A program made the position numbers and the translations under genes. Positions 1-64,000 of a stretch of 64,000 nucleotides of DNA are shown piece after piece. The DNA comes from Selenomonas bovis DSM 23594 (GTDB lineage: Bacteria > Bacillota > Negativicutes > Selenomonadales > Selenomonadaceae). Position 1 is the first letter of the stretch. Every line of letters starts with the position of its first letter. Where the stretch lies: contig NZ_KB908386.1 in NCBI RefSeq assembly GCF_000381005.1, forward strand, positions 3,450-67,449. The letters run 5' to 3'. The notes under the pieces were generated by a model. That model saw only the letters and a list, made by a program, of their open reading frames with translations, was not told the origin of the DNA and searched no databases.

Positions 1-282
1 ACAAACGTCCACTTTGTGGACATTGTGCGCCCGTCCTTGCAGTAAATCCAGCCAATCGCGCTGCGCCTGCGGCTTGCGCTCTTGGGGATTTACATGTAAA
101 ACAAAGTGCGAGGCGGGACACCTCTTCCACCGCTTCGCGGTTCCCCTCCCGGGGCTGCCACTGGCAGCCCGCGCTGACGCGCCCCCTGAGGAGAAGGTAT
201 GTTCTCACCCGCTCAGCAGTAAGCGGAAAAATCTTTGTATTGATCATCCTTTCCTGAAAGGCTCCAGTGCCCCGTTCCCCTT
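1..282 (+). repeat. Repeat-only window edge: one ~95-bp dispersed repeat and one CACCTCTTCC-type repeat
   Basis: No gene is supported here. Bases 1-~97 are a copy of a dispersed repeat that recurs at 25723, 25832, 27929 (reverse) and 47627; it carries the hairpin GTCCAC-TTT-GTGGAC and ends in ...CTTGGGGATTTAC. Bases ~118-198 are a second family (CACCTCTTCCACCGCTTCGC ... GAGGAGAAGG) that recurs near 12241 and 36106. The apparent ORF across this stretch is only translated repeat. Confidence 0.75.
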
Positions 283-2295
283 TCATCTGTCCGCGAGCTT
301 CGCCGCGTCGAGGATGGGGCCGTATTTCGCGCGCCACCAGGAGATGCTGCGGATGGCGTTGATGTAGTCCTGCATGGCCTGCTGGTCAAGCTCTGGCGCG
401 GGACCGTCGTCCACGGGCTCGGGCACGAGCGGCACGGTGTCCGCCTTGCCGATGGCGTGGCGCGTGATGAAGAAGCCATAGTTGACGCCCTGCCGGTTCC
501 CCGCCGTGAGGCTCGTACCGAGGCTCATGTAGGAGAATCCCTTGGGTGCGATGAGCTCGAGCAGCGTCGGCACGGCGTCGATCTGGCTGCCCGCGCTCTC
601 CGGCGAGAGCGTGCCCTTGTGGATGCCGCGCCCTGTCACGATGAAGGGGATGCCGTAGCGCTCGTAGGTCGTGGGCGTTTTCTCGATATTATAGCGGTCG
701 GCGTGGTCGCCCATGACGAGCACGAGGCTGTCGGGCCAGCGCTCCTTGACGGCATGGATGAAGCGCGCGAGCTCGCGGTCGGCGTACCAGTAGTGGCCGA
801 GCTCCTTGAGGAGCGCCTCGTCACCGCGCGCCGCCGCAGGGAGCGCCGCGCGCGTGCGCTCCTTGTCGAAGCCCTTCGCCTCGACGTCGACGTCGTAGGG
901 CGAGTGGTTCGATGCGTTCAAAATGACGTTGAAGCTCGGCGCGTCATCCAGCCCCGCGAGCACGCGCTCGTAGAGCACCTCGTCCTCGCAGCCCCAGACG
1001 CTCCCCGGCACATCGCCGAAGTCGCCGCGGCTGTAGAAATGCGCAAAGCCCTGCGCGCGCGTGAACGCGCCGATGCGCTCCCAGGTCGCGGGGCCAGCGT
1101 ACCAGAAATTCGTCTCGTAGCCGAGCGCCGCGAGCTGCGGCGCGCTCGCCGTCGGATACGGCGCGGCGAACGCCTCGGGCATCGTCGTGAGGTAGAGGTT
1201 CGCGTCGGCAAAGCCCGTCACGACACCCGTGACGGCGGAGACGGTGCTCGCGCCGTTCGGCAGGAACGTCGGGCAGTAGTCGCTGTCCTCCTCCGCGATC
1301 ACGGCGCGCATGCCGTCCGCGATATGGAGCTCCTTGTATTTCTCGAGCAGCGGCCAGTTCGCGTAGCTCTCCGAGAGGATGAGGAAGACATGCGACGGCC
1401 GCTCCGCCGCAGGGCCCGCCGCCTGGTGATGCAGGTAGTCGTCGAGGTCGTCGCTCACGGGCTCCATCCCCGCATGCAGCGCCGCGAGCGCGCGGATGTC
1501 GTCGACGGTGAAGTCGAGCCCGTTGCAGGCGAGCATGCGGTGCTGGAGCACATAGCCGCGGTGTACGGCCTGCAGGTTGTCGAGGATTGCCTCGTTGAGG
1601 AAATCATCGCGCGTCACGCCCGCGTTCTCCCAGTCGACGGCCGTCTGCCAGCCGAGGCTGCCGCCGAAGACAGAGAGCAGGCCGATGAGATAGCAGACGC
1701 CGAGCGCGAGCGCGCGCACGGCGAGCCGGAGCGGCCAGGCGAGGCGCGCGGCAAACGCGAGCCGCGGCCCGCGCCACGCGAGCACGAACAGCGCGAACAG
1801 CCGCCAGAGCACATAGGCGAGCAAGAGCGCGCCCGCGAGCCGCACAGGCAGGTAGAACTCCTGCACGAGCGAGAGGAAGAGCGCCCAGACATCGTCGTTC
1901 GCCGCGTTGAACATCAGCTGGCTGAAATTCGTATGGAACTGCCGGTAGTAGGGAAAGCTCGCGACGTAGAGCACCGAGAGCACGATGAGCTCCGCGCCCG
2001 CTGCCGCCTTCCAGCAGACGTTTTCTATCCGCGGCAGGAGATAGTGCGCGAGCGCGCCCGGCACGAGGGCGACGAGCGTGAGCGCGCCCGCCGTCTGGCA
2101 CGAGAGGCGCGCGCCGCGCACGACGGCCGCGAGCACATCCGCCGCGCCTGTACCCGCCCCCATGTATTCCTGCATCCAGCCGAGGAAAAACAGCCGAAAA
2201 AAGAAAAGGACTGTAAGGTAGAAGAGCCATACCTTCAGTCCTTTTCTCAGCAAATCATCGAATGTCTCCCAGGCGAAAACCGCCGGCCACCTCAT
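283..2295 (-). CDS. LTA synthase/phosphoglycerol-transferase-family membrane sulfatase
   Basis: A 670-aa alkaline-phosphatase-superfamily protein of the LtaS/MdoB type. The N-terminal ~210 residues contain about five hydrophobic membrane segments, followed by an external catalytic domain. Metal-site motifs are visible: SESYANW (Glu309), NGASTVSAVTG with the likely nucleophile Thr351, and VMGDHADRY near residue 545. Relatives transfer phosphoglycerol or phosphoethanolamine head groups to envelope polymers or lipids outside the cytoplasmic membrane; the substrate here is unknown, and true lipoteichoic acid is not expected in an outer-membrane-bearing cell. Its ATG overlaps the stop of the upstream DeoR gene (ATGA), so the two are one transcription unit. 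Confidence 0.85.
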   Translation of the reverse strand: MRWPAVFAWETFDDLLRKGLKVWLFYLTVLFFFRLFFLGWMQEYMGAGTGAADVLAAVVRGARLSCQTAGALTLVALVPGALAHYLLPRIENVCWKAAAGAELIVLSVLYVASFPYYRQFHTNFSQLMFNAANDDVWALFLSLVQEFYLPVRLAGALLLAYVLWRLFALFVLAWRGPRLAFAARLAWPLRLAVRALALGVCYLIGLLSVFGGSLGWQTAVDWENAGVTRDDFLNEAILDNLQAVHRGYVLQHRMLACNGLDFTVDDIRALAALHAGMEPVSDDLDDYLHHQAAGPAAERPSHVFLILSESYANWPLLEKYKELHIADGMRAVIAEEDSDYCPTFLPNGASTVSAVTGVVTGFADANLYLTTMPEAFAAPYPTASAPQLAALGYETNFWYAGPATWERIGAFTRAQGFAHFYSRGDFGDVPGSVWGCEDEVLYERVLAGLDDAPSFNVILNASNHSPYDVDVEAKGFDKERTRAALPAAARGDEALLKELGHYWYADRELARFIHAVKERWPDSLVLVMGDHADRYNIEKTPTTYERYGIPFIVTGRGIHKGTLSPESAGSQIDAVPTLLELIAPKGFSYMSLGTSLTAGNRQGVNYGFFITRHAIGKADTVPLVPEPVDDGPAPELDQQAMQDYINAIRSISWWRAKYGPILDAAKLADR

Positions 2296-3059
2296 GGCAG
2301 GATGATCTCCACGCCGTAGTCCTCGGCCGCCTCGCAGATGTCCTCCGCGGGCTTCGAGTCCGTGATGAGGCCGGAGAGCGTATCGAGGCTCGTGTAGTTG
2401 TAGTTGCCGTCCGAGCTGAGCTTGCGCGCCTCGGCGACGACGTAGGCGCGCTTCGAGACGCGCACGATGGCCGCCTTGTTGATGCCGTCCTCGATATCAT
2501 ACGTCGAGACGCTGTTCTCCTTCACATCGACACCGACCGCGCCGACGAAAGCGATGTCCGGCTTCAGGCGGGAGATGAAGTCGAGCGTCATGCCGCCCCA
2601 GAAACCGTCGCGGCTCTTGTTGATCTTGCCGCCCGCGAACACGAGGCGGATCTTCGGGTTGCGCGCGAGCACGACGAGGATGTCGATCATGTTCGTCACG
2701 ACCGTCATGTCGCGGTCCGTCTTCACGAGCAGCTCGGCGATCGCGAGGTTGCTCGTCGAGATATCGAGGAACACCATGTCCTTCTCATGGATGAGCTTCA
2801 CAGCCGCCTGCGCGATGCGGCGCTTCGCCTCGACATCCGTGTTGCGGTGCTTGCTCACCTCGAGCATGTGCAGGTTCTCGCGGCGCACGACCGCGCCGCC
2901 GTAGGTGCGCTTGAGCTTGCCCTGCTTCTCGAGCGCGCCGAGGTCCTTGCGGATGCAGTCCTCGGTGACTTTGAACATCTCACTGAGATCCTTGACGCGC
3001 ACCTTGCCGTCGCGCGAGAGGAGATTCAGGATGGCTTCCTGTCGTTCTTCCAAAAACAT
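2292..3059 (-). CDS. DeoR/GlpR-family transcriptional regulator
   Basis: 255 aa. An N-terminal DeoR helix-turn-helix (residues ~6-55, with VTEDCIRKDL in place of the usual VSxxTIRRDL recognition helix) is followed by YGGAVV and a DeoR sensor domain (FLDISTSNLAIAELL, VVTNMIDI, GGKIN). Members bind phosphorylated sugars and usually repress a neighbouring catabolic operon. Here the only co-transcribed gene is the envelope sulfatase, an unusual partner. The ATG is preceded by GGAGTG, and a clear sigma-70 promoter lies upstream. Family is certain; regulon is unknown. Confidence 0.9.
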   Translation of the reverse strand: MFLEERQEAILNLLSRDGKVRVKDLSEMFKVTEDCIRKDLGALEKQGKLKRTYGGAVVRRENLHMLEVSKHRNTDVEAKRRIAQAAVKLIHEKDMVFLDISTSNLAIAELLVKTDRDMTVVTNMIDILVVLARNPKIRLVFAGGKINKSRDGFWGGMTLDFISRLKPDIAFVGAVGVDVKENSVSTYDIEDGINKAAIVRVSKRAYVVAEARKLSSDGNYNYTSLDTLSGLITDSKPAEDICEAAEDYGVEIILP

Positions 3060-3350
3060 CTTGCGTCACTCCATTGATTGAAATACTGAGAACTCTTCTA
3101 GCCAAGGTATTGATTCATCTTGTTATTAAGTGACATTGTACCTGACATATTACAATTTTTCAAGTCCTTTCCCAAAAAATCGGCACAAATTTCAGCAAAG
3201 ATAAACAATCGACGCAGCACCCCGGAAATCACGCGCAAACAAAAAGGAATGACACCCAATCCTGCCTTCCCCTATCGCCTCAGGAAAGGTACGGAATGTG
3301 CATCATTCCAGAAGGCCGCCGTGAGGCAGCCCCCGAAACGTCTCTCGTGC
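3060..3350. other. Intergenic, no gene
   Basis: AT-rich in its left half, where the deoR promoter lies. The right half (about 3250-3350) separates two minus-strand units. I see no convincing ORF and no clear intrinsic terminator for the LPP20-like gene. Confidence 0.6.
3136..3164 (-). promoter_or_regulatory. Sigma-70 promoter of the deoR-sulfatase operon
   Basis: On the minus strand TTGAAA (3159-3164), a 17-bp spacer, and TACAAT (3136-3141). It faces the DeoR gene with a leader of about 70 bases. Confidence 0.65.
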
Positions 3351-4283
3351 TCAGCGCACGAAGACGACGTTTGTCTTGTCGAGGAACCCGGTCGCGCCGT
3401 TCTCGATGAGCACGCGGTTCGCGTCCGCCGTCGAGAGCACGGGGTTCACGCCGCCGTCGAGGCGGATGGCACGCACGACAAGCGGGTTGCTGCCAGCGCG
3501 CGCGGCGCGGCTCAGATCGCTCGTGTAGCCCGCCATGCCATTCGTGACGACCTTATCATAGTCGAGGTTCTTGTAGCCGTAGATGGGCTGGCCGAGATCG
3601 TTCTTGATGACCGGGCTCATCGCGGGCTTCAGGCCGAGGCCGGAGCAGTCGACGATGAGGCCCGTGTAGCCGCCGATGGCCTGCGCGCCCGCGGGCGCCG
3701 CAGAGGCCGAGGAGCCCTTGGCGCTCGTCGCACCCTGTGTGACCGTCGTGCCCGCCGCGGTGCCGCCGAGCGTCACATCGACGTGGACGCTGCTCGGCAC
3801 GGACGGCGCGACGGAGGCGACCGGCGCGGGCAGCGGCTCCTTCGCCGCCGTCTGCGGCAGGACCGCCGCGGCGACGGACTTCGTGACGCCGAAGAGCGGC
3901 ACCTGCATCCTCACCGTGTAGCCCTGGCCGCCCTCGACCATCTTCTCATCGACGATTCGGGCCCCTTGCACGAGTGCGCTGACGTTCGTCTTGATGACGT
4001 CGCTCGATACGGCCATATCCTCGACCGTCGTCGCCGCGTCGACCTGCACACCCGCGATCTGTTCGGCGATCTGGCGGTACGCGTCGACGACGGCCGCACG
4101 GCGCGCCATCATGCGGGCCTGCACGGCGTTGCGTGCGTTCGAGGGCGCGACGCCCGTGCCCTCGACCTCGATGACGGAGCTCTCCCAGTCCGTCCCTGCC
4201 GCCGCAAAGGCGCTCGCGCAGCTCATGATGAGCAGCGCGCAGACAAGGGACAAGAGCCGTCCCCCAGCAATCCATTTCCTCAT
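3351..4283 (-). CDS. LPP20-family secreted or lipoprotein-like protein
   Basis: 310 aa from the ATG at 4283, chosen over an in-frame start 45 bases upstream because AAAGGGAGGT sits 7 bases before it. An N-terminal signal sequence (MRKWIAGGRLLSLVCALLIM) ends in AFA-AA; a cysteine in IMSC could alternatively be a lipobox. The region with ARMMARRAAVVDAYRQIAE, then VQVDAATTVEDM, matches the LPP20/COG3018 type of cell-envelope domain, followed by an Ala/Ser/Pro-rich linker and a C-terminal domain with GLIVDCSGLGLKPAM. Such proteins are periplasmic or outer-membrane associated and often lie near flagellar genes. Function unknown. Confidence 0.75.
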   Translation of the reverse strand: MRKWIAGGRLLSLVCALLIMSCASAFAAAGTDWESSVIEVEGTGVAPSNARNAVQARMMARRAAVVDAYRQIAEQIAGVQVDAATTVEDMAVSSDVIKTNVSALVQGARIVDEKMVEGGQGYTVRMQVPLFGVTKSVAAAVLPQTAAKEPLPAPVASVAPSVPSSVHVDVTLGGTAAGTTVTQGATSAKGSSASAAPAGAQAIGGYTGLIVDCSGLGLKPAMSPVIKNDLGQPIYGYKNLDYDKVVTNGMAGYTSDLSRAARAGSNPLVVRAIRLDGGVNPVLSTADANRVLIENGATGFLDKTNVVFVR

Positions 4284-4368
4284 GTAGAAAACCTCCCTTT
4301 TCTCTCCCTTTGTCCTTATTATCGGCATTTATCGACAAAAAGTAAATAGTTTCCTTTCGGCGACCTCT

Positions 4369-5739
4369 TCATTTCGTTCCAGCGGGCCGCCCCAGCGCCT
4401 GCAGCCGCTGCCGCGCGCGCTCGCGCAGGCGCAGGCTGCGCGCGAGGAGCATCTCGTAGACGGGCGCGCCGCCCGCGATCTCCGAGACGAGGTAAGCCGT
4501 CATCGAGACGAGGATGAGCGGCAGCAGGTGCGCGAACGAGCCCGTCATCTCCATGATGAGCACCGTCCCCGTGATCGGCGACTTCACGACGCAGGCGAAG
4601 TACGCCGCCATGCCGAACACCATGCAGTCCACGGCAAGCTGCGGCGCGAGCAGGCCGAGCAGCACCGCCGCGCGCGCGAACATTGCGCCGCCGAGCGCGC
4701 CGAGCACGAGCATCGGCAGGAAGATGCCGCCCGGCACGCCCGAGCCGAAACAGAGCATCGTGAAGAAGAACTTCCCAAGGAAAAGCACGAGGAGGAAGAG
4801 CAGGCCGTAGTCCTCCCGCACGAGGCTGTCGACGAGCGGGCTGCCGCCGCCGAGAATCTGCGGCAGAAAAAAGCCCGCCGCGCACGAGGCAAAAAGCGGC
4901 ACCACAGGCTTCGCCCGCTCCGGCAGCGACAGGCGCTGAAAGCCGTCGAGCGAGGCCGTGAGCGTGCGATTAAACGCGAGCGAGAGCACGCCGACGAACG
5001 CGCCGAGCAGGACGAGCGGCAGGAAGAACGCCCCCGTCGCCACCACGGGCACCTCGCCCATGTGAAAGACCGGCGCGAGGCCGAAGAACTCCTGCGTCAC
5101 CGTCGTCGCCGTCACCGACGCGGCCACCGCGCCCATGAGCACGAGCGGCGAAAAATCCTTCGTGAGCTCCTCGAGGCAGAAAATCACGCCCGCGAGCGGC
5201 GCGTTGAACGCCGCCGCAAGGCCAGCGCCCGCGCCCGCCGTCAGGAGATAGCGGTCCTCGCCCGGCGCGCGGCGCGCGAGCCTGCCGACGCCCTGGCCGA
5301 GGCACGCGCCAAGCTGCACGCTCGGCCCCTCGCGTCCGAGCGACAGTCCCGCGCCGATGCCGAGCACCGCGCCCGCGAATTTCAGCACGAGCACGCGCGC
5401 CCAGTTCATCTGCATCTCGCCCGCGAGGATGCCCTCGATCTGCGGGATGCCCGAGCCGGACGTCATCGGCTCCGCCTCGAGGATGCGGTAGATGATATAG
5501 CCGATGCCCGCGAGCGCGAGCAGCCAGAGCGCCGTAAACTCCCACGGTGCCTGCGCGAGCCACGCGTAGAGCCGCGGCAGGATCTCCTCCGAGCATACGA
5601 GCAAATAGCGGAACGCCGCCACGACGAGCCCCGTGAGCACGCCGATGAGATTCCCCTCGAGGAACAGCCGGAGCTTCAGCCGTTCCGGCTGCGCAAGCCA
5701 CGCGAGGAGTGCAAGGAACTTTGCACGCAAAGAAAACAT
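4369..5739 (-). CDS. clcA: ClC-family chloride channel or H+/Cl- exchanger
   Basis: 456 aa, a typical bacterial ClC length, with about ten hydrophobic helices. The three anion-filter signatures are present: GSGIPQIEG, GREGPSVQLGA (the Glu is the gating residue) and GSGVPGGIFLPM. Family members exchange chloride for protons or conduct anions, for example in acid resistance. The annotated ATG touches the GGAAAGG motif directly; a TTG four codons in (5730) has better spacing and may be the real start. It follows rpsR beyond a terminator and a 35-bp repeat, and no separate promoter is obvious. Confidence 0.9.
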   Translation of the reverse strand: MFSLRAKFLALLAWLAQPERLKLRLFLEGNLIGVLTGLVVAAFRYLLVCSEEILPRLYAWLAQAPWEFTALWLLALAGIGYIIYRILEAEPMTSGSGIPQIEGILAGEMQMNWARVLVLKFAGAVLGIGAGLSLGREGPSVQLGACLGQGVGRLARRAPGEDRYLLTAGAGAGLAAAFNAPLAGVIFCLEELTKDFSPLVLMGAVAASVTATTVTQEFFGLAPVFHMGEVPVVATGAFFLPLVLLGAFVGVLSLAFNRTLTASLDGFQRLSLPERAKPVVPLFASCAAGFFLPQILGGGSPLVDSLVREDYGLLFLLVLFLGKFFFTMLCFGSGVPGGIFLPMLVLGALGGAMFARAAVLLGLLAPQLAVDCMVFGMAAYFACVVKSPITGTVLIMEMTGSFAHLLPLILVSMTAYLVSEIAGGAPVYEMLLARSLRLRERARQRLQALGRPAGTK

Positions 5740-5748
5740 CCTTTCCGT

Positions 5749-5780
5749 AAGGAATCACTGATTCATTCAGCGCTTCCATA
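5749..5780. repeat. Solo 35-bp form of the MITE-like terminal repeat
   Basis: TAAGGAATCACTGATTCATT followed by CAGCGCTTCCATAA. Same mini-form as at 16034 and 34844. It lies between the rpsR terminator and clcA. Confidence 0.6.
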
Positions 5781-5781
5781 A

Positions 5782-5819
5782 AAAAGAGGCCCGGCGGGCA
5801 ATGCCCGACCTGAGCCTCT
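5782..5819 (-). terminator. Rho-independent terminator of rpsF-ssb-rpsR
   Basis: On the minus strand GAGGCTCAGGTCGGGC-ATT-GCCCGCCGGGCCTC folds into an imperfect hairpin followed by six T residues, 8 bases after the rpsR stop codon. Confidence 0.8.
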
Positions 5820-5826
5820 CATATCC

Positions 5827-6057
5827 TTATTCCGCCGTGAACGGCAAGAGTGCGATGTTGCGCGCGCGCTTGATGGCGACCGTCACCTGGCGCTGGTGCT
5901 TCGCGCAGTTGCCCGAGATACGGCGCGGCAGGATCTTGCCGCGCTCCGTAATGAAGCGGCGCAGCTTTGCCACGTCCTTGTAATCGATATGCTCGACCTT
6001 GTCCACGCAGAACGTGCAGACCTTCCTGCGGGGCCTTCTGCCTCTGTCACGTCTCAT
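5827..6057 (-). CDS. rpsR: 30S ribosomal protein S18
   Basis: 76 aa. The start at 6057 ([12 protein letters not shown]) is chosen because GGAGGG lies 9 bases upstream; the longer TTG reading would start inside that ribosome binding site. CTFC and NCAKHQR supply a cysteine set consistent with a zinc-binding (C+) form of S18. It binds 16S rRNA with S6 on the small-subunit platform. Last gene of the conserved rpsF-ssb-rpsR operon. Confidence 0.97.
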
Positions 6058-6075
6058 CAATCTGTTTCCCTCCAA

Positions 6076-6531
6076 TCAAAACGGGATTTCTTCATCAGGG
6101 ATGGACGGTCCGAAGGAGTTGTTTGCCTGCGGCGCCTGCTGCTGCGGCGCAGCGTTCTGCTGATAGCCGCCCTGCGGCATCGGCGCGCCGCCCTCGCGCT
6201 GCGGGCGCGAGCCCATGAACTCGACCTCATTCGCGACGACTTCCGTCACATAGCGCTTGCTGCCATCCTGTGCGTCGTACGAGCGGACCTGCATCCGCCC
6301 CTCGACGAGCACCTGGCTGCCCTTGATGAGGTTGTTTCCGCAGACTTCCGCGAGGCGCTCCCAGACGACGATGGGGATGAAATCCGCCGTCGGCTGGCCG
6401 TTCGCCTCCGCATTCCTGCGGCCGAAGCGACGATCCACCGCAAGCGTAAACGATGCGACGGCCTTGCCGCTCTGCGTGTAACGAACCTCCGGGTCACGCG
6501 TCAGACGCCCGGCTAAGATAACCTTGTTCAT
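6076..6531 (-). CDS. ssb: Single-stranded DNA-binding protein
   Basis: 151 aa. An OB fold (residues 1-~110, MNKVILAGRLTRDPEVRYT) is followed by a Gln/Pro/Ala-rich linker and the acidic tip DEEIPF, which recruits replication and repair proteins. It coats single-stranded DNA in replication, recombination and repair. Located between rpsF and rpsR as in most Firmicutes. Confidence 0.97.
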   Translation of the reverse strand: MNKVILAGRLTRDPEVRYTQSGKAVASFTLAVDRRFGRRNAEANGQPTADFIPIVVWERLAEVCGNNLIKGSQVLVEGRMQVRSYDAQDGSKRYVTEVVANEVEFMGSRPQREGGAPMPQGGYQQNAAPQQQAPQANNSFGPSIPDEEIPF

Positions 6532-6556
6532 GGCAAATCCTCCCAGACCTTCAATA

Positions 6557-6844
6557 TCAGTCCTCGTCAGCTCTCACGATCATGTGCTTGAGGAGCTCGT
6601 CCGTAATCTTCATGACACGGTCGCACTCCTTCATGCATGCCGGCTCAGCCGTCACATAGAACAGATCGTAGAAACCCTCGGTGTTGTCCTTGATCTCATA
6701 GGCAAGACGCTTCTTGCCCCAACGGTCTTCCTTGTCAATCGTGCCGCCATTGTCGGTGATGAGCTTGCTGAACTTGTCGATGACAGCGTTCACAGCCTCT
6801 TCCTCCAGCGGTTTCACGATAAATACGACTTCGTACTTTCTCAC
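6557..6844 (-). CDS. rpsF: 30S ribosomal protein S6
   Basis: 95 aa from a GTG start preceded by GGAGGTG. MRKYEVVFIVKPLEEEAVNA and the following GGTIDKEDRWGKKRLAYEI are characteristic of S6. It forms a heterodimer with S18 in the 30S platform. First gene of the operon; its own promoter and a structured leader lie immediately upstream. Confidence 0.97.
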   Translation of the reverse strand: MRKYEVVFIVKPLEEEAVNAVIDKFSKLITDNGGTIDKEDRWGKKRLAYEIKDNTEGFYDLFYVTAEPACMKECDRVMKITDELLKHMIVRADED

Positions 6845-6922
6845 GAAATCACCTCCTCTTCGGTCTTTGGCCCTCCCCCGTAGAGAGGGCAGAGTTTCTT
6901 CTGTCGCTTTCGCGACTAGAAA
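6845..6922 (-). promoter_or_regulatory. rpsF leader, possible S6:S18 autoregulatory RNA
   Basis: The ~78-nt leader starts with a perfect hairpin GTCGC-GAAA-GCGAC (6903-6916) and continues with a GC-rich hairpin GCCCTC...GGGAGGGC, then CCGAAG just before the ribosome binding site. In many bacteria this leader binds S6:S18 to repress the operon. The match to that motif is inferred from position and a CCG near the start codon, not from a model search. Confidence 0.4.
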
Positions 6923-6951
6923 ATTATATCACGCGGCAAAGAAGTTTGCAA
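6923..6951 (-). promoter_or_regulatory. Sigma-70 promoter of rpsF-ssb-rpsR
   Basis: Minus strand TTGCAA (6946-6951), 17-bp spacer, TATAAT (6923-6928). Confidence 0.85.
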
Positions 6952-7041
6952 GGGAAAATCTCTCACCGCCTAGTACAAAAAGGCGCCCGCCGCGCCTGCT
7001 CCGGAGGGCAGAGGCAGCGAAAGCGCCTTTCGATGCATCGA

Positions 7042-8763
7042 TCAATATTTGAATTTCTGCAGCGACTCCGAGAGCTCCTGCGCGAGCTGCGCGAGGCTGT
7101 CGCTCGCCGTGGCGATCTCGCCTGCCGACGCGCTCTGCTCCTCGCTCGCAGCCGAGACGCTCTCCATCTCGTTGACGACCTTGCCGCCGTTGCCCGCGAT
7201 ATTTTTCGTCTTCTCCTGGACGACGCCGGTCTGCGCGCCGACCTGACGGAGCTCGCTCACCATGGTCTGCGCGCGGTTCGCGACGCTCTCCGCCGCGCCG
7301 CGGATCTCGCCGAATGTCTCCTTGAGCTGCGCGACCGCCGCCGTGCCCTCCTGCACGGCCTGGCTGCCGGACTGCATGGAGGCGACGGCTGCCTCGGTAT
7401 CGGCCTGGATGCCCGTGATGAGATCCGTGATCTGCTGCGCCGCCTCCTGCGAGGCCTCCGCGAGCTTGCGCACCTCGTCGGCGACGACGGCGAAGCCGCG
7501 GCCGTGCTCGCCCGCGCGCGCCGCCTCGATGGCCGCGTTGAGCGCGAGCAGATTCGTCTGCTCGGCAATGCTCGAGATCGTCTCGACGATCGTGCCGATC
7601 TCCTGCGAGCTCTTGCCGAGCTTATCGACCGTATCGCGCGAGCTGTTGACGACCTTCTCGACACTCTCGATGTCCGCGACGGCATCCTCGACGCGCTTGC
7701 CGCCGTCTACGGCGCGCGTGTACGCCGTGCCCGCGTCCTCCGACACGGCATCCGCCGTGCTGCCGAGACGGTTCAAGGAGTCGAGCGTCTCGGCAACGCT
7801 GTCCTGAGACTCCGCAACGTACTGCTGCTGCTCCGCCGAGGCCTGCGCCGCGTTCGTCACCGACTGCGCGACCTGATCGGACGCCTGCGCGCTCTGATGC
7901 GCGCTCGCCGTGAGCTCCTCTGAGGAGGCCGCGAGCTGCTGCACCGTCTCGTTCGTCTTCTTCATGAGCGCGCGCACGGTCTTGCGCATCTCGGCGAAGC
8001 CGCGCATCATATCGCCGAACTCATCGCCGCGCGTGATGGACGCGCCCGTATCGCGGAAGTCGCCGTCCTGCATCTTCTTGCAGGCCGCGTTCACCTTTTC
8101 AAGCGACTCCGTGATCTTCTTCGTCGTGATGATGCACGCCGCGATGAGGATCACGAGCACGACGAGCACGATGATGACGATATTGCGGATGACAGCGCTG
8201 ACCTCCTGATCGGTATTCGCCTTGAGCTCGACGGCGCCCTGGTGCTCATCCTGCGTGAGCGCGATGAGTTTCTTGCCCATCGCGGCCGCCTGCTTCGCGC
8301 CGGTATTGCTGTAAAGACCAATCGCCTCGTCGTATTTCCCCTCGAGCGAGAGCTTCGCCACCTGGTCGAATGTCGCATGGACGTTCTTCCACTCGCTCTC
8401 GACGTCCTCCATGAGCGAGTTGCTCTCATCGTCGTCGACATCAATGGCATTGTAGCCCGCGATCGCGTCGTCGACCTGCTTCGCGCCCGCCTGATATTTC
8501 TGGTTCAGCTCCTGCAGACGCGCGGGATCATCACGGCACGTCGTCATGATGATGACCATGCCCTGCGCATAGCGCATGCCGCTCATCGCCGAGCCCGCGT
8601 AGTCGATGCCCTTGACGCTCGACTCATACATCGTGTTGAGATCGCCGCGCACCGTATTCAGGCCGAGATAGCCCGCGATGCTCACACCGAGCAGCCCGGC
8701 CACCGCGATGACGCCGAGGACTGCCATCTTGAATACGACCTTCAGATTGTCCATCCAGCCCAT
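7042..8763 (-). CDS. Methyl-accepting chemotaxis protein
   Basis: 573 aa. TM1 (~12-32), a four-helix-bundle-type periplasmic domain (~35-185), TM2 (~190-212), a HAMP linker, then the cytoplasmic signalling hairpin with the conserved tip [19 protein letters not shown]. It senses a ligand and controls CheA. It stands alone, far from the che operon at 56-63 kb. A possible promoter lies 8792-8797 (-10 TATGAT on the minus strand, -35 ATGGCA). There is no C-terminal NWETF-type pentapeptide; the protein ends QKFKY. Confidence 0.95.
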
Positions 8764-9062
8764 AAAAACACTCCCTTACTCTCTTACACAAATCATACCA
8801 AAACCCGGATCAAATGCCATGTCCCATCGCATCGCCAGGAGCGGCATCAGGCCGCACAGCCCGCGAGCCACCGGCGAGGCACAGCACAGGCGTCATCCCA
8901 CCAACGCAGACCTGCCCCGATGCGCGCGGCATCCGCGCCCATGAAGGCGTTCGTCCGAAGCACGCCGCCCTTCCGTATACTGGAATAATTCTCCCCTAAC
9001 AGGAGAAATCCTGCTGCTTTTTTTGAAAAAATTTCAGTCAATGCGTCATTTTCTGCGCCGCC
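8764..9062. other. Intergenic, no supported gene
   Basis: 299 bases containing the likely chemoreceptor promoter at its left end and a hairpin CAGGA-GAAA-TCCTG followed by CTGCTTTTTTT (plus-strand sense) at 9000-9024. A TTG-initiated 64-codon minus frame exists but has no ribosome binding site and no recognisable features. Confidence 0.55.
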
Positions 9063-10517
9063 TCACCACGGATGCTTCGTTCGCCAAAAAGCGGGCTGGA
9101 GCATCGCGAACAGCGTGAAGATCTCGAGCCGGCCGAGCAGCATCTCGAAGCAGAGCAGCGCCTTCATGCCCGCGGGTAGCGGCGCGAACGTGCAGGTCGC
9201 GCCCGCGATGCCGAACGCCGGGCCGACGTTGCCGAGCGTCGTGACGCTGATGCCGACCGCGTCGAAGATCGGCACGCCGAACGCCGTGAACGCGAGCGCG
9301 AAGAGCGCGATCGCCATAATGTAGAGGAAGAAAAAATGCCCGACGCGGTGGAGGACGGAGACCGGCACCGTATGGCCGTTCAGCCGCACGACGTGCAGCG
9401 CGCGCGGATGGAGTTTCGCGAGAAAGACATTCGCGCTGCTCTTCGCGAGCAGGACGACGCGGCTCACCTTGAGCCCGCTCGCCGTCGAGCCTGCGCAGCC
9501 GCCGATGACCATGAGCGTCAGCAGCACGCCCTTCGAGAGTGCAGGCCAGCGGTCGAAGTCCGCCGTCACGAACCCCGTCGTCGCGAGCGACGCCACCTGG
9601 AACACCGCGTAGCGCGCCGCCTGCGGCAGCGGCTCGCCGCCCGCGAGCACGAGGTTCGCCGTCACGAGCAGCGCGGCGCATGCGAGGATGGCGAGATACA
9701 CCCGGAACTCCGTATTGCGCCGCAGCGCGCCCGCGCCCTTTTTCCACACCTTGTAATAGAGCGCGAAATTGCCGCCCGCGATCACCATGAAAAGCGACAT
9801 CCAGCCCTCGATCCAGACGCTGTCAAACGCCATCGCGTTCGCGTCGTACGTCGAGAAGCCGCCCGTGCCGAGCGTCGAGAGCGCGTGGTTCGCCGCCGTC
9901 ACCGCGTCCATGCCGCAGAGCCAGTAGATGACGGCCGCCGTGAGCGTCAGCCCCGCATAGAGGCGGAACAGCGCGCCCGTCATCGACTGCAGGCGCGGCA
10001 TCACGCGGTCATGCGTCGGGCCCGTCGTCTCCGCGTTGTACATGTAAACCGTGCTCTGCCCCGCCTGCGGCAGCAGCGCGATGAAGATGACGATGATGCC
10101 GAGCCCGCCGAACCAATGCGTCATGCTGCGCCAGAAAAGCAGGCTTCGCGGCATCTCCGAAAGCGAGGTGATGACCGTCGCGCCCGTCCCCGTGAAGCCC
10201 GACAGGCTCTCGAAAAACCCATCGAGGAAGCCGAGGCAGCCGCCGAGCACATACGGCAGCATCCCGAGCCCCGCGCCGATGCACCAGCCGAGCCCCGTGA
10301 TCGCGATGCCCTCGCGCATCGTGATCGCGCGCACCTCGCGCCGCGCGTGCGTGACGAGCACGCAAAAGAGCGCGAGCGCGAGGCCGAACGTCAGGCCGAA
10401 CGCGCGCAGCGCCTCCCCCTCGCCCCAGAAAAGCGCAAGCGCGCACGGGAGGACGAGCACCCCCGCCACCGCGAGTGTCAGCCGCGCGAGCACGTAAAAG
10501 ACAACGCGCAGATCCAT
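9063..10517 (-). CDS. trkH: TrkH-family potassium uptake membrane subunit (canonical filter)
   Basis: 484 aa starting at the ATG 10517, which has AAAGGAGG upstream; the longer TTG reading starts before that site. Hydrophobic throughout with the four TrkH pore loops: SGFTGTGATV, STLGTGGFST, ASLATTGFVT and TTLGNVGPAF, each keeping its filter glycine. TrkH dimers conduct K+ and are gated by a TrkA ring. The second TrkH paralogue ends 24 bases upstream and trkA lies further upstream, so the three form one potassium-uptake locus. Confidence 0.93.
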   Translation of the reverse strand: MDLRVVFYVLARLTLAVAGVLVLPCALALFWGEGEALRAFGLTFGLALALFCVLVTHARREVRAITMREGIAITGLGWCIGAGLGMLPYVLGGCLGFLDGFFESLSGFTGTGATVITSLSEMPRSLLFWRSMTHWFGGLGIIVIFIALLPQAGQSTVYMYNAETTGPTHDRVMPRLQSMTGALFRLYAGLTLTAAVIYWLCGMDAVTAANHALSTLGTGGFSTYDANAMAFDSVWIEGWMSLFMVIAGGNFALYYKVWKKGAGALRRNTEFRVYLAILACAALLVTANLVLAGGEPLPQAARYAVFQVASLATTGFVTADFDRWPALSKGVLLTLMVIGGCAGSTASGLKVSRVVLLAKSSANVFLAKLHPRALHVVRLNGHTVPVSVLHRVGHFFFLYIMAIALFALAFTAFGVPIFDAVGISVTTLGNVGPAFGIAGATCTFAPLPAGMKALLCFEMLLGRLEIFTLFAMLQPAFWRTKHPW

Positions 10518-10541
10518 CCCGCGCCTCCTTTCCGCCAAACC

Positions 10542-12065
10542 TTACCAGCGCCGCCGCAGCCGCTCCCCGACGAAGCACGCGAAGAGCAGCGCGGAAAAAA
10601 TCTCCACGCGCCCCAGAAGCATCAGACCGATGCAGACAGACTTCCCGAGCACCGATAGCCCTGCAAGATCCGTGAAACCGAACAGCGCTGCCGTATGCCC
10701 CGTACTCGTGAGACACCCCGCCGCGAGGCCGAGCGCGGAGAGCACCGGCACCCCCGACGCCGCCACTGCGAGCGTCCCGGAGAGCAGCACCACCACCGTG
10801 AGGAAGAAGAGCGCGAGCAGCCGCCCCACCACCTTGTCCGGCACCGGCAGCCCGTCGAGCCGCACGCAGACCACCATGTGCGGATGCAGCGTCCGCCGCA
10901 GCTCCTCTGCCGTCATGCGGCCGAGCACGAGCAGCCGCACCGTCTTGAGCCCGCCCGCCGGCGAGCCGAGACACGCCCCCGTGAACGCGAGCAGGAACAA
11001 GAGATACCGGTCAAAATCCGGCCACCCCGCCACTGCCGTCGACGAAAACCCCACCGTCGTGAAAAACGACACCGCCTGAAACAGCCCGTGCCGCAGCGCC
11101 TCCCCCGCCGCATACGTCTGCGTGAGGAAAAGATGCGCGCCGATGAGCAGCCCCGAAGCCGCCGCGATCACGAGCGCCGCCCGCAGCTCCGCATCGCGCA
11201 CGAGCAGGCCCAGGCTGCGCCGCGAGATCGCCTTCCAGTAGAGGAGGAAATTCCCGCCCGTCACGAGCATCATCAGGCAGCCCGCCACCTCGAGCGCCGG
11301 GCTGTCGTACGGCTGGAACGCCGCCGTCAGACTGCTCCCCGCCGTCGAGATCGTGAGCATCGCGAGCAGCAGCGCCTCAAACGGCGTGAGCCCCAGGAGC
11401 GCGAGCACCGCGAAAAAGAGCGCCGTCAAACCGCCGTAGACGAAAAGCCCGCGCCAGAGCGCGAGATGCATGCGCCGCCAGACAGGACTGAACGCGACGC
11501 TCTGCCGAGCCGTCAGCGTGATGCCGAAGCAGCCGCTCACCTGCGGCAGCACCGTCACGAGCATCACGACGAACGTCAGCCCGCCGAGCCAACTCATCAG
11601 CCCATGCCAGAGCAGGAGCGACGGCGGCAGCGCCTCCGCCGCGGGGAAACAGGAAAGCCCCGTCGCCGTGAACGCCGCCATGCTCTCGAAAAACGCCGCG
11701 AGCGGCGCGAGACGCCCCGAAAGCACAAAAGGCAGCGCGCCGACCGCTGCGAGATACAGCCACGCGAGCACCGCGAAACAAGCGCCCTCCCCGAGCCGCA
11801 GCGGCCGCCGATGCGCGCGCCCCAGCCAGCAAAAAAGCGCCCCCGAGCCGAGCGCCACGAGCAGCGGCACGCCGAACATGACGAGCCCCTCGCCCTGCGC
11901 CGCGACGGCCTCGCCCTTCCCCGCAAACGCCAGCACGCCCCGCACTCCGGAGCCCACCGCCAGCGCATCCCGCGGCGAAAGCGCGAGCGGCGGCAAAAGC
12001 GCAGCCGCCAGCGCCAGGGACAGACGGCTCATCAGATACCAGAAAATCTCATACCCCTGCCGCAC
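10542..12065 (-). CDS. Second, divergent TrkH-family membrane protein
   Basis: 507 aa from a GTG at 12065 (GAGGTGG just upstream); a TTG five codons earlier is possible. It shares TrkH topology with its neighbour, but the pore loops are altered: AAFTATGLSCF, LTISTAGSSLTAA, VSFFTTVGFSST and CLTSTGHTAALF. The key glycine is kept in each loop, while the flanking filter residues differ from the canonical copy (TGTG becomes TATG, GTGG becomes STAG, GNVG becomes STGH). It may form a heteromer with the adjacent TrkH or have different ion selectivity; that is inference. Confidence 0.85.
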   Translation of the reverse strand: MRQGYEIFWYLMSRLSLALAAALLPPLALSPRDALAVGSGVRGVLAFAGKGEAVAAQGEGLVMFGVPLLVALGSGALFCWLGRAHRRPLRLGEGACFAVLAWLYLAAVGALPFVLSGRLAPLAAFFESMAAFTATGLSCFPAAEALPPSLLLWHGLMSWLGGLTFVVMLVTVLPQVSGCFGITLTARQSVAFSPVWRRMHLALWRGLFVYGGLTALFFAVLALLGLTPFEALLLAMLTISTAGSSLTAAFQPYDSPALEVAGCLMMLVTGGNFLLYWKAISRRSLGLLVRDAELRAALVIAAASGLLIGAHLFLTQTYAAGEALRHGLFQAVSFFTTVGFSSTAVAGWPDFDRYLLFLLAFTGACLGSPAGGLKTVRLLVLGRMTAEELRRTLHPHMVVCVRLDGLPVPDKVVGRLLALFFLTVVVLLSGTLAVAASGVPVLSALGLAAGCLTSTGHTAALFGFTDLAGLSVLGKSVCIGLMLLGRVEIFSALLFACFVGERLRRRW

Positions 12066-12628
12066 AAACCCACCTCGCAATCATCGCCGCTCCGGCCATC
12101 CCATCGAAACAACCGGCTCACGCTCATATCAGCCGTCCGCATACGATCGTTCGCACACATCGTACCAACACAGACAATGCGTCTCTCCTATCCCCTCGGG
12201 CTGCAACCTCATCAAGACATCTCCGTAGCTTCGAGGCAGACACCTCTTCCGCCATCGCTACGCTCGGCACCTTCTCCTGAGGAGAAGGTCGATAAAACCG
12301 CCTCAAACAATCTCCCGCCACGAACAAACCATCGTTGCTTCACTCGCCTCGAACAACCTCCCGCCTCGAACAACCCCGCGTACTTTCTTTCCCGCCTCCC
12401 CCGTCGGCAGCGGGGCGGTTGGTGCCGGGCAGCGAACGCAGCGCGGAACTTATTCGGAGGCTCAACGAGCGCCTATCCCGCGCCGGTCGCGCTAAGCGCG
12501 ACTAGGCGTACTTGCGCCCATTCCAATCAGCTGCGCCCTCCGGGCTTGCTTCTTGGGGGCGCAATGCAGCCGACGAGAGCGAAGCGCGGAGTGAGTCGCA
12601 CGCGGCCTGCCGTCCTGCGCCTCGCCCC
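12066..12628. repeat. Repeat-rich intergenic region, no gene
   Basis: Holds a CACCTCTTCCGCC...CTTCTCCTGAGGAGAAGG repeat (about 12239-12290; the inner CTTCTCC-TGA-GGAGAAG is a hairpin), a short tandem of CGCCTCGAACAACC (12353-12382), and GC-rich sequence from 12400 to 12628. No convincing ORF or terminator for trkA was found. Confidence 0.6.
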
Positions 12629-13978
12629 CTATTCTTTTCCTTTGAAACACCTCATGACTTTCTTCGCGAACTGTGTCTGCACGAAGAGGATCACGCGGTC
12701 GCCGGGCAGCAGCACGGACTCGCCGTTCGGGATGACCGCCGCGCCGTCCCGCACGTAGGCGCAGACGAGGCACTCGCGCGGCAGCTTGGCCTGCATGAGC
12801 GGCTTGCCCGCCGCGGGCGCCCCCTCCTGCATGATGACCTCGACCGCCTCCGCCTTCGCCCCCTCGAGCAGCGACACCGACACGACGCCGCCGCGCCGCG
12901 CGAACGCGAGCACCTCGCTCGCCGAGAGCAGCCGCGCCGAGAGCACGACATCGACGCCCACCTTCTCCATGAGATCGACATACTCATTGCGCGCGACGCG
13001 CACGACCGTCTTGTCCGCGCCGAGATGCTTCGCGAGCAGCGCGAGCATGAGGTTCAGCTTGTCGTCCTCCGTGAGGCAGACAACGACATCCGCCTCCGCC
13101 ACGCCCTCCTCGAGCAAGAGATCGATATCCGTGCCGTCGCCGCAGATGGCGATGCCGTTCCTGAGCTTTTCCGCCATGCGCTGGCAGCGCTCGTGCTGCT
13201 TGTCGATGACCTTCACCTCGACGCCCTGCCCGTCGAGCATCGTCGCGAGCGCACGCCCCGCGCGTCCCGCGCCGATGACCATCACGCGGTGGATGCGCCG
13301 CGCGTCGCGCTGCACGAAATTCTGGCTGAACTTCTCGATCTGCTCCGGGATGCCGATGAAATACGCATTGTCATGTGGCAGCAGATAATCGTCGCCGTGC
13401 GGGATGATCATGCGGTGGTCGCGGAAAATCATCCCCGCGAGCACGCCCGGCGGCAGCTCGATATCGCGGAGCTGCCGCCGCGCAAAAGGCGAGCTCCGCC
13501 GCACGCGCGTCTCGAACAGCCGCACCTTCCCATGCGCGAAATCCTCGACATTGAGCGCTGCCGGCGTCATGAGGATGCGGTTGATCTCCGCCGCCGTGAT
13601 GAGCTCCGGATTCAGCATGAGATCGATATCGAAATTCTCCTTGAGATACTCCTTGGCCTCGCCCATGAACTGCATATCGCGGATGCGCGCGATCGTATGC
13701 GCGATGCCGTGCTTCTTCGCGAGGATGCAGGCGACCATGTTCACCTCGTCGCTCGCCGTCACCGCGATGAGGATATCCGCGCCGCGGATGTCCGGCTCGT
13801 TCATCGTGATGGGGCTCGCGCCGTTCGCATGGATCGTGAGCACATCGAGCGTATTCTTCGGCCCCTCGAGCTGGTCGGCATCCTGATCGACCACGACGAC
13901 ATCGAACGCCTCCTTCGACAAAAGCTCCGCAATGCTGTACCCGAGCTTCCCCGCCCCGACAACGACAATCCGCACCAT
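12629..13978 (-). CDS. trkA: Trk system potassium-channel gating protein TrkA
   Basis: 449 aa, the full-length double-RCK form. Two Rossmann NAD-binding domains each start with a glycine motif (VVVGAGKLGYSIAE at ~5; VMVIGAGRAGRAL at ~232) and each is followed by a TrkA_C (RCK-C) domain (~135-215 and ~365-449). It binds NADH/ATP on the cytoplasmic face and gates the TrkH subunits encoded downstream. About 560 bases of repeat-rich sequence separate it from them. Confidence 0.95.
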   Translation of the reverse strand: MVRIVVVGAGKLGYSIAELLSKEAFDVVVVDQDADQLEGPKNTLDVLTIHANGASPITMNEPDIRGADILIAVTASDEVNMVACILAKKHGIAHTIARIRDMQFMGEAKEYLKENFDIDLMLNPELITAAEINRILMTPAALNVEDFAHGKVRLFETRVRRSSPFARRQLRDIELPPGVLAGMIFRDHRMIIPHGDDYLLPHDNAYFIGIPEQIEKFSQNFVQRDARRIHRVMVIGAGRAGRALATMLDGQGVEVKVIDKQHERCQRMAEKLRNGIAICGDGTDIDLLLEEGVAEADVVVCLTEDDKLNLMLALLAKHLGADKTVVRVARNEYVDLMEKVGVDVVLSARLLSASEVLAFARRGGVVSVSLLEGAKAEAVEVIMQEGAPAAGKPLMQAKLPRECLVCAYVRDGAAVIPNGESVLLPGDRVILFVQTQFAKKVMRCFKGKE

Positions 13979-14071
13979 GACCGCTCCTTTCCCCGCATTC
14001 GTATGATTCCTAGTATACGATAGGCGCTATGTTTTTTCAACCCAGCGGCCAGAGCGCCTCATACTGCATGC

Positions 14072-14125
14072 AAAAAGAGCTGCCTGCAGTTCCTCGGTCT
14101 GCACCGATTCCCTGCGGGCAGCTCT
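14072..14125 (-). terminator. Terminator of the flagellinolysin gene
   Basis: On the minus strand AGAGCTGCC...GGCAGCTCT with a long loop, followed by TTTTTGC, about 65 bases after the stop codon. Confidence 0.7.
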
Positions 14126-14188
14126 CGCCCCTGACAAAACAAGAAACTCTTTATCTTTCTCCCAGCATTCCCAACACAAGGAGGCTGC

Positions 14189-15961
14189 TTACTGCAGCAA
14201 GCTCAGGACACTGCTACCGTTCTGGTTCGCCTGGGCGAGCATCGACTGCGCCGCCTGCAGGAGGATGCTGTGCTTCGTGTAGGCGGTCATCTCCTTCGCC
14301 ATATCCGCGTCGCGGATGGCCGACTCAGAGGCCTGCGTGTTCCGGCTCGACGTGATGAGATTGTCCGCCGTCATGCCGAGACGGCTCTCGATCGCGCCGA
14401 TGGTCGTGATCTGGTCGAGCGCCTTGCGCAGGGAGTTGTCGATGAGCGTGAGGGAGGTCTTCGCCTGATCGACGGTCTTGACGCTGAGCTTGCCACCCTC
14501 ATCGTCTGCAAGCCCCATCGCGCGTGCGTGGATGTCCGAGAGCGCCACGCCGATGTTCTGATTCGCGCGCGTGCCGAGCTGGAACATCAGGCTCGTGTGG
14601 CGGCTGAACGTCGGCCAATGCACGGTGAGACCGCCGTCGTACATCGTCGTGTCGCTGTCCGGAAAGTACCAGAACGCGGCCGAACCGCCCTCAGGCACGA
14701 TGTCCTCGCTCGTCTTCTGCTCGCGGCTGCCGCCCGCGTCGTAGCCGGTCGCCGCACCCGTATCGTCATTGTCGAGGTCGATGCCGCAGCACTCCTTGTA
14801 GAACGCGTCGGCATTCGCATACGCGGTCCGATCCGCGACGAAGGCATCCTGCAGCCCCTTGAGCGTCGCGCCCGGCACCGCCGCGCCGATCGCCGTCTCG
14901 AGGCTCTTGCCGCCGCCATTCATGAGCGCCGTCATGAAGCGCGCCATCGAGCCCTCGCCGCCCTTTTTCTCCACGTAGCGCAGGAACGCGAACCCGCCGG
15001 CATAGGGCTGCTGAGTATTCGTGCCGCTGCCGTTCGCGAAAAGTCCCTGATAGGCCGCCGCGTCCATGCTCCGCAGCGTCTGCGTGCGCGTATCGTCCGC
15101 GCCCTGCGTGAGCTCCGCCATGCCCTCGACGATATAGAGCGGCATGTCGGCGAAATCATCGATATTCGCCGACATCACGGCATGCGTGAGCTCATGCGCG
15201 AGCACGCGGTCGAGGTAGATGGCGCTCGCGCTCGACGACTTGCCGTTGACGTTCGTCGTGTCGAGCTTCGCCGTGCTGCTGTCATAGTAGTTCAGGTTCA
15301 CCGTCAGCGTGAGACCGGTCGTATGACTCCCGACATACGAGCTGCTCACGTACGCGAGCGCGTCCGCCTGCGCGCTGCCCGCCGCCTCATGCTTCAGGAT
15401 CACGTCCATCTCCTTCGGCTTCGTATTCGCCTCGTTGAACCGGATGCCGTACGACTGCTCGATGAGCGAGAGCGAGTTCGGGATCCACTCCGTGTGGAGC
15501 GCCTTGATGATGGTATCCTGCGCCGTATCCGCGCGATCCGCGCTACCGTCGAAGAGATAGCGCCCGTTGAACTGGATGCTCGCGTTCTCATCGACCTGAT
15601 CGATCTGCTGGTCGATCTCGCGCTGGATCGTTGCGCGGTCGGCGTCGCTGTTGTGGTCGTTTGCTGCATCGAGCGCCTTCTCCTTGATCGTGCGCAAGAC
15701 ATCGATGGTCGACTGCACCGCGCCCTCCGCTGTCCGCATGAGGCTGCTCGCGTTCTGCGCGTTCGCCTTCGCCTGATCGAGGCCGCGGATCTGCACGCGC
15801 ATGCGCTCGGAGATCGCGTACGCCGACGCGTCGTCACCGGCACCGCCGATTTTCCGGCCACTTGCGACTTTCTTCAGATCTTTCACCAGCTGCGACGAAT
15901 TTTTATTGAGCGTATGGAGCGTCTCTGCCGCCGCCATATTGTGCATGATGACCATTGCCAT
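14189..15961 (-). CDS. Flagellinolysin: flagellin with an inserted HExxH metalloprotease domain
   Basis: 590 aa. Residues 1-~140 are the flagellin D0/D1 N-terminus (MAMVIMHNMAAAETLHTLNK, ASGRKI, SLMRTAEGAVQST) and ~475-590 the C-terminal D1/D0 (ESRLGMTADNLITSSRNTQA, SMLAQANQNGSSVLSLLQ). The hypervariable middle is replaced by a peptidase domain with HELTH (256-260) and a downstream VEGMAE (279-283) that offers the third zinc-ligand glutamate, a gluzincin arrangement. Such proteins, described in Clostridium as flagellinolysin, polymerise into a proteolytic filament surface. A sigma-28-type promoter precedes it and a terminator follows. No other flagellin gene is in the window. Confidence 0.95.
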   Translation of the reverse strand: MAMVIMHNMAAAETLHTLNKNSSQLVKDLKKVASGRKIGGAGDDASAYAISERMRVQIRGLDQAKANAQNASSLMRTAEGAVQSTIDVLRTIKEKALDAANDHNSDADRATIQREIDQQIDQVDENASIQFNGRYLFDGSADRADTAQDTIIKALHTEWIPNSLSLIEQSYGIRFNEANTKPKEMDVILKHEAAGSAQADALAYVSSSYVGSHTTGLTLTVNLNYYDSSTAKLDTTNVNGKSSSASAIYLDRVLAHELTHAVMSANIDDFADMPLYIVEGMAELTQGADDTRTQTLRSMDAAAYQGLFANGSGTNTQQPYAGGFAFLRYVEKKGGEGSMARFMTALMNGGGKSLETAIGAAVPGATLKGLQDAFVADRTAYANADAFYKECCGIDLDNDDTGAATGYDAGGSREQKTSEDIVPEGGSAAFWYFPDSDTTMYDGGLTVHWPTFSRHTSLMFQLGTRANQNIGVALSDIHARAMGLADDEGGKLSVKTVDQAKTSLTLIDNSLRKALDQITTIGAIESRLGMTADNLITSSRNTQASESAIRDADMAKEMTAYTKHSILLQAAQSMLAQANQNGSSVLSLLQ

Positions 15962-16009
15962 ATCAAGATAACCCCCGTGTCCATTGCCAAAAACGACTCC
16001 TTTCTTTAT

Positions 16010-16036
16010 TTATCGACTGCACGCTTTCGCGTCTTA
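16010..16036 (-). promoter_or_regulatory. Sigma-28 (FliA)-type promoter of flagellinolysin
   Basis: Minus strand TAAG (16033-16036), exactly 15 bases, GTCGATAA (16010-16017), against consensus TAAA-N15-GCCGATAA. The -35 TAAG is the end of the repeat at 16034-16068. Confidence 0.7.
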
Positions 16037-16068
16037 AGGAATCACTGATTAATCCAACGCTTCCTTAA
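16034..16068. repeat. 35-bp MITE-like mini repeat upstream of flagellinolysin
   Basis: TTAAGGAATCACTGATTAAT then CCAACGCTTCCTTAA, with inverted TTAAGGAA/TTCCTTAA ends. Also the left partner of an inverted repeat at 16487-16506. Confidence 0.7.
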
Positions 16069-16081
16069 CCGTAAATTTTCC

Positions 16082-16219
16082 TCAGCTACGCTTGCGGAAC
16101 ACCAGCCCGCGAGCGCCCGCACCGCCGCCTGCCGTCTCATGCGCTTGATACGCGTAGAGCGCCGCCCCCAACAGCGCGAGCAAAGCCACGAGCCCCACGA
16201 CCTTTTTCCTACCCTGCAT
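16082..16219 (-). CDS. Small single-span membrane peptide (45 aa)
   Basis: ATG at 16219 with GGGGGAGG upstream; the product starts MQGRKKVVGLVALLALLGA and ends FRKRS. A basic N-terminus, one hydrophobic helix (VVGLVALLALLGAALYAY) and a basic C-terminus suggest a small inner-membrane protein. An imperfect inverted repeat ATCATGA-N5-TCATGAT lies upstream. It sits inside a 473-bp stretch bounded by inverted copies of the MITE terminal repeat. Function unknown; short ORF, so moderate confidence. Confidence 0.45.
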   Translation of the reverse strand: MQGRKKVVGLVALLALLGAALYAYQAHETAGGGAGARGLVFRKRS

Positions 16220-16264
16220 AACCCTGCCTCCCCCTGTAAGCTGGTATTATGGGCTCGCGAAAAA

Positions 16265-16283
16265 TCATGACATGTTCATGATC
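16265..16283. promoter_or_regulatory. Inverted repeat, possible operator for the 45-aa peptide gene
   Basis: ATCATGACATGTTCATGAT: 7-bp arms around 5 bases, about 45 bases upstream of the peptide start and next to a CATAAT -10-like hexamer (minus strand). Confidence 0.3.
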
Positions 16284-16389
16284 TTGTTTGCGTCTGCGAA
16301 TTTGTACTTGTGCAGCATGAGCGGGCGCGGTCGAGAGTTCGCTACCTGTGGATAAGTGCGCCTTTTGGACAGGAAATTCCTATTCGAAA

Positions 16390-16462
16390 GGGCATTTGAA
16401 GGGATATGGAGACGTATTTTCGCGATAATTGGGTCTAATTATCGCGTAGTTGTATATAGTAA
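16390..16462 (+). repeat. 73-bp direct repeat, left copy (island boundary)
   Basis: Matches 25641-25713 base for base except 4 positions, same orientation. Contains the perfect inverted repeat CGCGATAATT-N6-AATTATCGCG. The two copies bracket the 9.2-kb accessory island. Confidence 0.85.
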
Positions 16463-16487
16463 TAGGTGTGTATTCGATACATGCCTA

Positions 16488-16521
16488 TTAATCAGTGGTT
16501 CCTTAAGGAACCGCTGATTAA
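16488..16521. repeat. 34-bp near-perfect palindrome from two abutting terminal repeats
   Basis: A right-end repeat (TTAATCAGTGGTTCC) meets a left-end repeat (GGAACCGCTGATTAA) around a central TTAA; one mismatched pair. Confidence 0.8.
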
Positions 16522-16669
16522 ATGAGGTGCTCCGGATTTACGCGGATGCGCTGTATCTCCCTAGGAGACAAACCGGAGGCGTAGCGGGCTACGCTGAGGA
16601 TTTGTCGACGACGGGAGGACAACGCAGACGCGTGAAGACGGCGTGCCGAATGAATCAGTGGTCCCTTAA
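16503..16669 (+). mobile_element. MITE-like element, 167 bp, with terminal inverted repeats
   Basis: Starts TTAAGGAACCGCTGATTAAA and ends GAATGAATCAGTGG(T)CCCTTAA, so the ends are inverted repeats. Related copies: 48503-48674 (nearly full), 44762-~44900 (left part), 44172-44212 and 63815-63848 (right ends). No transposase is encoded; a non-autonomous element is inferred. Its right end abuts the broken methyltransferase gene. Confidence 0.7.
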
Positions 16670-16671
16670 AG

Positions 16672-17283
16672 CAAATAAGCGATTATTTTCGCTTTCCCTT
16701 CGAGACCAGCGGGTATATGAGAGAGGGTATTTGGGGGACGACAAAAATCGTACCAAACTATCACGGGAAGCATACAGTCCTGAGGAGTATTATGGACAGA
16801 AACGTCCCGGATGAGTTTTTCCTTGGCAACGATTTATCAAAATGGGATTATCAAAAGGGACCGAAGCATATTCTACGCAAATCGGCAAATGGTCATCAAT
16901 ATATGTATTCGGAAAGGCCAATCGCTTTTCCAGACCCCATCGACAGGCCAGCACGCACCATGCTGACGAGCGAGGCGACAACAAATCGCAGCACCCATGT
17001 CATCTGCGATATCGACCGCAATGAGTTGCGCTTGCTGACGCCAGAGGAAGCGGAAGCTATACAGGGATTCAAAAAGGGCTGGACAAATACTGGAATGAGC
17101 AAACGGTTTCGGTATTTTTGCATGGGAAATGCGCTTGTGACAGGATGCGTTACTGTTATGGGAGTGACGTTAAACCGCATTCTGGCAGGAAAAGCGATTA
17201 AAAAATTCCTATGTGGAGACCTTCGCGTTGCTAGACGATTTTCGCAAGAAAAACGGGATTATGCAAACAACACTTGCCACTAG
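16672..17283 (+). pseudogene. C-terminal fragment of a DNA (cytosine-5) methyltransferase
   Basis: Reading through 16672-17283 gives QISDYFRFPFETSGYM..., collinear with the last ~190 residues of the intact methyltransferase at 28045-29244 (AISDAFGFAFDTAGYM...). Target-recognition tail, motif IX (RPARTMLTSEATTNRSTH) and motif X (MGNALVTG) remain; motifs I-VIII with the catalytic PCQ are absent. Homology begins within 3 bases of the MITE end, and an in-frame TGA lies in the MITE. The gene was therefore cut by deletion or insertion and is not functional. It points to a cytosine methyltransferase once linked to the island. Confidence 0.85.
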
Positions 17284-17536
17284 TAATCCAGCTTCTGTCG
17301 TTGTGGATGATTTGCCCAACATTGATACCTGTAGTTTAGCCGCAGAGGAATCTTATAAGCAACTTCGCAATGTCTACTATCGTCATGCGCACTTGCGCCA
17401 AATCAAGGAGCAGTTGACGAGCCATCAACAAAAAGATATTTTAGATGCACTGGACACCGAAGAAGCCAGCCTGTTGGCTTCGCTACGATTAATCCACGTT
17501 GATTGTCAAAAAGAGGAATCATTGCGACTCTTTTAG
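17261..17536 (+). CDS. Small hypothetical protein, 91 aa
   Basis: Overlaps the 3' end of the methyltransferase fragment in another frame. The ATG at 17261 is used; a GTG at 17213 would add 16 residues. The product is charged and mostly helical (EESYKQLRNVYYRHAHLRQ, DALDTEEASLLASLRL) with no recognised domain. No strong ribosome binding site. It lies tail-to-tail with the PLD-SNF2 gene. Confidence 0.4.
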   Translation: MQTTLATSNPASVVVDDLPNIDTCSLAAEESYKQLRNVYYRHAHLRQIKEQLTSHQQKDILDALDTEEASLLASLRLIHVDCQKEESLRLF

Positions 17537-17597
17537 TGATCTGCTGCAAATCCCATCTAAAAATAGCGGGTACCCAATGACACCTTTTCGCTAATCT

Positions 17598-20192
17598 TTA
17601 TGCATCCATCCCGAAGATTTCTGCAAAAATCATGGCGAGATCTTCGTCATCCGTCGTGGTTTGCTCCATTCTCTCGTCGTTAATGGCATCAAGCATAAGC
17701 CTGTTCTTCTCTTCGAGACGCTGATAAACTGTTTGGTCAAGAGACACCATGTTTCCTTGGAAATCAAACGCCTCCATCATGTAATAGTATTGTGTATATT
17801 GGCCGGCAGGAAGACCCAAACGATGAATACGGTCTTTTGATTGCAGCATATGAACGAGGTTGTAGCTATATTCCAGATATACCGCATCATGGCATACATC
17901 ATGGAGCGACACTGATTCCGCAAGCGTGTGAGGATTGGTAACTAAAACATCCAACCTGCTACCATGAAAGTCATTCAGAACATTTTCACGCGTATCCATC
18001 TCGGTACATCCATCTATGGATTCAGCGCGGATTCCACGATGCAGCAATTCTTCTTTGACCTCTCTGATTGAGCGGCGAAAGATACACCAGCAAATCGCTT
18101 TCTTTCCATCAGCCACAAGCCTCACCAATTTGCGAAGGCAGGCATCCATTTTAGTGGATATTTTAGGGCATTTACTGACAAGTTCGCTAACTTCTGTTGA
18201 ATAATCCTTGAAATCAATATCCCCGATGTCTTCTGCTTCAAAATCAAGGATTTCCATCAAATCTGATGCGTCGATACTGTCCAGAAGCATTCTGGGATTC
18301 GATTCCAGTTGCAGCACACGAATAAACCAAAGAAGCCTGTTGCTTCGGTGATAGGCTTCTTTTAGTATATAGAATAGCCTATTCTCTATATTGCTCGCTT
18401 GCACATTGCATTCTATATCCGGATTTGCTGGAGGAACTTCGAGCTGCTCTTTCGTTGTCCTGCAGTAGAAAGGTTTCAGTTTGCGATTGATATCCTCTTT
18501 TTCTGTTTCTGTCGGATTTTTCAACTCACTTTGGCGATACCCAAAGAATGCTCGATATTCATTTGGAAACATCAGGTGAAGCATATTATAGATGTCCACA
18601 TACCCGTTAGGGATAGGCGTTCCCGTCATTACCGTGACATAATGAGCAACTTGCGCTATATATAACGCGGATTCGGCTCGTTTTCCATTGATTCCTTTGA
18701 TTTTGTGGACTTCATCGAAAACCAGCATGGTGTCTTGCCTGGATACCAAATCTCGTAAATCTTGTTCCCAGTTTGCCAGGCTTTCATAATTGAACAGGAA
18801 AAGATTGTATTCTTCATAATGGTGACGAAGAGAAAGTTGCTTTTGTTCCCTATCCTCCCAAGCGTTATCATGCAAGTTGAACACTCTTAATTGCTGCTTT
18901 TTGCCAAAGCAAGCACGAAATTCGTGTTGCCAGGATCCAAATGCATTTTTCGGGCAAACGACGAGAATGCGTTTCATGCCAACTTGCTCTTGCAAAAAAG
19001 CGAACATACCAAGCACCGATGATGTCTTGCCAGAGCCGGGGACTGAAAAATTCCCGCTCTTTATCATCATTGTCATGAAAAATGCATCCCACATCTGGCG
19101 GCTTTCTAACCGCCTTTCTAAAGAGGAACTGACAATTTCCCTGAACTGTTGGAATTTGGGCAGCATTCTCTTGTCGTGCCGTTTGATGTCTATCCCCAAC
19201 GTAGAGCGTTTTTGAATATGAATCTCCTGGCTTTCGATGAATTCACGGAGCCGATTGGTCATGGCATAACGATAGCCGTAATCTAAACGTGGAATTTTCA
19301 TATTCAATATGCTGTCAATCTTTTTGTAGTCAATATAGGTAAGGCCGTCTTTGAAATAAATCATCCCAGGCTTTGTGCTTTTTATATACTTGCGCAGCCT
19401 AGTCCTGACAAAGCCCCGGTCGAGCAGATACTTTCCGCCATCGCCAAGATTCATATGCAAAATCAATCGTCCATTATCAAAATCAAGAATGCAAGCATTC
19501 TCCAGCAAAAGGATGTCTTCTTTTATCATTATTCCCTTGTCGTGCCTCATTATTTCTTGCAATACCACGTCATCAATCTCTCGTACGACAACGTCACCAT
19601 AACCGCCCTTCCAATATGCATCAAAAATGCGTTGGCTCTTATTGATGCCGCGCGTATAAAATCCATTCTTGTCCAACCAACTGCATACTACGCTAAACGA
19701 TTCATGATTTTGTCGCATTGCCGCAACGGTTTCATTATTAGATCCGGTAAACTTTATGCGGTTCCCTGCAGCATCAGACAGTATGCCGAATTTGTCGTGG
19801 AATATCCCCTCCCTGGTAAAGGCAACTTTTATATCAAGGCATCCCATTGCAATCAGCCGCGCCAGATTCGACAAGCCTTTTTCAAGGAATATGTTGCCAT
19901 CTGTCTGCAGAGATTCCAGCAATTCCTGTCTGACACGGCTCCTCACGGCATAGCCAACCCGAATTTCTTCGAGTTCTTCCTCGGGTATCTCCTTTGAAAC
20001 TACCAATCGATATTTATGTCCCATGCCTGCAAAATATTCCACGCCTGTTGCATAGATTGCCAAGGCTCTCGCAGAAAAATAAGCACTGGCACGGTCATAG
20101 CTTACCGCCTCCATTAACACTGGATTGAAAAACGATTCAACGACATCGTCTTCAGTGGTATAAAACGAGTCAAACTGGAGGTCAGTGAACAT
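17598..20192 (-). CDS. PLD-family nuclease fused to SNF2-like helicase
   Basis: 864 aa. N-terminal phospholipase-D-type domain with one HKD motif: H132-x-K134, D140, then G150-S-N-N (FHDKFGILSD, FTGSNNE), as in BfiI or Nuc-type DNA nucleases. After a ~230-residue linker comes an SF2 (SNF2/DEAD-like) motor: Walker A GSGKT (386-390), motif II DEVH (493-496), motif III TGTP (523-526), motif VI QSKDRIHRLG (784-793). The pairing suggests ATP-driven DNA translocation coupled to cleavage, as in restriction-like systems such as NgoAVII, CglI and DISARM, where these activities are on separate proteins. It overlaps the ParB-like gene by 11 bp and is the last gene of the operon. Confidence 0.88.
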   Translation of the reverse strand: MFTDLQFDSFYTTEDDVVESFFNPVLMEAVSYDRASAYFSARALAIYATGVEYFAGMGHKYRLVVSKEIPEEELEEIRVGYAVRSRVRQELLESLQTDGNIFLEKGLSNLARLIAMGCLDIKVAFTREGIFHDKFGILSDAAGNRIKFTGSNNETVAAMRQNHESFSVVCSWLDKNGFYTRGINKSQRIFDAYWKGGYGDVVVREIDDVVLQEIMRHDKGIMIKEDILLLENACILDFDNGRLILHMNLGDGGKYLLDRGFVRTRLRKYIKSTKPGMIYFKDGLTYIDYKKIDSILNMKIPRLDYGYRYAMTNRLREFIESQEIHIQKRSTLGIDIKRHDKRMLPKFQQFREIVSSSLERRLESRQMWDAFFMTMMIKSGNFSVPGSGKTSSVLGMFAFLQEQVGMKRILVVCPKNAFGSWQHEFRACFGKKQQLRVFNLHDNAWEDREQKQLSLRHHYEEYNLFLFNYESLANWEQDLRDLVSRQDTMLVFDEVHKIKGINGKRAESALYIAQVAHYVTVMTGTPIPNGYVDIYNMLHLMFPNEYRAFFGYRQSELKNPTETEKEDINRKLKPFYCRTTKEQLEVPPANPDIECNVQASNIENRLFYILKEAYHRSNRLLWFIRVLQLESNPRMLLDSIDASDLMEILDFEAEDIGDIDFKDYSTEVSELVSKCPKISTKMDACLRKLVRLVADGKKAICWCIFRRSIREVKEELLHRGIRAESIDGCTEMDTRENVLNDFHGSRLDVLVTNPHTLAESVSLHDVCHDAVYLEYSYNLVHMLQSKDRIHRLGLPAGQYTQYYYMMEAFDFQGNMVSLDQTVYQRLEEKNRLMLDAINDERMEQTTTDDEDLAMIFAEIFGMDA

Positions 20193-21411
20193 CTGCTTTC
20201 CCCTTTAAATCGTTAAGGAGTTCTATCAGCTCATCTGCCTTTCCGCGTATGTCCTGAAGTTGCGTTTCGGACAATTTGGAAAATATATTCGTGTCCAGCT
20301 CTGCAATCGCATCAATCGCTTTGTCCAAGACATGAGCGGCCTGTTCTCGGTTCGCTGTTGCACGAATACGTTCGTCGTATTTGTCCGTTGTCTGCAGCGC
20401 CTCTCTGGCAAGAGCGGATTCGCGTTTCATGCTTTCCAGTTTTTCAAAGCGAACTTTCTCTTGCGCATCTTTGCTGTCACTGATTTGATCTGCGACTGTT
20501 TCCGCGATATCCATCTGCTTTTCGACGAATTCTCTTCGCTGACGTTTATCTTTCAATATTTTTTTGATTTTGCGCATATATCTCGTCATGTCAGCTTTGG
20601 GGGCCAAGGCTAAATTCGAGAATATGATTTGTTTCACGTCTTCCTGCTCATCCTCGTCTTTTTCACTCTTGATGATTGGATATATTTCTCGCAAAGGACC
20701 ATCCAGCTTCTCTTTTCTGGCAATATAGAACTGAAATGGGTGCTGGATGAAATCAAGATACTCCACCATTAATTGCGCTATTTCAAGGTCTTTGTTGACC
20801 TCCTTGAGCGGCTGGTTGATGCTTTTTGCATATTCGTCCGCCGTCAGCAGTTTGTTCCTTACGACATCATTATACAAGCCCGCCAGACGATCGATTGGAT
20901 CGTAATCGACACGTGCCTCTTCGCCATGCTGAACCATCAGCTCAAGCATCTTGATATGCTTGGCATCACGTTCCATGTTCTCGGTCAGGATTACAGTCTC
21001 GAAAAAACCAAATTTTGCAGGATTCTTACGGTTAAGTCTGCGCAAGCAGGTGAACCTGCGGTTCCCATCCACGACGCGTCCATCGCTTAAGGTAATGCCC
21101 GCTTCACGTTGATCAACCAATTTGATGTTGTTTTCTGTCTGTTCAATTTTTTCTGGATTGCTGGCAACGATGAATTTCTCGATTTGATCGTTATACGCTT
21201 CAATATCATCCCGGCTGATATCCTGTCCGTTGTGTTCAGAGCGATATTCTTCCAGCCATGTTGCAATACGGTCGTTCTGGTCATTATAAAAGAGTGCGTC
21301 CAGGCGCACACGATATACTGGATAGGGTTTCGTTTTCCCAGCAATCGTCAGCTTGCGGGTCATTTCCGTTCTCTCAACCAATCCGCTAACTTCGTCTGTC
21401 AATAGGTTCAT
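20182..21411 (-). CDS. ParB/sulfiredoxin-fold-like protein
   Basis: 409 aa. ITLSDGRVVDGNRRFTCLRR (DGNRRF at 115-120) matches the nucleotide-binding ParB_N motif, but it lies about 60 residues later than in chromosome-partition ParB; the ~90 residues before it are an extra N-terminal segment. The rest is charged and helical, with a likely coiled coil at ~285-400 (RMRKIKKILKDKR-type heptads). There is no ParA or parS context. The start has AGGAGG 8 bases upstream; it begins 3 bases after the 1107-aa gene and overlaps the PLD-SNF2 gene. Probably the NTP-dependent DNA-clamp or regulatory partner of those two; inference. Confidence 0.7.
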   Translation of the reverse strand: MNLLTDEVSGLVERTEMTRKLTIAGKTKPYPVYRVRLDALFYNDQNDRIATWLEEYRSEHNGQDISRDDIEAYNDQIEKFIVASNPEKIEQTENNIKLVDQREAGITLSDGRVVDGNRRFTCLRRLNRKNPAKFGFFETVILTENMERDAKHIKMLELMVQHGEEARVDYDPIDRLAGLYNDVVRNKLLTADEYAKSINQPLKEVNKDLEIAQLMVEYLDFIQHPFQFYIARKEKLDGPLREIYPIIKSEKDEDEQEDVKQIIFSNLALAPKADMTRYMRKIKKILKDKRQRREFVEKQMDIAETVADQISDSKDAQEKVRFEKLESMKRESALAREALQTTDKYDERIRATANREQAAHVLDKAIDAIAELDTNIFSKLSETQLQDIRGKADELIELLNDLKGKADVH

Positions 21412-21414
21412 CTG

Positions 21415-24400
21415 TCAAACCTCCTGAAAATACGCATCGTAATCACGATACAGTTTATGCATAATGCTATTATAGTACAAATCGTTCTCTCTTTCCGCAG
21501 CGATTTCTATCACCACATGGTTATCCTTATATTCCATACCATATTCTTCACGGAGCATATCCATAAAATCATCAATATCAATCGATACCTCATGCTCCAT
21601 GACATCCGCAATAAATCCTTCCATCGATATTGTGTCTGCGCCACTGTAAAACAGTCTTGTGTTTCCGTGCCTTAATGATTGGAATGCTCCGCTGAATCTC
21701 AAAATCGACATCAGAAAATAATCATCGAATCCCAAGCAATCAACAGACGTCTTTCCGCCTTTAGCACGAAAATAAGAAATTGTAAAATAGGATTCTTCCA
21801 TAGCGGCTTTGACCTCATAGGCAACTGACACAAGTCTTTCTTTCGTCCATCCTTCCTTCTCCAAACGACTAAGCATAATAAAATGGTTTGGTGCAAATTC
21901 TATGGCCTGTAACTTCTGTTGCATAGGCCAAATCCACCATGTCCTGATGTTCGTGTCCGCTTCAGTAAACTCAATTATTCCGCGTTTGTTGGCAGTATAG
22001 ATGAACGCTTCTCTGAAGCTTGAAAAATCTTTTTTATAAATCGTTTGGTCATTTGCTACATACCCCAGTTTATCCAAATTATAGCGGTTTAAAATATCCG
22101 GGGAATCAGGGCACACAGCATTAAATATCTCTTTTGCCATCAAAAGGCTATAATACGGCTGTGTCAATGCCATGGATAAATTTTTTAGGTCTTCTTCAGA
22201 TGCTTTCTGAACGGCAATAGAATAAGTATCACCTTGTAAATATTTTTTTGCAAAACAAGCATAATTGGCGAAAAAAGTTGACTTCGGAATTCCATATTGC
22301 TCTCCATAGTACGAAGCAAATTCTTCTTTTGTCGCTTCACCAAGTTCCCGCAAGGCTCCAAGCACTTGCCGCTCCCGGTTCGCATTCCCAAAAGCCAGAA
22401 TTGGCATCCTGCATACGGACATACGCATTTCCTTTGCTGCGGCATGGCTTACTATTTTTTTCAGAAGATTGTGCAGCTCATAGGCATCCTTCAGGCCGTA
22501 TTCCTCCGCCACATCGGGATACCTGTCAAGGAAATACTGCGTCCCAATCTCGACATCTCTGCCAGCCAGCTCCTCAAAATGAAAATCTCGCAGCAGCACC
22601 TTGGCATCGACGTCTCGCGTGTCGTAAAAACGAAAGATTTTTCCCTGCTTCCACAACGTGCAGGGGCTTCTGCTCAGTGCCACTTCCCCATAACGCGCCG
22701 TCAGGGTAACCCTCTCGTCCTTGTCACAATCTAGCATGAAAAGGAATACGGCATACTTTTTGTAAAAATCTTCAATCCCAATATCCTCCTCACAATAGTG
22801 CGACAGGAAATAGTTCAGGAAACTTTGCCTGTTTATCGGCAAGTATGTGCCATCCACATTGACGCAATCGGCATATGCGGCTTTTTTCAGGAGAATGGCA
22901 ATTTTTTTGCGGTAGCCTAGCGGTATATTCTCGTCCCGCAAGGAATCGGCAGGACTCTTTTTGCGGCTTCCTCCGTACCTATGCGCCAGATAATAGTATC
23001 CTGTTGCGTCGACGCCAAAGGCATTTCGCATCTCATCAGGAGAAAACGAATACTCGTAAAAGACCTCGCAGAACCTGTCCTCATAGAGCGCATGACCCTT
23101 CCTGCGGATTGTCCGGATTGCCTTCGCCTCTATTTGCCTGACCCTTTCCCTCGTCACCGCCAATTCGCGCCCGACCTCTTCCAGCGTGGCATTGCCTGAC
23201 CTTCTCGCGAGAACTAGCCGCTCCCTCTCCGTGAGATCCTTCGTATGGGCGATGTACTCGCGAAACGTTTCCCGCATCTTGACATAGCCCATGTTGTCCT
23301 TCTCAACGAAGCCTTCCTCTGTCAGGTCGCGCAGGGTGGCACCTAGAGGGAGATACCCTGCAAGCCCCCATGGGAGCTGTGCACCGATTTCCTGCTCAAT
23401 CTCGTCATAGGGGCAGGGCCAGTCCCGGTCTGTCACCGCGCATATCGCCTGCCGGACGGCCTCGGCCATGCACTCTGAGTCGCCGATGGCACGTAGGAAC
23501 GGCTCGTTCGCCGTGATTTTCTCTGCCGTGTCCCCGAAGGGGGCCAGCTGTTCCTTGCCTTGCCGCAGCACCTCCAGCAAGGCAACGCAAAGTTCGTTCC
23601 TCGCGCCGCCATGCTTTTCCTGGAAGGACAGGACATCGGCAATCAACTGGCTATAAAGCCCCGTCCTTCCCGATTGTCCTTCCACATCGATTACAGCGCG
23701 GCTGCCGTATCTTTCAAGCAGCTCTCCCTGTAGCCGTATGATTTCCCGCACAGATTTTTCCCCTAGGTTTCGTACGCTTCGCCAGTCGCTTTCCCTCACA
23801 CCGAGGAAGGACGCCAAGTCCACAATCCGCTTTTTCATCTGTTGGCTGCGCACGATGCCGTTGAAGGAGCGTACGGACAGGTTCGCTTGGAGAAGGCTCA
23901 GTAGCTCGTCTCGGCGAATATCAGGGAATCGCGTCTCGCTGGCGGCATCCATGCCGGATTGATAACTTTTCCCTTCACGCCAAGCGGCAAGCATGGCAGT
24001 GGCGTTCTGGCGCAGACGCTCTTGAAACGCCATGATTTCCTTGACCGTCTTTCGCCCCAGATTGCGTACCCGATACCAGTCTTCCTCTTCCATCGCGAGG
24101 AAAGTCTTCACGTCTGTGACCTGCCGGCTTGCCTTGATGCCGTGCACAGCGCGCACAGAAAGATTCTCTTTCAGAAAAGCGAAGAATTCCTCCCGTCGCG
24201 GGCTGTCATCTGGAAGGGGGCGAGAAACACCTTCTTGCGTCGCTTTCCCTTTTGAAAAGTCCATACTGACTATGCTAGGTTCAGCCAATGCCCTAACCAG
24301 CACAGATGGTTCGCGAGATTTGTCCTCTTCCTCGGCCCGTTTTTCTGCAGATTCATCATCGATGTCTTTTATCAGCGAGGCAACCTCTGCGAGAACTTTC

Positions 24401-24738
24401 TTGTACTCCGTCGGGTTATTCTTATATAATTTCACGGTATCGATAAACAACCGCGTCGGTTTCGTATAAAGCGATTTCCCGCTCCAAGCAGATTCCATAC
24501 TTATCATTTGGGAAGCAATGCCACTTCGAGATCGATATGAATCATCAATCGTTAGGCCAGAGGAGACAGCCATCTGTCTCAATTTTCCCGAACAATCTGC
24601 AATGGCCTCTGAACGCGTCATTTCTCCATTGACGTATTGCAAGTAGGAGTTTAAGAGAGCAACTGCCTCATACTTGGTGAAAGGAACGTTTTTGGATTTT
24701 GCCACGCCTCGTATCACTTCCTCTGTATCATACGGCAT
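21415..24738 (-). CDS. 1107-aa protein with two alpha-CTD-like modules and a sigma-70 region-4 module
   Basis: Residues ~15-125 form an N-terminal helical module (FTKYEAVALLNSYLQYVNGE ... MESAWSGK). Two repeats follow, ~186-240 (NLSVRAVHGI...VRNLGRKTVKEI) and ~282-340 (NLSVRSFNGI...VRNLGEKSVREI), that closely resemble the helix-hairpin-helix C-terminal domain of RNA polymerase alpha. Residues ~500-545 (LTERERLVL, TLEEVGRELAVTRERVRQIE) match sigma-70 region 4. The remaining ~560 residues are unrecognised. No sigma region 2 is present, so this is not a normal sigma factor. Likely a DNA-binding sensor or transcription-apparatus mimic heading a three-gene operon. The ATG lacks a clear ribosome binding site. 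Confidence 0.8.
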   Translation of the reverse strand: MPYDTEEVIRGVAKSKNVPFTKYEAVALLNSYLQYVNGEMTRSEAIADCSGKLRQMAVSSGLTIDDSYRSRSGIASQMISMESAWSGKSLYTKPTRLFIDTVKLYKNNPTEYKKVLAEVASLIKDIDDESAEKRAEEEDKSREPSVLVRALAEPSIVSMDFSKGKATQEGVSRPLPDDSPRREEFFAFLKENLSVRAVHGIKASRQVTDVKTFLAMEEEDWYRVRNLGRKTVKEIMAFQERLRQNATAMLAAWREGKSYQSGMDAASETRFPDIRRDELLSLLQANLSVRSFNGIVRSQQMKKRIVDLASFLGVRESDWRSVRNLGEKSVREIIRLQGELLERYGSRAVIDVEGQSGRTGLYSQLIADVLSFQEKHGGARNELCVALLEVLRQGKEQLAPFGDTAEKITANEPFLRAIGDSECMAEAVRQAICAVTDRDWPCPYDEIEQEIGAQLPWGLAGYLPLGATLRDLTEEGFVEKDNMGYVKMRETFREYIAHTKDLTERERLVLARRSGNATLEEVGRELAVTRERVRQIEAKAIRTIRRKGHALYEDRFCEVFYEYSFSPDEMRNAFGVDATGYYYLAHRYGGSRKKSPADSLRDENIPLGYRKKIAILLKKAAYADCVNVDGTYLPINRQSFLNYFLSHYCEEDIGIEDFYKKYAVFLFMLDCDKDERVTLTARYGEVALSRSPCTLWKQGKIFRFYDTRDVDAKVLLRDFHFEELAGRDVEIGTQYFLDRYPDVAEEYGLKDAYELHNLLKKIVSHAAAKEMRMSVCRMPILAFGNANRERQVLGALRELGEATKEEFASYYGEQYGIPKSTFFANYACFAKKYLQGDTYSIAVQKASEEDLKNLSMALTQPYYSLLMAKEIFNAVCPDSPDILNRYNLDKLGYVANDQTIYKKDFSSFREAFIYTANKRGIIEFTEADTNIRTWWIWPMQQKLQAIEFAPNHFIMLSRLEKEGWTKERLVSVAYEVKAAMEESYFTISYFRAKGGKTSVDCLGFDDYFLMSILRFSGAFQSLRHGNTRLFYSGADTISMEGFIADVMEHEVSIDIDDFMDMLREEYGMEYKDNHVVIEIAAERENDLYYNSIMHKLYRDYDAYFQEV

Positions 24739-25144
24739 TTCAGTAACAATTTGCTTTCAAAAATGGAATCTCCTTACGTTTGACGCGAACCCCAAACAGC
24801 ATGATCGGATACAAGAAAGACCGAACCTGACGGCTCGGCCTGGTCTCCAAATGATACCATCTGGGCAACTCTGTTACGCATATTATATCGAGCCTTGTTG
24901 CGAAATACAAGAAATTTCTGCACTGGGCATATTTTATGTCTTTTATGTTTTCGTATCCTTTTCGACGCTCTGTGCCTTTAATCCTGCTTTTACCGCAAAA
25001 AAGCCGTCATACCTGCCTTTTCCTCTTGCGGAACAAGAATTTGCGGGTTTTGTCAACTTCATCTCGATACAACGAACGAGATGGCTATAATAAACCATGT
25101 TGGAATAAATATTCCATTTAGAATCAAAGGAAGGAGGAACCGGC
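24739..25144. promoter_or_regulatory. Divergent control region of the island operon and the LexA-like gene
   Basis: No gene in these 406 bases. Operon promoter on the minus strand: TTGTAT (24905-24910), 17-bp spacer, TATAAT (24882-24887), giving a leader of ~137 nt with an imperfect hairpin (AGACC...GGTCTTTCTT) at ~24808-24850. LexA-like promoter on the plus strand: TATAAT at 25086-25091. The inverted repeat CATCTCG-N10-CGAGATG (25060-25083) ends 2 bases before that -10 and is a likely operator. Confidence 0.55.
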
Positions 25145-25597
25145 TTGCGCACAAAAAACAAGGCCAACTTTCGCCTGCTGGAGTCCTTTATCGACGGCTA
25201 CCAAGAGAAACATGGGATTTCTCCCACGACGAAGGACATTTCCCGAGGGACAGGGCTTTCCACCGGCACGATTTCCCGCTATCCGCAGTATATGCGGGAA
25301 CAGGGGATGATTGACTACCAAGGGCACAAGGGTTTTGTCACCCGCAAGATGCGGAAGATGCGGGACGCGACGGAGCTGGTGCCGCGCCTCGGGAGCATCG
25401 CCTGCGGCATCCCGAAGTTCGCCGAGGGGAATATCGAGGAGTATGTGCGGCTGCCGATAGCGCTTTTTGGGAGCGGCGATTTTTTCCTGTCCGGCAAACA
25501 GGGAACCATCAGGGGAATTTTCCATTCCCAGCAGATGGTTTTCTGTTTGCCGGATTTTTTGTGCAAAAAATTCTGTCGACCGTTAAGGAACCACTGA
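25145..25597 (+). pseudogene. Truncated LexA-like (S24) repressor
   Basis: TTG start with AAGGAAGGAGG 8 bases upstream. Residues 1-~70 are a LexA-type winged HTH (GISPTTKDISRGTGLSTGTI). Residues ~78-116 are the start of the S24 autopeptidase domain, with the cleavage site as SIACGIP and then LPIALFGSGDFFL. The sequence then departs from the family just before the catalytic Ser (GDSM), at a 65-bp hairpin, so the Ser-Lys dyad is missing. What remains could still bind DNA but cannot self-cleave. It diverges from the island operon and may have been its repressor. Confidence 0.75.
25490..25562. terminator. 65-bp hairpin with T-run inside the LexA-like ORF
   Basis: Three stacked stems: TCCGGCAAACAG/CTGTTTGCCGGA, AACCATC/GATGGTT and GGGAAT/ATTCCC around TTTCC, then TTTTTT. 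It behaves as an intrinsic terminator on the plus strand and marks the point where the LexA homology is lost. Confidence 0.7.
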
Positions 25598-25602
25598 TTA
25601 AT
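25583..25602 (+). repeat. Solo MITE terminal repeat
   Basis: TTAAGGAACCACTGATTAAT, just downstream of the hairpin and 38 bases before the right island repeat. Confidence 0.7.
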
Positions 25603-25640
25603 GCAAGGATTTTTCCGTTCTGCGTCGAAAGCAACGATAA

Positions 25641-25713
25641 GGGCATTGGAAGGGATATGGCGACGTATTTTCGCGATAATTGAGTCTAATTATCGCGTAG
25701 TTGTACATAGTAA
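25641..25713 (+). repeat. 73-bp direct repeat, right copy (island boundary)
   Basis: Partner of 16390-16462 in the same orientation, with the same CGCGATAATT-N6-AATTATCGCG hairpin. It is followed at once by a ~95-bp family repeat. Confidence 0.85.
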
Positions 25714-25876
25714 ACTCAACGAACAAACGTCCACTTTGTGGACATTGTGCGCCCGTCCTTGCAGTAAATCCAGCCAATCGCGCTGCGCCTGCGGCTTGCG
25801 CTCTTGGGGATTTACATAGTAAACTCAACGCACAAACGTCCACTTTGTGGACATTGTGCGCCCGTCCTTGCAGTAA
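25705..25876 (+). repeat. 109-bp tandem of the ~95-bp dispersed repeat (1.6 copies)
   Basis: The unit ACATAGTAAACTCAACG + ACAAACGTCCACTTTGTGGA... starts at 25705 and again at 25814, a 109-bp period. The second copy stops at CAGTAAAT (25876), where unique sequence begins. Other copies: 1-97, 27929-28022 (reverse), 47627-47718. Confidence 0.8.
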
Positions 25877-26056
25877 ATGACACGCGAAGTCATGCTCGAC
25901 GCCCTCGAACACGACTACAACGACCTCATGAACCTCGGCGAAATCTACGGCGCCCGCGGCGTAGAGGCAGCCATCGACACCATCCACCTCTACGAGAAAG
26001 CCCTCGAGCTCGCCTACGCCAAGACTACCGACTACGGTGAGGAAAGCGAGCACTAA
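25877..26056 (+). CDS. Small acidic hypothetical protein, 59 aa
   Basis: Encodes MTREVMLDALEHDYNDLMN ... YGEESEH. The first ATG spans the junction between the truncated repeat and unique sequence, so the original upstream part may have been replaced; an internal ATG at 25892 is an alternative. No ribosome binding site fits. A perfect 22-bp hairpin terminator follows 12 bases after the stop, which argues for a real transcription unit. No recognised domain. Confidence 0.4.
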   Translation: MTREVMLDALEHDYNDLMNLGEIYGARGVEAAIDTIHLYEKALELAYAKTTDYGEESEH

Positions 26057-26068
26057 TTACAACTTTCG

Positions 26069-26118
26069 AAACACAATCGAGGGGACGATTACAGAAAATC
26101 GTCCCCTCGATTGTGTTT
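26069..26118. terminator. Perfect 22-bp hairpin terminator
   Basis: AAACACAATCGAGGGGACGA-TT, loop ACAGAA, exact inverted copy ending ATTGTGTTT. Symmetric A/T tails allow termination in both directions. Confidence 0.8.
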
Positions 26119-26369
26119 GTCGAAAACCACTTTCAAGATTTCTCACGCGATAACGGCATAGGCAGACCTACTGTCCAAGCCCCTGTCACCCTGGACCAGC
26201 AAAAAATCCAGAAAAGAAAAAAGGCATACAGGCCACCCTTGTCGAAACAAGCAACGTACAAGCATCCATTCCACGGATATCGTGCGCCCGTCCCGGGATA
26301 CTTCCCGCCGATTACTCCGTGCCCCGATTATCATAACAACATATCGTCAAGAAAGAAGGCTGCTCTAGA
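26119..26369. other. Intergenic upstream of the Sau3AI-like gene, no gene
   Basis: AT-richer stretch with no supported ORF. A TATCAT -10-like hexamer lies at about 26329, but no clear -35 accompanies it. Confidence 0.5.
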
Positions 26370-27827
26370 ATGCGCGAAGATTTATATGACAAGACAAGTC
26401 CGACGGATATAGAGGCATACGGCAAGAAGATGATTGGAAAAACTATGCGGCAGATATATAAGTCACGCATTGACAAGGAACTAATCCACGACAAGCAAGA
26501 GGGCTATCTATCCTCCCATGAGGACAAGAACTACAAGGGCGGCATCGGCAACCTGATAGAGGAGTGCTGGTTCGGATATGCGGCCAATTCGGATGCTCAG
26601 GCAGATTTCTCCGATGCAGGCGTCGAACTGAAGGTCACGCCGTATATGAAGACCAGCCATGGATTCCGTGCCAAAGAGCGCCTCGTACTGACGATGATCA
26701 ACTATATGGAAATCGTCAAAGAACGCGATTTCGAACACAGCCACCTGTGGGAGAAAGCGCAGCTCATCCTGCTGGTATGGTACCTGCATGCAAAGGGTAT
26801 CAGCGATATGGACAGCACGGTGGATTTCGTACAGCTCTTCACACCTCCACCAGAGGATCTCGCAATCATACGCAGCGATTATCAGAAAATCATCACAAAA
26901 ATCAAGGCCGGCAAAGCCCACGAACTCTCAGAAGGTGACACTTTGTATCTGGGTGCCTGCACGAAAAGCTCTAATTCCAAGGTGAGGCGTCAGCAGCCGT
27001 TCAGCGATACAGAGGCAAAGCCCCGTGCGTTCTCCTTCAAAAACAGCTATATGACCTATATACTCCTGCACTATATCATGCCCGGGAAACAGACATACGA
27101 ACCGATTGTCAAGGAAGGTCAGCACATCGCCAACTTCGAAAGATATGTCACTGATAGGATTGCCAGGTATCGGGGGGCCAGCATTTCTAATCTAGCTGCC
27201 CATTTCCAAATTGCCTCACACGCCAAGAATATTCCGGCGATGCTGGCTTTCCGTATCCTCGGTGTGACAGGGAACAACTGCGAGGAATTCGAAAAAGCAG
27301 GCATCGCCGTCAAGACCATCCGCATCCAAAGGAATGGCCGTATCAGAGAGAACATGTCATTCCCGTCAATAAACTATCGAGAACTTGCCAGGGAGAATTG
27401 GGAGGATTGCACATTCGGAAACTATCTGCGTAATACGAGATTCTTCTTCGTAATATACCACGAGGATTCGGATGGGGAATATCGTCTGCAAGGAGGGCTG
27501 TTCTGGAATATGCCAGCCAAAGACCTGGAAGGCGATGTGCGCGCGGTGTGGCAGGAAACCCACGACATCATCAGTAGGGGGCAACTGTCACTGACGTGCA
27601 GCAGGAACGGCACGATCATCAACAACCTGCCGAAAAAAGCAAACCATCCGATATCTCACGTCCGGCCCCATGCCAGGACCCGCGATGATACCTCCCCTTT
27701 GCCCGAAGGAACGCATATCCATATAGGAAAAGGCGTCGCCTGGAGCAATCCGGATGCTTATACAAAACATTGCTTCTGGCTCAACAACAACTACATCCTG
27801 AGACAAATCAAGCAGGCGGGAAACTGA
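26370..27827 (+). CDS. Sau3AI-family type II restriction endonuclease (GATC-type)
   Basis: 485 aa, close to Sau3AI length. The N-terminal MutH-like catalytic domain has IGNLIEECWFG, then DAGVELKVTPY, which supplies the D...ExK metal-binding residues near 82-93. The C-terminal half corresponds to the second, allosteric MutH-like domain of Sau3AI. Such enzymes cut unmethylated GATC sequences in incoming DNA. The m5C methyltransferase gene follows convergently and vsr beyond it, making a complete restriction-modification unit. GATC specificity is inferred from the family. Confidence 0.88.
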   Translation: MREDLYDKTSPTDIEAYGKKMIGKTMRQIYKSRIDKELIHDKQEGYLSSHEDKNYKGGIGNLIEECWFGYAANSDAQADFSDAGVELKVTPYMKTSHGFRAKERLVLTMINYMEIVKERDFEHSHLWEKAQLILLVWYLHAKGISDMDSTVDFVQLFTPPPEDLAIIRSDYQKIITKIKAGKAHELSEGDTLYLGACTKSSNSKVRRQQPFSDTEAKPRAFSFKNSYMTYILLHYIMPGKQTYEPIVKEGQHIANFERYVTDRIARYRGASISNLAAHFQIASHAKNIPAMLAFRILGVTGNNCEEFEKAGIAVKTIRIQRNGRIRENMSFPSINYRELARENWEDCTFGNYLRNTRFFFVIYHEDSDGEYRLQGGLFWNMPAKDLEGDVRAVWQETHDIISRGQLSLTCSRNGTIINNLPKKANHPISHVRPHARTRDDTSPLPEGTHIHIGKGVAWSNPDAYTKHCFWLNNNYILRQIKQAGN

Positions 27828-28044
27828 TAGCTGCGAAATCTCCAGCAGTCACCGGAGCAGCCAGATAGCCCGCAACATGTGGAGCATACACAAAAAAACA
27901 AGACCTGTCTGCAGCCTTGTCTTACTGTGTAAATCCCCAAGAACGCAAGCCGCAGGCGCAGCGTGATTGGTTGGATTTACTGTAAGGGCGATGCGCAATG
28001 TCCACGAAGTGGACGTTTGTGCATGTTGCTTTGTGTATAGGAAG
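27828..28044. other. Intergenic between convergent R-M genes; carries a reverse ~95-bp repeat
   Basis: 27929-28022 is the minus-strand copy of the dispersed repeat (GTAAATCCCCAAGAACGCAA ... CCACGAAGTGGACGTTTGTG). With the forward copies at 25723-25876 it flanks the endonuclease gene and the 59-aa ORF as inverted repeats. No gene. Confidence 0.75.
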
Positions 28045-29244
28045 TCATTCTTGTTCTACAATCTCGGCAAGCAGCCTGCCCATCCGGGTGATGCAGCCGA
28101 CGACCAGAGCATTTCCCATACAGAAATATTGGAAACGATCCGTCATCCCTGTATCAGTCCAATGCTCAGGGAATCCTTGTATCTTGTTCGTTTCATTCGG
28201 AGTAAGCAGACGATACCGCCCTGTATCGAGATCGCGGACCACATGTGTACTGCGGTTCGTCGTTCCCTCGCTGGTGAGCATGGTCCGGGCCGGCCGATCC
28301 ACAGGGTCCGGATAAGCAATCGGCCCCTCCGAGAACGTATATTTATGACCGTTCCTCGCTGTTCTCTCGATATGCTTGGCACCTTTGAGGTATTTGAATT
28401 TCTCCAAGGATGTATCGTCAAGATAATACTTTTCATCGACACCGTGGTCCATGATATCTCTCAGCAACACATGCGGCCCGTGGTAATCCGGCTCCGCCTT
28501 CGCTGTGAACAGCATGCCGTCTGTCATATAACCAGCCGTATCGAACGCGAAGCCGAACGCATCAGATATTGCCAACAAGTCTTGCGTGCCAAGTTCGCCC
28601 TGATGCAACGCCCCGCACGGCGCAATCGGAAACACCTGCGCGAAGAAGCCATCCTGATGGATGACCCTGTCTGCGGAAGCACCATGCATGTACCGCCCAT
28701 AGACCGTATCATTCCGATAGGCAAAGATGAACGTGCGGCGGCGGCGCTGCACGAACCCATAGTCCGCGGCGTTGACAACGCGCCATTCGACACTGTATCC
28801 TAATGCCCAGAATGATGCCAGGATGATACCGAAATCGCGCCCCCGTTGCTTGCCCGGCGACTTGAGAAGCCTGTCGACATTCTCCAGCAGTACGAACGGC
28901 GGATGTTTCGCAATCAATACACCCCGTATCTGCCACCACAGCACGCCCTTCTTGCCCTCGATTCCCTTCGCTCCGGTACGGGCCACCGAGTAGTCCTGGC
29001 AAGGAAATCCGCCAACCAGCAAGGTATGATCCGGGATGCTTGCCTTGTCGACGGTGCCTATATCCTCATTGACATAGATATCCTTCTTGCCGAAATGAGC
29101 GCAGTAGCAGTCGAATGCGTCCTGGCGCCTCCTGCTCGGTTCCCACTGGTTCGCCCATACAGTATCCCAGTTTGCATCGGCGGCCTCGAGCCCGACGCGG
29201 AAACCTCCGACTCCCGCAAATAGCTCGCATACCGTCTTATCCAT
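28045..29244 (-). CDS. DNA (cytosine-5-)-methyltransferase
   Basis: 399 aa with all core m5C motifs: I FAGVGGFRVGLE, IV GGFPCQDYSVA (catalytic Cys), VI ENVDRLL, VIII QRRRRTF, IX RPARTMLTSEGTTNRSTH and X MGNALVVG. The target-recognition region is ~195-310. It methylates cytosine at the position 5, protecting the host from the convergent Sau3AI-like enzyme, probably at GATC. The promoter contains GATC in its -35 element. It is homologous to the broken copy at 16672-17283. Confidence 0.95.
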   Translation of the reverse strand: MDKTVCELFAGVGGFRVGLEAADANWDTVWANQWEPSRRRQDAFDCYCAHFGKKDIYVNEDIGTVDKASIPDHTLLVGGFPCQDYSVARTGAKGIEGKKGVLWWQIRGVLIAKHPPFVLLENVDRLLKSPGKQRGRDFGIILASFWALGYSVEWRVVNAADYGFVQRRRRTFIFAYRNDTVYGRYMHGASADRVIHQDGFFAQVFPIAPCGALHQGELGTQDLLAISDAFGFAFDTAGYMTDGMLFTAKAEPDYHGPHVLLRDIMDHGVDEKYYLDDTSLEKFKYLKGAKHIERTARNGHKYTFSEGPIAYPDPVDRPARTMLTSEGTTNRSTHVVRDLDTGRYRLLTPNETNKIQGFPEHWTDTGMTDRFQYFCMGNALVVGCITRMGRLLAEIVEQE

Positions 29245-29283
29245 ATATGGGGCCTCCCTTCCCTCGCTCTTTTCACGGATCTC

Positions 29284-29312
29284 ATTATAACACGAACGCC
29301 ATCATCGATCAA
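29284..29312 (-). promoter_or_regulatory. Methyltransferase promoter containing GATC sites
   Basis: Minus strand TTGATC (29307-29312), 17-bp spacer, TATAAT (29284-29289). GATC occurs in the -35 (29307-29310) and also at 29278-29281 and 29329-29332. Confidence 0.75.
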
Positions 29313-29406
29313 GGTCGAATTCCCAAAAGATCTGACCGCAATCAAATGTCCCCGGATAATCAGACCTGCGGTATCTGATACATCTTCCTGAAAGGAGGTG
29401 ACGCCT

Positions 29407-29817
29407 TTGGACGTGCTCACGAAAGAACAGCGCCGGAAAGCCATGTCCCGCAACCGTGCCAAAGACACACGACCGGAAGTGCGTCTTCGCAAGGCGCTCT
29501 ACCACCAACGGCTCCGGTACCGCAAGAATTACCGCAAACTCCCCGGAACGCCGGATATCGCCCTGACCAGGCAGAAGATAGCAATCTTCGTCGACGGTGA
29601 CTTCTGGCATGCCAGAGGGCACGAGACGCACCCGGGAGAGCAGGTCACTACCAACAAAGAATACTGGGTCAAGCACCTATCCCGCAATGTCGAGCGCGAC
29701 CGCGAAGTGACCGACACCCTGACCGAACAAGGCTGGCTCGTGCTCCGATTCTGGGAGTCCGACATCAAGCGCAATCTCGAGGCCTGTGTGAATACCATCT
29801 TGGCCTATGCGCGCTGA
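29407..29817 (+). CDS. vsr: Very short patch repair endonuclease Vsr
   Basis: 136 aa from the TTG at 29407, which has AAAGGAGG at proper spacing; the in-frame GTG at 29398 would overlap that site. Vsr motifs: MSRNRAKDTRPEVRLRKALY, LPGTPDIAL (active-site Asp), FVDGDFWHARG and GWLVLRFWESD. It nicks beside T:G mismatches left by deamination of 5-methylcytosine, correcting mutations caused by the adjacent methyltransferase, from which it diverges. Confidence 0.95.
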   Translation: MDVLTKEQRRKAMSRNRAKDTRPEVRLRKALYHQRLRYRKNYRKLPGTPDIALTRQKIAIFVDGDFWHARGHETHPGEQVTTNKEYWVKHLSRNVERDREVTDTLTEQGWLVLRFWESDIKRNLEACVNTILAYAR

Positions 29818-29930
29818 CCATAGGAAACCACACTCTCCAGGCGACGAACCAGCTCGTCTCCGAGTGAAGCTCCCCCAGAGCTGGCCCCGCGATGCACCCG
29901 ATGCCAGCGGCGCGCCAACGCGAGGTCGCC

Positions 29931-30308
29931 TCAGAGCGAGCGCACGCCCATCGCGTGCAGCAGCCAGCGGCGCAGGACGTGGACGTGGTTCTGCTCCGTG
30001 TTCTTCGCGGCGTAGAGCAGCGTGACGTTGTCCTCCTCGAGCCAGCGGCGGCATTCCTGCGCGAAGGCGTGGGCCGGCGCGCTGGCCTCGAGCTCGTCGA
30101 GGTAGGTGGCCGCGAAGCCCTCGAAGGGGAGTTCTCCCGCGTGGTAGAGCTTCCGCAGCTCCGCGGACGGCGTGATTTCCTTCGGCCAGGCGGCGAGTGC
30201 CGCCTGGTCTTTTTTCACACCGCGCGGCCAGAGGCGGTCGACGAGGACGCGCTGGCCGTCGTCCGGAGCGATGTCATCATAGATGCGTTTCATGCGCAGT
30301 TCGTACAT
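29931..30308 (-). CDS. DUF488 (YeaO-like) family protein
   Basis: 125 aa. KRIYD, VLVDRLWPRGVKK and LLYAAKNTEQNHVHVLR are the DUF488 signatures; family length fits. Biochemical role unknown. Two ATGs five codons apart are possible starts. A stand-alone gene next to the R-M module. Confidence 0.85.
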   Translation of the reverse strand: MYELRMKRIYDDIAPDDGQRVLVDRLWPRGVKKDQAALAAWPKEITPSAELRKLYHAGELPFEGFAATYLDELEASAPAHAFAQECRRWLEEDNVTLLYAAKNTEQNHVHVLRRWLLHAMGVRSL

Positions 30309-30449
30309 AGAGGATGCTTCCTTTCTTATTCTGGGCTGCTACTTCCTTCAGCGCTTCTAAAAACTGACAGGCCCTGCGGCAGGCGCGGGCGGTGCCTGGG
30401 CCGCGGCTGCGCCTCATGAGATAACACACATTCCCCGCAGGCGTCTTGC

Positions 30450-31214
30450 TCAGCCGTCCTGCCTGTCAGCCCAGTAGGCGCGCAGGAGACTGAGGACGAA
30501 GGCCTGGCAGGCGGGGCCTGTGCCGAGGTCCCACGGATCCTGATTCTTCAGGATGCTGTTGGAGATGATGCGCACGTCGAGGAAGGGCACGCCGAAGGAC
30601 TGCGCAATCTGCGCGACGGCGTCGCCCTCCATCTCCTCGCAGGCCGTGCCGTAGAAATCGTGCAGGAAGCGCACGCGGTCGACGGCGCAGTTCCAGCTGT
30701 CCGAGGTGCCGATGGTGCCGGTCACGACGCGCCCCCGGCGGTAGCTCGCTGCCGCCGCCTGCGCGGCGGCGAGCAGCGCCGCGTCCGCCGCGTGATAGAC
30801 CTCCTGCGTGAACTTCCCGGCCTGCGCGTCCCAGGCGAAGACGCCGAGCTGCTTGAGCTCCTCCATCGGCGCGCCCGCGCCCGCCGCGCGGTAGCGGGAC
30901 TGCCAGGCCGACTCGTTGACGGTGCGCGCGCCGAGCACGATGTCGTAGACCGCAAGCGCCGGATCATGCGCGCCTGCCGTGCCCTGGCTGATGATGGCCG
31001 CGGGCTGGTAGCGCTCGATAGCGAGCGCCGCGAGCGCCGCCGCGTTCGCCATGCCCCACTGCGTCTCGCTCACGACGACGGGATGGCCGTCCACGAGGCC
31101 GCGCACGCAGCGCCAGGGGCCGAACGGCTCCTCCTGCGCCTCCGTCATCTGCTCGATGAGATCGGCGGTCTCCACCTCCATCGCACCTTGGATGACGACG
31201 GGCTGTTCCTTCAT
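30450..31214 (-). CDS. MTA/SAH nucleosidase-like protein with altered catalytic residue
   Basis: 254 aa from the ATG at 31214 (GGGAGG upstream), shorter than the open frame. Nucleoside phosphorylase fold: QGAMEVE (Glu13 equals the E. coli MTAN Glu12), ISQGTAGA, EEMEGDAVAQ, then DVRIISNS. In E. coli MTAN the Met-Glu pair is followed 23 residues later by the catalytic Asp197 (SD); here the same position is Asn219 (SN). So the fold and nucleoside site are kept but the general acid is changed. It may act on a different nucleoside or be slow; experimental question. Confidence 0.8.
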   Translation of the reverse strand: MKEQPVVIQGAMEVETADLIEQMTEAQEEPFGPWRCVRGLVDGHPVVVSETQWGMANAAALAALAIERYQPAAIISQGTAGAHDPALAVYDIVLGARTVNESAWQSRYRAAGAGAPMEELKQLGVFAWDAQAGKFTQEVYHAADAALLAAAQAAAASYRRGRVVTGTIGTSDSWNCAVDRVRFLHDFYGTACEEMEGDAVAQIAQSFGVPFLDVRIISNSILKNQDPWDLGTGPACQAFVLSLLRAYWADRQDG

Positions 31215-31383
31215 CGCTGATTCCTCCCTTTCGCAAATGCCCTCCGCGTACTGCACGGCACGGCATGTTTCTTTTTTGATTATACGTTCCAGCTGCATGA
31301 GTTGCAAGGTGCGTAGTTGCGTTACATCTGTCTGAAATCAGAAGATTTTTTTTGCTCCTATCGGTAAAAAAATAATTCAGCTA

Positions 31384-31412
31384 TTGATTTTCATTCTCAT
31401 CTATGCTATATT
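31384..31412 (+). promoter_or_regulatory. Sigma-70 promoter of a candidate small RNA
   Basis: TTGATT (31384-31389), 17-bp spacer, TATATT (31407-31412). Confidence 0.7.
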
Positions 31413-31418
31413 ATATCC

Positions 31419-31536
31419 AGGCTTTCGTTAGAGGATGTTGTTCCCATCGTCGCACGGGGCAGCGCCCTCGAAGCTCTCCTACTAATATAATACACAGCGA
31501 AAAACCAGGCATCTGCTCAATGCCTGGTTTTTCGTC
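31419..31536 (+). ncRNA. Candidate ~118-nt small RNA or leader, family not recognised
   Basis: Lies between a good promoter and a perfect 15-bp terminator hairpin (CGAAAAACCAGGCAT, loop CTGCTCA, ATGCCTGGTTTTTCG at 31498-31534). It contains no credible ORF. Internal pairings include TTAG-AGGA with TCCT-A-CTAA enclosing GGGGCAGCGCCC. It could be a trans-acting RNA or a premature-termination leader for korDABC, which starts 190 bases further on. It does not resemble 6S, SRP, tmRNA or a riboswitch that I know. Confidence 0.55.
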
Positions 31537-31723
31537 GTTTCGCGCAAGGTCAATCATCGTCAGGCAAACTACACAAGGTTCCTGCCTGTGTGCGATAAAT
31601 TTACAAAATGACTGGATTTTTATACAGCGTTCTGCTATGATGTAAAAAGTATCGCCCATAAGGTATACAAGATATAAAATTCTTTTATATAACCATTGTG
31701 TAGCATTTCTAGGAGGGAATGGT
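31537..31723 (+). other. korDABC upstream region
   Basis: AT-rich, no gene. A TATGAT -10-like hexamer at about 31635 with a weak -35 (TGGATT) may be the kor promoter. AGGAGGG lies just before the korD ATG. Confidence 0.4.
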
Positions 31724-31930
31724 ATGAAGTCTGACATCACCATCAAGATGGCCAGATGCAAGGGCTGCGGGATCTGCGTGGCGTTCTGCCCGAAGCAGGT
31801 GCTCGCACTCGACGAGCTCGGCAAGGTGCACGTCGTAAAGGGAGATGACTGCATTGCCTGCGGCCAGTGCGAGCTGCGCTGCCCGGACTATGCGATTTTC
31901 GTTGATAAAGCAGGGGAGGCGGCAAAATGA
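31724..31930 (+). CDS. korD: 2-oxoacid:ferredoxin oxidoreductase, delta (ferredoxin) subunit
   Basis: 68 aa with two 4Fe-4S binding sets, CKGCGICVAFCP and CIACGQCELRCP. It passes electrons from the catalytic subunits to ferredoxin. Ends in an ATGA overlap with korA. Confidence 0.93.
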   Translation: MKSDITIKMARCKGCGICVAFCPKQVLALDELGKVHVVKGDDCIACGQCELRCPDYAIFVDKAGEAAK

Positions 31931-33066
31931 GCAAGGCAAGACTGATGCAGGGCAACGAGGCCTGCGCGGAGGGCGCGATTGCCGCGGGCGTGAATTTCTT
32001 CGCGGGCTATCCGATCACGCCGTCGACGGAGATTGCCGAGACGATGGCGAAGCTCCTGCCGAAGACGGGCGGCAAGTTCGTGCAGATGGAGGACGAGATC
32101 GCGAGCATGGGCGCCATCCTCGGCGCCTCGCTCGCGGGCGCGAAGGCGATGGACGCGACGAGCGGCCCGGGCTTCTCGCTGAAGCAGGAGCTCATCGGCT
32201 ATGCGGCCTGCGCCGAGATCCCCTGCGTGCTCGTCGATGTGCAGCGCGTCGGCCCCTCGACGGGCCAGCCGACCGCGCCCTCCCAGGCAGATGTGATGCA
32301 GGCGCGCTGGGGCACGCACGGCGACCATCCCATCATCGCGCTCGCGCCGTGGAGCGTGCGCGAGACGTATGACGTGACGGTCATGGCCGTGAACTACGCG
32401 GAGCGGTTCCGCACGCCGGTCATCCTGCTCATGGACGAGGTCGTCGGCCATCTGCGCGAGAAGGTCGTGCTCCCCGACCATGTGGACGTCTACCCGCGCC
32501 GCCAACCGAAGAAGACGCGTGCCGAGGGCTATGAGCCGTTCACGCCGGACGAGGATCTCGTACCGAACGTCGCGGATTTCGGCAAGGGCTACCACATCCA
32601 TGTGACGGGCCTCATCCATGACGACACGGGCTTCCCCGTCGGCAGCCCGGCCATCACGGAGCAGTCCATCCGCCGCCTCCACGAGAAGATCGACCGCGCA
32701 GGCGAAGAGATCATCCACACGGAATGCTCGTTCATGGACGACGCGGAGTACGCCGTCGTCGCGTTCGGCGGCACGGCGCGCACGGCCTACGAGGCAGTGC
32801 GGGCGGCGCGCGCGCGCGGCGAGAAGGTCGGCCTCGTGCGCCTCATCACCATCTGGCCGTTCGCGGACAAAGCCATCGCGGCGCTCGCGCAGAAGGTCAA
32901 GGGCATCCTCGTCGCGGAGATGAACTACGGCCAGGTCGTCGGCGAGGTGCGCCGCGCGGCCGCGGGCGCCTGCCCCGTCGAGCTCTGCGGCAAGTACAAC
33001 ATGCAGGCGTTCGAGCCGCAGGAAATCGAGACGGCCATCGACCAGTTCATCGCTGGCTTGAAGTAA
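31927..33066 (+). CDS. korA: 2-oxoacid (probably 2-oxoglutarate):ferredoxin oxidoreductase, alpha subunit
   Basis: 379 aa. GNEACAEGAIAAGVNFFAGY and PITPSTEIAE are the alpha-subunit N-terminal signature; SGPGFSLKQE and QRVGPSTGQPT follow. With KorB it forms the thiamine-diphosphate active site that oxidatively decarboxylates 2-oxoglutarate with CoA, giving succinyl-CoA, CO2 and reduced ferredoxin, or works in reverse. Subunit sizes and D-A-B-C order fit Kor better than pyruvate or indolepyruvate enzymes; the 2-oxoglutarate assignment is by family. Confidence 0.9.
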   Translation: MSKARLMQGNEACAEGAIAAGVNFFAGYPITPSTEIAETMAKLLPKTGGKFVQMEDEIASMGAILGASLAGAKAMDATSGPGFSLKQELIGYAACAEIPCVLVDVQRVGPSTGQPTAPSQADVMQARWGTHGDHPIIALAPWSVRETYDVTVMAVNYAERFRTPVILLMDEVVGHLREKVVLPDHVDVYPRRQPKKTRAEGYEPFTPDEDLVPNVADFGKGYHIHVTGLIHDDTGFPVGSPAITEQSIRRLHEKIDRAGEEIIHTECSFMDDAEYAVVAFGGTARTAYEAVRAARARGEKVGLVRLITIWPFADKAIAALAQKVKGILVAEMNYGQVVGEVRRAAAGACPVELCGKYNMQAFEPQEIETAIDQFIAGLK

Positions 33067-33079
33067 GGGAGGAATCATC

Positions 33080-33901
33080 ATGGAAAGAAGCTACGAGAAA
33101 TATTTCCGCCAGAACCGCCTCCCGCACCTCTGGTGCCCCGGCTGCGGCAACGGCATCGCCATGAAGGCCATCGTCGAGGCCATCGAGAAGAAAGGCCTCT
33201 CGCAGGACAACACGGTCATCGTCTCCGGCATCGGCTGCTCCTCACGCGCGTCCGGCTACATGGACTTCGACACGCTCCACACGGCGCACGGCCGCGCCAT
33301 CCCGTTCGCGACGGGCATCAAGCTCGCGAACCCGGAGCTCAACGTCGTCGTCATCACGGGCGACGGCGACTGCACCGCCATCGGCGGCAACCATTTCATC
33401 CACGGCTGCCGCAGGAACGTCGACCTCACGGTCGTCCTCTTCAACAACAACATCTACGGCATGACCGGCGGCCAGGCCTCGCCGATGACGCCACTCGGCA
33501 AAAAGGCGACGACGGCGCCCTACGGCTCCATCGATCGCCCATTCGACGCCTGCGGCCTCGCCGAGGCTGCAGGTGCGACCTACGTCGCCCGCTCGACCGC
33601 ATACCACGAGAAGCACCTCGTCGACATGATCGCAGGCGGCTTCGACAACAAGGGATTCTCCTTCATCGAGGCGATGGTCCAGTGCCCGACGGCCTACGGC
33701 CGCAAGAACAAGATGGGCAGCCCCGCGAACATGCTGAAATGGATGCGTGACAACGCCGTGATGAAAGCCGCCTGGGACAAGCTCCCCGACGACAAGAAGA
33801 CCGGCGAGAAATTCCCCATCGGCCTCTTCTACCAGACGACCGCCACGGACTACGACACGGCCTACGATGAGGTCATCGAGAGAGCAGGAGGTGCGAAATG
33901 A
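33080..33901 (+). CDS. korB: 2-oxoacid:ferredoxin oxidoreductase, beta subunit
   Basis: 273 aa. The thiamine diphosphate motif runs from GDGDCTAIGGNH to FNNNIYG; WCPGCGNG and GIGCSS carry the conserved cysteines of this subunit. Start has GGGAGG upstream; its stop overlaps the korC start (ATGA). Confidence 0.93.
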   Translation: MERSYEKYFRQNRLPHLWCPGCGNGIAMKAIVEAIEKKGLSQDNTVIVSGIGCSSRASGYMDFDTLHTAHGRAIPFATGIKLANPELNVVVITGDGDCTAIGGNHFIHGCRRNVDLTVVLFNNNIYGMTGGQASPMTPLGKKATTAPYGSIDRPFDACGLAEAAGATYVARSTAYHEKHLVDMIAGGFDNKGFSFIEAMVQCPTAYGRKNKMGSPANMLKWMRDNAVMKAAWDKLPDDKKTGEKFPIGLFYQTTATDYDTAYDEVIERAGGAK

Positions 33902-34428
33902 GAAAGCAGCTTAGATTCTCAGGCTCCGGCGGCCAGGGCGTCATCACCGCCGCCATCATCTTCGCCGAGGCGGCCGTCGCCGAGGGCAAGGAGGCCGTCC
34001 AGTCCCAGTCCTACGGCCCGGAGGCGCGCGGCGGCGCGTCGAAGGCCGAGGTCATCATCGACGACGCGCCCATCTACCATCCGCACGTCGAGGTACCGGA
34101 TCTCGTGCTCGCCATGACGCAGAAGGCCGCGGACAAATACTACAAGGATCTGAACCCCGACGGCCTGCTCGTCCTCGACGAGGAGCTCGTGCCCGAGGTG
34201 CCGGACTTCCCGCACGTCGTGCGCGTGCCCATCACGAAGCTCGCCATCGAGGAAGTCGGCCGCCCGCTCTTCGCGAACATCGTCGCGCTCGGCGCGCTCG
34301 TCCACCTCACGGGCCTCGTCTCGTTTGACACCATCAAGGCATCCGTCGCCCACCGCGTGCCGCCCCACACTGTCGAGCAGAACATGAAAGCCCTGCAGGT
34401 CGGCTGGGACGCCGTCGAAGGGAAATAA
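33898..34428 (+). CDS. korC: 2-oxoacid:ferredoxin oxidoreductase, gamma subunit
   Basis: 176 aa. FSGSGGQGVITAAIIFAEAA and QSYGPEARGGASKAEV are the gamma-domain signature; this subunit takes part in CoA binding and assembly. Last gene of korDABC, followed by a strong terminator. Confidence 0.93.
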   Translation: MRKQLRFSGSGGQGVITAAIIFAEAAVAEGKEAVQSQSYGPEARGGASKAEVIIDDAPIYHPHVEVPDLVLAMTQKAADKYYKDLNPDGLLVLDEELVPEVPDFPHVVRVPITKLAIEEVGRPLFANIVALGALVHLTGLVSFDTIKASVAHRVPPHTVEQNMKALQVGWDAVEGK

Positions 34429-34431
34429 AAG

Positions 34432-34482
34432 AAAGGCTCCAGCCTGCCGCGCATCCATCGCGCGGCAGGCTGGAGCCTTTTT
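34432..34482 (+). terminator. Terminator of korDABC
   Basis: GGCTCCAGCCTGCCGCGC, loop ATCCATC, perfect inverted copy, then TTTTT; 4 bases after the korC stop. Confidence 0.93.
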
Positions 34483-34522
34483 ATTCTGTGCGTACCTCCG
34501 GCAGGGCGGGCGCGGCTTGATC

Positions 34523-34723
34523 TCAGCGATCCGTGCCGTCCTGCGCCAGCATAATATCCGGCGTGACCGTCGCATCCTCACCACCATCGGACAGCGCCGT
34601 TTCTGCCGCAGCCTCTCTCGCCGCCCCGGTGCGATCCACACGCGCCGAAGCGAGATTTGCCAGCGCGACCACGAGGCAGAGCACCGCGAGCAGCAGGACA
34701 GCGATTCCCTTTTTCCTTGTCAT
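34523..34723 (-). CDS. Small single-span membrane or exported protein, 66 aa
   Basis: MTRKKGIAVLLLAVLCLVVA gives a basic start and one hydrophobic helix, followed by a polar, acidic tail. AGGAAG precedes the ATG. Hypothetical; opposite in direction to korC and the LysR gene. Confidence 0.55.
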   Translation of the reverse strand: MTRKKGIAVLLLAVLCLVVALANLASARVDRTGAAREAAAETALSDGGEDATVTPDIMLAQDGTDR

Positions 34724-34843
34724 GATGCCATCTTCCTTTCCTGTTCTTCGCAGCGCCGCTTTTGTTTACATCCTCATTATGCCACAGGCGCGCCCGCGGG
34801 AAAAACGGAGAAATCTGATATATCCATCGGAAAAACCGATGAT

Positions 34844-34878
34844 TAAGGAACCGCTGATCAATTCTGCGCTTCCTTAGA
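34844..34878. repeat. 35-bp MITE-like mini repeat upstream of the LysR gene
   Basis: TTAAGGAACCGCTGATCAAT then TCTGCGCTTCCTTAG. Ends 15 bases before the TGCTACAAT extended -10 (34891-34899) of the LysR gene. Confidence 0.65.
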
Positions 34879-34983
34879 ACTGTTGCCCCATGCTACAATG
34901 AAAAGGATCACGGCCCAGATGCAGCCGTCATTCCCAAAGAAACACGGAGAAAGCCGCTGCTCCCGAACGAAAGGAATCCTTCT

Positions 34984-35886
34984 ATGACACTCCTTCAAAT
35001 GCGCTATTTCCTCACGGTCTGCCGCCTGCAGAACATCACGCACGCCGCGGCGGAACTGCATGTCGCGCAATCGACGCTGAGCCAGGCGATGCAGGCGCTC
35101 GAGGAAGAGACGGGGCTCAATCTCTTCCTGCGCACGGGACGCCATATCATGATGAGCCAGGACGGGCAGCGCCTCGCGCAGAAGCTCTCCCGCCTGCTCG
35201 CGCAGGTCGACGCGGTCGAACGCGAGGTGGAGGACATGGCGCACCGCCACCAGCGGGTGCGCATCGCCATCCCGCAGCAGCAGGCGGCGTTCCTCATGCC
35301 GCGCCTCCTGCGCGTGTTCCAGCCCGCCCATCCCGAGATCGTGCTCGACGTCATCGAGCCCTACGGCATCGAGTCGGCGCGCCTCGTGCGCGATGAGAAA
35401 GCGGACATCGCCGTCGTGAACTCCGACGAGCAAAGCCTGCCGGAGCTCCGCTACCGCCGCATCGCCTCGCATCCCATCTGCCTCACTGTCTGGGAGGGCC
35501 ATCCGCTCGCGGCGCGCGGGCACATCTCCCTCGCCGAGGCCGCCCGCATCCCGCTCGCGATGCTCTCCGAGGAGTTCTATGTGACGCGCTGCGCGCTGCG
35601 CGCGATGGACGCGCGTGGGCTCTCCCCCGACGTGCGCTATTTCTCCCCGCATCTCTCGACGCTTTACAGCCTCGTGCGCCAGCGGGCGCTGCCCGCCATC
35701 CTCTACGAGCGCGCCCTCGCCGAGCTGCCCGGCCTCGTCGCACTGCCCTTCGACGAGGATCTGCGGCTCACGGGCACCATCCTCACGAAGAAAAGCCGCC
35801 AGTCCACAAGGGATCAGCGGCTCGTGATACAGTTCATCGCGCAGCAGCTCGCGGCTGCGGGAGACGGGGAGGAAAAGGCTCCCTGA
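34984..35886 (+). CDS. LysR-family transcriptional regulator
   Basis: 300 aa. N-terminal winged HTH (MTLLQMRYFLTVCRLQNITHAAAELHVAQSTLS region, residues 1-60) and a C-terminal periplasmic-binding-type effector domain (~90-290, VRIAIPQQQAAFLMPRLLRV). No divergent partner gene, so target unknown. Expressed from an extended -10 promoter (TGCTACAAT). Confidence 0.92.
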   Translation: MTLLQMRYFLTVCRLQNITHAAAELHVAQSTLSQAMQALEEETGLNLFLRTGRHIMMSQDGQRLAQKLSRLLAQVDAVEREVEDMAHRHQRVRIAIPQQQAAFLMPRLLRVFQPAHPEIVLDVIEPYGIESARLVRDEKADIAVVNSDEQSLPELRYRRIASHPICLTVWEGHPLAARGHISLAEAARIPLAMLSEEFYVTRCALRAMDARGLSPDVRYFSPHLSTLYSLVRQRALPAILYERALAELPGLVALPFDEDLRLTGTILTKKSRQSTRDQRLVIQFIAQQLAAAGDGEEKAP

Positions 35887-35895
35887 AAGACAAAG

Positions 35896-35939
35896 CTCCT
35901 TGGGGAATGCGTGATATCACGCATTCCCCAAGGAGTTTT
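35896..35939. terminator. 40-bp perfect palindromic terminator
   Basis: CTCCTTGGGGAATGCGTGAT joined directly to its exact reverse complement, followed by TTTT, 10 bases after the LysR stop. Confidence 0.85.
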
Positions 35940-36350
35940 CAGCAAGGATCCGCTCATGAATAGAGGGACTGCTCTTTTATCAAAAAAGGAGGAAGACGCA
36001 TCAGCGCGGGATGCCAGCGACCGCCCCGGACGTGCCGAACGCAAGGGCAGCGGCAGAGGTGTGCGGACTCAGACCATGTTTTCTGGTACGATCCCCCGCC
36101 GTACAACACCTCTTCCACCGCTTCGCGGTCCCCCTTCTCCTGAGGAGAAGGCTATTTCACGGCCATTTCGTCGTTCGATGCCTCTTCGAGCGTAACGGGA
36201 GGGGCACGACCGTCGCTACGCCATTGATCCGAACACTTCATCGTTCGATTCCTCTTCGAGCGCAGCGAGGCACCTCTTCCCAATGAGAAAGGTATTATTC
36301 ACAGCCCCAGCGATAAGCGCTACATAGGAACAGATCCCTGAATGGGCCCC
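35940..36350. repeat. Repeat-bearing intergenic region, no gene
   Basis: Contains a CACCTCTTCCACCGCTTCGC...CTTCTCCTGAGGAGAAGG repeat (36106-36155), two copies of TCGTTCGATKCCTCTTCGAG (36170 and 36239), and a partial CACCTCTTCC repeat at 36261. No supported ORF. Confidence 0.65.
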
Positions 36351-37796
36351 TCAATGGAACTGGATGGCGTCGAGCTCCCAGACGCGGCCCGTGACGCTCT
36401 CGATGGGCGCATCGGCGGTGACGCTGAGCTCCGGGGCGATGTTCTTTTCCGGGAAAACGTTCCACGTCGCCGTCTCCTCGCCGTGCTCGAAGAAGGCCTC
36501 GACGACGGTCTTGTCGACAAAGAGCTGCAAGGAGAGCGTCTGATCCGTGAAGAGCTTGAAGCGGCGCACGCCACGGCCGCCCTTTTTCATGCCGGTGCGG
36601 TCAATGGTCATGACCTGCGACGCGCGGTCGTAGGTGAGCGTCGTGCGCTCGAGACCGTAAGCGAGCGTGACCGTGACCGTCTGCGCCGCGCCGAACGTGA
36701 GGTCGAGCAGCACCTCCGCGCCGTCGCCGAGCTCCGCGCGCACGCCCGGCGTCTCCTGCGCGTCAATGTCGACGGCGCTCTCCGCGATGCGCAGCGCGCG
36801 CAGCTCGCGCGCGGGCTGGGAGAAGAGCTTCCCCTGGCGCAGCGTCAGCACGCGCGGCAGGGTGAGGCTGTGCATCCAGCCCTTTTCCCGCGTCGGATAG
36901 GCCGCCTCCTCGTCCGGCATGCCGATCCAGCCGATGAGGATGTGGCGTCCCTCGCAGGAGAAGACCTGCGGCGCGTAGAAGTCGAAGCCCTTGTCGAGCT
37001 CCTGGAAGCGCCCGTGCATGAGCTCCATGCTCTCGAGCGAGAGATGGCCCACGAGATAGCCGGACTGGTAGCGGTTTTGGTATTTATACTCCTTCGCCGC
37101 GAGGCCCTGCGGGCAGAAGAGCAGCGCGTCGTAGCTGCCGAAGCGCAGGAGATTCGGGCACTCCCACATGTAGCCGAAGTCCTTGTACTTCGTCGCAATC
37201 TCGCCGCGGCACGTCCAGCCCCGCTCACCCTCGTCATGGTAGACGAGCACCGTGCCAGTCTCGTCCTCGCGCTGCGCGCCGAGCACGAGGTAGCGCTCGT
37301 CGTGGCGGTAGAATACGTAAGGGTCGCGGTAGTGGCCCGTGTAGCCCGCGGGATTCGTCGGCAGGATGATCTCCTCTTTCGCGATCGTCCCGTCGTCCCT
37401 CAGCGTGCCGAAGCGCTGCGCGGGCGTGCGCACGCCTGCCGCGTCCTTCGCATTGCAGGTATAGAGCACGCGGACACGCCCGCCCTCGACGAGGCCGCAG
37501 CCGGAGTAGCAGCCGTCCTTGTCATGCGCGTCGCTCGGCCACATCGAGAGCTCCGGCACCGTGTAGTGCACGAAGTCGCGTGTCGTCGTGTGCGCCCAGC
37601 TCTTGTGCTTGTGCTCGCAGCCCAGCGGGTTCCACTGGTAGAAAATGTGCGTGACGCCGCCCGCGTGGACGAGCCCGTTCGGGTCGTTGATGAGCCCGAA
37701 CGGCATCTCGAGGTGGAACCGATTGTGCCAGCGGTCAGTGAATGGCAGCGCCGCCTGCACCGCCGCGTCGATGGTCCCCTTGTCGATCGTATCCAT
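36351..37796 (-). CDS. scrB: Sucrose-6-phosphate hydrolase / beta-fructosidase (GH32)
   Basis: 481 aa. GH32 signatures: GLINDPNG (nucleophile Asp), YRDPYV (RDP) and WECPNLL (acid/base Glu) in the five-bladed propeller, then a C-terminal beta-sandwich (~330-481). It hydrolyses intracellular sucrose-6-phosphate made by the sucrose PTS encoded just upstream on the same strand. GGAGGG precedes the start. A hairpin between the two genes (37901-37936) may lower its expression relative to the PTS. Confidence 0.93.
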   Translation of the reverse strand: MDTIDKGTIDAAVQAALPFTDRWHNRFHLEMPFGLINDPNGLVHAGGVTHIFYQWNPLGCEHKHKSWAHTTTRDFVHYTVPELSMWPSDAHDKDGCYSGCGLVEGGRVRVLYTCNAKDAAGVRTPAQRFGTLRDDGTIAKEEIILPTNPAGYTGHYRDPYVFYRHDERYLVLGAQREDETGTVLVYHDEGERGWTCRGEIATKYKDFGYMWECPNLLRFGSYDALLFCPQGLAAKEYKYQNRYQSGYLVGHLSLESMELMHGRFQELDKGFDFYAPQVFSCEGRHILIGWIGMPDEEAAYPTREKGWMHSLTLPRVLTLRQGKLFSQPARELRALRIAESAVDIDAQETPGVRAELGDGAEVLLDLTFGAAQTVTVTLAYGLERTTLTYDRASQVMTIDRTGMKKGGRGVRRFKLFTDQTLSLQLFVDKTVVEAFFEHGEETATWNVFPEKNIAPELSVTADAPIESVTGRVWELDAIQFH

Positions 37797-37900
37797 ACTA
37801 TGCCCTCCGATATCCTATCTCTGGAAAAGCGCCCCGCCGCACGGTGCCGCGCGGACGCGAGCCGCCCTTCCCTCCGCCTTGCGGGGGAGCTTTCATGAAG

Positions 37901-37936
37901 AAAGAGGAACCCTCCAAACCGCGCGGGTTCCTCTTC
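37901..37936 (-). terminator. Hairpin between the PTS and GH32 genes
   Basis: Minus strand AAGAGGAACC...GGTTCCTCTT followed by TCTTC. Probably a partial terminator, since no separate GH32 promoter was found. Confidence 0.55.
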
Positions 37937-37992
37937 TATTATACGTGATTTCGTCCGTTTCTGTAAGCCATCTCGCGGAATGTGTTCCCTTT

Positions 37993-39885
<1,893 letters not shown>

Positions 39886-39924
39886 TCAGCGGCTCCTCCA
39901 CTCCATGTATGAATCCCCTATGAA

Positions 39925-39976
39925 TGTGGTATCAGTTCCACACTCATATCTTAGCAACTCCGTCGCGTTTTGTCAA
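39925..39976 (-). promoter_or_regulatory. Promoter and operator candidate of the sucrose PTS gene
   Basis: Minus strand TTGACA (39971-39976), 17-bp spacer, TAAGAT (39948-39953). TGTGGAACTGATACCACA (39925-39942, 5-bp arms TGTGG/CCACA) covers the start site and is a likely repressor site. No regulator gene is adjacent. Confidence 0.65.
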
Positions 39977-40058
39977 TATCCGTCAGAGAAAATCCTGCGC
40001 GCAAAAATGCTGCACGCGCCAACAAATGCGCGTGCAGCATCGCATCTATATGCCTTCC

Positions 40059-40496
40059 TTATTTCCCGCAGGCCTCGGCAAACGACTTGCCGAGCGCCTC
40101 GCAGGCCTTGAGATCCTCATCCGTCGGCCCGTTCTCGACGATGAGGCCGTCAGAAAAGAGCTTCGCGCCCGCCTCGCGCGTGCGCTCCGCCCACGCCTCC
40201 ATCCAGGCGCCGCCGCCCCAGCCGTAGGAGCCGAAAAGCGCGACGGGAACGCCCGCGAGCTTTTTCTCCGCCAACGCGAAGAACGGCTCAAAGCTGGACT
40301 CCTCGAGCACCTCATCGCCCATCGCCGGACAGCCGAAGAAGAAGCCGTCATAGCTCCCCATCTCCTCCGGCGAGAACTGCTCCACCTCGAAGAGCTGCGC
40401 CTCCGCGCCCGCCTGGCGCGTGCCTGCCTGAATGGCCTTCGCCATCTCCTCCGTGTTGCCCGTACCCGACCAATAAACGATCGCTGTCTTGCCCAT
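40059..40496 (-). CDS. Flavodoxin
   Basis: 145 aa from the ATG at 40496 (GGAAGGAGG upstream). FMN phosphate loop SGTGNTEEMA, then FGCPAMGDEVLE and FGSYGWGGGAWMEAW. A low-potential electron carrier that substitutes for ferredoxin, typically when iron is scarce; the Fur box upstream of the co-transcribed DUF3793 gene fits this. Confidence 0.93.
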   Translation of the reverse strand: MGKTAIVYWSGTGNTEEMAKAIQAGTRQAGAEAQLFEVEQFSPEEMGSYDGFFFGCPAMGDEVLEESSFEPFFALAEKKLAGVPVALFGSYGWGGGAWMEAWAERTREAGAKLFSDGLIVENGPTDEDLKACEALGKSFAEACGK

Positions 40497-40542
40497 AAGA
40501 GCCTCCTTCCCGCGACGCCAGCGCGCCGCACACCCGCGGCCT

Positions 40543-41109
40543 TCAGACCGCGACAACCAGATCCTCGAACCGCTGTCCTGCCATGAGCTTGACGCAGAAC
40601 TCCTCGGTGCACGCGGCGTAGCGCGCGAAGAGAGCGCGTGCCTCCGCCTCGTCGCCGTAAACCTTCCAATAACCGCTCAGCGCGAACCGCTGCCCGCGAT
40701 GCTCGATGAACCCCGCCACATCGCCCGGCGGATAGCCGAGGAAAAGACCGATCTCGTGCGGGAACGTCTTCTGCCTCTCGATGCGCCGCGCGAGCTCCTC
40801 GAGCAGCGCGCCAAGCGGCGCCGCGCCATCGTAGCCGCAGCGCTCGAGCAATGCGCGCGCCTGCGGCTGCTTGAGAAACCGCGCGAGCGCGCGCGCCCGG
40901 TAGAAAAGCAAGAGCACATATACCTCGCCCTCCGCGAGCCGGCGGACCGTAATGCCCTTGCAGCGAAAGCAGGGCGCGTACGACGCGAGCAGCGCGTCGA
41001 AGTCCTCGAACCGATCCTTCCGGAACGAGAGCAGCACCGCCGGCTTCACGCCAACAAGCAGCGGCGCCCCATGAAACCCGAGCAGATGCTCGAACGCCTG
41101 TTTCCCCAT
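40543..41109 (-). CDS. DUF3793 family protein
   Basis: 188 aa starting at MGKQAFEHLL. HGAPLLVGVKPAVLLSF, YAPCFRCKGITVRRL and FPHEIGLFLGYPPGDVAGFI are the DUF3793 hallmarks. Function unknown; it frequently neighbours flavodoxin or iron genes in anaerobes. First gene of a two-gene iron-responsive operon (inferred). Confidence 0.85.
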   Translation of the reverse strand: MGKQAFEHLLGFHGAPLLVGVKPAVLLSFRKDRFEDFDALLASYAPCFRCKGITVRRLAEGEVYVLLLFYRARALARFLKQPQARALLERCGYDGAAPLGALLEELARRIERQKTFPHEIGLFLGYPPGDVAGFIEHRGQRFALSGYWKVYGDEAEARALFARYAACTEEFCVKLMAGQRFEDLVVAV

Positions 41110-41131
41110 GCCATCCACTCCCTTCGCTTGT

Positions 41132-41160
41132 ATTATAATGCAAACGATTCTCATTTACAA
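41132..41160 (-). promoter_or_regulatory. Promoter with internal Fur box, DUF3793-flavodoxin operon
   Basis: Minus strand TTGTAA (41155-41160), 17-bp spacer, TATAAT (41132-41137). The spacer contains TGAGAATCGTTTGCA (41139-41153), agreeing with the 7-1-7 Fur consensus TGATAATNATTATCA at most positions. Fur-iron binding there would block RNA polymerase. Confidence 0.7.
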
Positions 41161-41254
41161 CATGGAGCGGCAAAATTTTTTTGCAAGGCGCCCGCCCTTC
41201 GTCCGTCTATGATATAATACCTCTGTAATTCTTTTCTTGCCGTGCCGGATGCGC

Positions 41255-41309
41255 TTGACATCCTCGGCACGCTATGCTATCATTCAAAACATATCACGAT
41301 GGTATGTTT
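41255..41309 (+). promoter_or_regulatory. Promoter and inverted-repeat operator of metNIQ
   Basis: TTGACA (41255-41260), 17-bp spacer, TATCAT (41278-41283). The inverted repeat AAACATATC-ACGAT-GGTATGTTT (41287-41309, one mismatch) covers the start site. No SAM riboswitch is visible, so repressor control is more likely. Confidence 0.65.
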
Positions 41310-41332
41310 ATAAACGAAGGAAGTGAGCCCTA

Positions 41333-42382
41333 TTGATCAAGCTCTCTCATATCGTCAAGACGTACGACAGTCCCGCGGGCCCCGTGCACGCGCTCAAGGA
41401 CATCAGCCTGGAGGTCGCGCGCGGTGAGATCTTCGGCATCATCGGCCTCTCCGGCGCGGGCAAATCGACGCTGATCCGCTGCATCAACATGCTCGAGCGG
41501 CCGACGAGCGGCACGGTCGAGGTCGACGGACGCGACCTCACGGCCATGAACAACCGCGAGCTGCGCGCCGTGCGCAAAAAGATCGGCATGATCTTCCAGC
41601 ATTTCAACCTGCTGAGCTCCGCCACCGTCTACGACAACGTCGCGTTCCCGCTGCGCCTCGCAGGCACGGCGGAGGACACCATCCGCGCGAAGGTCACAGA
41701 TCTCCTCGGCCTCGTCGGTCTCGCGGACAAGGCGCACCAGTACCCCTCGCAGCTCTCCGGCGGCCAGAAACAGCGCGTCGGCATCGCGCGCGCGCTCGCG
41801 AGCGACCCGAGCGTGCTGCTCTGCGACGAAGCGACGAGCGCGCTCGACCCGCAGACAACGAAGGCCATCCTGCGCCTCATCGCCGACATCAACAAGAAGC
41901 TCGGCCTCACGGTCGTCGTCATCACGCATGAAATGCAGGTCATCAAGGACATCTGCGACAAAGTCGCCGTCATCGACAAGGGCGTCATCGCCGAACAGGG
42001 CACGGTATTCGACATCTTCACGGAGCCGCAGCAGCCCATCACGAGGGAATTCATCAGCGTGCTGCTCTCGAACGACCTGCCCGCCGCGTTCCGCGGCAGC
42101 GCCGTCACGCAGGAAAAGACGCCCGGCAGCCTGCTGCTGCTGCGGCTCACATTCCTCGGGGAGAGCGCCGACGATCCGGTGCTCGCGGGCATGATCCGCA
42201 AGTTCCCCGACGTCGAGACGACGATGCTCTTCGGCACGCTCGACCAGATCAAGGAGATGCCGTTCGGCCGCATGATCGTCGGCCTCACGGGCCCGGACGA
42301 GAGCGTCACGGCCGCGCTCGCCTATCTAAAGGAAAAGGATCTCAAGGAGGAGGTGATCGGCTATGCAAAGCGCCATGATTGA
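41333..42382 (+). CDS. metN: Methionine ABC transporter ATP-binding protein
   Basis: 349 aa from a TTG with AAGGAAGTGAG upstream. Walker A GLSGAGKST, signature LSGGQKQRVGIARA, Walker B LLCDEAT, then a C-terminal NIL domain (~270-345) that senses internal methionine. Powers methionine import with MetI and MetQ. Overlaps metI by 20 bp. Confidence 0.95.
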   Translation: MIKLSHIVKTYDSPAGPVHALKDISLEVARGEIFGIIGLSGAGKSTLIRCINMLERPTSGTVEVDGRDLTAMNNRELRAVRKKIGMIFQHFNLLSSATVYDNVAFPLRLAGTAEDTIRAKVTDLLGLVGLADKAHQYPSQLSGGQKQRVGIARALASDPSVLLCDEATSALDPQTTKAILRLIADINKKLGLTVVVITHEMQVIKDICDKVAVIDKGVIAEQGTVFDIFTEPQQPITREFISVLLSNDLPAAFRGSAVTQEKTPGSLLLLRLTFLGESADDPVLAGMIRKFPDVETTMLFGTLDQIKEMPFGRMIVGLTGPDESVTAALAYLKEKDLKEEVIGYAKRHD

Positions 42383-43016
42383 CCTGCTCATGAAGGCCCT
42401 CGGCGAGACCGTCTACATGGTCGCCGTCTCGATGGCCGTCGCGACGGCCATCGGCGTGCCGCTCGGCGTGCTGCTCTCCACGACGGGCAAGGGCGGCATC
42501 CTCGAGGCGCGCGTGTTCAACAAGACGCTCGGCGCCATCGTCAACGCCATCCGCTCCATCCCGTTCATCATCCTCATGGTCGCCATCATCCCGCTCACGC
42601 GGCTTCTCGTCGGCACGGCCATCGGCACGACAGCGGCCATGGTGCCGCTCATCATCGCCGCCGTCCCCTTCATCGGACGTCAGGTTGAGACGAGCCTCAC
42701 GGAGGTGCCCTACGGCCTCGTCGAGGCCGCGCTCTCCATGGGCGCGACGCCGCTGCAGATCATCCGCCGCGTGCTGTTGCCGGAGGCCATGCCGAGCATC
42801 GTCGCCCAGCTCACGACCGTCATCATCAGCCTCGTCGGCGAGTCGGCCATGGCCGGCGCCATCGGCGGCGGCGGCCTCGGCGACCTCGCCATCCGCTACG
42901 GCTACCAGCGGTTCCGTCCCGACGTCATGATTGCGACCGTCGTCATCCTCATCATCCTCGTCCAGCTCGTCCAATTCGCCGGCAACCTGCTCGCGAAACG
43001 GCTGAATAAAAAATAA
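42363..43016 (+). CDS. metI: Methionine ABC transporter permease
   Basis: 217 aa, five hydrophobic helices, with the EAA-type loop EAALSMGATPLQIIRRVLLPE that docks on MetN. AAGGAGG precedes the ATG. Confidence 0.95.
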   Translation: MQSAMIDLLMKALGETVYMVAVSMAVATAIGVPLGVLLSTTGKGGILEARVFNKTLGAIVNAIRSIPFIILMVAIIPLTRLLVGTAIGTTAAMVPLIIAAVPFIGRQVETSLTEVPYGLVEAALSMGATPLQIIRRVLLPEAMPSIVAQLTTVIISLVGESAMAGAIGGGGLGDLAIRYGYQRFRPDVMIATVVILIILVQLVQFAGNLLAKRLNKK

Positions 43017-43039
43017 AGGTTATATAAGGAGGCATTTTC

Positions 43040-43873
43040 ATGAAAAAAGTATTTGCTCTCATCGCAGCGCTCGCTTTCTCCGCCCTCGCCCTCGCGGGCT
43101 GCGGCAGCCAGCAGAGCGCATCCTCAGGCGCCAGCTCCGCCGCGTCCGGCGCGAAAACGCTGAAGGTCGGCGCGACCGCCGTGCCGCACGCCGAGATTCT
43201 CGAGGCTGCGAAGCCGCTCCTCGAGAAGGAAGGCATCACCCTCGAGATCGTCGAGTTCAACGACTATGTCCAGCCGAACCTCGCGCTCAACGACAAGGAG
43301 CTCGACGCGAACTTCTTCCAGCATGAGCCGTACCTCAAGAACTTCATGGACGAGCACAAGGAAGTCAAGCTCAAGAACGCCGCGGGCATCCACATCGAGC
43401 CGATGGGCGTCTACTCCAGGAAGATCAAGAAGCTCGATGAGCTCAAGGACGGCGCGACGATTGCCATCCCGAACGACCCGACGAACGGCGGCCGTTCCCT
43501 CCTGCTCCTCGAGAAAGCCGGCATCATCAAGCTCAAGGAGGGCGTCGGTGAAAAGGCCACGGTAGGCGACATCGCGGAGAACAAGAAGAACATCAAGTTC
43601 CAGGAAGTCGAAGCCGCTCAGGTGCCGCGCACGCTCGACGACGTCGACGCGGCCGTCATCAACTCCAACTTCGCCATGCAGGTGAACCTCGATCCGACGA
43701 AGGACGCGATGTTCATCGAGGACAGCACGAGCCCCTACGTCAACATCATCGCCGTGCGCGAAGGTGACGAGAACCGCCCGGAGATCCAGGCGCTCATCAA
43801 AGTCCTCCACAGCGATGAAATCAAGCAGTTCATCACAGAAAAATACAAAGGCGCCGTCGTCCCGGCTTTCTGA
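43040..43873 (+). CDS. metQ: Methionine-binding lipoprotein
   Basis: 277 aa. Lipoprotein signal with lipobox LAGC (Cys21), then the NlpA/MetQ fold (VGATAVPHAEILE, FNDYVQPNLAL, ANFFQHEPYL). Captures methionine and delivers it to MetNI. Confidence 0.95.
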   Translation: MKKVFALIAALAFSALALAGCGSQQSASSGASSAASGAKTLKVGATAVPHAEILEAAKPLLEKEGITLEIVEFNDYVQPNLALNDKELDANFFQHEPYLKNFMDEHKEVKLKNAAGIHIEPMGVYSRKIKKLDELKDGATIAIPNDPTNGGRSLLLLEKAGIIKLKEGVGEKATVGDIAENKKNIKFQEVEAAQVPRTLDDVDAAVINSNFAMQVNLDPTKDAMFIEDSTSPYVNIIAVREGDENRPEIQALIKVLHSDEIKQFITEKYKGAVVPAF

Positions 43874-43896
43874 GCCGCCGACAGCGCAGCCATATG

Positions 43897-43937
43897 AAAA
43901 GCTCCGCCCTTCCCTGCGAGGAAGCGGCGGAGCTTTT
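43897..43937 (+). terminator. Terminator of metNIQ
   Basis: AAAAGCTCCGCC...GGCGGAGCTTTT with an inner CTTCC/GGAAG stem, 23 bases after metQ. Confidence 0.9.
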
Positions 43938-44350
43938 CTATATGGAGCGTTTTGAGGAGATCGCACCGCAGTTTGCACACGTCAGGCGTATCCGATCTCT
44001 GGCATCAAATGCTTTGTATACGTATACGATGAGACTCTTGACACAAGTTACTTTTATCTAGGCCCTAAAAACTTAGGGGTTCGTTGTAAAATGAAGTTGA
44101 ACAGTTCATCAAAAACAAAAATACATAGCAACGTCCTATGTTAAAATGGTTTTGAAAATAAACGAGAAACCGTGCAGACGCGCGAAGACGAAGCGACGAA
44201 TGAATCAGTGTTTCTTTTGCTCTCTGATGAGCCTAATGATGCACGGGCAGTCAGAAAAGAAATCACTTGGTGCAACAACTCCTGCCCGCGATGCCCTTCC
44301 AAATGCTATCCGCTGCTGATATAATGGAAACAGCAAAGGAGGAACTTGCG
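43938..44350. other. Degenerate mobile DNA and promoter region, no intact gene
   Basis: Contains the palindrome GTATACGTATAC (about 44016-44029), a CCCTAA-AAAC-TTAGGG hairpin near 44063-44080, AT-rich sequence that may be an insertion-sequence end, and a MITE right end at 44172-44212 (GACGAATGAATCAGTG). At the right edge TGATATAAT (44317-44325) is an extended -10 for the next gene. Confidence 0.5.
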
Positions 44351-44686
44351 ATGAGCTCACCGGCGATCAAGGAGGCGATGACGGCCTCGGAGTGCTATGT
44401 CATGAATGACAAGTCCTATCAGGAATATCTCGCCCGAGAGTCCGCCATCCTCGACTATAACAACGACGTCCTCGGCAATCGACGCCTCGGAAGAGAAGAG
44501 GGGCGCGCGGAGGGGCGCGCGGAGGGGCGCGCACAAGGACGCGCGGAAGGACGTACCGAGGGGCTCGATGCATTTGCGGCCTTGAGCCGCAGCCTGCTTG
44601 CGAAGAAGCGGTACGACGATCTTGCGCGCGCTTCCTCAGACGCGGCCTATCGGCAGAAACTCCTCACGGAACTGGGCATTGAATGA
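44351..44686 (+). CDS. Stand-alone C-terminal domain of an Rpn-family nuclease
   Basis: 111 aa from the ATG at 44351, which has AAAGGAGG 7 bases upstream. The sequence SYQEYLARESAILDYNND and then GREEGRAEGRAEGRAQGRAE (12-bp tandem repeats in the DNA) and LLTELGIE is the C-terminal part of PD-(D/E)XK_2/Rpn proteins; the nuclease domain is absent. An extended -10 promoter and a strong terminator make a complete unit. In E. coli Rpn proteins, a separately translated C-terminal small form inhibits the full nuclease; this may be such an antitoxin-like remnant (inference). Confidence 0.7.
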   Translation: MSSPAIKEAMTASECYVMNDKSYQEYLARESAILDYNNDVLGNRRLGREEGRAEGRAEGRAQGRAEGRTEGLDAFAALSRSLLAKKRYDDLARASSDAAYRQKLLTELGIE

Positions 44687-44697
44687 AGCGAATACAA

Positions 44698-44746
44698 CGG
44701 GGCTGTTGCATCAGTGAAAATTCACTCTTGCAACAGCCCCGTTTTT
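44698..44746 (+). terminator. Terminator of the Rpn-like gene
   Basis: CGGGGCTGTTGCA ... TGCAACAGCCCCG with an inner AGTGA/TCACT stem, then TTTTT. Confidence 0.92.
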
Positions 44747-44761
44747 GATGAAGTGCAGATG

Positions 44762-44900
44762 AAGAAACCGCTGATCAAATGAGGCATTCCGGATTTGCGC
44801 GGATGCGCTGTATCTCTCCAGGAAAAACCAGAAGCACAGCGGCAAAACGCTCCAACGCGTTCTCACTGCGGATTGCAGGGGCGGTGAGAGACAACGCCCC
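44762..44900 (+). mobile_element. Left part of a MITE-like element
   Basis: GAAACCGCTGATCAAATGAG, then GGATTTGCGCGGATGCGCTG, collinear with 16503-16669, but the right terminal repeat is missing. Confidence 0.6.
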
Positions 44901-44931
44901 TGCGTCATGGGTTCTCCGCCGGAGCAGCCGC

Positions 44932-45519
44932 TCAGCGGTAGAAATGCTGCGGATACTCGTAATACGAGCGCAGGCGGATCTTGATGATCTTGCCCTCGCG
45001 CACGTCAAAGCTCAGCTCGTGGCCGATCTCGCTGCCGTAGCCGTAGTAGAAATACGTCGTCGTATAGCCGTTGTCCTTCGCGGCCGTCGTGAGCTTCGTC
45101 GGCATGCCGTATTTCTGCGTGAGGATGCTGTCGCTCATGCCGACCTCGATGCCGGCGGGCGTCGCGATACCGTTCGGCGCGATGGTCGAGACTTCGCTCA
45201 CGCCGTAGTCCTGGCCCGTGTAGCCGCCCTGATGGAACCGCACGCCGAACGTGTCGCCGTAGGTATAGGTGAGCCACGCGCCATGACCGCTGACGCTCGT
45301 CGCCGCCTTCCAGAGCGCGACGACCTGGCTGGGAGAATCATGGATGTGCACGCGCCCGAGCGCGACCTGCACGGGCGCGAGCGTCCCGACGATGCAGGGT
45401 GCTGTCGCCGTCTGCGGCGTCACCCATGGCACGATGTCCTCCGGCGTCGCCGCGGAGACACTCGAAAGGCCCAGCGCAGACGCAGCCAGCGCAACGGCCA
45501 GAATCTTCTTCCATTTCAT
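44932..45519 (-). CDS. Secreted hypothetical protein
   Basis: 195 codons from the ATG at 45519 (GGGAGTGG upstream). A signal peptide, MKWKKILAVALAASALGLSS, ends VSA-A; the mature part is rich in Gly/Tyr/Thr (FHQGGYTGQDYG, TTYFYYGYGSEIGHEL) and probably periplasmic. No family recognised. Confidence 0.65.
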   Translation of the reverse strand: MKWKKILAVALAASALGLSSVSAATPEDIVPWVTPQTATAPCIVGTLAPVQVALGRVHIHDSPSQVVALWKAATSVSGHGAWLTYTYGDTFGVRFHQGGYTGQDYGVSEVSTIAPNGIATPAGIEVGMSDSILTQKYGMPTKLTTAAKDNGYTTTYFYYGYGSEIGHELSFDVREGKIIKIRLRSYYEYPQHFYR

Positions 45520-45727
45520 AAGCCCACTCCCTTTGTCTGAAGCCCGCAGACACGCGGACCGGTTCGTCCTTACGGAAGCGCCGCTGCCCGCAGCGCTCCT
45601 TTCCCATGTTCTTTTATTCGCTTTTTCTGCGGAAATTCCTGCCACAATACCAAAACAGCCCAGCCACCAGGTACATTTCCCGGCGACTGGGCCTTTTCTC
45701 TATGCGCGCTGGCATGCAGCGCCTATC

Positions 45728-46330
45728 TCAGTGCATCATGTCCTGCCGTCCGCTGCCCTGCCAGGTGACAAAGGGCGCGTAGTCGATGCCGAAGAAGCGC
45801 AGGGCCTTGCCGAGGATCTGATCGACCTGCTGCTCGACGGTCGTCGCGCCGCTGTAAAAGGAGAGCATCGGCGGCACGATGGTCATGCCGAGATCCGCGG
45901 CCTCCTTGAGGTTACGCAGGTGGAGGCGCGAGAGCGGCGTCTCGCGCGGCACGAGGACGAGCGGACGGCCCTCCTTGAGGCAGACATCGCCCGCGCGCAG
46001 CAGGAGGTTGTCGCTGTAGCCCGTGACGAGGCCTGCGAGCGTCTTCATGCTGCAAGGAAGGACGAGCATGCCGAGCGTCTCGTAGGTGCCGCTCGCGATG
46101 GGCGCGGCGAGATCATGGCTGTCGTAGCAGACGTCAGCGAGTGCCTCGACCTCCGCGCGCGTGAGCGCCGTCTCCGCGCGGAAGTTTTCCCAAGCTCCAT
46201 CCGTCGCGACGAGCTGCGTCTCGATCTCCGGCCGTCCCCGCAGGGCGCGCAGCAGGCGCGCCGCCATGATGACGCCGCTCGCGCCGCTGATGCCAATGAT
46301 GAGGCGGCGGGGCTGCCCGTCCCGCGTCAT
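45728..46330 (-). CDS. ubiX: Flavin prenyltransferase UbiX
   Basis: 200 aa. LIIGISGASGVIMAARLL and LVLVPRETPLSRLHLRNL are UbiX/Pad1 signatures. It makes prenylated FMN, the cofactor of UbiD-type decarboxylases. No ubiD is in the window. Overlaps the HAD gene by 4 bp. Confidence 0.94.
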   Translation of the reverse strand: MTRDGQPRRLIIGISGASGVIMAARLLRALRGRPEIETQLVATDGAWENFRAETALTRAEVEALADVCYDSHDLAAPIASGTYETLGMLVLPCSMKTLAGLVTGYSDNLLLRAGDVCLKEGRPLVLVPRETPLSRLHLRNLKEAADLGMTIVPPMLSFYSGATTVEQQVDQILGKALRFFGIDYAPFVTWQGSGRQDMMH

Positions 46331-47097
46331 GCGAGGTTCTCCAGCAACATATCGCCCACGGTCGGATAGACGGCGCGCGCCGCCTGCTTCATGAAGTCCG
46401 CCGCCGTCTCGACGGTATAGCCGTGATACCGCTCGATGGCGGGGAGGTCGTTCTTGTCATCGCCGATGACGAAGAGATCCTCCGGCGCGACCTGCCAGCC
46501 CGTGACAGCGAGCAGGCGCGCGATGCCTGCCGCCTTGTCCGCGCCCTCCAGATTGAGGTCGAGATAGTTGCGGTTGATATTGCCCACGAGCTGCGGGAAC
46601 GCATCATGCACGGCGCGTGCGACCGCCTCCGCGGCCTCCGTCGTCTCGCACCGCATGCTGAGCTGCACGACGCCCGGCATGGCCTTCGCCTCCGCGAGCG
46701 TCACCTCCGGCATTACACCGATGCCGAGCTCGACATCGGGATTCGGCCGCAGGCTGAACGTCTCGCGCTCCGTGATGATGAGCAGGGGATCGCTCCCCTC
46801 CGCGAACTGCGGCAGAGAGAGCACGCCCCTGAGCACATCCTGCGGATAGACGAGACTCGCGAGGATCTCCCCCTTGCCATCGACGATGACCGCGCCGTTG
46901 TTGCAGATGAGGAAATCCGGCGCCAGCGTCTCGTACTTTTCCAGTTCGAGCCCGATCAGCCCGATGCCGCGCCCCGTATTGATGCCGAACTTATGCCCGG
47001 CGGCCTGCCATTTCCTGACCGCGGCGAGATTCTCCTCCGGCACGACCGCTCGGACGGGACAGAACGTCCCGTCAAAATCTGTTGCTGCAAGTTTCAT
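46327..47097 (-). CDS. Cof-type HAD-family phosphatase
   Basis: 256 aa from the ATG at 47097. HAD motifs: I TDFDGTF (nucleophile Asp), II NTGR, III Lys in the cap-following segment, IV GDDKNDLPAIE. Cof-type members dephosphorylate sugar phosphates or cofactors. Co-transcribed with ubiX. Confidence 0.88.
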   Translation of the reverse strand: MKLAATDFDGTFCPVRAVVPEENLAAVRKWQAAGHKFGINTGRGIGLIGLELEKYETLAPDFLICNNGAVIVDGKGEILASLVYPQDVLRGVLSLPQFAEGSDPLLIITERETFSLRPNPDVELGIGVMPEVTLAEAKAMPGVVQLSMRCETTEAAEAVARAVHDAFPQLVGNINRNYLDLNLEGADKAAGIARLLAVTGWQVAPEDLFVIGDDKNDLPAIERYHGYTVETAADFMKQAARAVYPTVGDMLLENLA

Positions 47098-47152
47098 AAA
47101 AACCCTACATCCTCTCCAATTCCCTGACGGCGCCCCCATCGCCGTCACGATC

Positions 47153-47398
47153 TCAGCCGACGACGCTGTGTTCCGCGACGGCGCGCGCGTCGAGCAGCGC
47201 CTGCTGATAGCCCGCCTCATAACCTTCCGCCGCGCGGCTCTCCGCGTAGTCGCGCAGGAGCGTCATCATGTCGCTGAGCGGCTCCTCCGTCCAGTCGCTC
47301 AGCGCGAAGAGCTCGCCGAGCTTGTTGATGCACGCGAGCTCCTTGCCCTGCGTTTCCTTCGAAATCCCGATGCCTGCCTCTGCTGCTTTTCGATCCAT
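47153..47398 (-). CDS. Small hypothetical protein, 81 aa
   Basis: Begins MDRKAAEAGIG; the ATG at 47398 has GGAGGG at suitable distance, better than the one at 47407. Acidic and helical (LGELFALSDWTEEPLSDMMT). No family recognised. Confidence 0.5.
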   Translation of the reverse strand: MDRKAAEAGIGISKETQGKELACINKLGELFALSDWTEEPLSDMMTLLRDYAESRAAEGYEAGYQQALLDARAVAEHSVVG

Positions 47399-47407
47399 TC
47401 CGCTCAT

Positions 47408-47806
47408 CCCTCCGTACAGAATCCATGCATTCCCCGCGCGCCAACGGCCTGGCCGCGCACGAAGCCAGCGGCGCGCAGTCTCTCATCCGAAGCGCCGCCG
47501 CCAGCGTTCAATGATACGAGTATAGCACAAGAAATTTTTGAAAAACAGTCTTGAAATTTCTCCATCGCCGTTTGTTGCCGACGAACGCTCAGAGACAAAC
47601 GCCCGCGGGCACACAAAGCTACATGCACAAACATCCACTGCGTGGACATTGTGCATCGCCCTTACAGTAGCTCCAGCCAATCACCCTGCGCCTGCGGCTT
47701 GCGCTCTTGGGGATTTAGCTAGCAAAAGGGCGGCCGCATCTCCTGCGGCCGCCCTCCCGGTGCGCCGAACCCCGCTCAGCAGCGTCCTGCTGCTGCCGCA
47801 CAGGTA
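47408..47806. repeat. Intergenic with ~95-bp repeat and hsp20 terminator
   Basis: 47627-47718 is a forward copy of the dispersed repeat (CACAAACATCCACTGCGTGG variant). GGGCGGCCGCA-N5-TGCGGCCGCCC (47728-47754) followed by TTTT on the minus strand terminates hsp20. No gene. Confidence 0.75.
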
Positions 47807-48262
47807 TCACGCAGCACCGCCGGTGATCTGGATTGTATGTCCCTGCGCCTCCGCCGCCGCTGTCTTCGGCAGATGCACGGAGAGGATGCCATCCTGGTAC
47901 GACGCCGTCGCCTTGCTCTCATCGATGTTATCGATGTAGAAGCTGCGGCTCATACTGCTCGTGCTGCGCTCGCGGCGGACGTAATTGCCCGCCGCATCCT
48001 TTTCATCATTGCTCTGCTCGTTCTTCGCGGCAATGGTCAGATAGTTATCGCGATAATTCAGGGAGATATCCTCTTTCTTCATGCCCGGCAGCTCCGCCGT
48101 GAGATCGTAGCTCTCGCCATTATCCTTGACGTCGACCTTGAATTCCGGCGCGCGGAAGCCCTGCATGAACGGCTCATCGAAGACATTCATCAGACGGTCG
48201 AAGACATTCTCATCATTGCTCACGCTGCTATCCGAAACAAATGGAACCAAACCAAACATCAT
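47807..48262 (-). CDS. hsp20: Small heat shock protein, Hsp20/alpha-crystallin family
   Basis: 151 aa. Alpha-crystallin domain ~45-140 (FKVDVKDNGESYDLTAELPG, DNYLTIAAKNE, ASYQDGILSVHLPK). ATP-independent holdase chaperone in the cytoplasm. The ATG at 48262 is 6 bases after AAAGGGG. Upstream direct repeats resemble CtsR-type heptads. Confidence 0.93.
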   Translation of the reverse strand: MMFGLVPFVSDSSVSNDENVFDRLMNVFDEPFMQGFRAPEFKVDVKDNGESYDLTAELPGMKKEDISLNYRDNYLTIAAKNEQSNDEKDAAGNYVRRERSTSSMSRSFYIDNIDESKATASYQDGILSVHLPKTAAAEAQGHTIQITGGAA

Positions 48263-48412
48263 CAAGATCCCCTTTCTATGTCTGCCGGCTCTGAGCGCCG
48301 GCGAAAGAAGCTACTGCCCATCGGCAGCGGCTTTCTTGTTTGCCATGTGTCAGGCTCCGGGGAAGCTCCTCGCGGACCCTTTCCTCGCTCCCTCATCCTC
48401 CTGACAATCTTT

Positions 48413-48450
48413 ATACTACGCCTAATTAGTCAAAAAGTCAATAGGTCAAA
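48413..48450 (-). promoter_or_regulatory. hsp20 promoter overlapped by three (A/G)GTCAA(A/T) repeats
   Basis: Minus strand TTGACT (48436-48441), 17-bp spacer, TAGTAT (48413-48418). On the plus strand AGTCAAA-A-AGTCAAT-A-GGTCAAA (48428-48450) covers the -35. CtsR sites use two such heptads 3 bases apart, so this resembles but does not match the classic spacing. Confidence 0.5.
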
Positions 48451-48502
48451 AAGAAAAAATATTTCCCCCGACTGTGCCTCAGGACATGATACATATCCCC
48501 CC

Positions 48503-48674
48503 CAAGAAACGAGGTGCCCTGAATTTGCGTGGATGCGCTGTATCTCTCTAGGAAACAAACCGCAGGCGTAGCGGCAAAAGGCTCCATCGCGTTTTGTACT
48601 GAGGATTGTCGAGGGCGAGAGGACAGTGCAGACGCGTGAGGACGGAGTGCTGAGTGAATCAGTGGTTCCTAAAA
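48503..48674 (+). mobile_element. MITE-like element, nearly full copy
   Basis: Collinear with 16503-16669 (GGATGCGCTGTATCTCTCTA, GCAGACGCGTGAGGACGG) and ends GAATCAGTGGTTCCTAAA; the left end has lost part of the terminal repeat. It lies 75 bases upstream of the AsmA-like gene; a TATAAT (48703-48708) follows it. Confidence 0.65.
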
Positions 48675-48749
48675 TAAAATAGCATAAGCCTCCCCCGTCT
48701 TGTATAATGAAAAGCAACGAAACATCAGATCATCCAGGGAGGGAATCGC

Positions 48750-50168
48750 ATGCGCATCCGGAAGCATCACGTGCTCGGCACGCTGGCCGCGCTCGCGCTC
48801 ATCGTCCTGCTCGCGCTCGAGGCGCTGAGCTACGGCGCGGCGACCATCTTCAACGAGGTCGCCGCGCATCAGGACATGCTGCGCGGCAGCGTGCGCGTTG
48901 AGAAGCTCTTCGCGCACATCAACGGGCACGTGCGCTTCGAGGGGCTCGTCTGGTCGGACGAGGCGGGCAACCCCGTGCTCATCGTGCCGGAGGGGAGCTT
49001 CTACGTCAAGCCCCTCGACGTGCTCTCAGGCCGCCTCTCCTCGCGCTCCATCACGCGCCTCGAGCTCACGGACGCGGCGATCTCCCTGCGCATCCGCAAG
49101 GACGATACGGGACGGCCGCGGCTCGACTTCGTCACGCCGTCCGCCGAGTTCTTCGCCCTCATGGCAAAGGACGCGCCGCGCAGGAAGCGCAAGGGGCCGC
49201 CGCTCTCGCCCGAGGAACGCAAGGCACGCGCGGAAAGGGCGCGCGAGGCGCGCGAGGCGCAGCTCACGGCCCAGATCGCGAACTTCAACCGCGAGGGACG
49301 CCGCCTCGACCTCGATCTCGTGCTGAAGCACTGCAAGGTCGAGGTACTCTACGAGAAGCGCCACTACCTGCTCGGCGGCGCGCAGCTCACGGCCGCCCTC
49401 CACTCCGAGGGCGTGTCGCAGATCGATTTCTCGACGGGCGGCTTCGGCGGCACGATGGTTGGGCGCGGCATCTCGCTCAAAGGCACCATTGACGCGCGTC
49501 AGGAGCCCGTGCCCGAGATCAGCCTCGCGCTGCTCGCGAGCGAGGTCGATCCCTCCTCGCTCGGCTTCGGCATGAACATCCACGACAAGATGACGCTCAC
49601 GGCGCATTTCACCGGCCCCGTCACGCATCCAGACGGCACGGGCACCGTGAGCCTGCCGGAGCTCAACCTGCCGGGCCTCTCGTTCACGAACGTCGAGGGG
49701 CGCGTCACCTACCAGGGCGCGCGGCTCGACTTTACGGACGTCACGGCAAGCGTCTACGGCGGCAGCTTCGCCGCGCGCGGCACCTACGACCTCGACGCGC
49801 GCACGTACCACCTCGAGGGCCACGGCGAGAATCTCTCCGCCGCGCAGGCGCTGCCCGGCAAGCATCTCAAGTGCCTCGTCGCGCTCGACATCGCCATCGA
49901 CTCGGCGGGCAGCGCGCGAGAGACGGTGACGAGCGGCAGCTTCGTCTCGGGGCCGGGCCGCTACCACCTCATCGTATTCGACAAGCTCTCCGGCCGCTTC
50001 ACCGACCGCTACCACGACCTGCAGTTCTACGACGCCGACATCGAGATGGCCGGCGGGCATATCAAGACGGACACGTTCCGCATCAAGGACAAGAAGCTCA
50101 CGCTCGCGCCCATCGAGGTCTACGACGCGGACGGCCGCCTGCTCATGACGTATGACAAAGACGACTGA
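48750..50168 (+). CDS. AsmA/TamB-like envelope protein
   Basis: 472 aa. One N-terminal membrane anchor (VLGTLAALALIVLLALEAL), then beta-rich repeats typical of AsmA-like lipid-transport bridge proteins (FEGLVWSDEAGNPVLIVPEG, VEGRVTYQGARLDFTDVTAS), with a charged helical insert at ~140-185 (PEERKARAERAREAREAQ). Such proteins span the periplasm and move phospholipid or assist outer-membrane biogenesis, which fits a diderm Firmicute. GGGAGGG precedes the ATG. Confidence 0.75.
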   Translation: MRIRKHHVLGTLAALALIVLLALEALSYGAATIFNEVAAHQDMLRGSVRVEKLFAHINGHVRFEGLVWSDEAGNPVLIVPEGSFYVKPLDVLSGRLSSRSITRLELTDAAISLRIRKDDTGRPRLDFVTPSAEFFALMAKDAPRRKRKGPPLSPEERKARAERAREAREAQLTAQIANFNREGRRLDLDLVLKHCKVEVLYEKRHYLLGGAQLTAALHSEGVSQIDFSTGGFGGTMVGRGISLKGTIDARQEPVPEISLALLASEVDPSSLGFGMNIHDKMTLTAHFTGPVTHPDGTGTVSLPELNLPGLSFTNVEGRVTYQGARLDFTDVTASVYGGSFAARGTYDLDARTYHLEGHGENLSAAQALPGKHLKCLVALDIAIDSAGSARETVTSGSFVSGPGRYHLIVFDKLSGRFTDRYHDLQFYDADIEMAGGHIKTDTFRIKDKKLTLAPIEVYDADGRLLMTYDKDD

Positions 50169-50215
50169 GCGGGCGCGCCGCCCCGGGCACCCTCCTTCCC
50201 CGGCACACAAAGGCA

Positions 50216-50262
50216 AAAACCGCGGCTGACAGCCCCAGACAGGCTGCCAGCCGCGGTTTTCT
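50216..50262. terminator. Bidirectional terminator
   Basis: AAAACCGCGGCTG-CAGCC...GGCTG-CAGCCGCGGTTTT between two convergent genes. Confidence 0.9.
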
Positions 50263-50279
50263 CTTTGCGCCGCCCGCGC

Positions 50280-52337
50280 TCAGGCCGGCTCCTTTTCCTC
50301 TACCATGACGACGTAGTAGACCTCGCCGTAGTAGGCGCTCGCCCGCTTGCGGGCGAAGACGAAGACGTATCTGACCTCGCCCTCCTTCGTGCGCACACGG
50401 CAGCGGACGTAGGCCTGCCGCGCCTCCCCCTTTGCCGTCTGCGAGCGCACGGACGCGATGGTCTCCGTGCGGTCCCCGGGATAGAGGATGCGCACGACAT
50501 CCTTCTGCGTATACGCCGCGAAATCATCGAGATCCGTGCAGTCCAGGAGGCGGAACGCCTCGTCGTTGGCATAGAGAACCTTGCCGTCCGCCGCGCTGCA
50601 GACGATGATGGCCCCGGGCAGGTTCTGGCTGATGTCGCGCAGGCTGAACGAGAGCTTCGCGCGGTCGACCTGCTCCTGCTCCGCCGCATAGCGGCTGAAG
50701 CCGTTCTTCCCCTTGAGCTTCGTCGCGTAGAGCGCCGCGTCGGCGTAGCGCATGAGATCGTGCAGGCTCTCCGCCTGGTCCGGGTAGCTCACATAGCCGA
50801 TGGAGAGCGTGAACGAGCGCTCGACGCCGCCGTAGAGATAGTGCTGCGGCGCCTGCGTGAGCTCTGAGAGGAGCCGCTCGGCCTGCGCCGCCGTCGTCGC
50901 GGGGAGCAGCACGGTGAACTCGTCGCCGCCGTTGCGCGCGACGAGCGCCGTCCTGCCGAAGAAATCGCGCAGCCGCCGCGCGAGCGCCCGCAGCGCCTCA
51001 TCCCCCGCCGCGTGGCCGAGCAGGTCGTTGATGAACTTGAAATCATCGAGATCGAGACTGATGAGCACGGCCGGCGTCCCCTGGGCCTGCGCGTGCCAAT
51101 CCTCGAGCGCCCGGTCGATGCCGAGCCGGTTGAGGATGCCCGTGAGACCGTCGTTGAACGTGAGGCGGTGCAGGCGCGCGAGCGTCTCCTTGAGCGAACT
51201 GACCGTATGCTGGAGCACGCCTGCGAGCTTGCCGACCTCGTCGTCGCTCTCCACATGGATCTGCACATCGAGGTTGCCGTGTGCAATCTCACGCGCCGCG
51301 CTGCTCAGGGCCTGGAGATGGCGCGTGAGGCGCTGCGTGAGCACGAGCGTGATGGCGGCGAAGAGCAGCAGGCAGAAAATGAGGATCGCGACAAGCTGGA
51401 GCGTCGCCGCGCGCGCCTCCGCCTGCACCTCATGCGTCGGTGCCATCACGAGCAGCTCCAGTCCGTTGCGCAGGCTGCAGGTTGCGATATCATACGCCGT
51501 GCCGCCCACCTGATAGCGTCCGAGCGCGTCCGTGGCGGATGTCGCGCCGTGGCTCACATCCTTGTCGATGAGCTTCGCGCCGAGATGATCCTCTGACACG
51601 CCCTGCGGCGCGTCGATATGGTAGTGCGTCTTACCCGTCGCGTCCGCGAGGAACGCGTAGCCCGTCTCATAGACCGGCCGCCGCTCGAGCAAGCGCAGGA
51701 TCTCCCCGAAATCGAGATCCACGCCGACGAGGCCGAGGAACGTGCCGTCGCGATAGACAGGCACCACATAGGAGATGAGCATCTTCCCCTGCGCGATGGA
51801 GTAATAGGGCTCGACCCAGTGGCCGTGCCCCGTCTCTGCGGACTTGGCATAGAGCGTCAGATCCTGGCTGCTTTCCGGCAGGAACTCGGACGCCTTGTAC
51901 CACTGCCGCTGGTGGAACGGCGAATGCTCATCCTCGCGCACATACCAGACGCCGTCCGCCGCGCCGCCCGTCAGGTTCTCCGCGTAGTAGGTATAGTAGG
52001 CGCGCGCCTCCGGCAGGGAGAGCAGCGTATCCCGCAGGATACGATCCAGACCCGCCGTGAACCGCGCGCGGCGCGCCCCGTCCCAGAGCGCCCCCGTCCC
52101 CGCGCTGGCACCGCTCACGAGGCCCGTCGCCGCGAACGAGACGACATCCTCCGTCTGCACGAGCTTCAGATCGAGCTCGCTGCGATAGAGCTCCGCCGTG
52201 CGGTTCATATTGTCGACCTCCTCGCGGCTCGTCGCCCGCGTGAGCGCCGTGAGACTCACCGCGCCGACGGCAAGGCCGAGCACGCAGAGAGAGCTCAGGC
52301 AGAGCGCGAGGAATTTGCTCTTGATGGAATGAAACAT
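50280..52337 (-). CDS. Diguanylate cyclase: dCache-HAMP-GGDEF-PAS
   Basis: 685 aa from the ATG at 52337. TM1 ~9-31, periplasmic dCache sensor (~35-305; WYVREDEHSPFHQRQWYKAS), TM2 ~312-334, HAMP to ~388, GGDEF domain ~390-545 with intact GGDEF (470-474), then a PAS-like domain ~565-680 (GAIIVCSAADGKVLYANDEA). It makes c-di-GMP in response to an external ligand. No RxxD inhibitory site precedes GGDEF (TALV instead). A PAS domain after GGDEF is unusual. The start is preceded by a structured leader that hides its ribosome binding site. Confidence 0.92.
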   Translation of the reverse strand: MFHSIKSKFLALCLSSLCVLGLAVGAVSLTALTRATSREEVDNMNRTAELYRSELDLKLVQTEDVVSFAATGLVSGASAGTGALWDGARRARFTAGLDRILRDTLLSLPEARAYYTYYAENLTGGAADGVWYVREDEHSPFHQRQWYKASEFLPESSQDLTLYAKSAETGHGHWVEPYYSIAQGKMLISYVVPVYRDGTFLGLVGVDLDFGEILRLLERRPVYETGYAFLADATGKTHYHIDAPQGVSEDHLGAKLIDKDVSHGATSATDALGRYQVGGTAYDIATCSLRNGLELLVMAPTHEVQAEARAATLQLVAILIFCLLLFAAITLVLTQRLTRHLQALSSAAREIAHGNLDVQIHVESDDEVGKLAGVLQHTVSSLKETLARLHRLTFNDGLTGILNRLGIDRALEDWHAQAQGTPAVLISLDLDDFKFINDLLGHAAGDEALRALARRLRDFFGRTALVARNGGDEFTVLLPATTAAQAERLLSELTQAPQHYLYGGVERSFTLSIGYVSYPDQAESLHDLMRYADAALYATKLKGKNGFSRYAAEQEQVDRAKLSFSLRDISQNLPGAIIVCSAADGKVLYANDEAFRLLDCTDLDDFAAYTQKDVVRILYPGDRTETIASVRSQTAKGEARQAYVRCRVRTKEGEVRYVFVFARKRASAYYGEVYYVVMVEEKEPA

Positions 52338-52434
52338 AAAATATGCCCCGCCTTTCGTATCCCCCAACCTAGTAAAACACGGCCACAAGTTCCGGGTTTC
52401 TCATTTATGGGAGTATTCGCGAAAGGCGGGGCAT
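52338..52434 (-). promoter_or_regulatory. Structured leader: 15-bp inverted repeat pairing the ribosome binding site
   Basis: ATGCCCCGCCTTTCG (52343-52357) and its exact inverse (52420-52434) enclose 62 nt. In the transcript the 3' arm contains AAAGGCGGGG, the only Shine-Dalgarno-like sequence before the ATG. A translational switch is inferred; the enclosed RNA matches no riboswitch I know. Confidence 0.55.
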
Positions 52435-52564
52435 TTTCCTGCCTCGCCGGGAAAAGTCAGTGCGCCGCTGCCGCGCCCATCAGTCCACCGACCCGGTCTG
52501 CACTTTCCGCGGCGACATCGAGCTCCGCGCAATCGTAGACGACATGCGAGATGCGCGTCGCAAA

Positions 52565-52616
52565 AATCCCGCCGCCCCAGGCAACGGACTCCCCTCCGTG
52601 CCCAGGGTGGCGGGAT
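52565..52616 (-). terminator. Terminator of the 126-aa hypothetical gene
   Basis: Minus strand ATCCCGCCACCCTGGGC...GGCGGCGGGAT, then TTTTT. Confidence 0.8.
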
Positions 52617-52633
52617 CTTTGCGGCGCGATGTC

Positions 52634-53014
52634 TCAGGGCCGCTGCAGGAGATTGAGCAGCGCGCTCTCTCCCAGCGTGCTGGCCGCCTGCGCCATCTGC
52701 GCCATGCCGCTCGTCTCCGTGCGCGTGCTCAGCACCGCGGGCGTCTGCTCCGGGTTCGCGCTGCGCGTCTTCGTCTCCGAGACGATGCGGTTCCCCTCGT
52801 AGACCGTGACGAGCACCGAGCCGTCGGAAAGCACCTGCGTGACTGTCGTCGTCTGCGTGTCCTTCTCCTCGCCGCTGCCCGCGGGCTTGCCCGCGCGCAT
52901 GTTCTTGAGCAGCGCGGAGAACGAGTCCTCCGCCGCCCGGCCGCCCGTCCTCGGTGCGGCGCTCACGGCCCAGACCGTCTTGCTCTGCTCACGGATCTCA
53001 TCAATCGTACTCAT
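52634..53014 (-). CDS. Hypothetical protein, 126 aa
   Basis: ATG at 53014 with GGAGGAG upstream. Polar and Thr/Ser-rich: EDSFSALLKNMRAGK, then TTTVTQVLSDGSVLVTVYEG, SGMAQMAQAASTLGESALLN. Resembles small flagellar- or surface-associated proteins in composition only. No domain recognised. Confidence 0.6.
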   Translation of the reverse strand: MSTIDEIREQSKTVWAVSAAPRTGGRAAEDSFSALLKNMRAGKPAGSGEEKDTQTTTVTQVLSDGSVLVTVYEGNRIVSETKTRSANPEQTPAVLSTRTETSGMAQMAQAASTLGESALLNLLQRP

Positions 53015-53140
53015 AGCTCCTCCTTCCCACATATTTCCTTCATCCATTATATCGAAGGAAATATATTGGGACTTAAGACCGCCGCGGAAAAGAATTTCCT
53101 CCTTTTTTCGCAGCAACGCCAGCGGAGAAGCGCCCGCGCC

Positions 53141-53641
53141 TCAGCGCCCCGTCTGCCAGCCGAAGCGGCGCGCGAGCAGGCGCGCGAGTAAGAGGCCGAG
53201 CACGCCCGTCACGATCTGCGGCCAGCTCATCATGAAACCGAGCACCGCGGCGAGCGGCGCGGGCACGGCGAGCAGATGGAGGACGAGGCGCGTCCCCGCA
53301 TAGAGCAGCGCCGCCTTGAGGACGGGCGCCGCGAAGACGGCGCGCCCCGGCAGGCAGGAGACAGCGAGCTGGAACGCCATGTTGCCGAGCGCCACGACGG
53401 GCACGAGCGGCAGCAGGGGCAGCTGCCCCTGCAAAAACGCGCCGACGGGCAGCGCCGCGCCGATCACGAGCGCCCAGCGCGTGCGCGTCTCCCAGACGGC
53501 CGCGGCCATCACCGCGTTGAGCAGGCTGCCGATGAAAAACATCTGCACCGGCCCCGGGATCATCGGCAGGAAGAGGCGCAGCCCCTGCAGGAGGACCGCC
53601 AGCGCGAGGAACAGCGCCAGATGCAGCCAGGAACGTTCCAT
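53141..53641 (-). CDS. ECF transporter S-component-like membrane protein
   Basis: 166 aa from the ATG at 53641 (GGGGAGG upstream), about five hydrophobic helices. PGPVQMFFIGSLLNAVMAAAV and LPLLPLVPVVALGNMAFQL resemble substrate-binding S components of energy-coupling-factor vitamin transporters. No EcfA/T genes are nearby, so a shared ECF module is assumed. It starts 4 bases after the AraC gene and is probably co-transcribed with it. Confidence 0.6.
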   Translation of the reverse strand: MERSWLHLALFLALAVLLQGLRLFLPMIPGPVQMFFIGSLLNAVMAAAVWETRTRWALVIGAALPVGAFLQGQLPLLPLVPVVALGNMAFQLAVSCLPGRAVFAAPVLKAALLYAGTRLVLHLLAVPAPLAAVLGFMMSWPQIVTGVLGLLLARLLARRFGWQTGR

Positions 53642-53645
53642 GCGC

Positions 53646-54548
53646 TCACCTCCCCCCGCTCTGCCGCGTCGCCGCGCGGAACTGCCGCGGCGTCTGCCCC
53701 GTCGCGCGGCGGAAGCATTTCGTGAAATAGCTGATGTCATGGAAACCCACGCGCGCGGCGATCTCGCTCACTTTCGCGTCCGTCGCGAGGAGCTGCGCCG
53801 CGGCCCGCTCGAGGCGGTAGTCCGTGAGATAGCGCATCGGCGAGGTGCCGACGGTCTTGCGGAAGCTCCGCAGGAGGACGCTCTCGCTGCAGGCGGCGAG
53901 GCGCATCAGCGTCTGGTTGGAGATGTCCTCATCGTAATGCGCGGCCAGATAGTCGAGGAGCAGCTTCATGCGCTCCATGAGCGTCTCATCGAGCGGCGCG
54001 GCCGGGCAGGCGGCGAGGTTGCCGCAGATGAGGTGCATGGCCCGCGAGAGCGCGTAGCGCGCCTCGATCGCGTAGCCGTCCGCCTCCTGCACGATGGCGT
54101 CCCAGGCGCGCATCATCAGGGCGGCGACCGCCCCATGCCAGGGGCGGCTGCCGCCGAGCAGCAGGAAGGGCAGATCCTCCCGGCCGCAGAACGGCACGAC
54201 GAGCTCCTGCCAGTAACAGGAATGCGGCGAGCCGCCGATGACCTCGGGGTGGATGACGAGCGAGCGGAGGACGCTCGCGCCGCCCGGCACATGCTGCACG
54301 GCATGCAGCACGCCCGTGTTGATCAGGACGCCCGCGCCCTTCTCGAGCGTGCGTTTTTCCGTGCCGACCTGCACGGTGACCGTCCCCGCCGTCGCGAGGA
54401 TGTACTCGAGCTCCTCGTGCCAGTGCATCGGCACGTTGTCGACCGCCATGTCGTCCTCGTAGCAGGCCACGGGAAAGAGCAGATCGCCGTGCTGCGTCTG
54501 CTCCTTCAGCCTCTGGTCGGTATGTACGTCACAAATCTGGATGGCCAT
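53646..54548 (-). CDS. AraC-family transcriptional regulator with cupin sensor
   Basis: 300 aa. N-terminal cupin (~20-110; HWHEELEYILATAG, INTGVLHAV) and C-terminal double HTH (~195-295; VSEIAARVGFHDISYFTKCF). Diverges from an MFS transporter and likely activates it on ligand binding. Confidence 0.93.
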   Translation of the reverse strand: MAIQICDVHTDQRLKEQTQHGDLLFPVACYEDDMAVDNVPMHWHEELEYILATAGTVTVQVGTEKRTLEKGAGVLINTGVLHAVQHVPGGASVLRSLVIHPEVIGGSPHSCYWQELVVPFCGREDLPFLLLGGSRPWHGAVAALMMRAWDAIVQEADGYAIEARYALSRAMHLICGNLAACPAAPLDETLMERMKLLLDYLAAHYDEDISNQTLMRLAACSESVLLRSFRKTVGTSPMRYLTDYRLERAAAQLLATDAKVSEIAARVGFHDISYFTKCFRRATGQTPRQFRAATRQSGGR

Positions 54549-54818
54549 ATCTATCTCCTTTCCAAGGAAATCGCTGAGATATTCGATGCGACGTTCCCTG
54601 TTCGCCGCTTGCCAAGCGAGAGCGATGATTCCTCAAGAAAAGGAGCCCGCGAAGCGGTGCCTTTTCACGAGGGATGCTCCCGCGGCCGCCGGCCGCGTCA
54701 GCGAGCGTTTGCCGGCGGGCCAATCTGACGGTTTTCTACCAGAAAATAGCCGGAAATCTTCTGGAAATCTCCTCTTCCTGACGGTATGATGATAGCACAG
54801 ATGACAAAGGAGGACAAT
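54549..54818 (+). promoter_or_regulatory. Divergent AraC/MFS control region
   Basis: Three direct repeats CCAGAAAA, CCGGAAAT and CTGGAAAT begin at 54739, 54750 and 54761, an 11-bp period, about 60-80 bases before the MFS start; this suits tandem AraC-family half-sites. AAAGGAGG precedes the MFS ATG. No gene otherwise. Confidence 0.5.
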
Positions 54819-56006
54819 ATGACATCTTTACTGCTCGCCGTGATCTACCTCGCCTTCATCAGCCTCGGCCTGCCGGACTCGCTGCTCGGCGCCGCCTGGC
54901 CGGCCATGCAGCCCTCGCTCGGGGTGCCGCTCTCCTACGCGGGCATCCTCTCGATGATCATCGCGCTCGGAACGGTCGTCTCCAGCCTGCAAAGCGACCG
55001 GCTCACGCTCCGCCTCGGCACGGGGCGCGTCACGACCATCAGTGTGGGCATGACGGCGGCCGCGCTGCTCGGTTTCTCGCTCTCAGGCAGCTTCTGGCAG
55101 CTCTGCCTCTGGGCCATCCCCTACGGGCTCGGCGCAGGGAGCGTCGACGCCGCGCTCAACAACTATGTAGCGCTCCACTACAAGAGCCGCCACATGAGCT
55201 GGCTCCACTGCATGTGGGGCGTCGGCGCGACCACGGGACCGTATATCATGGGGATCGCCCTCGCGCGCGGCGCAGGCTGGAGCGCCGGCTATGCCACCAT
55301 CGCCGGTCTGCAGGTGCTGCTCACGCTCCTGCTCCTGCTCAGCCTGCCGCTCTGGAAGTCGCGCCCAGGCGCCAGGGAGACCGCGCCAGCGGCTGCTCCC
55401 GCGCGGGAACAGCGCAAGCCGCTCTCCCTTGCCGCCGTCCTCGGCATCCCGGGCGCGCGGGAGATCATGATCGCTTTTTTCTGCTACTGTGCGCTGGAAC
55501 AGACCTGCGGACTCTGGGCCAGCAGTTTTCTGCATCTCGGGCACGGGATGACAGAGGAGCGCGCCGCCGGGCTCGCCGCGCTGTTTTTCCTCGGCGTGAC
55601 CGCCGGGCGTGCGGTGAGCGGCTTCCTCACCATACGGCTGAGCGATACGCGCATGATCCGCCTGGGGCAGCTGCTCCTGCTGATCGGCACCTCGCTGCTC
55701 TTCCTGCCCGCGAGCGCCTGCGCCCTCGCGGGGCTGGTGCTCGCAGGTCTCGGCTGCGCGCCCATCTACCCTTGCGTCATCCACGCCACGCCGAGCCATT
55801 TCGGCAAAGAGCTGTCGCAGGCCGTCATCGGCGTCGAGATGGCCGCCGCCTACATCGGAACGATGCTCATGCCGCCGCTCTTCGGCGTGCTCGCGAACCA
55901 CATCGCCGTCACGCTGCTGCCGCTCTACCTGCTCGCGCTCCTCGCGCTCATGACCACCATGACCGAGCGGCTCGAGCGCAAGACCGACCGGCGCGCCCGG
56001 CCATGA
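54819..56006 (+). CDS. MFS transporter (FucP-like type)
   Basis: 395 aa, twelve hydrophobic helices. LGLPDSLLGAAWPAMQPSLG and GLGAGSVDAALNNYVALHYK are typical of the sugar-permease-like MFS branch. Substrate unknown. The ATG at 54819 follows AAAGGAGGACAAT. Confidence 0.88.
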   Translation: MTSLLLAVIYLAFISLGLPDSLLGAAWPAMQPSLGVPLSYAGILSMIIALGTVVSSLQSDRLTLRLGTGRVTTISVGMTAAALLGFSLSGSFWQLCLWAIPYGLGAGSVDAALNNYVALHYKSRHMSWLHCMWGVGATTGPYIMGIALARGAGWSAGYATIAGLQVLLTLLLLLSLPLWKSRPGARETAPAAAPAREQRKPLSLAAVLGIPGAREIMIAFFCYCALEQTCGLWASSFLHLGHGMTEERAAGLAALFFLGVTAGRAVSGFLTIRLSDTRMIRLGQLLLLIGTSLLFLPASACALAGLVLAGLGCAPIYPCVIHATPSHFGKELSQAVIGVEMAAAYIGTMLMPPLFGVLANHIAVTLLPLYLLALLALMTTMTERLERKTDRRARP

Positions 56007-56092
56007 CGCTATCATATCGCATCAGCTTTTTACAATATCACATGGGTTTCTATCAAAAATTTTGATGGAGTGCCTTTTCTATCGGTGCGCAG

Positions 56093-56154
56093 GAAAAAAG
56101 CCCGCAGGCAGGGAGCGGCTTTCGCTGTTCCCTGCCTGCGGGCTCTATAGTTCT
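56093..56154 (-). terminator. Terminator of the chemosensory operon
   Basis: Minus strand AGCCCGCAGGCAGGGA, loop, exact inverse, then TTTTTT, about 60 bases after the response-regulator stop. Confidence 0.93.
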
Positions 56155-56212
56155 TGCTGACGAGTGTGTGGACGTCCGTGATGTCCGCGCGAAGGAGATG
56201 TTCCCGGCGGCG

Positions 56213-56635
56213 TCACTCCTCTTCCGCCACCGCCTCGACTGCTTGCAAGAGGCCGATATGCTTCATGACTTCCTCGACTTTCTGCACGTCGATTGGCTTC
56301 GAGGCGTAGGCGTCGCAGCCGAGCTTGAAGGCTTCCTTGACATAGTCGACGTCTGAGATCGCCGTCATCATGATGATCTTCAGATGGTCTTCCGGCGGGG
56401 TCGCGTACTGCTTCTCCAGGCCGCGGATCACCTTCAGCGTCTTGAGCCCGTCGACTTTCGGCATCATGATATCGAGGCAGAGTAAATCGTAGGGTTCCTG
56501 GCGCTTGATGGACTCGAGGTAGAGGTCGAGCGCCTCCATGCCGTCCACCGCGACGTCACAGGCACCGTATTTCTCCATCGCTTTCTTCAGGAATGCCCGC
56601 GATAGGCGGTCATCCTCCGCAATCAATATCTTCAT
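56213..56635 (-). CDS. Single-domain response regulator (CheY-like)
   Basis: 140 aa, receiver domain only. Acidic pair EDD (7-9), phosphoacceptor Asp in LLCLDIMMPKVDG, Thr in IMMTAIS and Lys in ASKPID are present. No output domain. The start overlaps the HisKA gene (ATGA), indicating tight coupling. It could be the CheY of this system or an adaptation protein. Confidence 0.93.
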   Translation of the reverse strand: MKILIAEDDRLSRAFLKKAMEKYGACDVAVDGMEALDLYLESIKRQEPYDLLCLDIMMPKVDGLKTLKVIRGLEKQYATPPEDHLKIIMMTAISDVDYVKEAFKLGCDAYASKPIDVQKVEEVMKHIGLLQAVEAVAEEE

Positions 56636-57471
56636 TTCCGCTCCTCCCTCTTGGTCCGATCGCTGCCGGATAGTTTCTTCTCGCAATACGCCATCAGGTC
56701 CTGGACATCGTCCTCCTGCACGGGGATCTGCGCGTTCCAGGTCTCGAGGATCGGGTCGCCCCGCAGCTTCGGATTGATGAAGATGCCGTGGCGATCGAGC
56801 TCCATGCCGCCGTTCTCCGGCTTGGAGAATTTGAGGATGGCGTTGATGCGGTGCAGGAGTTCTCCGGCACTTGTCTGCACTTCCTGCAGGTATTCCCTCT
56901 GGCACTCCGTGAGCTCTGTCTGAAAAAGCAGCGTCAGCATCCCGTTGATCCCGTTGAGCGGCGTGCGAAGCTCGTGCCCCATGTTCACGAGGAAGCGGTC
57001 TTTGACACGCGAGGCTTCCACGGCTCTCTGGCGCGCGTCTTCCGCGTCCGCACGGTCCTTTTCCGCGCGCATCTCGAGCTGGCGGAGCTTCGAGATGTCG
57101 CGCAGGATGATGGAGCAGCCGGACACGCCGCCGTCCATGTCGCCGACGGGCGAACACGTTGCGGAGAGGTAGACTTTCTCCCCGCCGCGGAAGATGCCGA
57201 TGTTCCGCGCGAGCCCCGCGGCCCGCCCCGTGCGGATGACGCGCGGGATGGGACTGGGGTACGCCTCGCCGGTCTCCACGTTGACGAGCGGGCAGACCGC
57301 GGAGAACCGTGCGCTCTCCGCCTTGCCCGTGACGCCGAGGATCTTCTCCGCCGCGGGATTCATGAACTGGATCTCCTCCTCGCGGTCCGTCAGCAGAATC
57401 CCGTCGCCGATATTTTGCAGGAGCCCCTGCGCGACCGGATCATCGAGCTCCCGCCTCTCTTCGTTTCGCAT
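56632..57471 (-). CDS. PAS-HisKA protein lacking the ATPase domain
   Basis: 279 aa. PAS domain ~12-125 (GDGILLTDREEEIQFMNPAA), coiled linker ~128-155, HisKA dimerisation helix pair with His166 (VNMGHELRTPLNGINGM) to ~235, then about 45 residues with no N, G1 or G2 box. No HATPase fragment is found in the other frames of the neighbouring DNA. It cannot phosphorylate itself by the usual route; it may receive phosphate, be phosphorylated by CheA, or act as a scaffold for the REC protein it overlaps. Confidence 0.85.
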   Translation of the reverse strand: MRNEERRELDDPVAQGLLQNIGDGILLTDREEEIQFMNPAAEKILGVTGKAESARFSAVCPLVNVETGEAYPSPIPRVIRTGRAAGLARNIGIFRGGEKVYLSATCSPVGDMDGGVSGCSIILRDISKLRQLEMRAEKDRADAEDARQRAVEASRVKDRFLVNMGHELRTPLNGINGMLTLLFQTELTECQREYLQEVQTSAGELLHRINAILKFSKPENGGMELDRHGIFINPKLRGDPILETWNAQIPVQEDDVQDLMAYCEKKLSGSDRTKREERK

Positions 57472-57507
57472 CTGATTATCTCCCTTCTTGCTCCTCTGAT
57501 GCCATCC

Positions 57508-59100
57508 CTAGCGCTCTGCGCCCGGGCCCCGGGCGCAGAGCGCGGCGATCGCCGCGGCGACCGCGGGGAGCGGCAGCTGCCGCTCGACGGCACCGGCCTC
57601 CCAGGCGGCGCGCGGCATCCCGTAGACAACGCTCGTCGCCTCGTCCTGTCCGAGCGTGCGCGCACCGCCCTGCCGCATCGCGAGGAGGCCCCGGGCACCG
57701 TCGTCCCCCATCCCCGTCAGCAGGACGCCGAGGCTGTCCGTGGCGAGGCACTGGTCCGCCACAGACTGGAAGAGCACGTCGACGGACGGGCAGTGCCCGT
57801 TGACGAGAGGCCCCTCCTGCACCGAGAGGCAGATGCGATCCCCGAGGCGCCGCACGCGCACATGCCGGTCTCCTGGCGCGATGTAGATATGGTTCGGCGC
57901 GAGGTACTCCCCTTCCCGCGCCGTATGCGCCGTCAGGCGGCAGTCCCGGTCGAGCCTCCGCGCGAAGAGCTCGGAGAATCCCGGCGGGATGTGCTGCACG
58001 ATGACGATGGGCGGCAGCGGCGGGACGAGCTGCGTGAGCACCGCCGCGAGCGCCTCCGTCCCGCCCGTCGACGCTCCCATGACGATCAAGCGGATGGAAT
58101 GCGTCCTCCCGTTTCGCACGGTCTGTCCGCTCGCTCCTTTTCGCGGGCCTACCGTATACCGCGGCAGGGCGCCGCCCGAGGACATCGGCGTCCTCGGGGA
58201 GCCCTGCACTCCCGCGCGCGCCGCGGCAAGGCTGGCATGCCCTGCGGCCGGCACGGCGGTGTGCGCCGCGTCCACGGGCTTCCGGTAGACGGAGGGCTGC
58301 ACGTAGAGGAAGGGCGCCATCTCGCAGTCGACGGTCTCCGCATGCCCGACGAAGAGATAGCCGCCCGGCACGAGCCAGTCGTAAAATTTGCGTACGAGCT
58401 CTGTGCGCGTCTCCCGGTCAAAGTAGATCATGACGTTCCGGCAGAAGATCACATGAAAGGGCTTTCGGAATGGGAACACGTGCGTCAAGAGGTTGAACGG
58501 GCGAAAGACGATGCTCTGCCGCAGCGCCTCCACGGCCTGCCGCTGCCCGTCGCGCCGCGAATGGAAATAGGCGCACTGCCAATGCTCCGGGAGCGCGGCG
58601 ACCGCGTCCGCCGCATAGATGCCGCGCGCCGCCTGCGCGATGACCTCCTCGGAGAGGTCCGTCGCGAGCAGGGAGGTCTCCCAGCCCGCGCCGCGCAGGG
58701 AGAAATACTCCGTCAGGAGCATCGCGAGCGTATATGCCTCCTCTCCCGTCGAGCAAGCTGCGCACCACGTCCGTACGTCCTGCGTGCGCGCCGCTGCCTG
58801 CGCGATCCACGGCAGGACGACGTCGCGGAAATACCAGAAATGATCCTCTTCGCGCAGGAAATACGTATGATGCGTCGTGATCGCCTCGGAGAGGAGTTTC
58901 CGCGCGCGCCCCGTCGTGTCCTGCCGGAGCCACGTGAGGAAGCCTGTCGCCGTGCGGCAGGACGCCGGGAGCCTCTCGTCCTCATGCTGGAACAGTTTGA
59001 ACAGACGGGATTCCAGGAGCACTCTCTTCTCGGGCGGCAGCTGTATGCCAAACGCCTGCTGTACGATCTGCGCGTACGCGGCGAAACATGCCTGGTCCAT
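57508..59100 (-). CDS. CheR-CheB fusion: receptor methyltransferase and methylesterase in one chain
   Basis: 530 aa. CheR domain ~1-275: SAM-binding AACSTGEEAYTLAM, FRPFNLL, VIFCRNVMIYFD, GGYLFVGHAE. Linker ~276-335 rich in Ala/Pro/Ser. CheB catalytic domain ~336-525 with triad Ser344 (MGASTGGTEAL), His370 (QHIPPGFSE) and Asp466/467 (GMGDDGARG). The CheB receiver domain is absent. One protein thus adds and removes methyl groups on chemoreceptor glutamates. Feedback through CheA would have to use the separate REC protein. Confidence 0.93.
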   Translation of the reverse strand: MDQACFAAYAQIVQQAFGIQLPPEKRVLLESRLFKLFQHEDERLPASCRTATGFLTWLRQDTTGRARKLLSEAITTHHTYFLREEDHFWYFRDVVLPWIAQAAARTQDVRTWCAACSTGEEAYTLAMLLTEYFSLRGAGWETSLLATDLSEEVIAQAARGIYAADAVAALPEHWQCAYFHSRRDGQRQAVEALRQSIVFRPFNLLTHVFPFRKPFHVIFCRNVMIYFDRETRTELVRKFYDWLVPGGYLFVGHAETVDCEMAPFLYVQPSVYRKPVDAAHTAVPAAGHASLAAARAGVQGSPRTPMSSGGALPRYTVGPRKGASGQTVRNGRTHSIRLIVMGASTGGTEALAAVLTQLVPPLPPIVIVQHIPPGFSELFARRLDRDCRLTAHTAREGEYLAPNHIYIAPGDRHVRVRRLGDRICLSVQEGPLVNGHCPSVDVLFQSVADQCLATDSLGVLLTGMGDDGARGLLAMRQGGARTLGQDEATSVVYGMPRAAWEAGAVERQLPLPAVAAAIAALCARGPGAER

Positions 59101-59120
59101 CCTGCCCGCCTCCTCACATC

Positions 59121-60803
59121 TCAGTATTTGCCGAAGCCTCCCGGGAGGTACGGTTCCTGCGGCGGACGGTGCTCGCCCGCCGCCTCCTTCGGTGCAGGTG
59201 CTCCGACCGGATTGGTCTCCGGACGGGCGGCCGGTTCTGCCCAGCGCTCAGGGAGTCCCGTCAGGCGGAATTTCCCTGCCGTATCTTTGAGACTTGCCGC
59301 CTGTGCCGAGAGCTCTTCGCTCGCGGAGGCCGCCTGCTCGGAGGTCGCCGAGTTGCTCTGGACGACCTGCGAGACCTGCAGCACGCCCTGGTTGATCTGC
59401 TCGAGTGCGAGCTGCTGCTCGTTCGATGCCTTCGCGATTCCCTCGACGAGGCTGGCGACGTCCTCGACGTGCGTCATGATGGCCTCGAGCTCCTCCGCTG
59501 TCTTCGACGCGATCGTCCGACCCTCGTTGACCTTCGCGATCGAGTCCTCGATCATGTCCGTCGTCTCCTTCGCGGCTTTCGCCGAGCGCGCCGCGAGATT
59601 CCGGACTTCCTCGGCAACGACCGCGAAGCCCTTGCCGTGCGATCCTGCCCGCGCCGCCTCGACCGCCGCATTCAGCGCGAGGATGTTCGTCTGGAACGCG
59701 ATCTCATCGATGACCTTGATGATCTTCGAGATATTCGCTGACGAGACGTTGATGGCCTCCATCGCGCGCAGCATCTCCTTCATCTCCTTGTCCCCGTTCT
59801 GCGCCTGCACGCGCGCCTTGCCCGTGAGCTCGTTCGCGTGGTCCGCGTTCTCCGCGTTGCTCTTGGTCTGCGAGGCGATTTCGGCGATGGACGACGAGAG
59901 CTCCTCGACGGAGGACGCCTGCTCGGCCGCGCCCTGTGACAGCGAGACGCTCGCATCCGAGACGTTTTTCGCCCCAGCCGCGACCTGCCCAGACGCCATG
60001 CGGATGGCCTGCATCGAGCGGTCGAGCTCGCCGCGCATCTTCTCGAAATTCGCGGCGACCATGCCGATCTCATCCTGCGCCTCCAGCGCGACGGCATGCG
60101 TGAGATCCCCGCCCGCGATGGCGCGCGCGTCCTCTCCGAGCTGTTCCATGCGGCGCGAGATGCTGCGCGCCAGCGCGACGCCGATCAGGAGGGAGACAAT
60201 GAGCGCGACGACGGCAATGACGCCCGCGGCCAGCACGATGCGCTCCGCATAGGCGCCTTCTGCCTGCATCTCTTGCTGCGCCTTCTCATCTGCCCGCGTC
60301 GCGAAGTCATTGAGCGACGCGCCGATGGTCCCGCCGAGATCGTGGACCGGCTTCATCTCCGGCAGATTCTCCACGGGAGAGCCGGGGACCGTCTGCGCTG
60401 CGATGAGCGCGGCACGCGCCTGCTTGTACTGCTGCATCTGCCGCTCGAGCTCCGCCATCGCCTGCTGATCTGCCCCCGTCACCGCCAGCGCCTGGAGCTG
60501 CGCGATCTGCGCCTCGACGGCGCTGTCATGTGCCTGCAACTCACTGAGGGATTGCTGCCGCGCCTCGGGCGACTGGCGGAAAAGGTAGCGCGTGAGCTCC
60601 CCGCGGTCCTCTGAGAACGCCTTGCCCGCCTGCATCGCGACGACGGCCGTCTTCGCGTCCTCCCTGTACACCTTCTGATACGTCGTGTTGATCTGATCCG
60701 ACAGGCTGAAACTCGCGATGACCGTCGCGAGCAGGAGCACGCAGAGCACGCCCGTCAGGCTGACGATCTTCGTCCCGATTCTCATATTGCTGAACTTTCC
60801 CAT
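59121..60803 (-). CDS. Methyl-accepting chemotaxis protein of the che operon
   Basis: 560 aa. TM1 ~12-34, four-helix-type sensor ~38-185, TM2 ~190-213, HAMP, then the signalling hairpin with EIAFQTNILALNAAVEAARA. C-terminal ~40 residues are Pro/Ala-rich and end GGFGKY. Encoded between cheW and the cheR/cheB fusion, so it is the dedicated receptor. Confidence 0.95.
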   Translation of the reverse strand: MGKFSNMRIGTKIVSLTGVLCVLLLATVIASFSLSDQINTTYQKVYREDAKTAVVAMQAGKAFSEDRGELTRYLFRQSPEARQQSLSELQAHDSAVEAQIAQLQALAVTGADQQAMAELERQMQQYKQARAALIAAQTVPGSPVENLPEMKPVHDLGGTIGASLNDFATRADEKAQQEMQAEGAYAERIVLAAGVIAVVALIVSLLIGVALARSISRRMEQLGEDARAIAGGDLTHAVALEAQDEIGMVAANFEKMRGELDRSMQAIRMASGQVAAGAKNVSDASVSLSQGAAEQASSVEELSSSIAEIASQTKSNAENADHANELTGKARVQAQNGDKEMKEMLRAMEAINVSSANISKIIKVIDEIAFQTNILALNAAVEAARAGSHGKGFAVVAEEVRNLAARSAKAAKETTDMIEDSIAKVNEGRTIASKTAEELEAIMTHVEDVASLVEGIAKASNEQQLALEQINQGVLQVSQVVQSNSATSEQAASASEELSAQAASLKDTAGKFRLTGLPERWAEPAARPETNPVGAPAPKEAAGEHRPPQEPYLPGGFGKY

Positions 60804-60847
60804 GGCTCACATCTCCTAGATTTTCCAAAAACAGATCCTATGCCTTG

Positions 60848-61360
60848 TCACTCTGCGGCTGCGGGTGCTGTGCCCTGCGCCTCTTCCATCGCCGCCTGCT
60901 CGTCCTCGCTGAAGAGCTTCTCCCAATCGAGCAGCAGGACGACGTCCTGCCCATCCTCGCGGAGCCTCCCGATGCCGCGGATGTAGCGGTTCTTCGACGC
61001 GCGGAGATCCGGCGGCGGGACGACCTTCGCCGCGGGGATCGTCAGCACCTCGGACACGCCGTCGATGATGAGCCCGATCAGCATCTCCGCCACCTTGATG
61101 ACAATCACGCACGTCCGGTCGGTATAGTCGCGGAATTCCCGATGAAAGCGCAGGCGCATATCGACCACAGGGATGATCTTGCCGCGCAGGTTGATGATGC
61201 CTTGTACATAATCCGGAACCTCCGGTACTTTCGTGATCGGCAGGATGCCGATGATCTCCATGACCACGCGGATATCGATGCCGTAGGTTTCCTCGCCAAG
61301 GAAGAACGTCAGATACTTGTCCTTCTGTGTATCTTCTTCCTCCAGGATCTCTTCACTCAT
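60848..61360 (-). CDS. cheW: Chemotaxis adaptor CheW
   Basis: 170 aa. KYLTFFLGEETYGIDIRVVM, GIINLRGKIIPVVD and RLRFH are CheW signatures. Links the receptor to CheA. An acidic C-terminal tail extends past the usual domain. Confidence 0.95.
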   Translation of the reverse strand: MSEEILEEEDTQKDKYLTFFLGEETYGIDIRVVMEIIGILPITKVPEVPDYVQGIINLRGKIIPVVDMRLRFHREFRDYTDRTCVIVIKVAEMLIGLIIDGVSEVLTIPAAKVVPPPDLRASKNRYIRGIGRLREDGQDVVLLLDWEKLFSEDEQAAMEEAQGTAPAAAE

Positions 61361-61381
61361 GCTGCTTTCCCTCCCTCTTGC

Positions 61382-63523
61382 TCAACTCGTATAGATGAGT
61401 TCTGCCGTCTTTGCCGGGTCGATGATCAGGCTGATGCTGCCGTCGCCGAGCAGCGTACAGCTTGTGATGCCCGTCGTCTTCGTCACATTGCCGAGATAGG
61501 CAGAGAGTGGCTTCACCACGATCTGCTGGACGCCGAGGAGACGATCCGCCGCGAGCGCGAAGAGCCGGTCCTCGCTCTCGACGAGCAGCAGGATCCCCTG
61601 CGTGAGGTCCGGTTCGGCATCCTCGATGCCATAGACCTGGCCGAGCCGGACGATCGGGCAGCAGCGCCCGTCCTCGATGAGCATCTCGCGCCCCTCCGCG
61701 TCGATGAAGACCTGACTGGCCTCTGGGCGGAACGAGCGACGGATCGCCGAGATCGGCAGCGTGAACGATGAGGAGCCGACCTCGAGGTTCATGCCATCGA
61801 CGATGGCGAGCGTCAGCGGGATCCGGATCGTCGTCGTGCTGCCCTGCCCCGGCATGCTGTCGACGGTGACCTTTCCGCCGAGCGCCTTGATGTTCGAGAC
61901 GACGACGTCCATGCCGACGCCGCGCCCCGAATACTCAGTGACCTGGTCATTCGTCGAGAAGCCGGGCGCGAAGATGAAATTATAGACCTCCTTGTCCGTG
62001 TACTCTGCCTCGGGCTTCGTCAGCAGTCCCTTCTGTCGCGCTTTCTCAAGGATCTTCGCCCGATTCATGCCGCTGCCGTCATCCGTGATCTTGATGACAA
62101 CCTCGCCGCCCTCATTCGCCGCGGAGAGCGTCACCGTGCCGCTCTCGGGCTTGCCGAGCTCCTTGCGGCGCTCCGGCAGCTCGATGCCGTGGTCGATGGA
62201 GTTGCGCACGATGTGCATGAGCGGGTCGCCCAGATGCTCGCTGATCGTCTTGTCGACCTCCGTATCCGCGCCGACGAGCACGAGCCGCGCCTTCTTGCAG
62301 AGCTTCTTCGTCATGTCGCGCACGATGCGGTTCATGCGCTTGAACACCGGATCGACAGGTACCATGCGCAGGGACATCACGCTGTCCTGCAGCTCTCGCC
62401 CCACCTTGTGGAGCTGCCGTGCCGCCTTCTGGAAATTGTCGAGCTCGAGTCCCGCGAGGTCGGGATTCTGCGTAACCATCGACTCCGCAATGACGAGCTC
62501 GCCGACGAGGTCCATGAGCCGGTCGAGCTTATCGACGCGCACGCTGATCACCTGCGCCTCCTCGTGATGGGGATGCGCAGGCTGCTTTTCCGTCTTCTCC
62601 TGGGGCGGCGGCGCGTCCGCCGTCTCTTTGTGGATGGCGGGGACGATCGGCTCTGTGTCCACCGCGGCGCCGGCGGCCTGCTCCGCGGCGGACGGCCAAT
62701 AGCCACACTCCGCCGTGCTGGCGAGCTCGCGAAAATCGAGTCCCGTCAGATAGCTCGTGCCGTCGAGGATCTTCTTCACGTCCTCCGGCGACGCTGCGGA
62801 CGTGAACCAAAGGCGGAAACCGTCGCGCAGGATCGCCTCCGGCGCCTGATCGTCCTCGAGGATCTTTTCCGGCAGGAAATGGAGCTCTGCAACATGTTCC
62901 TTCAGGTTGTTGACGACCGTAAAGGCGCGCACCTCCACCATGCCGCAATCCGGCTCGAAATGGAGGACGGCCTCATAGACATGCAGCTTCCCGCCGCCGC
63001 CCGATGGCTCTGCTTTCGCCGGTGCGATGTAGTACTGCTGCGCCTTCGGCGGCGCGGCCTGCGGCTTCGGCTGCGCGCCGGACTTTGCCTTGCGCAGGTC
63101 GACATCGGGATCATCGCCGTTCTCGACTTTCATCGCGCGCAGGAAATCCTCGGTTTTCTGCCGGAGCTCCGCGCTGCTCGCGTCCGGCGTCTCGCCATCG
63201 GCGAGCCGATCCATCTCGCCTTTCATGAAGTCCACGGCCTCGAGCACGAGGTCTGTGATGGACGAGACATCGACCTTCTGCGGATGGAGCTCCCGCAGGT
63301 AAAAGAAAATATCCTCTACGGAGTGCGCCAGCGTCGAGATGTCCGTGAACATCATCATGGCCGCGGAGCCCTTGATCGTATGCATAGCCCGGAAGATCTC
63401 GTTCACATCCTCGGGCGCAAACGCACCCGCGTCCTCGCTCCCGAGTGCCAACTGCTCGAGCTGCTCGAGGAAGTTCCTCGTCTCATACAGGAACACCTCG
63501 ACCATCGATTCATGGTCTGCCAA
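61382..63523 (-). CDS. cheA: Chemotaxis histidine kinase CheA
   Basis: 713 aa from a TTG (63523) with GGGAGGTGA upstream. P1 Hpt with His48 (AMHTIKGSAAM), linker and P2-like region ~130-330, P3 dimerisation ~345-400, P4 ATPase (HIVRNSIDHGIE, DDGSGM, SGRGVGMD) ~405-575, P5 CheW-like ~580-713. First gene of the six-gene chemosensory operon. Confidence 0.96.
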   Translation of the reverse strand: MADHESMVEVFLYETRNFLEQLEQLALGSEDAGAFAPEDVNEIFRAMHTIKGSAAMMMFTDISTLAHSVEDIFFYLRELHPQKVDVSSITDLVLEAVDFMKGEMDRLADGETPDASSAELRQKTEDFLRAMKVENGDDPDVDLRKAKSGAQPKPQAAPPKAQQYYIAPAKAEPSGGGGKLHVYEAVLHFEPDCGMVEVRAFTVVNNLKEHVAELHFLPEKILEDDQAPEAILRDGFRLWFTSAASPEDVKKILDGTSYLTGLDFRELASTAECGYWPSAAEQAAGAAVDTEPIVPAIHKETADAPPPQEKTEKQPAHPHHEEAQVISVRVDKLDRLMDLVGELVIAESMVTQNPDLAGLELDNFQKAARQLHKVGRELQDSVMSLRMVPVDPVFKRMNRIVRDMTKKLCKKARLVLVGADTEVDKTISEHLGDPLMHIVRNSIDHGIELPERRKELGKPESGTVTLSAANEGGEVVIKITDDGSGMNRAKILEKARQKGLLTKPEAEYTDKEVYNFIFAPGFSTNDQVTEYSGRGVGMDVVVSNIKALGGKVTVDSMPGQGSTTTIRIPLTLAIVDGMNLEVGSSSFTLPISAIRRSFRPEASQVFIDAEGREMLIEDGRCCPIVRLGQVYGIEDAEPDLTQGILLLVESEDRLFALAADRLLGVQQIVVKPLSAYLGNVTKTTGITSCTLLGDGSISLIIDPAKTAELIYTS

Positions 63524-63658
63524 AGCGCCTCACCTCCCATGTTCTCTTTCCTTCCCACGCCTTATTTCTACGCCATAGGTCAATATTCCTGCTTCTTTCG
63601 TAAAACTTGCTGCCAATATGGCTGTTTTTATGATGTAATCGTTATCATTTCGTCGTTT
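63524..63658. other. cheA upstream region
   Basis: No gene. Contains GCCATATTGGC (near 63610-63622) and TGATGTAATCGTTATCATTT (63631-63650), a loose Fur-box-like inverted repeat. No clear sigma-28 or sigma-70 promoter was found for cheA. Confidence 0.4.
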
Positions 63659-63805
63659 TTAGAAATTGCTGTCAGCGAGCGCGTCCACGCCGACGATGCC
63701 GGAGTAGTCCTTGACGATGTCATACGTGTCTGAGGCGCCCGGCAGATTCTTCGGAGGCATCATCAGTTTGTGTGGAGAAATTCCCAGCCTGCTAAGCAGC
63801 TTCAT
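63659..63805 (-). pseudogene. Short ORF or gene remnant next to a MITE end
   Basis: 48 codons beginning MKLLSRLGISPHKLMM and ending VGVDALADSNF. The frame stays open upstream into the MITE right end at 63815-63848, and no ribosome binding site precedes the ATG. It looks like the 3' end of a gene cut by the element. Confidence 0.3.
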
Positions 63806-64000
63806 ATACGCAAAGGCAGGGTGTCGAATGAATCAGTGGTTCCTTAAAGATGAGCTCGGCTTCTCCGCCATCGCGACCTTCTCCCGCATGACGCCGACGC
63901 TGCACGCGCTCTGAGGCGCAGGCGTCAGCACGGCCGGGCAGCAACGAAGAAGGGGCTGCGGCACATCGAGTGCAGCAGTCCCTTCTTCATATGTCCGGAG
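63806..64000. repeat. MITE right end and window edge
   Basis: GTCGAATGAATCAGTGGTTC-CTTAA (63822-63846) is the right terminal repeat. The bases beyond, to the window edge, hold no supported gene; GGGGCTGC...GCAGTCCC (63952-63983) may be a terminator at the edge. Confidence 0.5.

What the first reader, a model, noticed from the sequence alone, without database searches (positions are those of the whole stretch)
14189..15961. Flagellinolysin: a flagellin that is also a zinc protease
HELTH plus VEGMAE inside the hypervariable region, between canonical flagellin ends. Reported in Clostridium; a copy here, under a sigma-28-type promoter, would make an enzymatic filament in a diderm Firmicute. No conventional flagellin is in the window.
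Basis: partly seen in the sequence, partly recalled or inferred. Interest (0 to 1): 0.6.

Follow-up and report, generated by a model that had tools for sequence, protein, structure and literature searches.

The report
Protease-bearing flagellin (flagellinolysin) in Selenomonadaceae
This gene encodes a flagellin with a built-in zinc protease, a kind of protein already described in many bacteria; what seems new is that in this bacterial family the same protease unit also occurs with its two halves in swapped order, both in other flagellins and in proteins that are not flagellins.

Summary
Window 14189-15961 (-) encodes a 590-aa flagellin with intact Flagellin_N and Flagellin_C ends. Between them lies a zinc-peptidase domain (HELTH 256-260, third ligand E279). 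NCBIfam's flagellinolysin equivalog matches above its cut-off (268 vs 205 bits). An AlphaFold model of the insert (pLDDT 94) is a gluzincin closest to clostridial collagenases (Z 11.9). Catalytic residues are conserved in 50 of 51 canonical relatives, substitutions show purifying selection, and a sigma-28-like promoter precedes it. This is a new member of a known, experimentally proven family (Eckhard 2017, 2020), reported in many phyla including a Gram-negative. The genome has four conventional flagellins elsewhere, so a mixed filament is likely. The gene occupies a site where Selenomonas bovis has a HlyD-ABC exporter operon (a HlyD stub remains), and its nearest homologue found is in another genus: probable lateral acquisition. 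Following relatives turned up something less expected: in Selenomonadaceae the peptidase also occurs in swapped subdomain order (apparent circular permutation), in 22 sampled flagellins and 40 sampled non-flagellin proteins, about half of the latter with RTX-like repeats (type I export). I found no report of either, in a library that lacks most subscription journals.

The parts
14189..15961 (-). flagellinolysin gene, 590 aa
15542..15949 (-). Flagellin_N helical region (residues 5-140)
   Evidence: Pfam PF00669 E 2.9e-34
14960..15517 (-). peptidase core subdomain (residues 149-334)
   Evidence: alignments A1/A2; collagenase-like fold
15182..15196 (-). zinc-binding HELTH (residues 256-260)
   Evidence: conserved
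15125..15127 (-). third zinc ligand E279 in VEGMAE (residues 278-283)
14606..14950 (-). C-terminal helper subdomain of the peptidase (residues 338-452)
   Evidence: HMM; falls in the stretch aligned with collagenase G
14195..14449 (-). Flagellin_C helical region (residues 505-589)
   Evidence: Pfam PF00700 E 8.4e-18
16010..16036 (-). sigma-28-like promoter TAAG-N15-GTCGATAA
   Evidence: sigma-28 gene in genome
16082..16219 (-). truncated HlyD-family stub (45-aa ORF) marking the replaced exporter operon
12629..13978 (-). TrkA, downstream flanking gene and anchor of the site comparison

Best explanation
A genuine, probably active flagellinolysin (MEROPS M101 kind). It is likely transcribed from a sigma-28-type flagellar promoter, exported by the flagellar type III apparatus, and built into the filament through its D0/D1 ends alongside conventional flagellins encoded elsewhere in the genome. 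The collagenase-like gluzincin domain then lies on the filament surface. There H256, H260 and E279 would hold zinc and E257 would act as general base to cut extracellular proteins or peptides. Shown here: gene, family membership, catalytic residues, predicted fold, purifying selection, promoter-like element, other flagellins in the genome, replaced exporter operon. Inferred: expression, incorporation into filaments, activity, substrates and biological role (peptide nutrition or interaction with neighbouring cells).
For: NF033876 equivalog 267.7 bits above its 205 cut-off. Flagellin ends intact; the full-length model matches flagellin filaments at Z about 22. Insert model pLDDT 94.2, pTM 0.93; best solved matches are clostridial collagenases G, T and H and lugdulysin, Z 11.3-11.9 over 218-233 residues. 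HExxH + EGxA intact in 50/51 canonical-order Selenomonadaceae copies and 11/11 copies from other families of the class. Window versus nearest homologue L014: dS about 1.0, dN 0.18; peptidase core dN 0.247, dS 1.133. Promoter-like element at -75, 1/200 shuffles; FliA-type sigma factor in genome, 256 bits. The published family is experimentally active in C. haemolyticum filaments and as the H. gracilis recombinant domain (PMC5595980, PMC7643111).
Against: No expression, proteomic or activity data for this copy. The promoter has 2 mismatches from consensus. The gene sits outside a flagellar cluster, and its Shine-Dalgarno match (GGGGGT before the ATG) is weak. Dead relatives exist (L046, L055), so family alone does not guarantee activity, although this copy has every catalytic residue.
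Confidence: 0.9

Rival explanations
1. The protein is a secreted, filament-independent flagellin-like protease: exported through the flagellar channel and released, not incorporated.
For: The gene lies alone by trkA and away from other flagellin genes; secretion of a free flagellin-like protein is mentioned for Campylobacter FlaC in PMC7643111.
Against: Both polymerisation ends are full length and close to consensus and model well on filament flagellins; the C. haemolyticum homologue is in filaments.
Confidence: 0.12
2. A flagellin whose insert has lost protease activity and is kept as a surface domain (pseudoenzyme).
For: Degenerate active sites exist in relatives: L046 (EQIAG), L055 (RGLTE), and the L019 permuted copy lacking the third ligand.
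Against: All catalytic residues are present in this copy and in nearly all relatives; substitutions show purifying selection.
Confidence: 0.07
3. HELTH/VEGMAE is a chance motif in an ordinary flagellin hypervariable region.
For: HExxH alone is short and common by chance; Pfam shows no peptidase match in the insert.
Against: NF033876 match over 383 of 384 positions, collagenase-like predicted fold, conservation in over 70 relatives.
Confidence: 0.01

Closest known systems
Flagellinolysin FliA(H) of Clostridium haemolyticum (MEROPS M101; Eckhard et al. 2017, PMC5595980)
   Same: Flagellin ends with an HExxH gluzincin insert in the hypervariable region, collagenase-like model, coexistence with conventional flagellin.
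   Different: Selenomonadaceae sequence; 23 residues from the first His to the third-ligand Glu versus 29 by the published numbering (H233, E262); activity not shown here; the calcium site was not tested.
HgrFlaMP of Hylemonella gracilis (PMC7643111)
   Same: Flagellinolysin of a diderm bacterium, shown to be a Ca/Zn-dependent protease.
   Different: Betaproteobacterium; the window copy has not been assayed.
Clostridial collagenase peptidase domain (M9; ColG, ColH, ColT)
   Same: Best solved-structure matches, with one alignment running across core and helper subdomains (Z up to 11.9).
   Different: Only 13-16% identity; here the domain is embedded in a flagellin.
Lugdulysin (M30, 7bb8)
   Same: Zinc metallopeptidase fold; top Foldseek hit (E 2.3e-4) and Z 11.6.
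   Different: Not a flagellin; different peptidase family.

Membership tests
[quoted passage not shown]
   PF00669 and PF00700 well above cut-offs
Flagellinolysin (NF033876 / MEROPS M101) | Equivalog model above curated cut-off | tested here: met
   267.7 vs 205 bits, profile 1-383/384
Flagellinolysin (NF033876 / MEROPS M101) | HExxH plus downstream EGxA third ligand in the hypervariable region | tested here: met
   residues 256-260 and 279; conserved in relatives
Flagellinolysin (NF033876 / MEROPS M101) | Zinc-dependent proteolytic activity | not testable with these tools
   requires a biochemical assay
Flagellinolysin (NF033876 / MEROPS M101) | Incorporation into the filament | not testable with these tools
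   requires filament proteomics or microscopy; D0/D1 ends intact
Flagellinolysin (NF033876 / MEROPS M101) | Putative calcium-binding site near the active site | not tested
   the loop after HExxH differs in length from C. haemolyticum; no structure-based check was possible
Gluzincin peptidases (clan MA), collagenase-like | Gluzincin fold | tested here: met
   predicted model only: AF2 insert pLDDT 94; ColG/ColT/ColH and lugdulysin Z 11.3-11.9
Sigma-28 regulon gene | TAAA-N15-GCCGATAA-like promoter and a FliA sigma factor in the genome | tested here: met
   10 of 12 positions, 1/200 shuffles; TIGR02479 256 bits; transcription not tested
Circularly permuted (helper-before-core) flagellinolysin, as found in relatives | Helper subdomain precedes core | tested here: not met
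   the window copy is canonical core-then-helper

The most novel reading that the evidence does not exclude
The flagellinolysin protease is a mobile exported cassette in Selenomonadaceae that has undergone circular permutation (C-terminal subdomain moved ahead of the HExxH subdomain). It is displayed by two export routes: on flagellin filaments in canonical or permuted order, and in non-flagellin proteins, about half of those sampled with RTX-like repeats typical of type I secretion, nearly all in permuted order. The window gene is a canonical copy, probably acquired laterally at a site where a HlyD-ABC exporter operon stood.
Probability: 0.7. Interest if true: 0.6.

Novelty: new member of a known kind. 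Interest (0 to 1): 0.42.

Why it matters
The window gene extends a proven but little-studied enzyme-filament family into Selenomonas-type gut and rumen bacteria, where cultured species (S. ruminantium, Anaerovibrio) carry relatives that could be tested. The wider comparison gives a concrete evolutionary question: the same collagenase-like protease appears in canonical and apparently permuted order, on flagella and in RTX-type proteins, so its origin and its swapping between export routes can be traced and tested. Current annotation misses the permuted forms, which fall below NF033876's cut-off.

Tried and rejected
Sequence search of the PDB with the peptidase-core profile found no relative, so the fold had to be tested by structure. 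Fold searches with the full-length model listed only flagellins, so the insert was folded alone. An alignment meant for folding the permuted insert misplaced the helper rows and was dropped; the permuted form therefore has no structure model here. I considered a single origin of the permutation: the careful tree needs 3 changes of order, but the AU test does not reject one clade (p 0.13), so the number of events stays open. Recent-transfer evidence from base composition was not found: gene GC (63%) matches TrkA and the MCP gene. Paper searches for a permuted form found nothing; no search was made for RTX metallopeptidases as such, and most subscription journals are not in the library.

Full report
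Observation. The open reading frame at window 14189-15961 (-) encodes 590 aa. Pfam finds Flagellin_N at 5-140 and Flagellin_C at 505-589 and nothing in between. NCBIfam finds the flagellinolysin equivalog NF033876 across its whole length at 267.7 bits, above the curated 205. HELTH is at 256-260 and the glutamate of VEGMAE at 279.

What it is. Flagellinolysins are published: Eckhard et al. 2017 (PMC5595980) described 86 sequences in 74 species from several phyla, with proteolytic filaments in Clostridium haemolyticum and complete loss of cleavage of a quenched peptide on mutating the HExxH glutamate. The 2020 follow-up (PMC7643111) counts 265 sequences in 194 species, places them in MEROPS family M101, and shows activity in the Gram-negative Hylemonella gracilis. 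The window protein meets the sequence criteria that could be tested here.

Fold. The full-length AlphaFold model (pLDDT 83) lists only flagellins among its best matches. The insert alone (residues 144-455, 43-row alignment) gives pLDDT 94.2 and pTM 0.93. Its best solved relatives are lugdulysin and clostridial collagenases (Foldseek E 2.3e-4 and 4.7e-3; VIA-align Z 11.9 to collagenase G over 231 residues, model 2-293 against chain 428-716). The alignment runs across both the core and the helper subdomain in the same order as in collagenase. The core profile has no relative in the PDB by sequence.

Selection and active site. Against the nearest homologue (L014, 73% identity) dS is about 1.0 and dN 0.18 overall; in the core dN is 0.247 and dS 1.133. 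HExxH plus EGxA is intact in 50 of 51 canonical Selenomonadaceae copies, 21 of 22 permuted flagellins, 40 of 41 non-flagellin permuted copies (counting L136, which reads EGAS) and 11 of 11 copies from other families of the class. L055, a degenerate canonical copy, fell below that count's length limit.

Expression and filament. A TAAG-N15-GTCGATAA element lies 75 nt upstream (1 of 200 mononucleotide shuffles as good), and similar TTTAAG...CGATA elements lie 66-81 nt upstream in several relatives, though some of those are no better than shuffles taken singly. The genome encodes a FliA-type sigma factor. It has four conventional flagellins on other contigs (430, 604, 435 and about 437-445 aa, depending on the start codon of the last) and FlgL. 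So the window protein is likely one component of a mixed filament, as in C. haemolyticum; this is inference.

Distribution and history. Of 189 Selenomonadaceae genomes, 53 exceed the NF033876 cut-off. In the window's genus five of seven do, and the two others carry copies split into two frames. The nearest homologue found is in another genus (L014 = G184, Selenomonas sp. RUG11133, 73%; identity of the two records checked), whereas four genus-mates' copies are 50-53% identical. TrkA shows the opposite: 82-96% to genus-mates, 78% to G184. Upstream of trkA, Selenomonas bovis RUG10837 (L220, from G001, whose flagellinolysin record equals L025) has a HlyD-ABC-ABC2-ABC2 operon. In the window, homology to the start of that operon covers 16108-16231 and includes most of a 45-aa HlyD-like stub (16082-16219); the flagellinolysin gene takes the place of the rest, and homology resumes near 14040, just upstream of trkA. 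The stub alignment scored 71 against at most 26 in 50 shuffles. This points to lateral acquisition, or relocation of a divergent paralogue, into this site; base composition matches neighbouring genes.

Unexpected relatives. Many partial NF033876 hits in Selenomonadaceae cover only the peptidase core. Fetching 60 regions and scanning with HMMs built from canonical copies gave these architectures among distinct open frames: FlgN-core-helper-FlgC (45; window type); FlgN-helper-core-FlgC (22); helper-core without flagellin ends (40, of which 21 have three or more RTX-like motifs); two double flagellins FlgN-core-helper-FlgC-FlgN-FlgC; and one helper-core-helper-core. These counts reflect my choice of loci, not prevalence. 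Pfam confirms RTX repeats in the one such protein submitted (L135, E 2.3e-27), and another non-flagellin copy (L098) lies beside an ABC transporter gene. Canonical and permuted flagellins lie in tandem in the isolate S. ruminantium ATCC 12561 (L019) and in a single-contig genome (L124, from G153), so the swapped order is not merely a metagenome-assembly effect.

Because helper and core together align in one run with the collagenase peptidase domain, the swapped order is best read as circular permutation. No model of a permuted copy was made, so simple domain shuffling is not excluded. Canonical order in collagenases and in flagellinolysins from other families of the class suggests that canonical is ancestral; this is inference. 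In a core+helper tree the sampled non-flagellin permuted copies form one clade (bootstrap 99, aLRT 96), and the window copy groups with L014 (100/100) among canonical copies. A single origin of the permutation is not rejected (p 0.13). No paper found mentions a permuted form. The window's genome has only the canonical copy.

Verdict. The finding is correct and belongs to a known family; its own novelty is modest. The permuted and RTX-type relatives are the more surprising result, supported by sequence but not yet by structure or experiment.

Noticed in passing
L019:4216-5976, L124:5459-7294, L123, L125, L126, L127, L131, L132, L133, L134, L138, L139, L141, L163, L164, L172, L179, L182, L185, L186, L190, L053:1161-2924: Flagellins whose peptidase insert has the helper subdomain before the HExxH core (apparent circular permutation); they score below NF033876's cut-off.
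   Followed up: yes
L098/L140, L128, L130, L135, L137, L153, L155, L160, L161 and others: Non-flagellin proteins, some over 2,900 aa, with the same peptidase in permuted order, many with RTX-like repeats.
   Followed up: partly
L038:7889-11215 and L055:6001-9048: Single open frames holding two complete flagellins head to tail, the first a flagellinolysin (degenerate active site in L055). Both are from metagenome assemblies.
   Followed up: partly
L170:1-2901 (-): A helper-core-helper-core open frame, a possible intermediate for permutation; one core has lost its active-site residues.
   Followed up: no
L168:3282-5627: A 782-aa non-flagellin open frame with the peptidase in canonical core-then-helper order, unlike the other non-flagellin copies.
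   Followed up: no
L057 and L058: Flagellinolysin split into two frames within the core; assembly error or pseudogene not distinguished.
   Followed up: no
window 16717-27827: Segment with defence-type genes: PLD-SNF2 protein (PbeA-like, 17601-20192, 43% GC), a 1107-aa protein with Sigma70_r4 and RNA_pol_A_CTD domains (21418-24738), truncated C5 methylase (16717-17280), and a MutH-like type II restriction enzyme (26370-27827).
   Followed up: partly
L005:2208-2783 (-): In the window's genome, a 191-aa open frame ending like a flagellin C-terminus upstream of a conventional flagellin; short flagellin or pseudogene.
   Followed up: no
L026, L029, L033, L034, L036, L039, L043: Large flagellins (about 930-1060 aa) lie next to flagellinolysin genes in several relatives.
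   Followed up: no

Follow-up and report, generated by a model that had tools for sequence, protein, structure and literature searches.

In the window, by which we mean the whole analysed stretch of 64,000 nucleotides from Selenomonas bovis DSM 23594, three adjoining genes on the minus strand (A, B and C in Table 1; open reading frames of 1107, 409 and 864 amino acids, respectively) raise the question of whether they form a defence system without a name. An earlier note on this DNA had inferred a new anti-phage or DNA-restriction system. Genomic context gives good support to the view that the system lacks a name and serves in defence or restriction, whereas the anti-phage activity is something we infer. 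On balance, we favour reading the operon as one form of a modular anti-invader system, probably directed against phages or plasmids.

The operon and its relatives

The stop codon of A and the start of B are separated by 3 bp, and B and C overlap by 11 bp. This spacing, which the earlier note had read in the same way, makes a single transcript likely; the shared promoter that it also claimed could not be established, and the only sigma-70-like site between positions 24600 and 25250 faces the opposite way. The surrounding island is indeed richer in AT, with a G+C content of 0.43-0.52 over the operon compared to 0.61-0.69 in the greater part of the window beyond the island. The methyltransferase described as broken proved to be a remnant, of which tblastn recovers only residues 223-396, 58% identical to the intact C5 methylase at 28045-29244. 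The LexA-like gene, likewise described as truncated, aligned with a relative of 266 amino acids only across residues 65-177 and therefore appears truncated to us as well.

Table 1. Features of the island and of the proteins encoded by the operon (positions within the window)
Feature	Position	Strand	Basis
Gene A, 1107 aa, variable sensor/specificity protein (proposed role)	21415..24738	-	Pfam, structure model, linkage to B
A, first alpha-CTD, residues 181-242	24013..24198	-	Pfam; 7vpd_S Z 7.2, 57 aa, 2.1 Å
A, second alpha-CTD, residues 271-342	23713..23928	-	Pfam; 1z3e_B Z 7.1, 64 aa, 2.3 Å
A, sigma region 4 plus helices, residues 489-590	22969..23274	-	6ido_B Z 8.6, 72 aa, 2.0 Å; 8d5v_D Z 9.1, 86 aa, 3.1 Å
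A, repeated helix-strand units, residues 600-1107	21418..22941	-	Predicted model; weak Foldseek matches; fusions
Gene B, 409 aa, ParB-fold protein	20182..21411	-	Predicted structure, pLDDT 91
B, ParB N-terminal (NTPase/clamp) domain, residues 30-165	20917..21324	-	7o0n_A Z 11.1, 90 aa, 1.3 Å; conservation
B, residues 171-289, aligning with the ParB/KorB/Noc DNA-binding part	20545..20901	-	Structural comparison
Gene C, 864 aa, PLD nuclease-like domain and SNF2 motor	17598..20192	-	Pfam, PADLOC, motifs
C, PbeA-like PLD domain, residues 2-219, HKD motif (H132, K134)	19536..20189	-	PADLOC PbeA E 7.7e-54; motif
C, SNF2/helicase core, residues 385-800	17793..19040	-	Pfam; Walker A 386-390, DEVH, motif VI
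Sau3AI-family restriction endonuclease, same island, probable partner	26370..27827	+	NCBIfam restrict_Sau3AI E 1.3e-170
C5-cytosine methyltransferase, probable cognate of the Sau3AI enzyme	28045..29244	-	Profile matches
Vsr-type endonuclease	29398..29817	+	Pfam
Truncated LexA-like regulator, between A and the Sau3AI gene	25145..25597	+	Profile match, partial alignment
Remnant of second C5 methylase, residues 223-396 only	16666..17184	+	Pfam, tblastn

Our sample of relatives is the best-scoring half of the matches to B (the best 79 of 162). In this sample A adjoins B in 71 of 76 informative loci, that is, loci in which A is seen or at least 1.5 kb of contig lies on the side expected for A (L044, L060 and L084 are uninformative). 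A is absent from five loci (L080, L089, L091, L092 and L094); in two of these (L080 and L092) the sequence stops at B or immediately beyond it. Among the sampled loci with a short B, C is adjacent to B, or fused to it as in L060, in 49 of 50 informative cases, and the gaps between neighbouring genes amount to a few bases. The A-B-C set is a conserved unit; the co-occurrence check suggested earlier finds the homologues linked rather than single, with A-B and B-C adjacency near universal in the sampled loci. The effector part varies within the same 79 loci. The HKD motif is present in 22 of 22 genuine long C proteins and in 0 of 25 short ones, and the Walker A motif in all 47. In a second form a long B carries an N-terminal HEPN domain (HEPN_Swt1; 23 of 25), and these long-B loci contain C in 0 of 25 cases.

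The hosts belong to the Bacillota, Actinomycetota, Spirochaetota and Melainabacteria (phyla assigned from organism names). B is found at a coverage of at least 80% in 47 of 72,556 plasmid records, and loci also occur on genome contigs, in which chromosome and plasmid are pooled; among viruses a single-sequence scan found no relative of B and a profile scan five diverged ones. The plasmid records and the ParB fold of B are consistent with an alternative explanation, namely that the genes serve the maintenance or partition of mobile elements. In two Exiguobacterium plasmids B and C follow two ParA genes and A is missing, an arrangement that also fits DNA maintenance and counts against the module reading. 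However, the flanks viewed for ten further plasmid loci carry no annotated ParA apart from one in L023, some 8 kb away from B (plasmid annotation being incomplete), and the loci on genome contigs, the HEPN and PLD domains and the Sau3AI fusions described below all make this alternative highly improbable. A gene of 1120 amino acids adjoining C in Exiguobacterium was considered as an A and rejected; it encodes an Ig-repeat protein. Diverged B-C pairs that neighbour type III genes or share their locus with a C5 methylase lack A, so that A does not accompany B and C everywhere; the small proteins of these loci have no convincing similarity to the core of A. An orphan A, which counts against reading the set as a module, was found once (G026).

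Domains of the three proteins and their likeness to named systems

The domains assigned in the earlier note (alpha-CTD and sigma-4 in A, a ParB fold in B, PLD and SNF2 in C) were recovered. In A, Pfam finds RNA_pol_A_CTD in two stretches (E 1.4e-12) and Sigma70_r4 (E 1.1e-10), and residues 489-590 of the predicted model superpose on chimeras of sigma4 and the beta-flap tip. Residues 600-1107, in which most blocks of ten residues exceed a pLDDT of 80, are read as a tandem winged-helix array in the predicted model; Foldseek matches to this part are weak and include winged-helix domains of SelB and others, and over its whole length A has no strong structural match in Foldseek. Bacterial 'alpha plus sigma' HARE-HTH proteins, which Aravind and Iyer are said to have reported in 2012, resemble A in uniting features of RNA polymerase alpha and sigma in one protein. 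We know of no description of the A-B-C operon in that work, and none of 51 A proteins has a HARE-HTH Pfam match at E 0.01; the winged-helix-like units of A remain unmatched.

B has no Pfam family above cut-off, no match in PADLOC-DB 2023 and only weak matches in PHROGs; its ParB fold emerges from structural comparison of the model (pLDDT 91). The superposition on KorB (8qa9_A) spans 198 residues over 31-295 at 4.1 Å, and that on 5k5d_C 211 residues at 3.7 Å. G116, R118 and R119 are invariant in 43 sequences, and N117 is kept in at least 90% (39 of 48 short B proteins, the window protein, L014, L015 and L016, with near-duplicates and some partial or redundant copies omitted; a further alignment, A5, used 25 of 25 rows). 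Judged by predicted model and alignment, B thus has the fold of the N-terminal domain, the G-x-R-R motif and the DNA-binding region of a ParB clamp, as in ParB, KorB and Noc, but its partners are A and C, and ParA is annotated beside few of the plasmid loci viewed. According to PMC12704722, 17 of 28 ParB-fold proteins assayed bound no nucleotide, and neither sequence nor AlphaFold3 reliably predicted nucleotide use, which counts against assuming that B binds nucleotide.

C contains SNF2-rel_dom (E 1.1e-20) and Helicase_C, with PLDc_2 below its Pfam cut-off. Walker A, DExH and motif VI are all present, as expected of an SNF2 motor, and the HKD motif makes the PLD domain a predicted nuclease. 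Among the 25 of 32 PADLOC-DB 2023 families listed for C are the SNF2-type motors ZorD, DrmD (E 8.6e-10), BrxHI/II (E 4.1e-7) and DpdE; the PLD part resembles DrmC weakly.

The earlier claim that no named system matches the set agrees with PADLOC-DB 2023, in which A is matched by sigma-4 only, C by single domains and B not at all, and we found no description of the A-B-C set in the open-access literature. The likeness to PbeABCD, a phosphorothioation-linked system of archaea, is confined to the PLD part of C, which resembles PbeA; neither A nor B has a match in any Pbe family, and the combination of PbeA with PbeB, PbeC and PbeD is absent. Zorya, DISARM, BREX and Dpd share the motor of C, but nothing in them matches A or B. 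Zorya is marked by the ZorA/ZorB membrane motor, and here the similarity is to ZorD only; DISARM is marked by the helicase DrmA and the DUF1998 protein DrmB, BREX by PglZ and BrxC-type proteins, and A and B match none of these. For MZA, sigma region 4 of A matches the end of MzaA at about 30 bits and one diverged HEPN-B relative adjoins a DUF4420/MzaD-like gene, but no other MZA component was found among the nine window proteins scanned.

Association with Sau3AI-type restriction

The island also holds a Sau3AI endonuclease, a C5 methylase and Vsr, so that a Sau3AI-type restriction-modification pair is present in the window among the neighbours of A, B and C. To our knowledge, such pairs work without an ATPase, a clamp or an A-type protein. 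Of the 22 PLD loci, 13 have a C5 methylase within flanks of up to 10 kb, compared to about 0.27 expected from whole-genome counts. (The truncated PLD locus L028 belongs to this set, although it is tallied as short C in the gap and neighbour counts; L084 and L060 are outside it.) Furthermore, one protein (L104) is a full fusion of Sau3AI with A, and in five others (L085, L087, L090, L103 and L019) the Sau3AI C-terminal domain is joined to the C-terminal part of A, a part of the array common to these fusion proteins. The Sau3AI counts come from a non-iterated search, since the iterated profile drifted into A. By methylase linkage and fusions, the PLD forms are tied to Sau3AI restriction.

These findings, and the full set in the window, would also be expected if A, B and C were mere accessories of Sau3AI-type restriction that help the enzyme locate unmodified GATC DNA or complete its destruction, or process cut ends, and had no defence role of their own. 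However, a C5 methylase is near only 1 of 25 loci of the no-PLD form, A-B also occurs without Sau3AI (22 long-B loci with A have neither methylase nor Sau3AI), and 9 of the 22 PLD loci lack a methylase in the available sequence, in which some contigs are short (L029 and L044). We therefore consider the accessory role unlikely. The same comparison bears on our preferred reading of a defence module. Within 10 kb of the no-PLD and HEPN forms, N6_Mtase (type I) was found in 0 of 48 loci, many of them on short contigs, with roughly half a match expected by a rough estimate; together with the single C5 methylase this leaves no defence-island signal for these forms and counts against a defence role. 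The enrichment near defence genes anticipated in the earlier note, assessed for two methylase families, thus holds for C5 methylases in PLD loci but not for N6_Mtase in the other forms.

Variability of A and the proposed mechanism

Conservation of A is below that of B in 99.8% and below that of C in 100% of 595 locus pairs, and in most pairs for which dN/dS could be computed the ratio is higher for A than for B and C. Among near-identical operons A is mosaic, with block-wise swaps. This mosaic structure, the link to Sau3AI in the same island and the exchange of C for HEPN go beyond the earlier note. Fast, mosaic evolution is as would be expected of a sensor or specificity subunit. At the same time, the residues of sigma-4 that read the -35 element are kept in the 51 aligned A proteins (R530 in 50, E531 in 44, R534 in 47 and Q535 in 45; 50 of 57 A proteins plus the window protein, near-duplicates and some partial or redundant copies left out).

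In the mechanism we propose for the modular anti-invader system, A would be an exchangeable recognition subunit whose alpha-CTD, sigma-4 and winged-helix-like array bind a particular DNA or nucleoprotein target. B, a clamp or switch of the ParB type, would depend on nucleotide and be loaded at A, and C would be an SNF2 motor carrying a PLD nuclease, the three acting as a complex; other lineages would have as their effector a HEPN RNase joined to B. Where PLD is present, the complex would cooperate with the Sau3AI-type pair, and methylation would mark self DNA. If this is true, the operon represents an unnamed, widely spread defence family in which one clamp is conserved, the nucleases can be exchanged and recognition falls to a mosaic protein made from transcription-initiation parts. 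It would employ a ParB-type switch in immunity, and the Sau3AI link would illustrate how a simple type II system gains an ATP-driven arm.

A more specific version, which we offer tentatively, is that A is an immune sensor that mimics promoter recognition by RNA polymerase and is exchangeable. It would read promoter-like DNA of the invader, or bait phage proteins that attack the polymerase parts it mimics, and license the ParB-type clamp to engage one of several interchangeable effectors (PLD-SNF2, SNF2 alone, or HEPN with HIRAN). A would then represent a new kind of immune sensor, one that acts through a clamp as its switch, and this would allow a test of whether the sigma-4/alpha-CTD mimic reads promoters or catches transcription-hijacking phage proteins.

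Phages attack alpha-CTD and sigma region 4 (T4 AsiA and Alt), and A could instead be the guard or decoy of an abortive infection system: imitating these parts, including sigma region 4 with its flap-like helix, it would be bound or modified by a phage protein and free B and C, or HEPN-B, for cell killing or DNA destruction. The kept sigma-4 residues, the superposition on sigma4/beta-flap chimeras, the fast and mosaic evolution of A and the HEPN effectors are consistent with this. However, DNA binding explains the same residues, and in some A-type proteins the C-terminal domain of Sau3AI, which is DNA-binding, occupies the alpha-CTD/sigma position, which favours DNA recognition and leaves the decoy rather improbable. 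We see a slimmer chance that A and the clamp B silence promoters on incoming DNA in the manner of KorA/KorB, with C removing polymerase or resetting the complex. The likeness of B to KorB, the promoter-reading residues and the 25 short C proteins without PLD point in this direction; the PLD or HEPN domains of many forms imply cleavage and count against silencing.

The A profile has matches in 397 of 398 genomes at E 1e-6; we counted only four full-length A matches and read the short matches of alpha-CTD length outside the top ones as RpoA. The range of dN/dS leaves out the pair L077/L079, whose adjacent A proteins are 93% identical.

The gene set and its linkage

The earlier note's placement of the three genes proved correct (table), as did its spacing, with 3 bp between A and B and 11 bp common to B and C, whereas the single promoter it proposed for them was not confirmed. 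The AT-richer island described there was recovered (43-52% G+C, vs mostly >60% in the rest of the window), and within it the broken methyltransferase and truncated LexA-type regulator, seen as a C5-methylase remnant and a truncated LexA-like gene. Three further genes of the island encode an endonuclease of the Sau3AI family (E 1.3e-170), a C5 methylase and a Vsr endonuclease. In the window's flagellin gene a large insertion separates the N- and C-terminal flagellin domains; the middle contains an HELTH stretch, which resembles a zinc-protease motif.

Coordinates of the genes in the window and in loci of B relatives from other genomes or plasmids (L-numbers)
Feature	Sequence	Coordinates	Strand	Length (aa)
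A, alpha-CTD/sigma-4 protein	window	21415-24738	minus	1107
B, ParB-fold protein	window	20182-21411	minus	409
C, PLD-SNF2 protein	window	17598-20192	minus	864
Flagellin	window	14189-15961		590
SMC-like ATPase	L012	4982-8134		
Other helicase among the long C-type proteins	L077	2046-5057		

A profile of B, run against a collection of 84,980 species genomes, found 162 relatives; the best 80, representing 79 loci, were kept. Among these best 80 of 162, A adjoins B in 48/51 informative short-B loci and in 23/25 long-B loci, and C is adjacent or fused to B in 49 of the 50 informative short-B loci; in the single exception, L105, A stands after B. In the long-B loci, B bears HEPN_Swt1 in 23/25, and C is adjacent or fused to it in 0/25. 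Neighbouring genes in sampled loci usually overlap or lie a few bases apart. One further protein family (~170 aa) was found in 17 loci, and the two members checked are HIRAN proteins. An even draw of 398 genomes from the window organism's phylum contained full-length A in four and B in nine. A adjoins B in two of these four; in the third, after A comes a frame, transposase-like by eye, up to the contig end, and B opens another contig; the fourth has an orphan A. The other genomes of the draw with B but no full-length A hold diverged forms. Given these low counts and the near-constant adjacency, the A-B-C set is both rare and, apart from some exceptions, strongly linked.

A nearly identical A-B-C locus recurs in L088, L095, L096, L097, L099 and L101, whose hosts are an Arcanobacterium, two Bifidobacterium, two Collinsella and a Paraeggerthella, with DNA identity of 84-99% in compared pairs. 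This suggests transfer among Actinomycetota. All carry a T5orf172/helicase gene upstream, and L095, L096, L097 and L101 a GmrSD gene downstream. Of the 49 plasmid records with A-type matches, 48 are from Enterococcus (L008 and L009 are among those of Enterococcus faecalis). The E. faecalis plasmid loci viewed have C without PLD, and in L009 (strain 133-1) B is broken into two frames. L012, which matches L044 (Desulfosporosinus acididurans) in length and coordinates, has an LmuB-/mad3-like (PADLOC) SMC-like ATPase gene just downstream of B-C.

Domains of the three proteins

Pfam finds sigma region 4 and two alpha-CTD stretches in window A; among 51 A proteins, Sigma70_r4 is present in 47 and RNA_pol_A_CTD in 42 (E 0.01). 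Some A-type proteins lack these parts, such as the 437-aa A of L096, which is without any Pfam match. Bacterial proteins combining polymerase alpha and sigma features were reportedly described in a 2012 paper. The predicted model of A (mean pLDDT 80; residues 411-1107 mostly >80) shows two alpha-CTDs, sigma-4 and then a long row of helix-strand units, read as winged helices, for which Foldseek returned weak matches. The overlay of modelled residues 489-590 on sigma4/beta-flap-tip chimeras (Z 8.6-9.1) is suggestive only. The four positions that read the -35 element in E. coli sigma-70 (R584, E585, R588, Q589) are kept in A as R in 50/51, E in 44/51, R in 47/51 and Q in 45/51 proteins, against a mean column identity of 23%.

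Window B gave no Pfam family above cut-off. In its confident predicted model (pLDDT 91), residues 32-164 align with the ParB N-domain (90 aa, 1.3 Å, Z 11.1) and residues 31-295 with KorB (198 aa, 4.1 Å, Z 10.7). Across 43 aligned sequences G116, R118 and R119 are invariant, and N117 is kept in at least 90%. According to one study (PMC12704722), nucleotide binding by other ParB-fold proteins requires the P-motif arginine, a ParB-fold/Sigma70 fusion bound ATP, and 17/28 ParB-fold proteins bound no nucleotide; neither 'HEPN' nor 'SNF2' occurs in the text of that paper.

In window C, an N-terminal PLD domain close to PbeA (E 7.7e-54) precedes the SNF2 core. Among the 24 C-type proteins of at least 840 aa in sampled loci, 22 are PLD-SNF2 forms, all with HKD and Walker A; the remaining two are the protein of L060, in which B and C are fused, and a different helicase in L077. 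The short C proteins have Walker A in 25/25 and HKD in 0/25.

Association with restriction-modification genes

A C5 methylase lies near A-B-C (flanks up to 10 kb) in 13/22 PLD loci, vs about 0.27 expected from whole-genome PF00145 counts with adjoining pieces merged, and 1/25 loci without PLD (Fisher p 5e-5, the loci not being independent and several contigs short). N6_Mtase genes were found within 10 kb in 0/48 no-PLD and HEPN genomes. The link of Sau3AI to A is also physical, since L104 encodes a single 1311-aa protein that combines a Sau3AI endonuclease with sigma-4 and the A core, and L085, L087, L090, L103 and L019 encode 517-519-aa proteins in which the C-terminal domain of Sau3AI is fused to the C-terminal part of A.

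Among more distant B-C pairs that lack A, those in L023, L025 and L026 adjoin type III genes; there mod and res are directly followed by the ParB-like and SNF2 genes, apparently as one operon. Another diverged B-C pair, also without A and flanked by small proteins, occurs in L010 (Streptococcus phage Javan191), L014, L015, L016, L108 and L109. A C5 methylase is present in 4/6 (L010, L014, L015, L109), and among the neighbours in L014 are a NOV_C protein and another whose DpnII and BanI matches are weak and below cut-off. This diverged set resembles an ATP-dependent type II-like R-M system. The HEPN-B gene of L013 and L094 (Butyrivibrio hungatei) has no A beside it; its neighbours are two C5 methylases and an MzaD-like DUF4420 gene.

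Divergence of A and the proposed mechanism

Over 595 pairs from 35 loci, mean identity is 26% for A, 45% for B and 47% for C, and conservation of A falls below that of B in 99.8% of pairs and below that of C in 100%. Saturation affected several pairs; in the computable ones, A has a dN/dS of 0.05-0.31, B of 0.01-0.12 and C of 0.04-0.15, and in L031/L033 (dS 3.5) that of A is no higher than that of C. A is also replaced block-wise between loci whose B and C are near-identical. In L098/L102 (B and C 96%), 50-residue windows of A are 24-56% identical before residue 450 and 76-100% after; in L030/L032 (B 99%, C 96%), identity is 38-64% in residues 450-750, 78-100% before and 91-98% after. L098/L100 share 53% in A vs 95% in B and 99% in C. 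Other close pairs, e.g., L068/L069 and L097/L101, show no swap of A. Fast evolution and block-wise replacement are what one would expect of a subunit that acts as a sensor or sets specificity.

A sensor-clamp-effector system is the likeliest interpretation: A would be the source of recognition, B the switch, and C, or HEPN in the other form, would deliver the blow; where C carries PLD, methylation by the Sau3AI system could label self DNA. We infer that the three proteins form a complex and that the system has nuclease activity and a role in defence.

General precedents exist for R-M operons that include SNF2 or HKD proteins, and the passages on them examined in open-access papers (PMC2292703, PMC3710099, PMC6098607) do not describe the A-B-C set. 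Judged against that literature and PADLOC-DB 2023, we regard the set as a new gene system built from known folds. In PADLOC-DB 2023, B has no match, the sole match of A is MzaA, through sigma-4, and the domains of C recur in PbeA and in proteins of Zorya, DISARM and Dpd.
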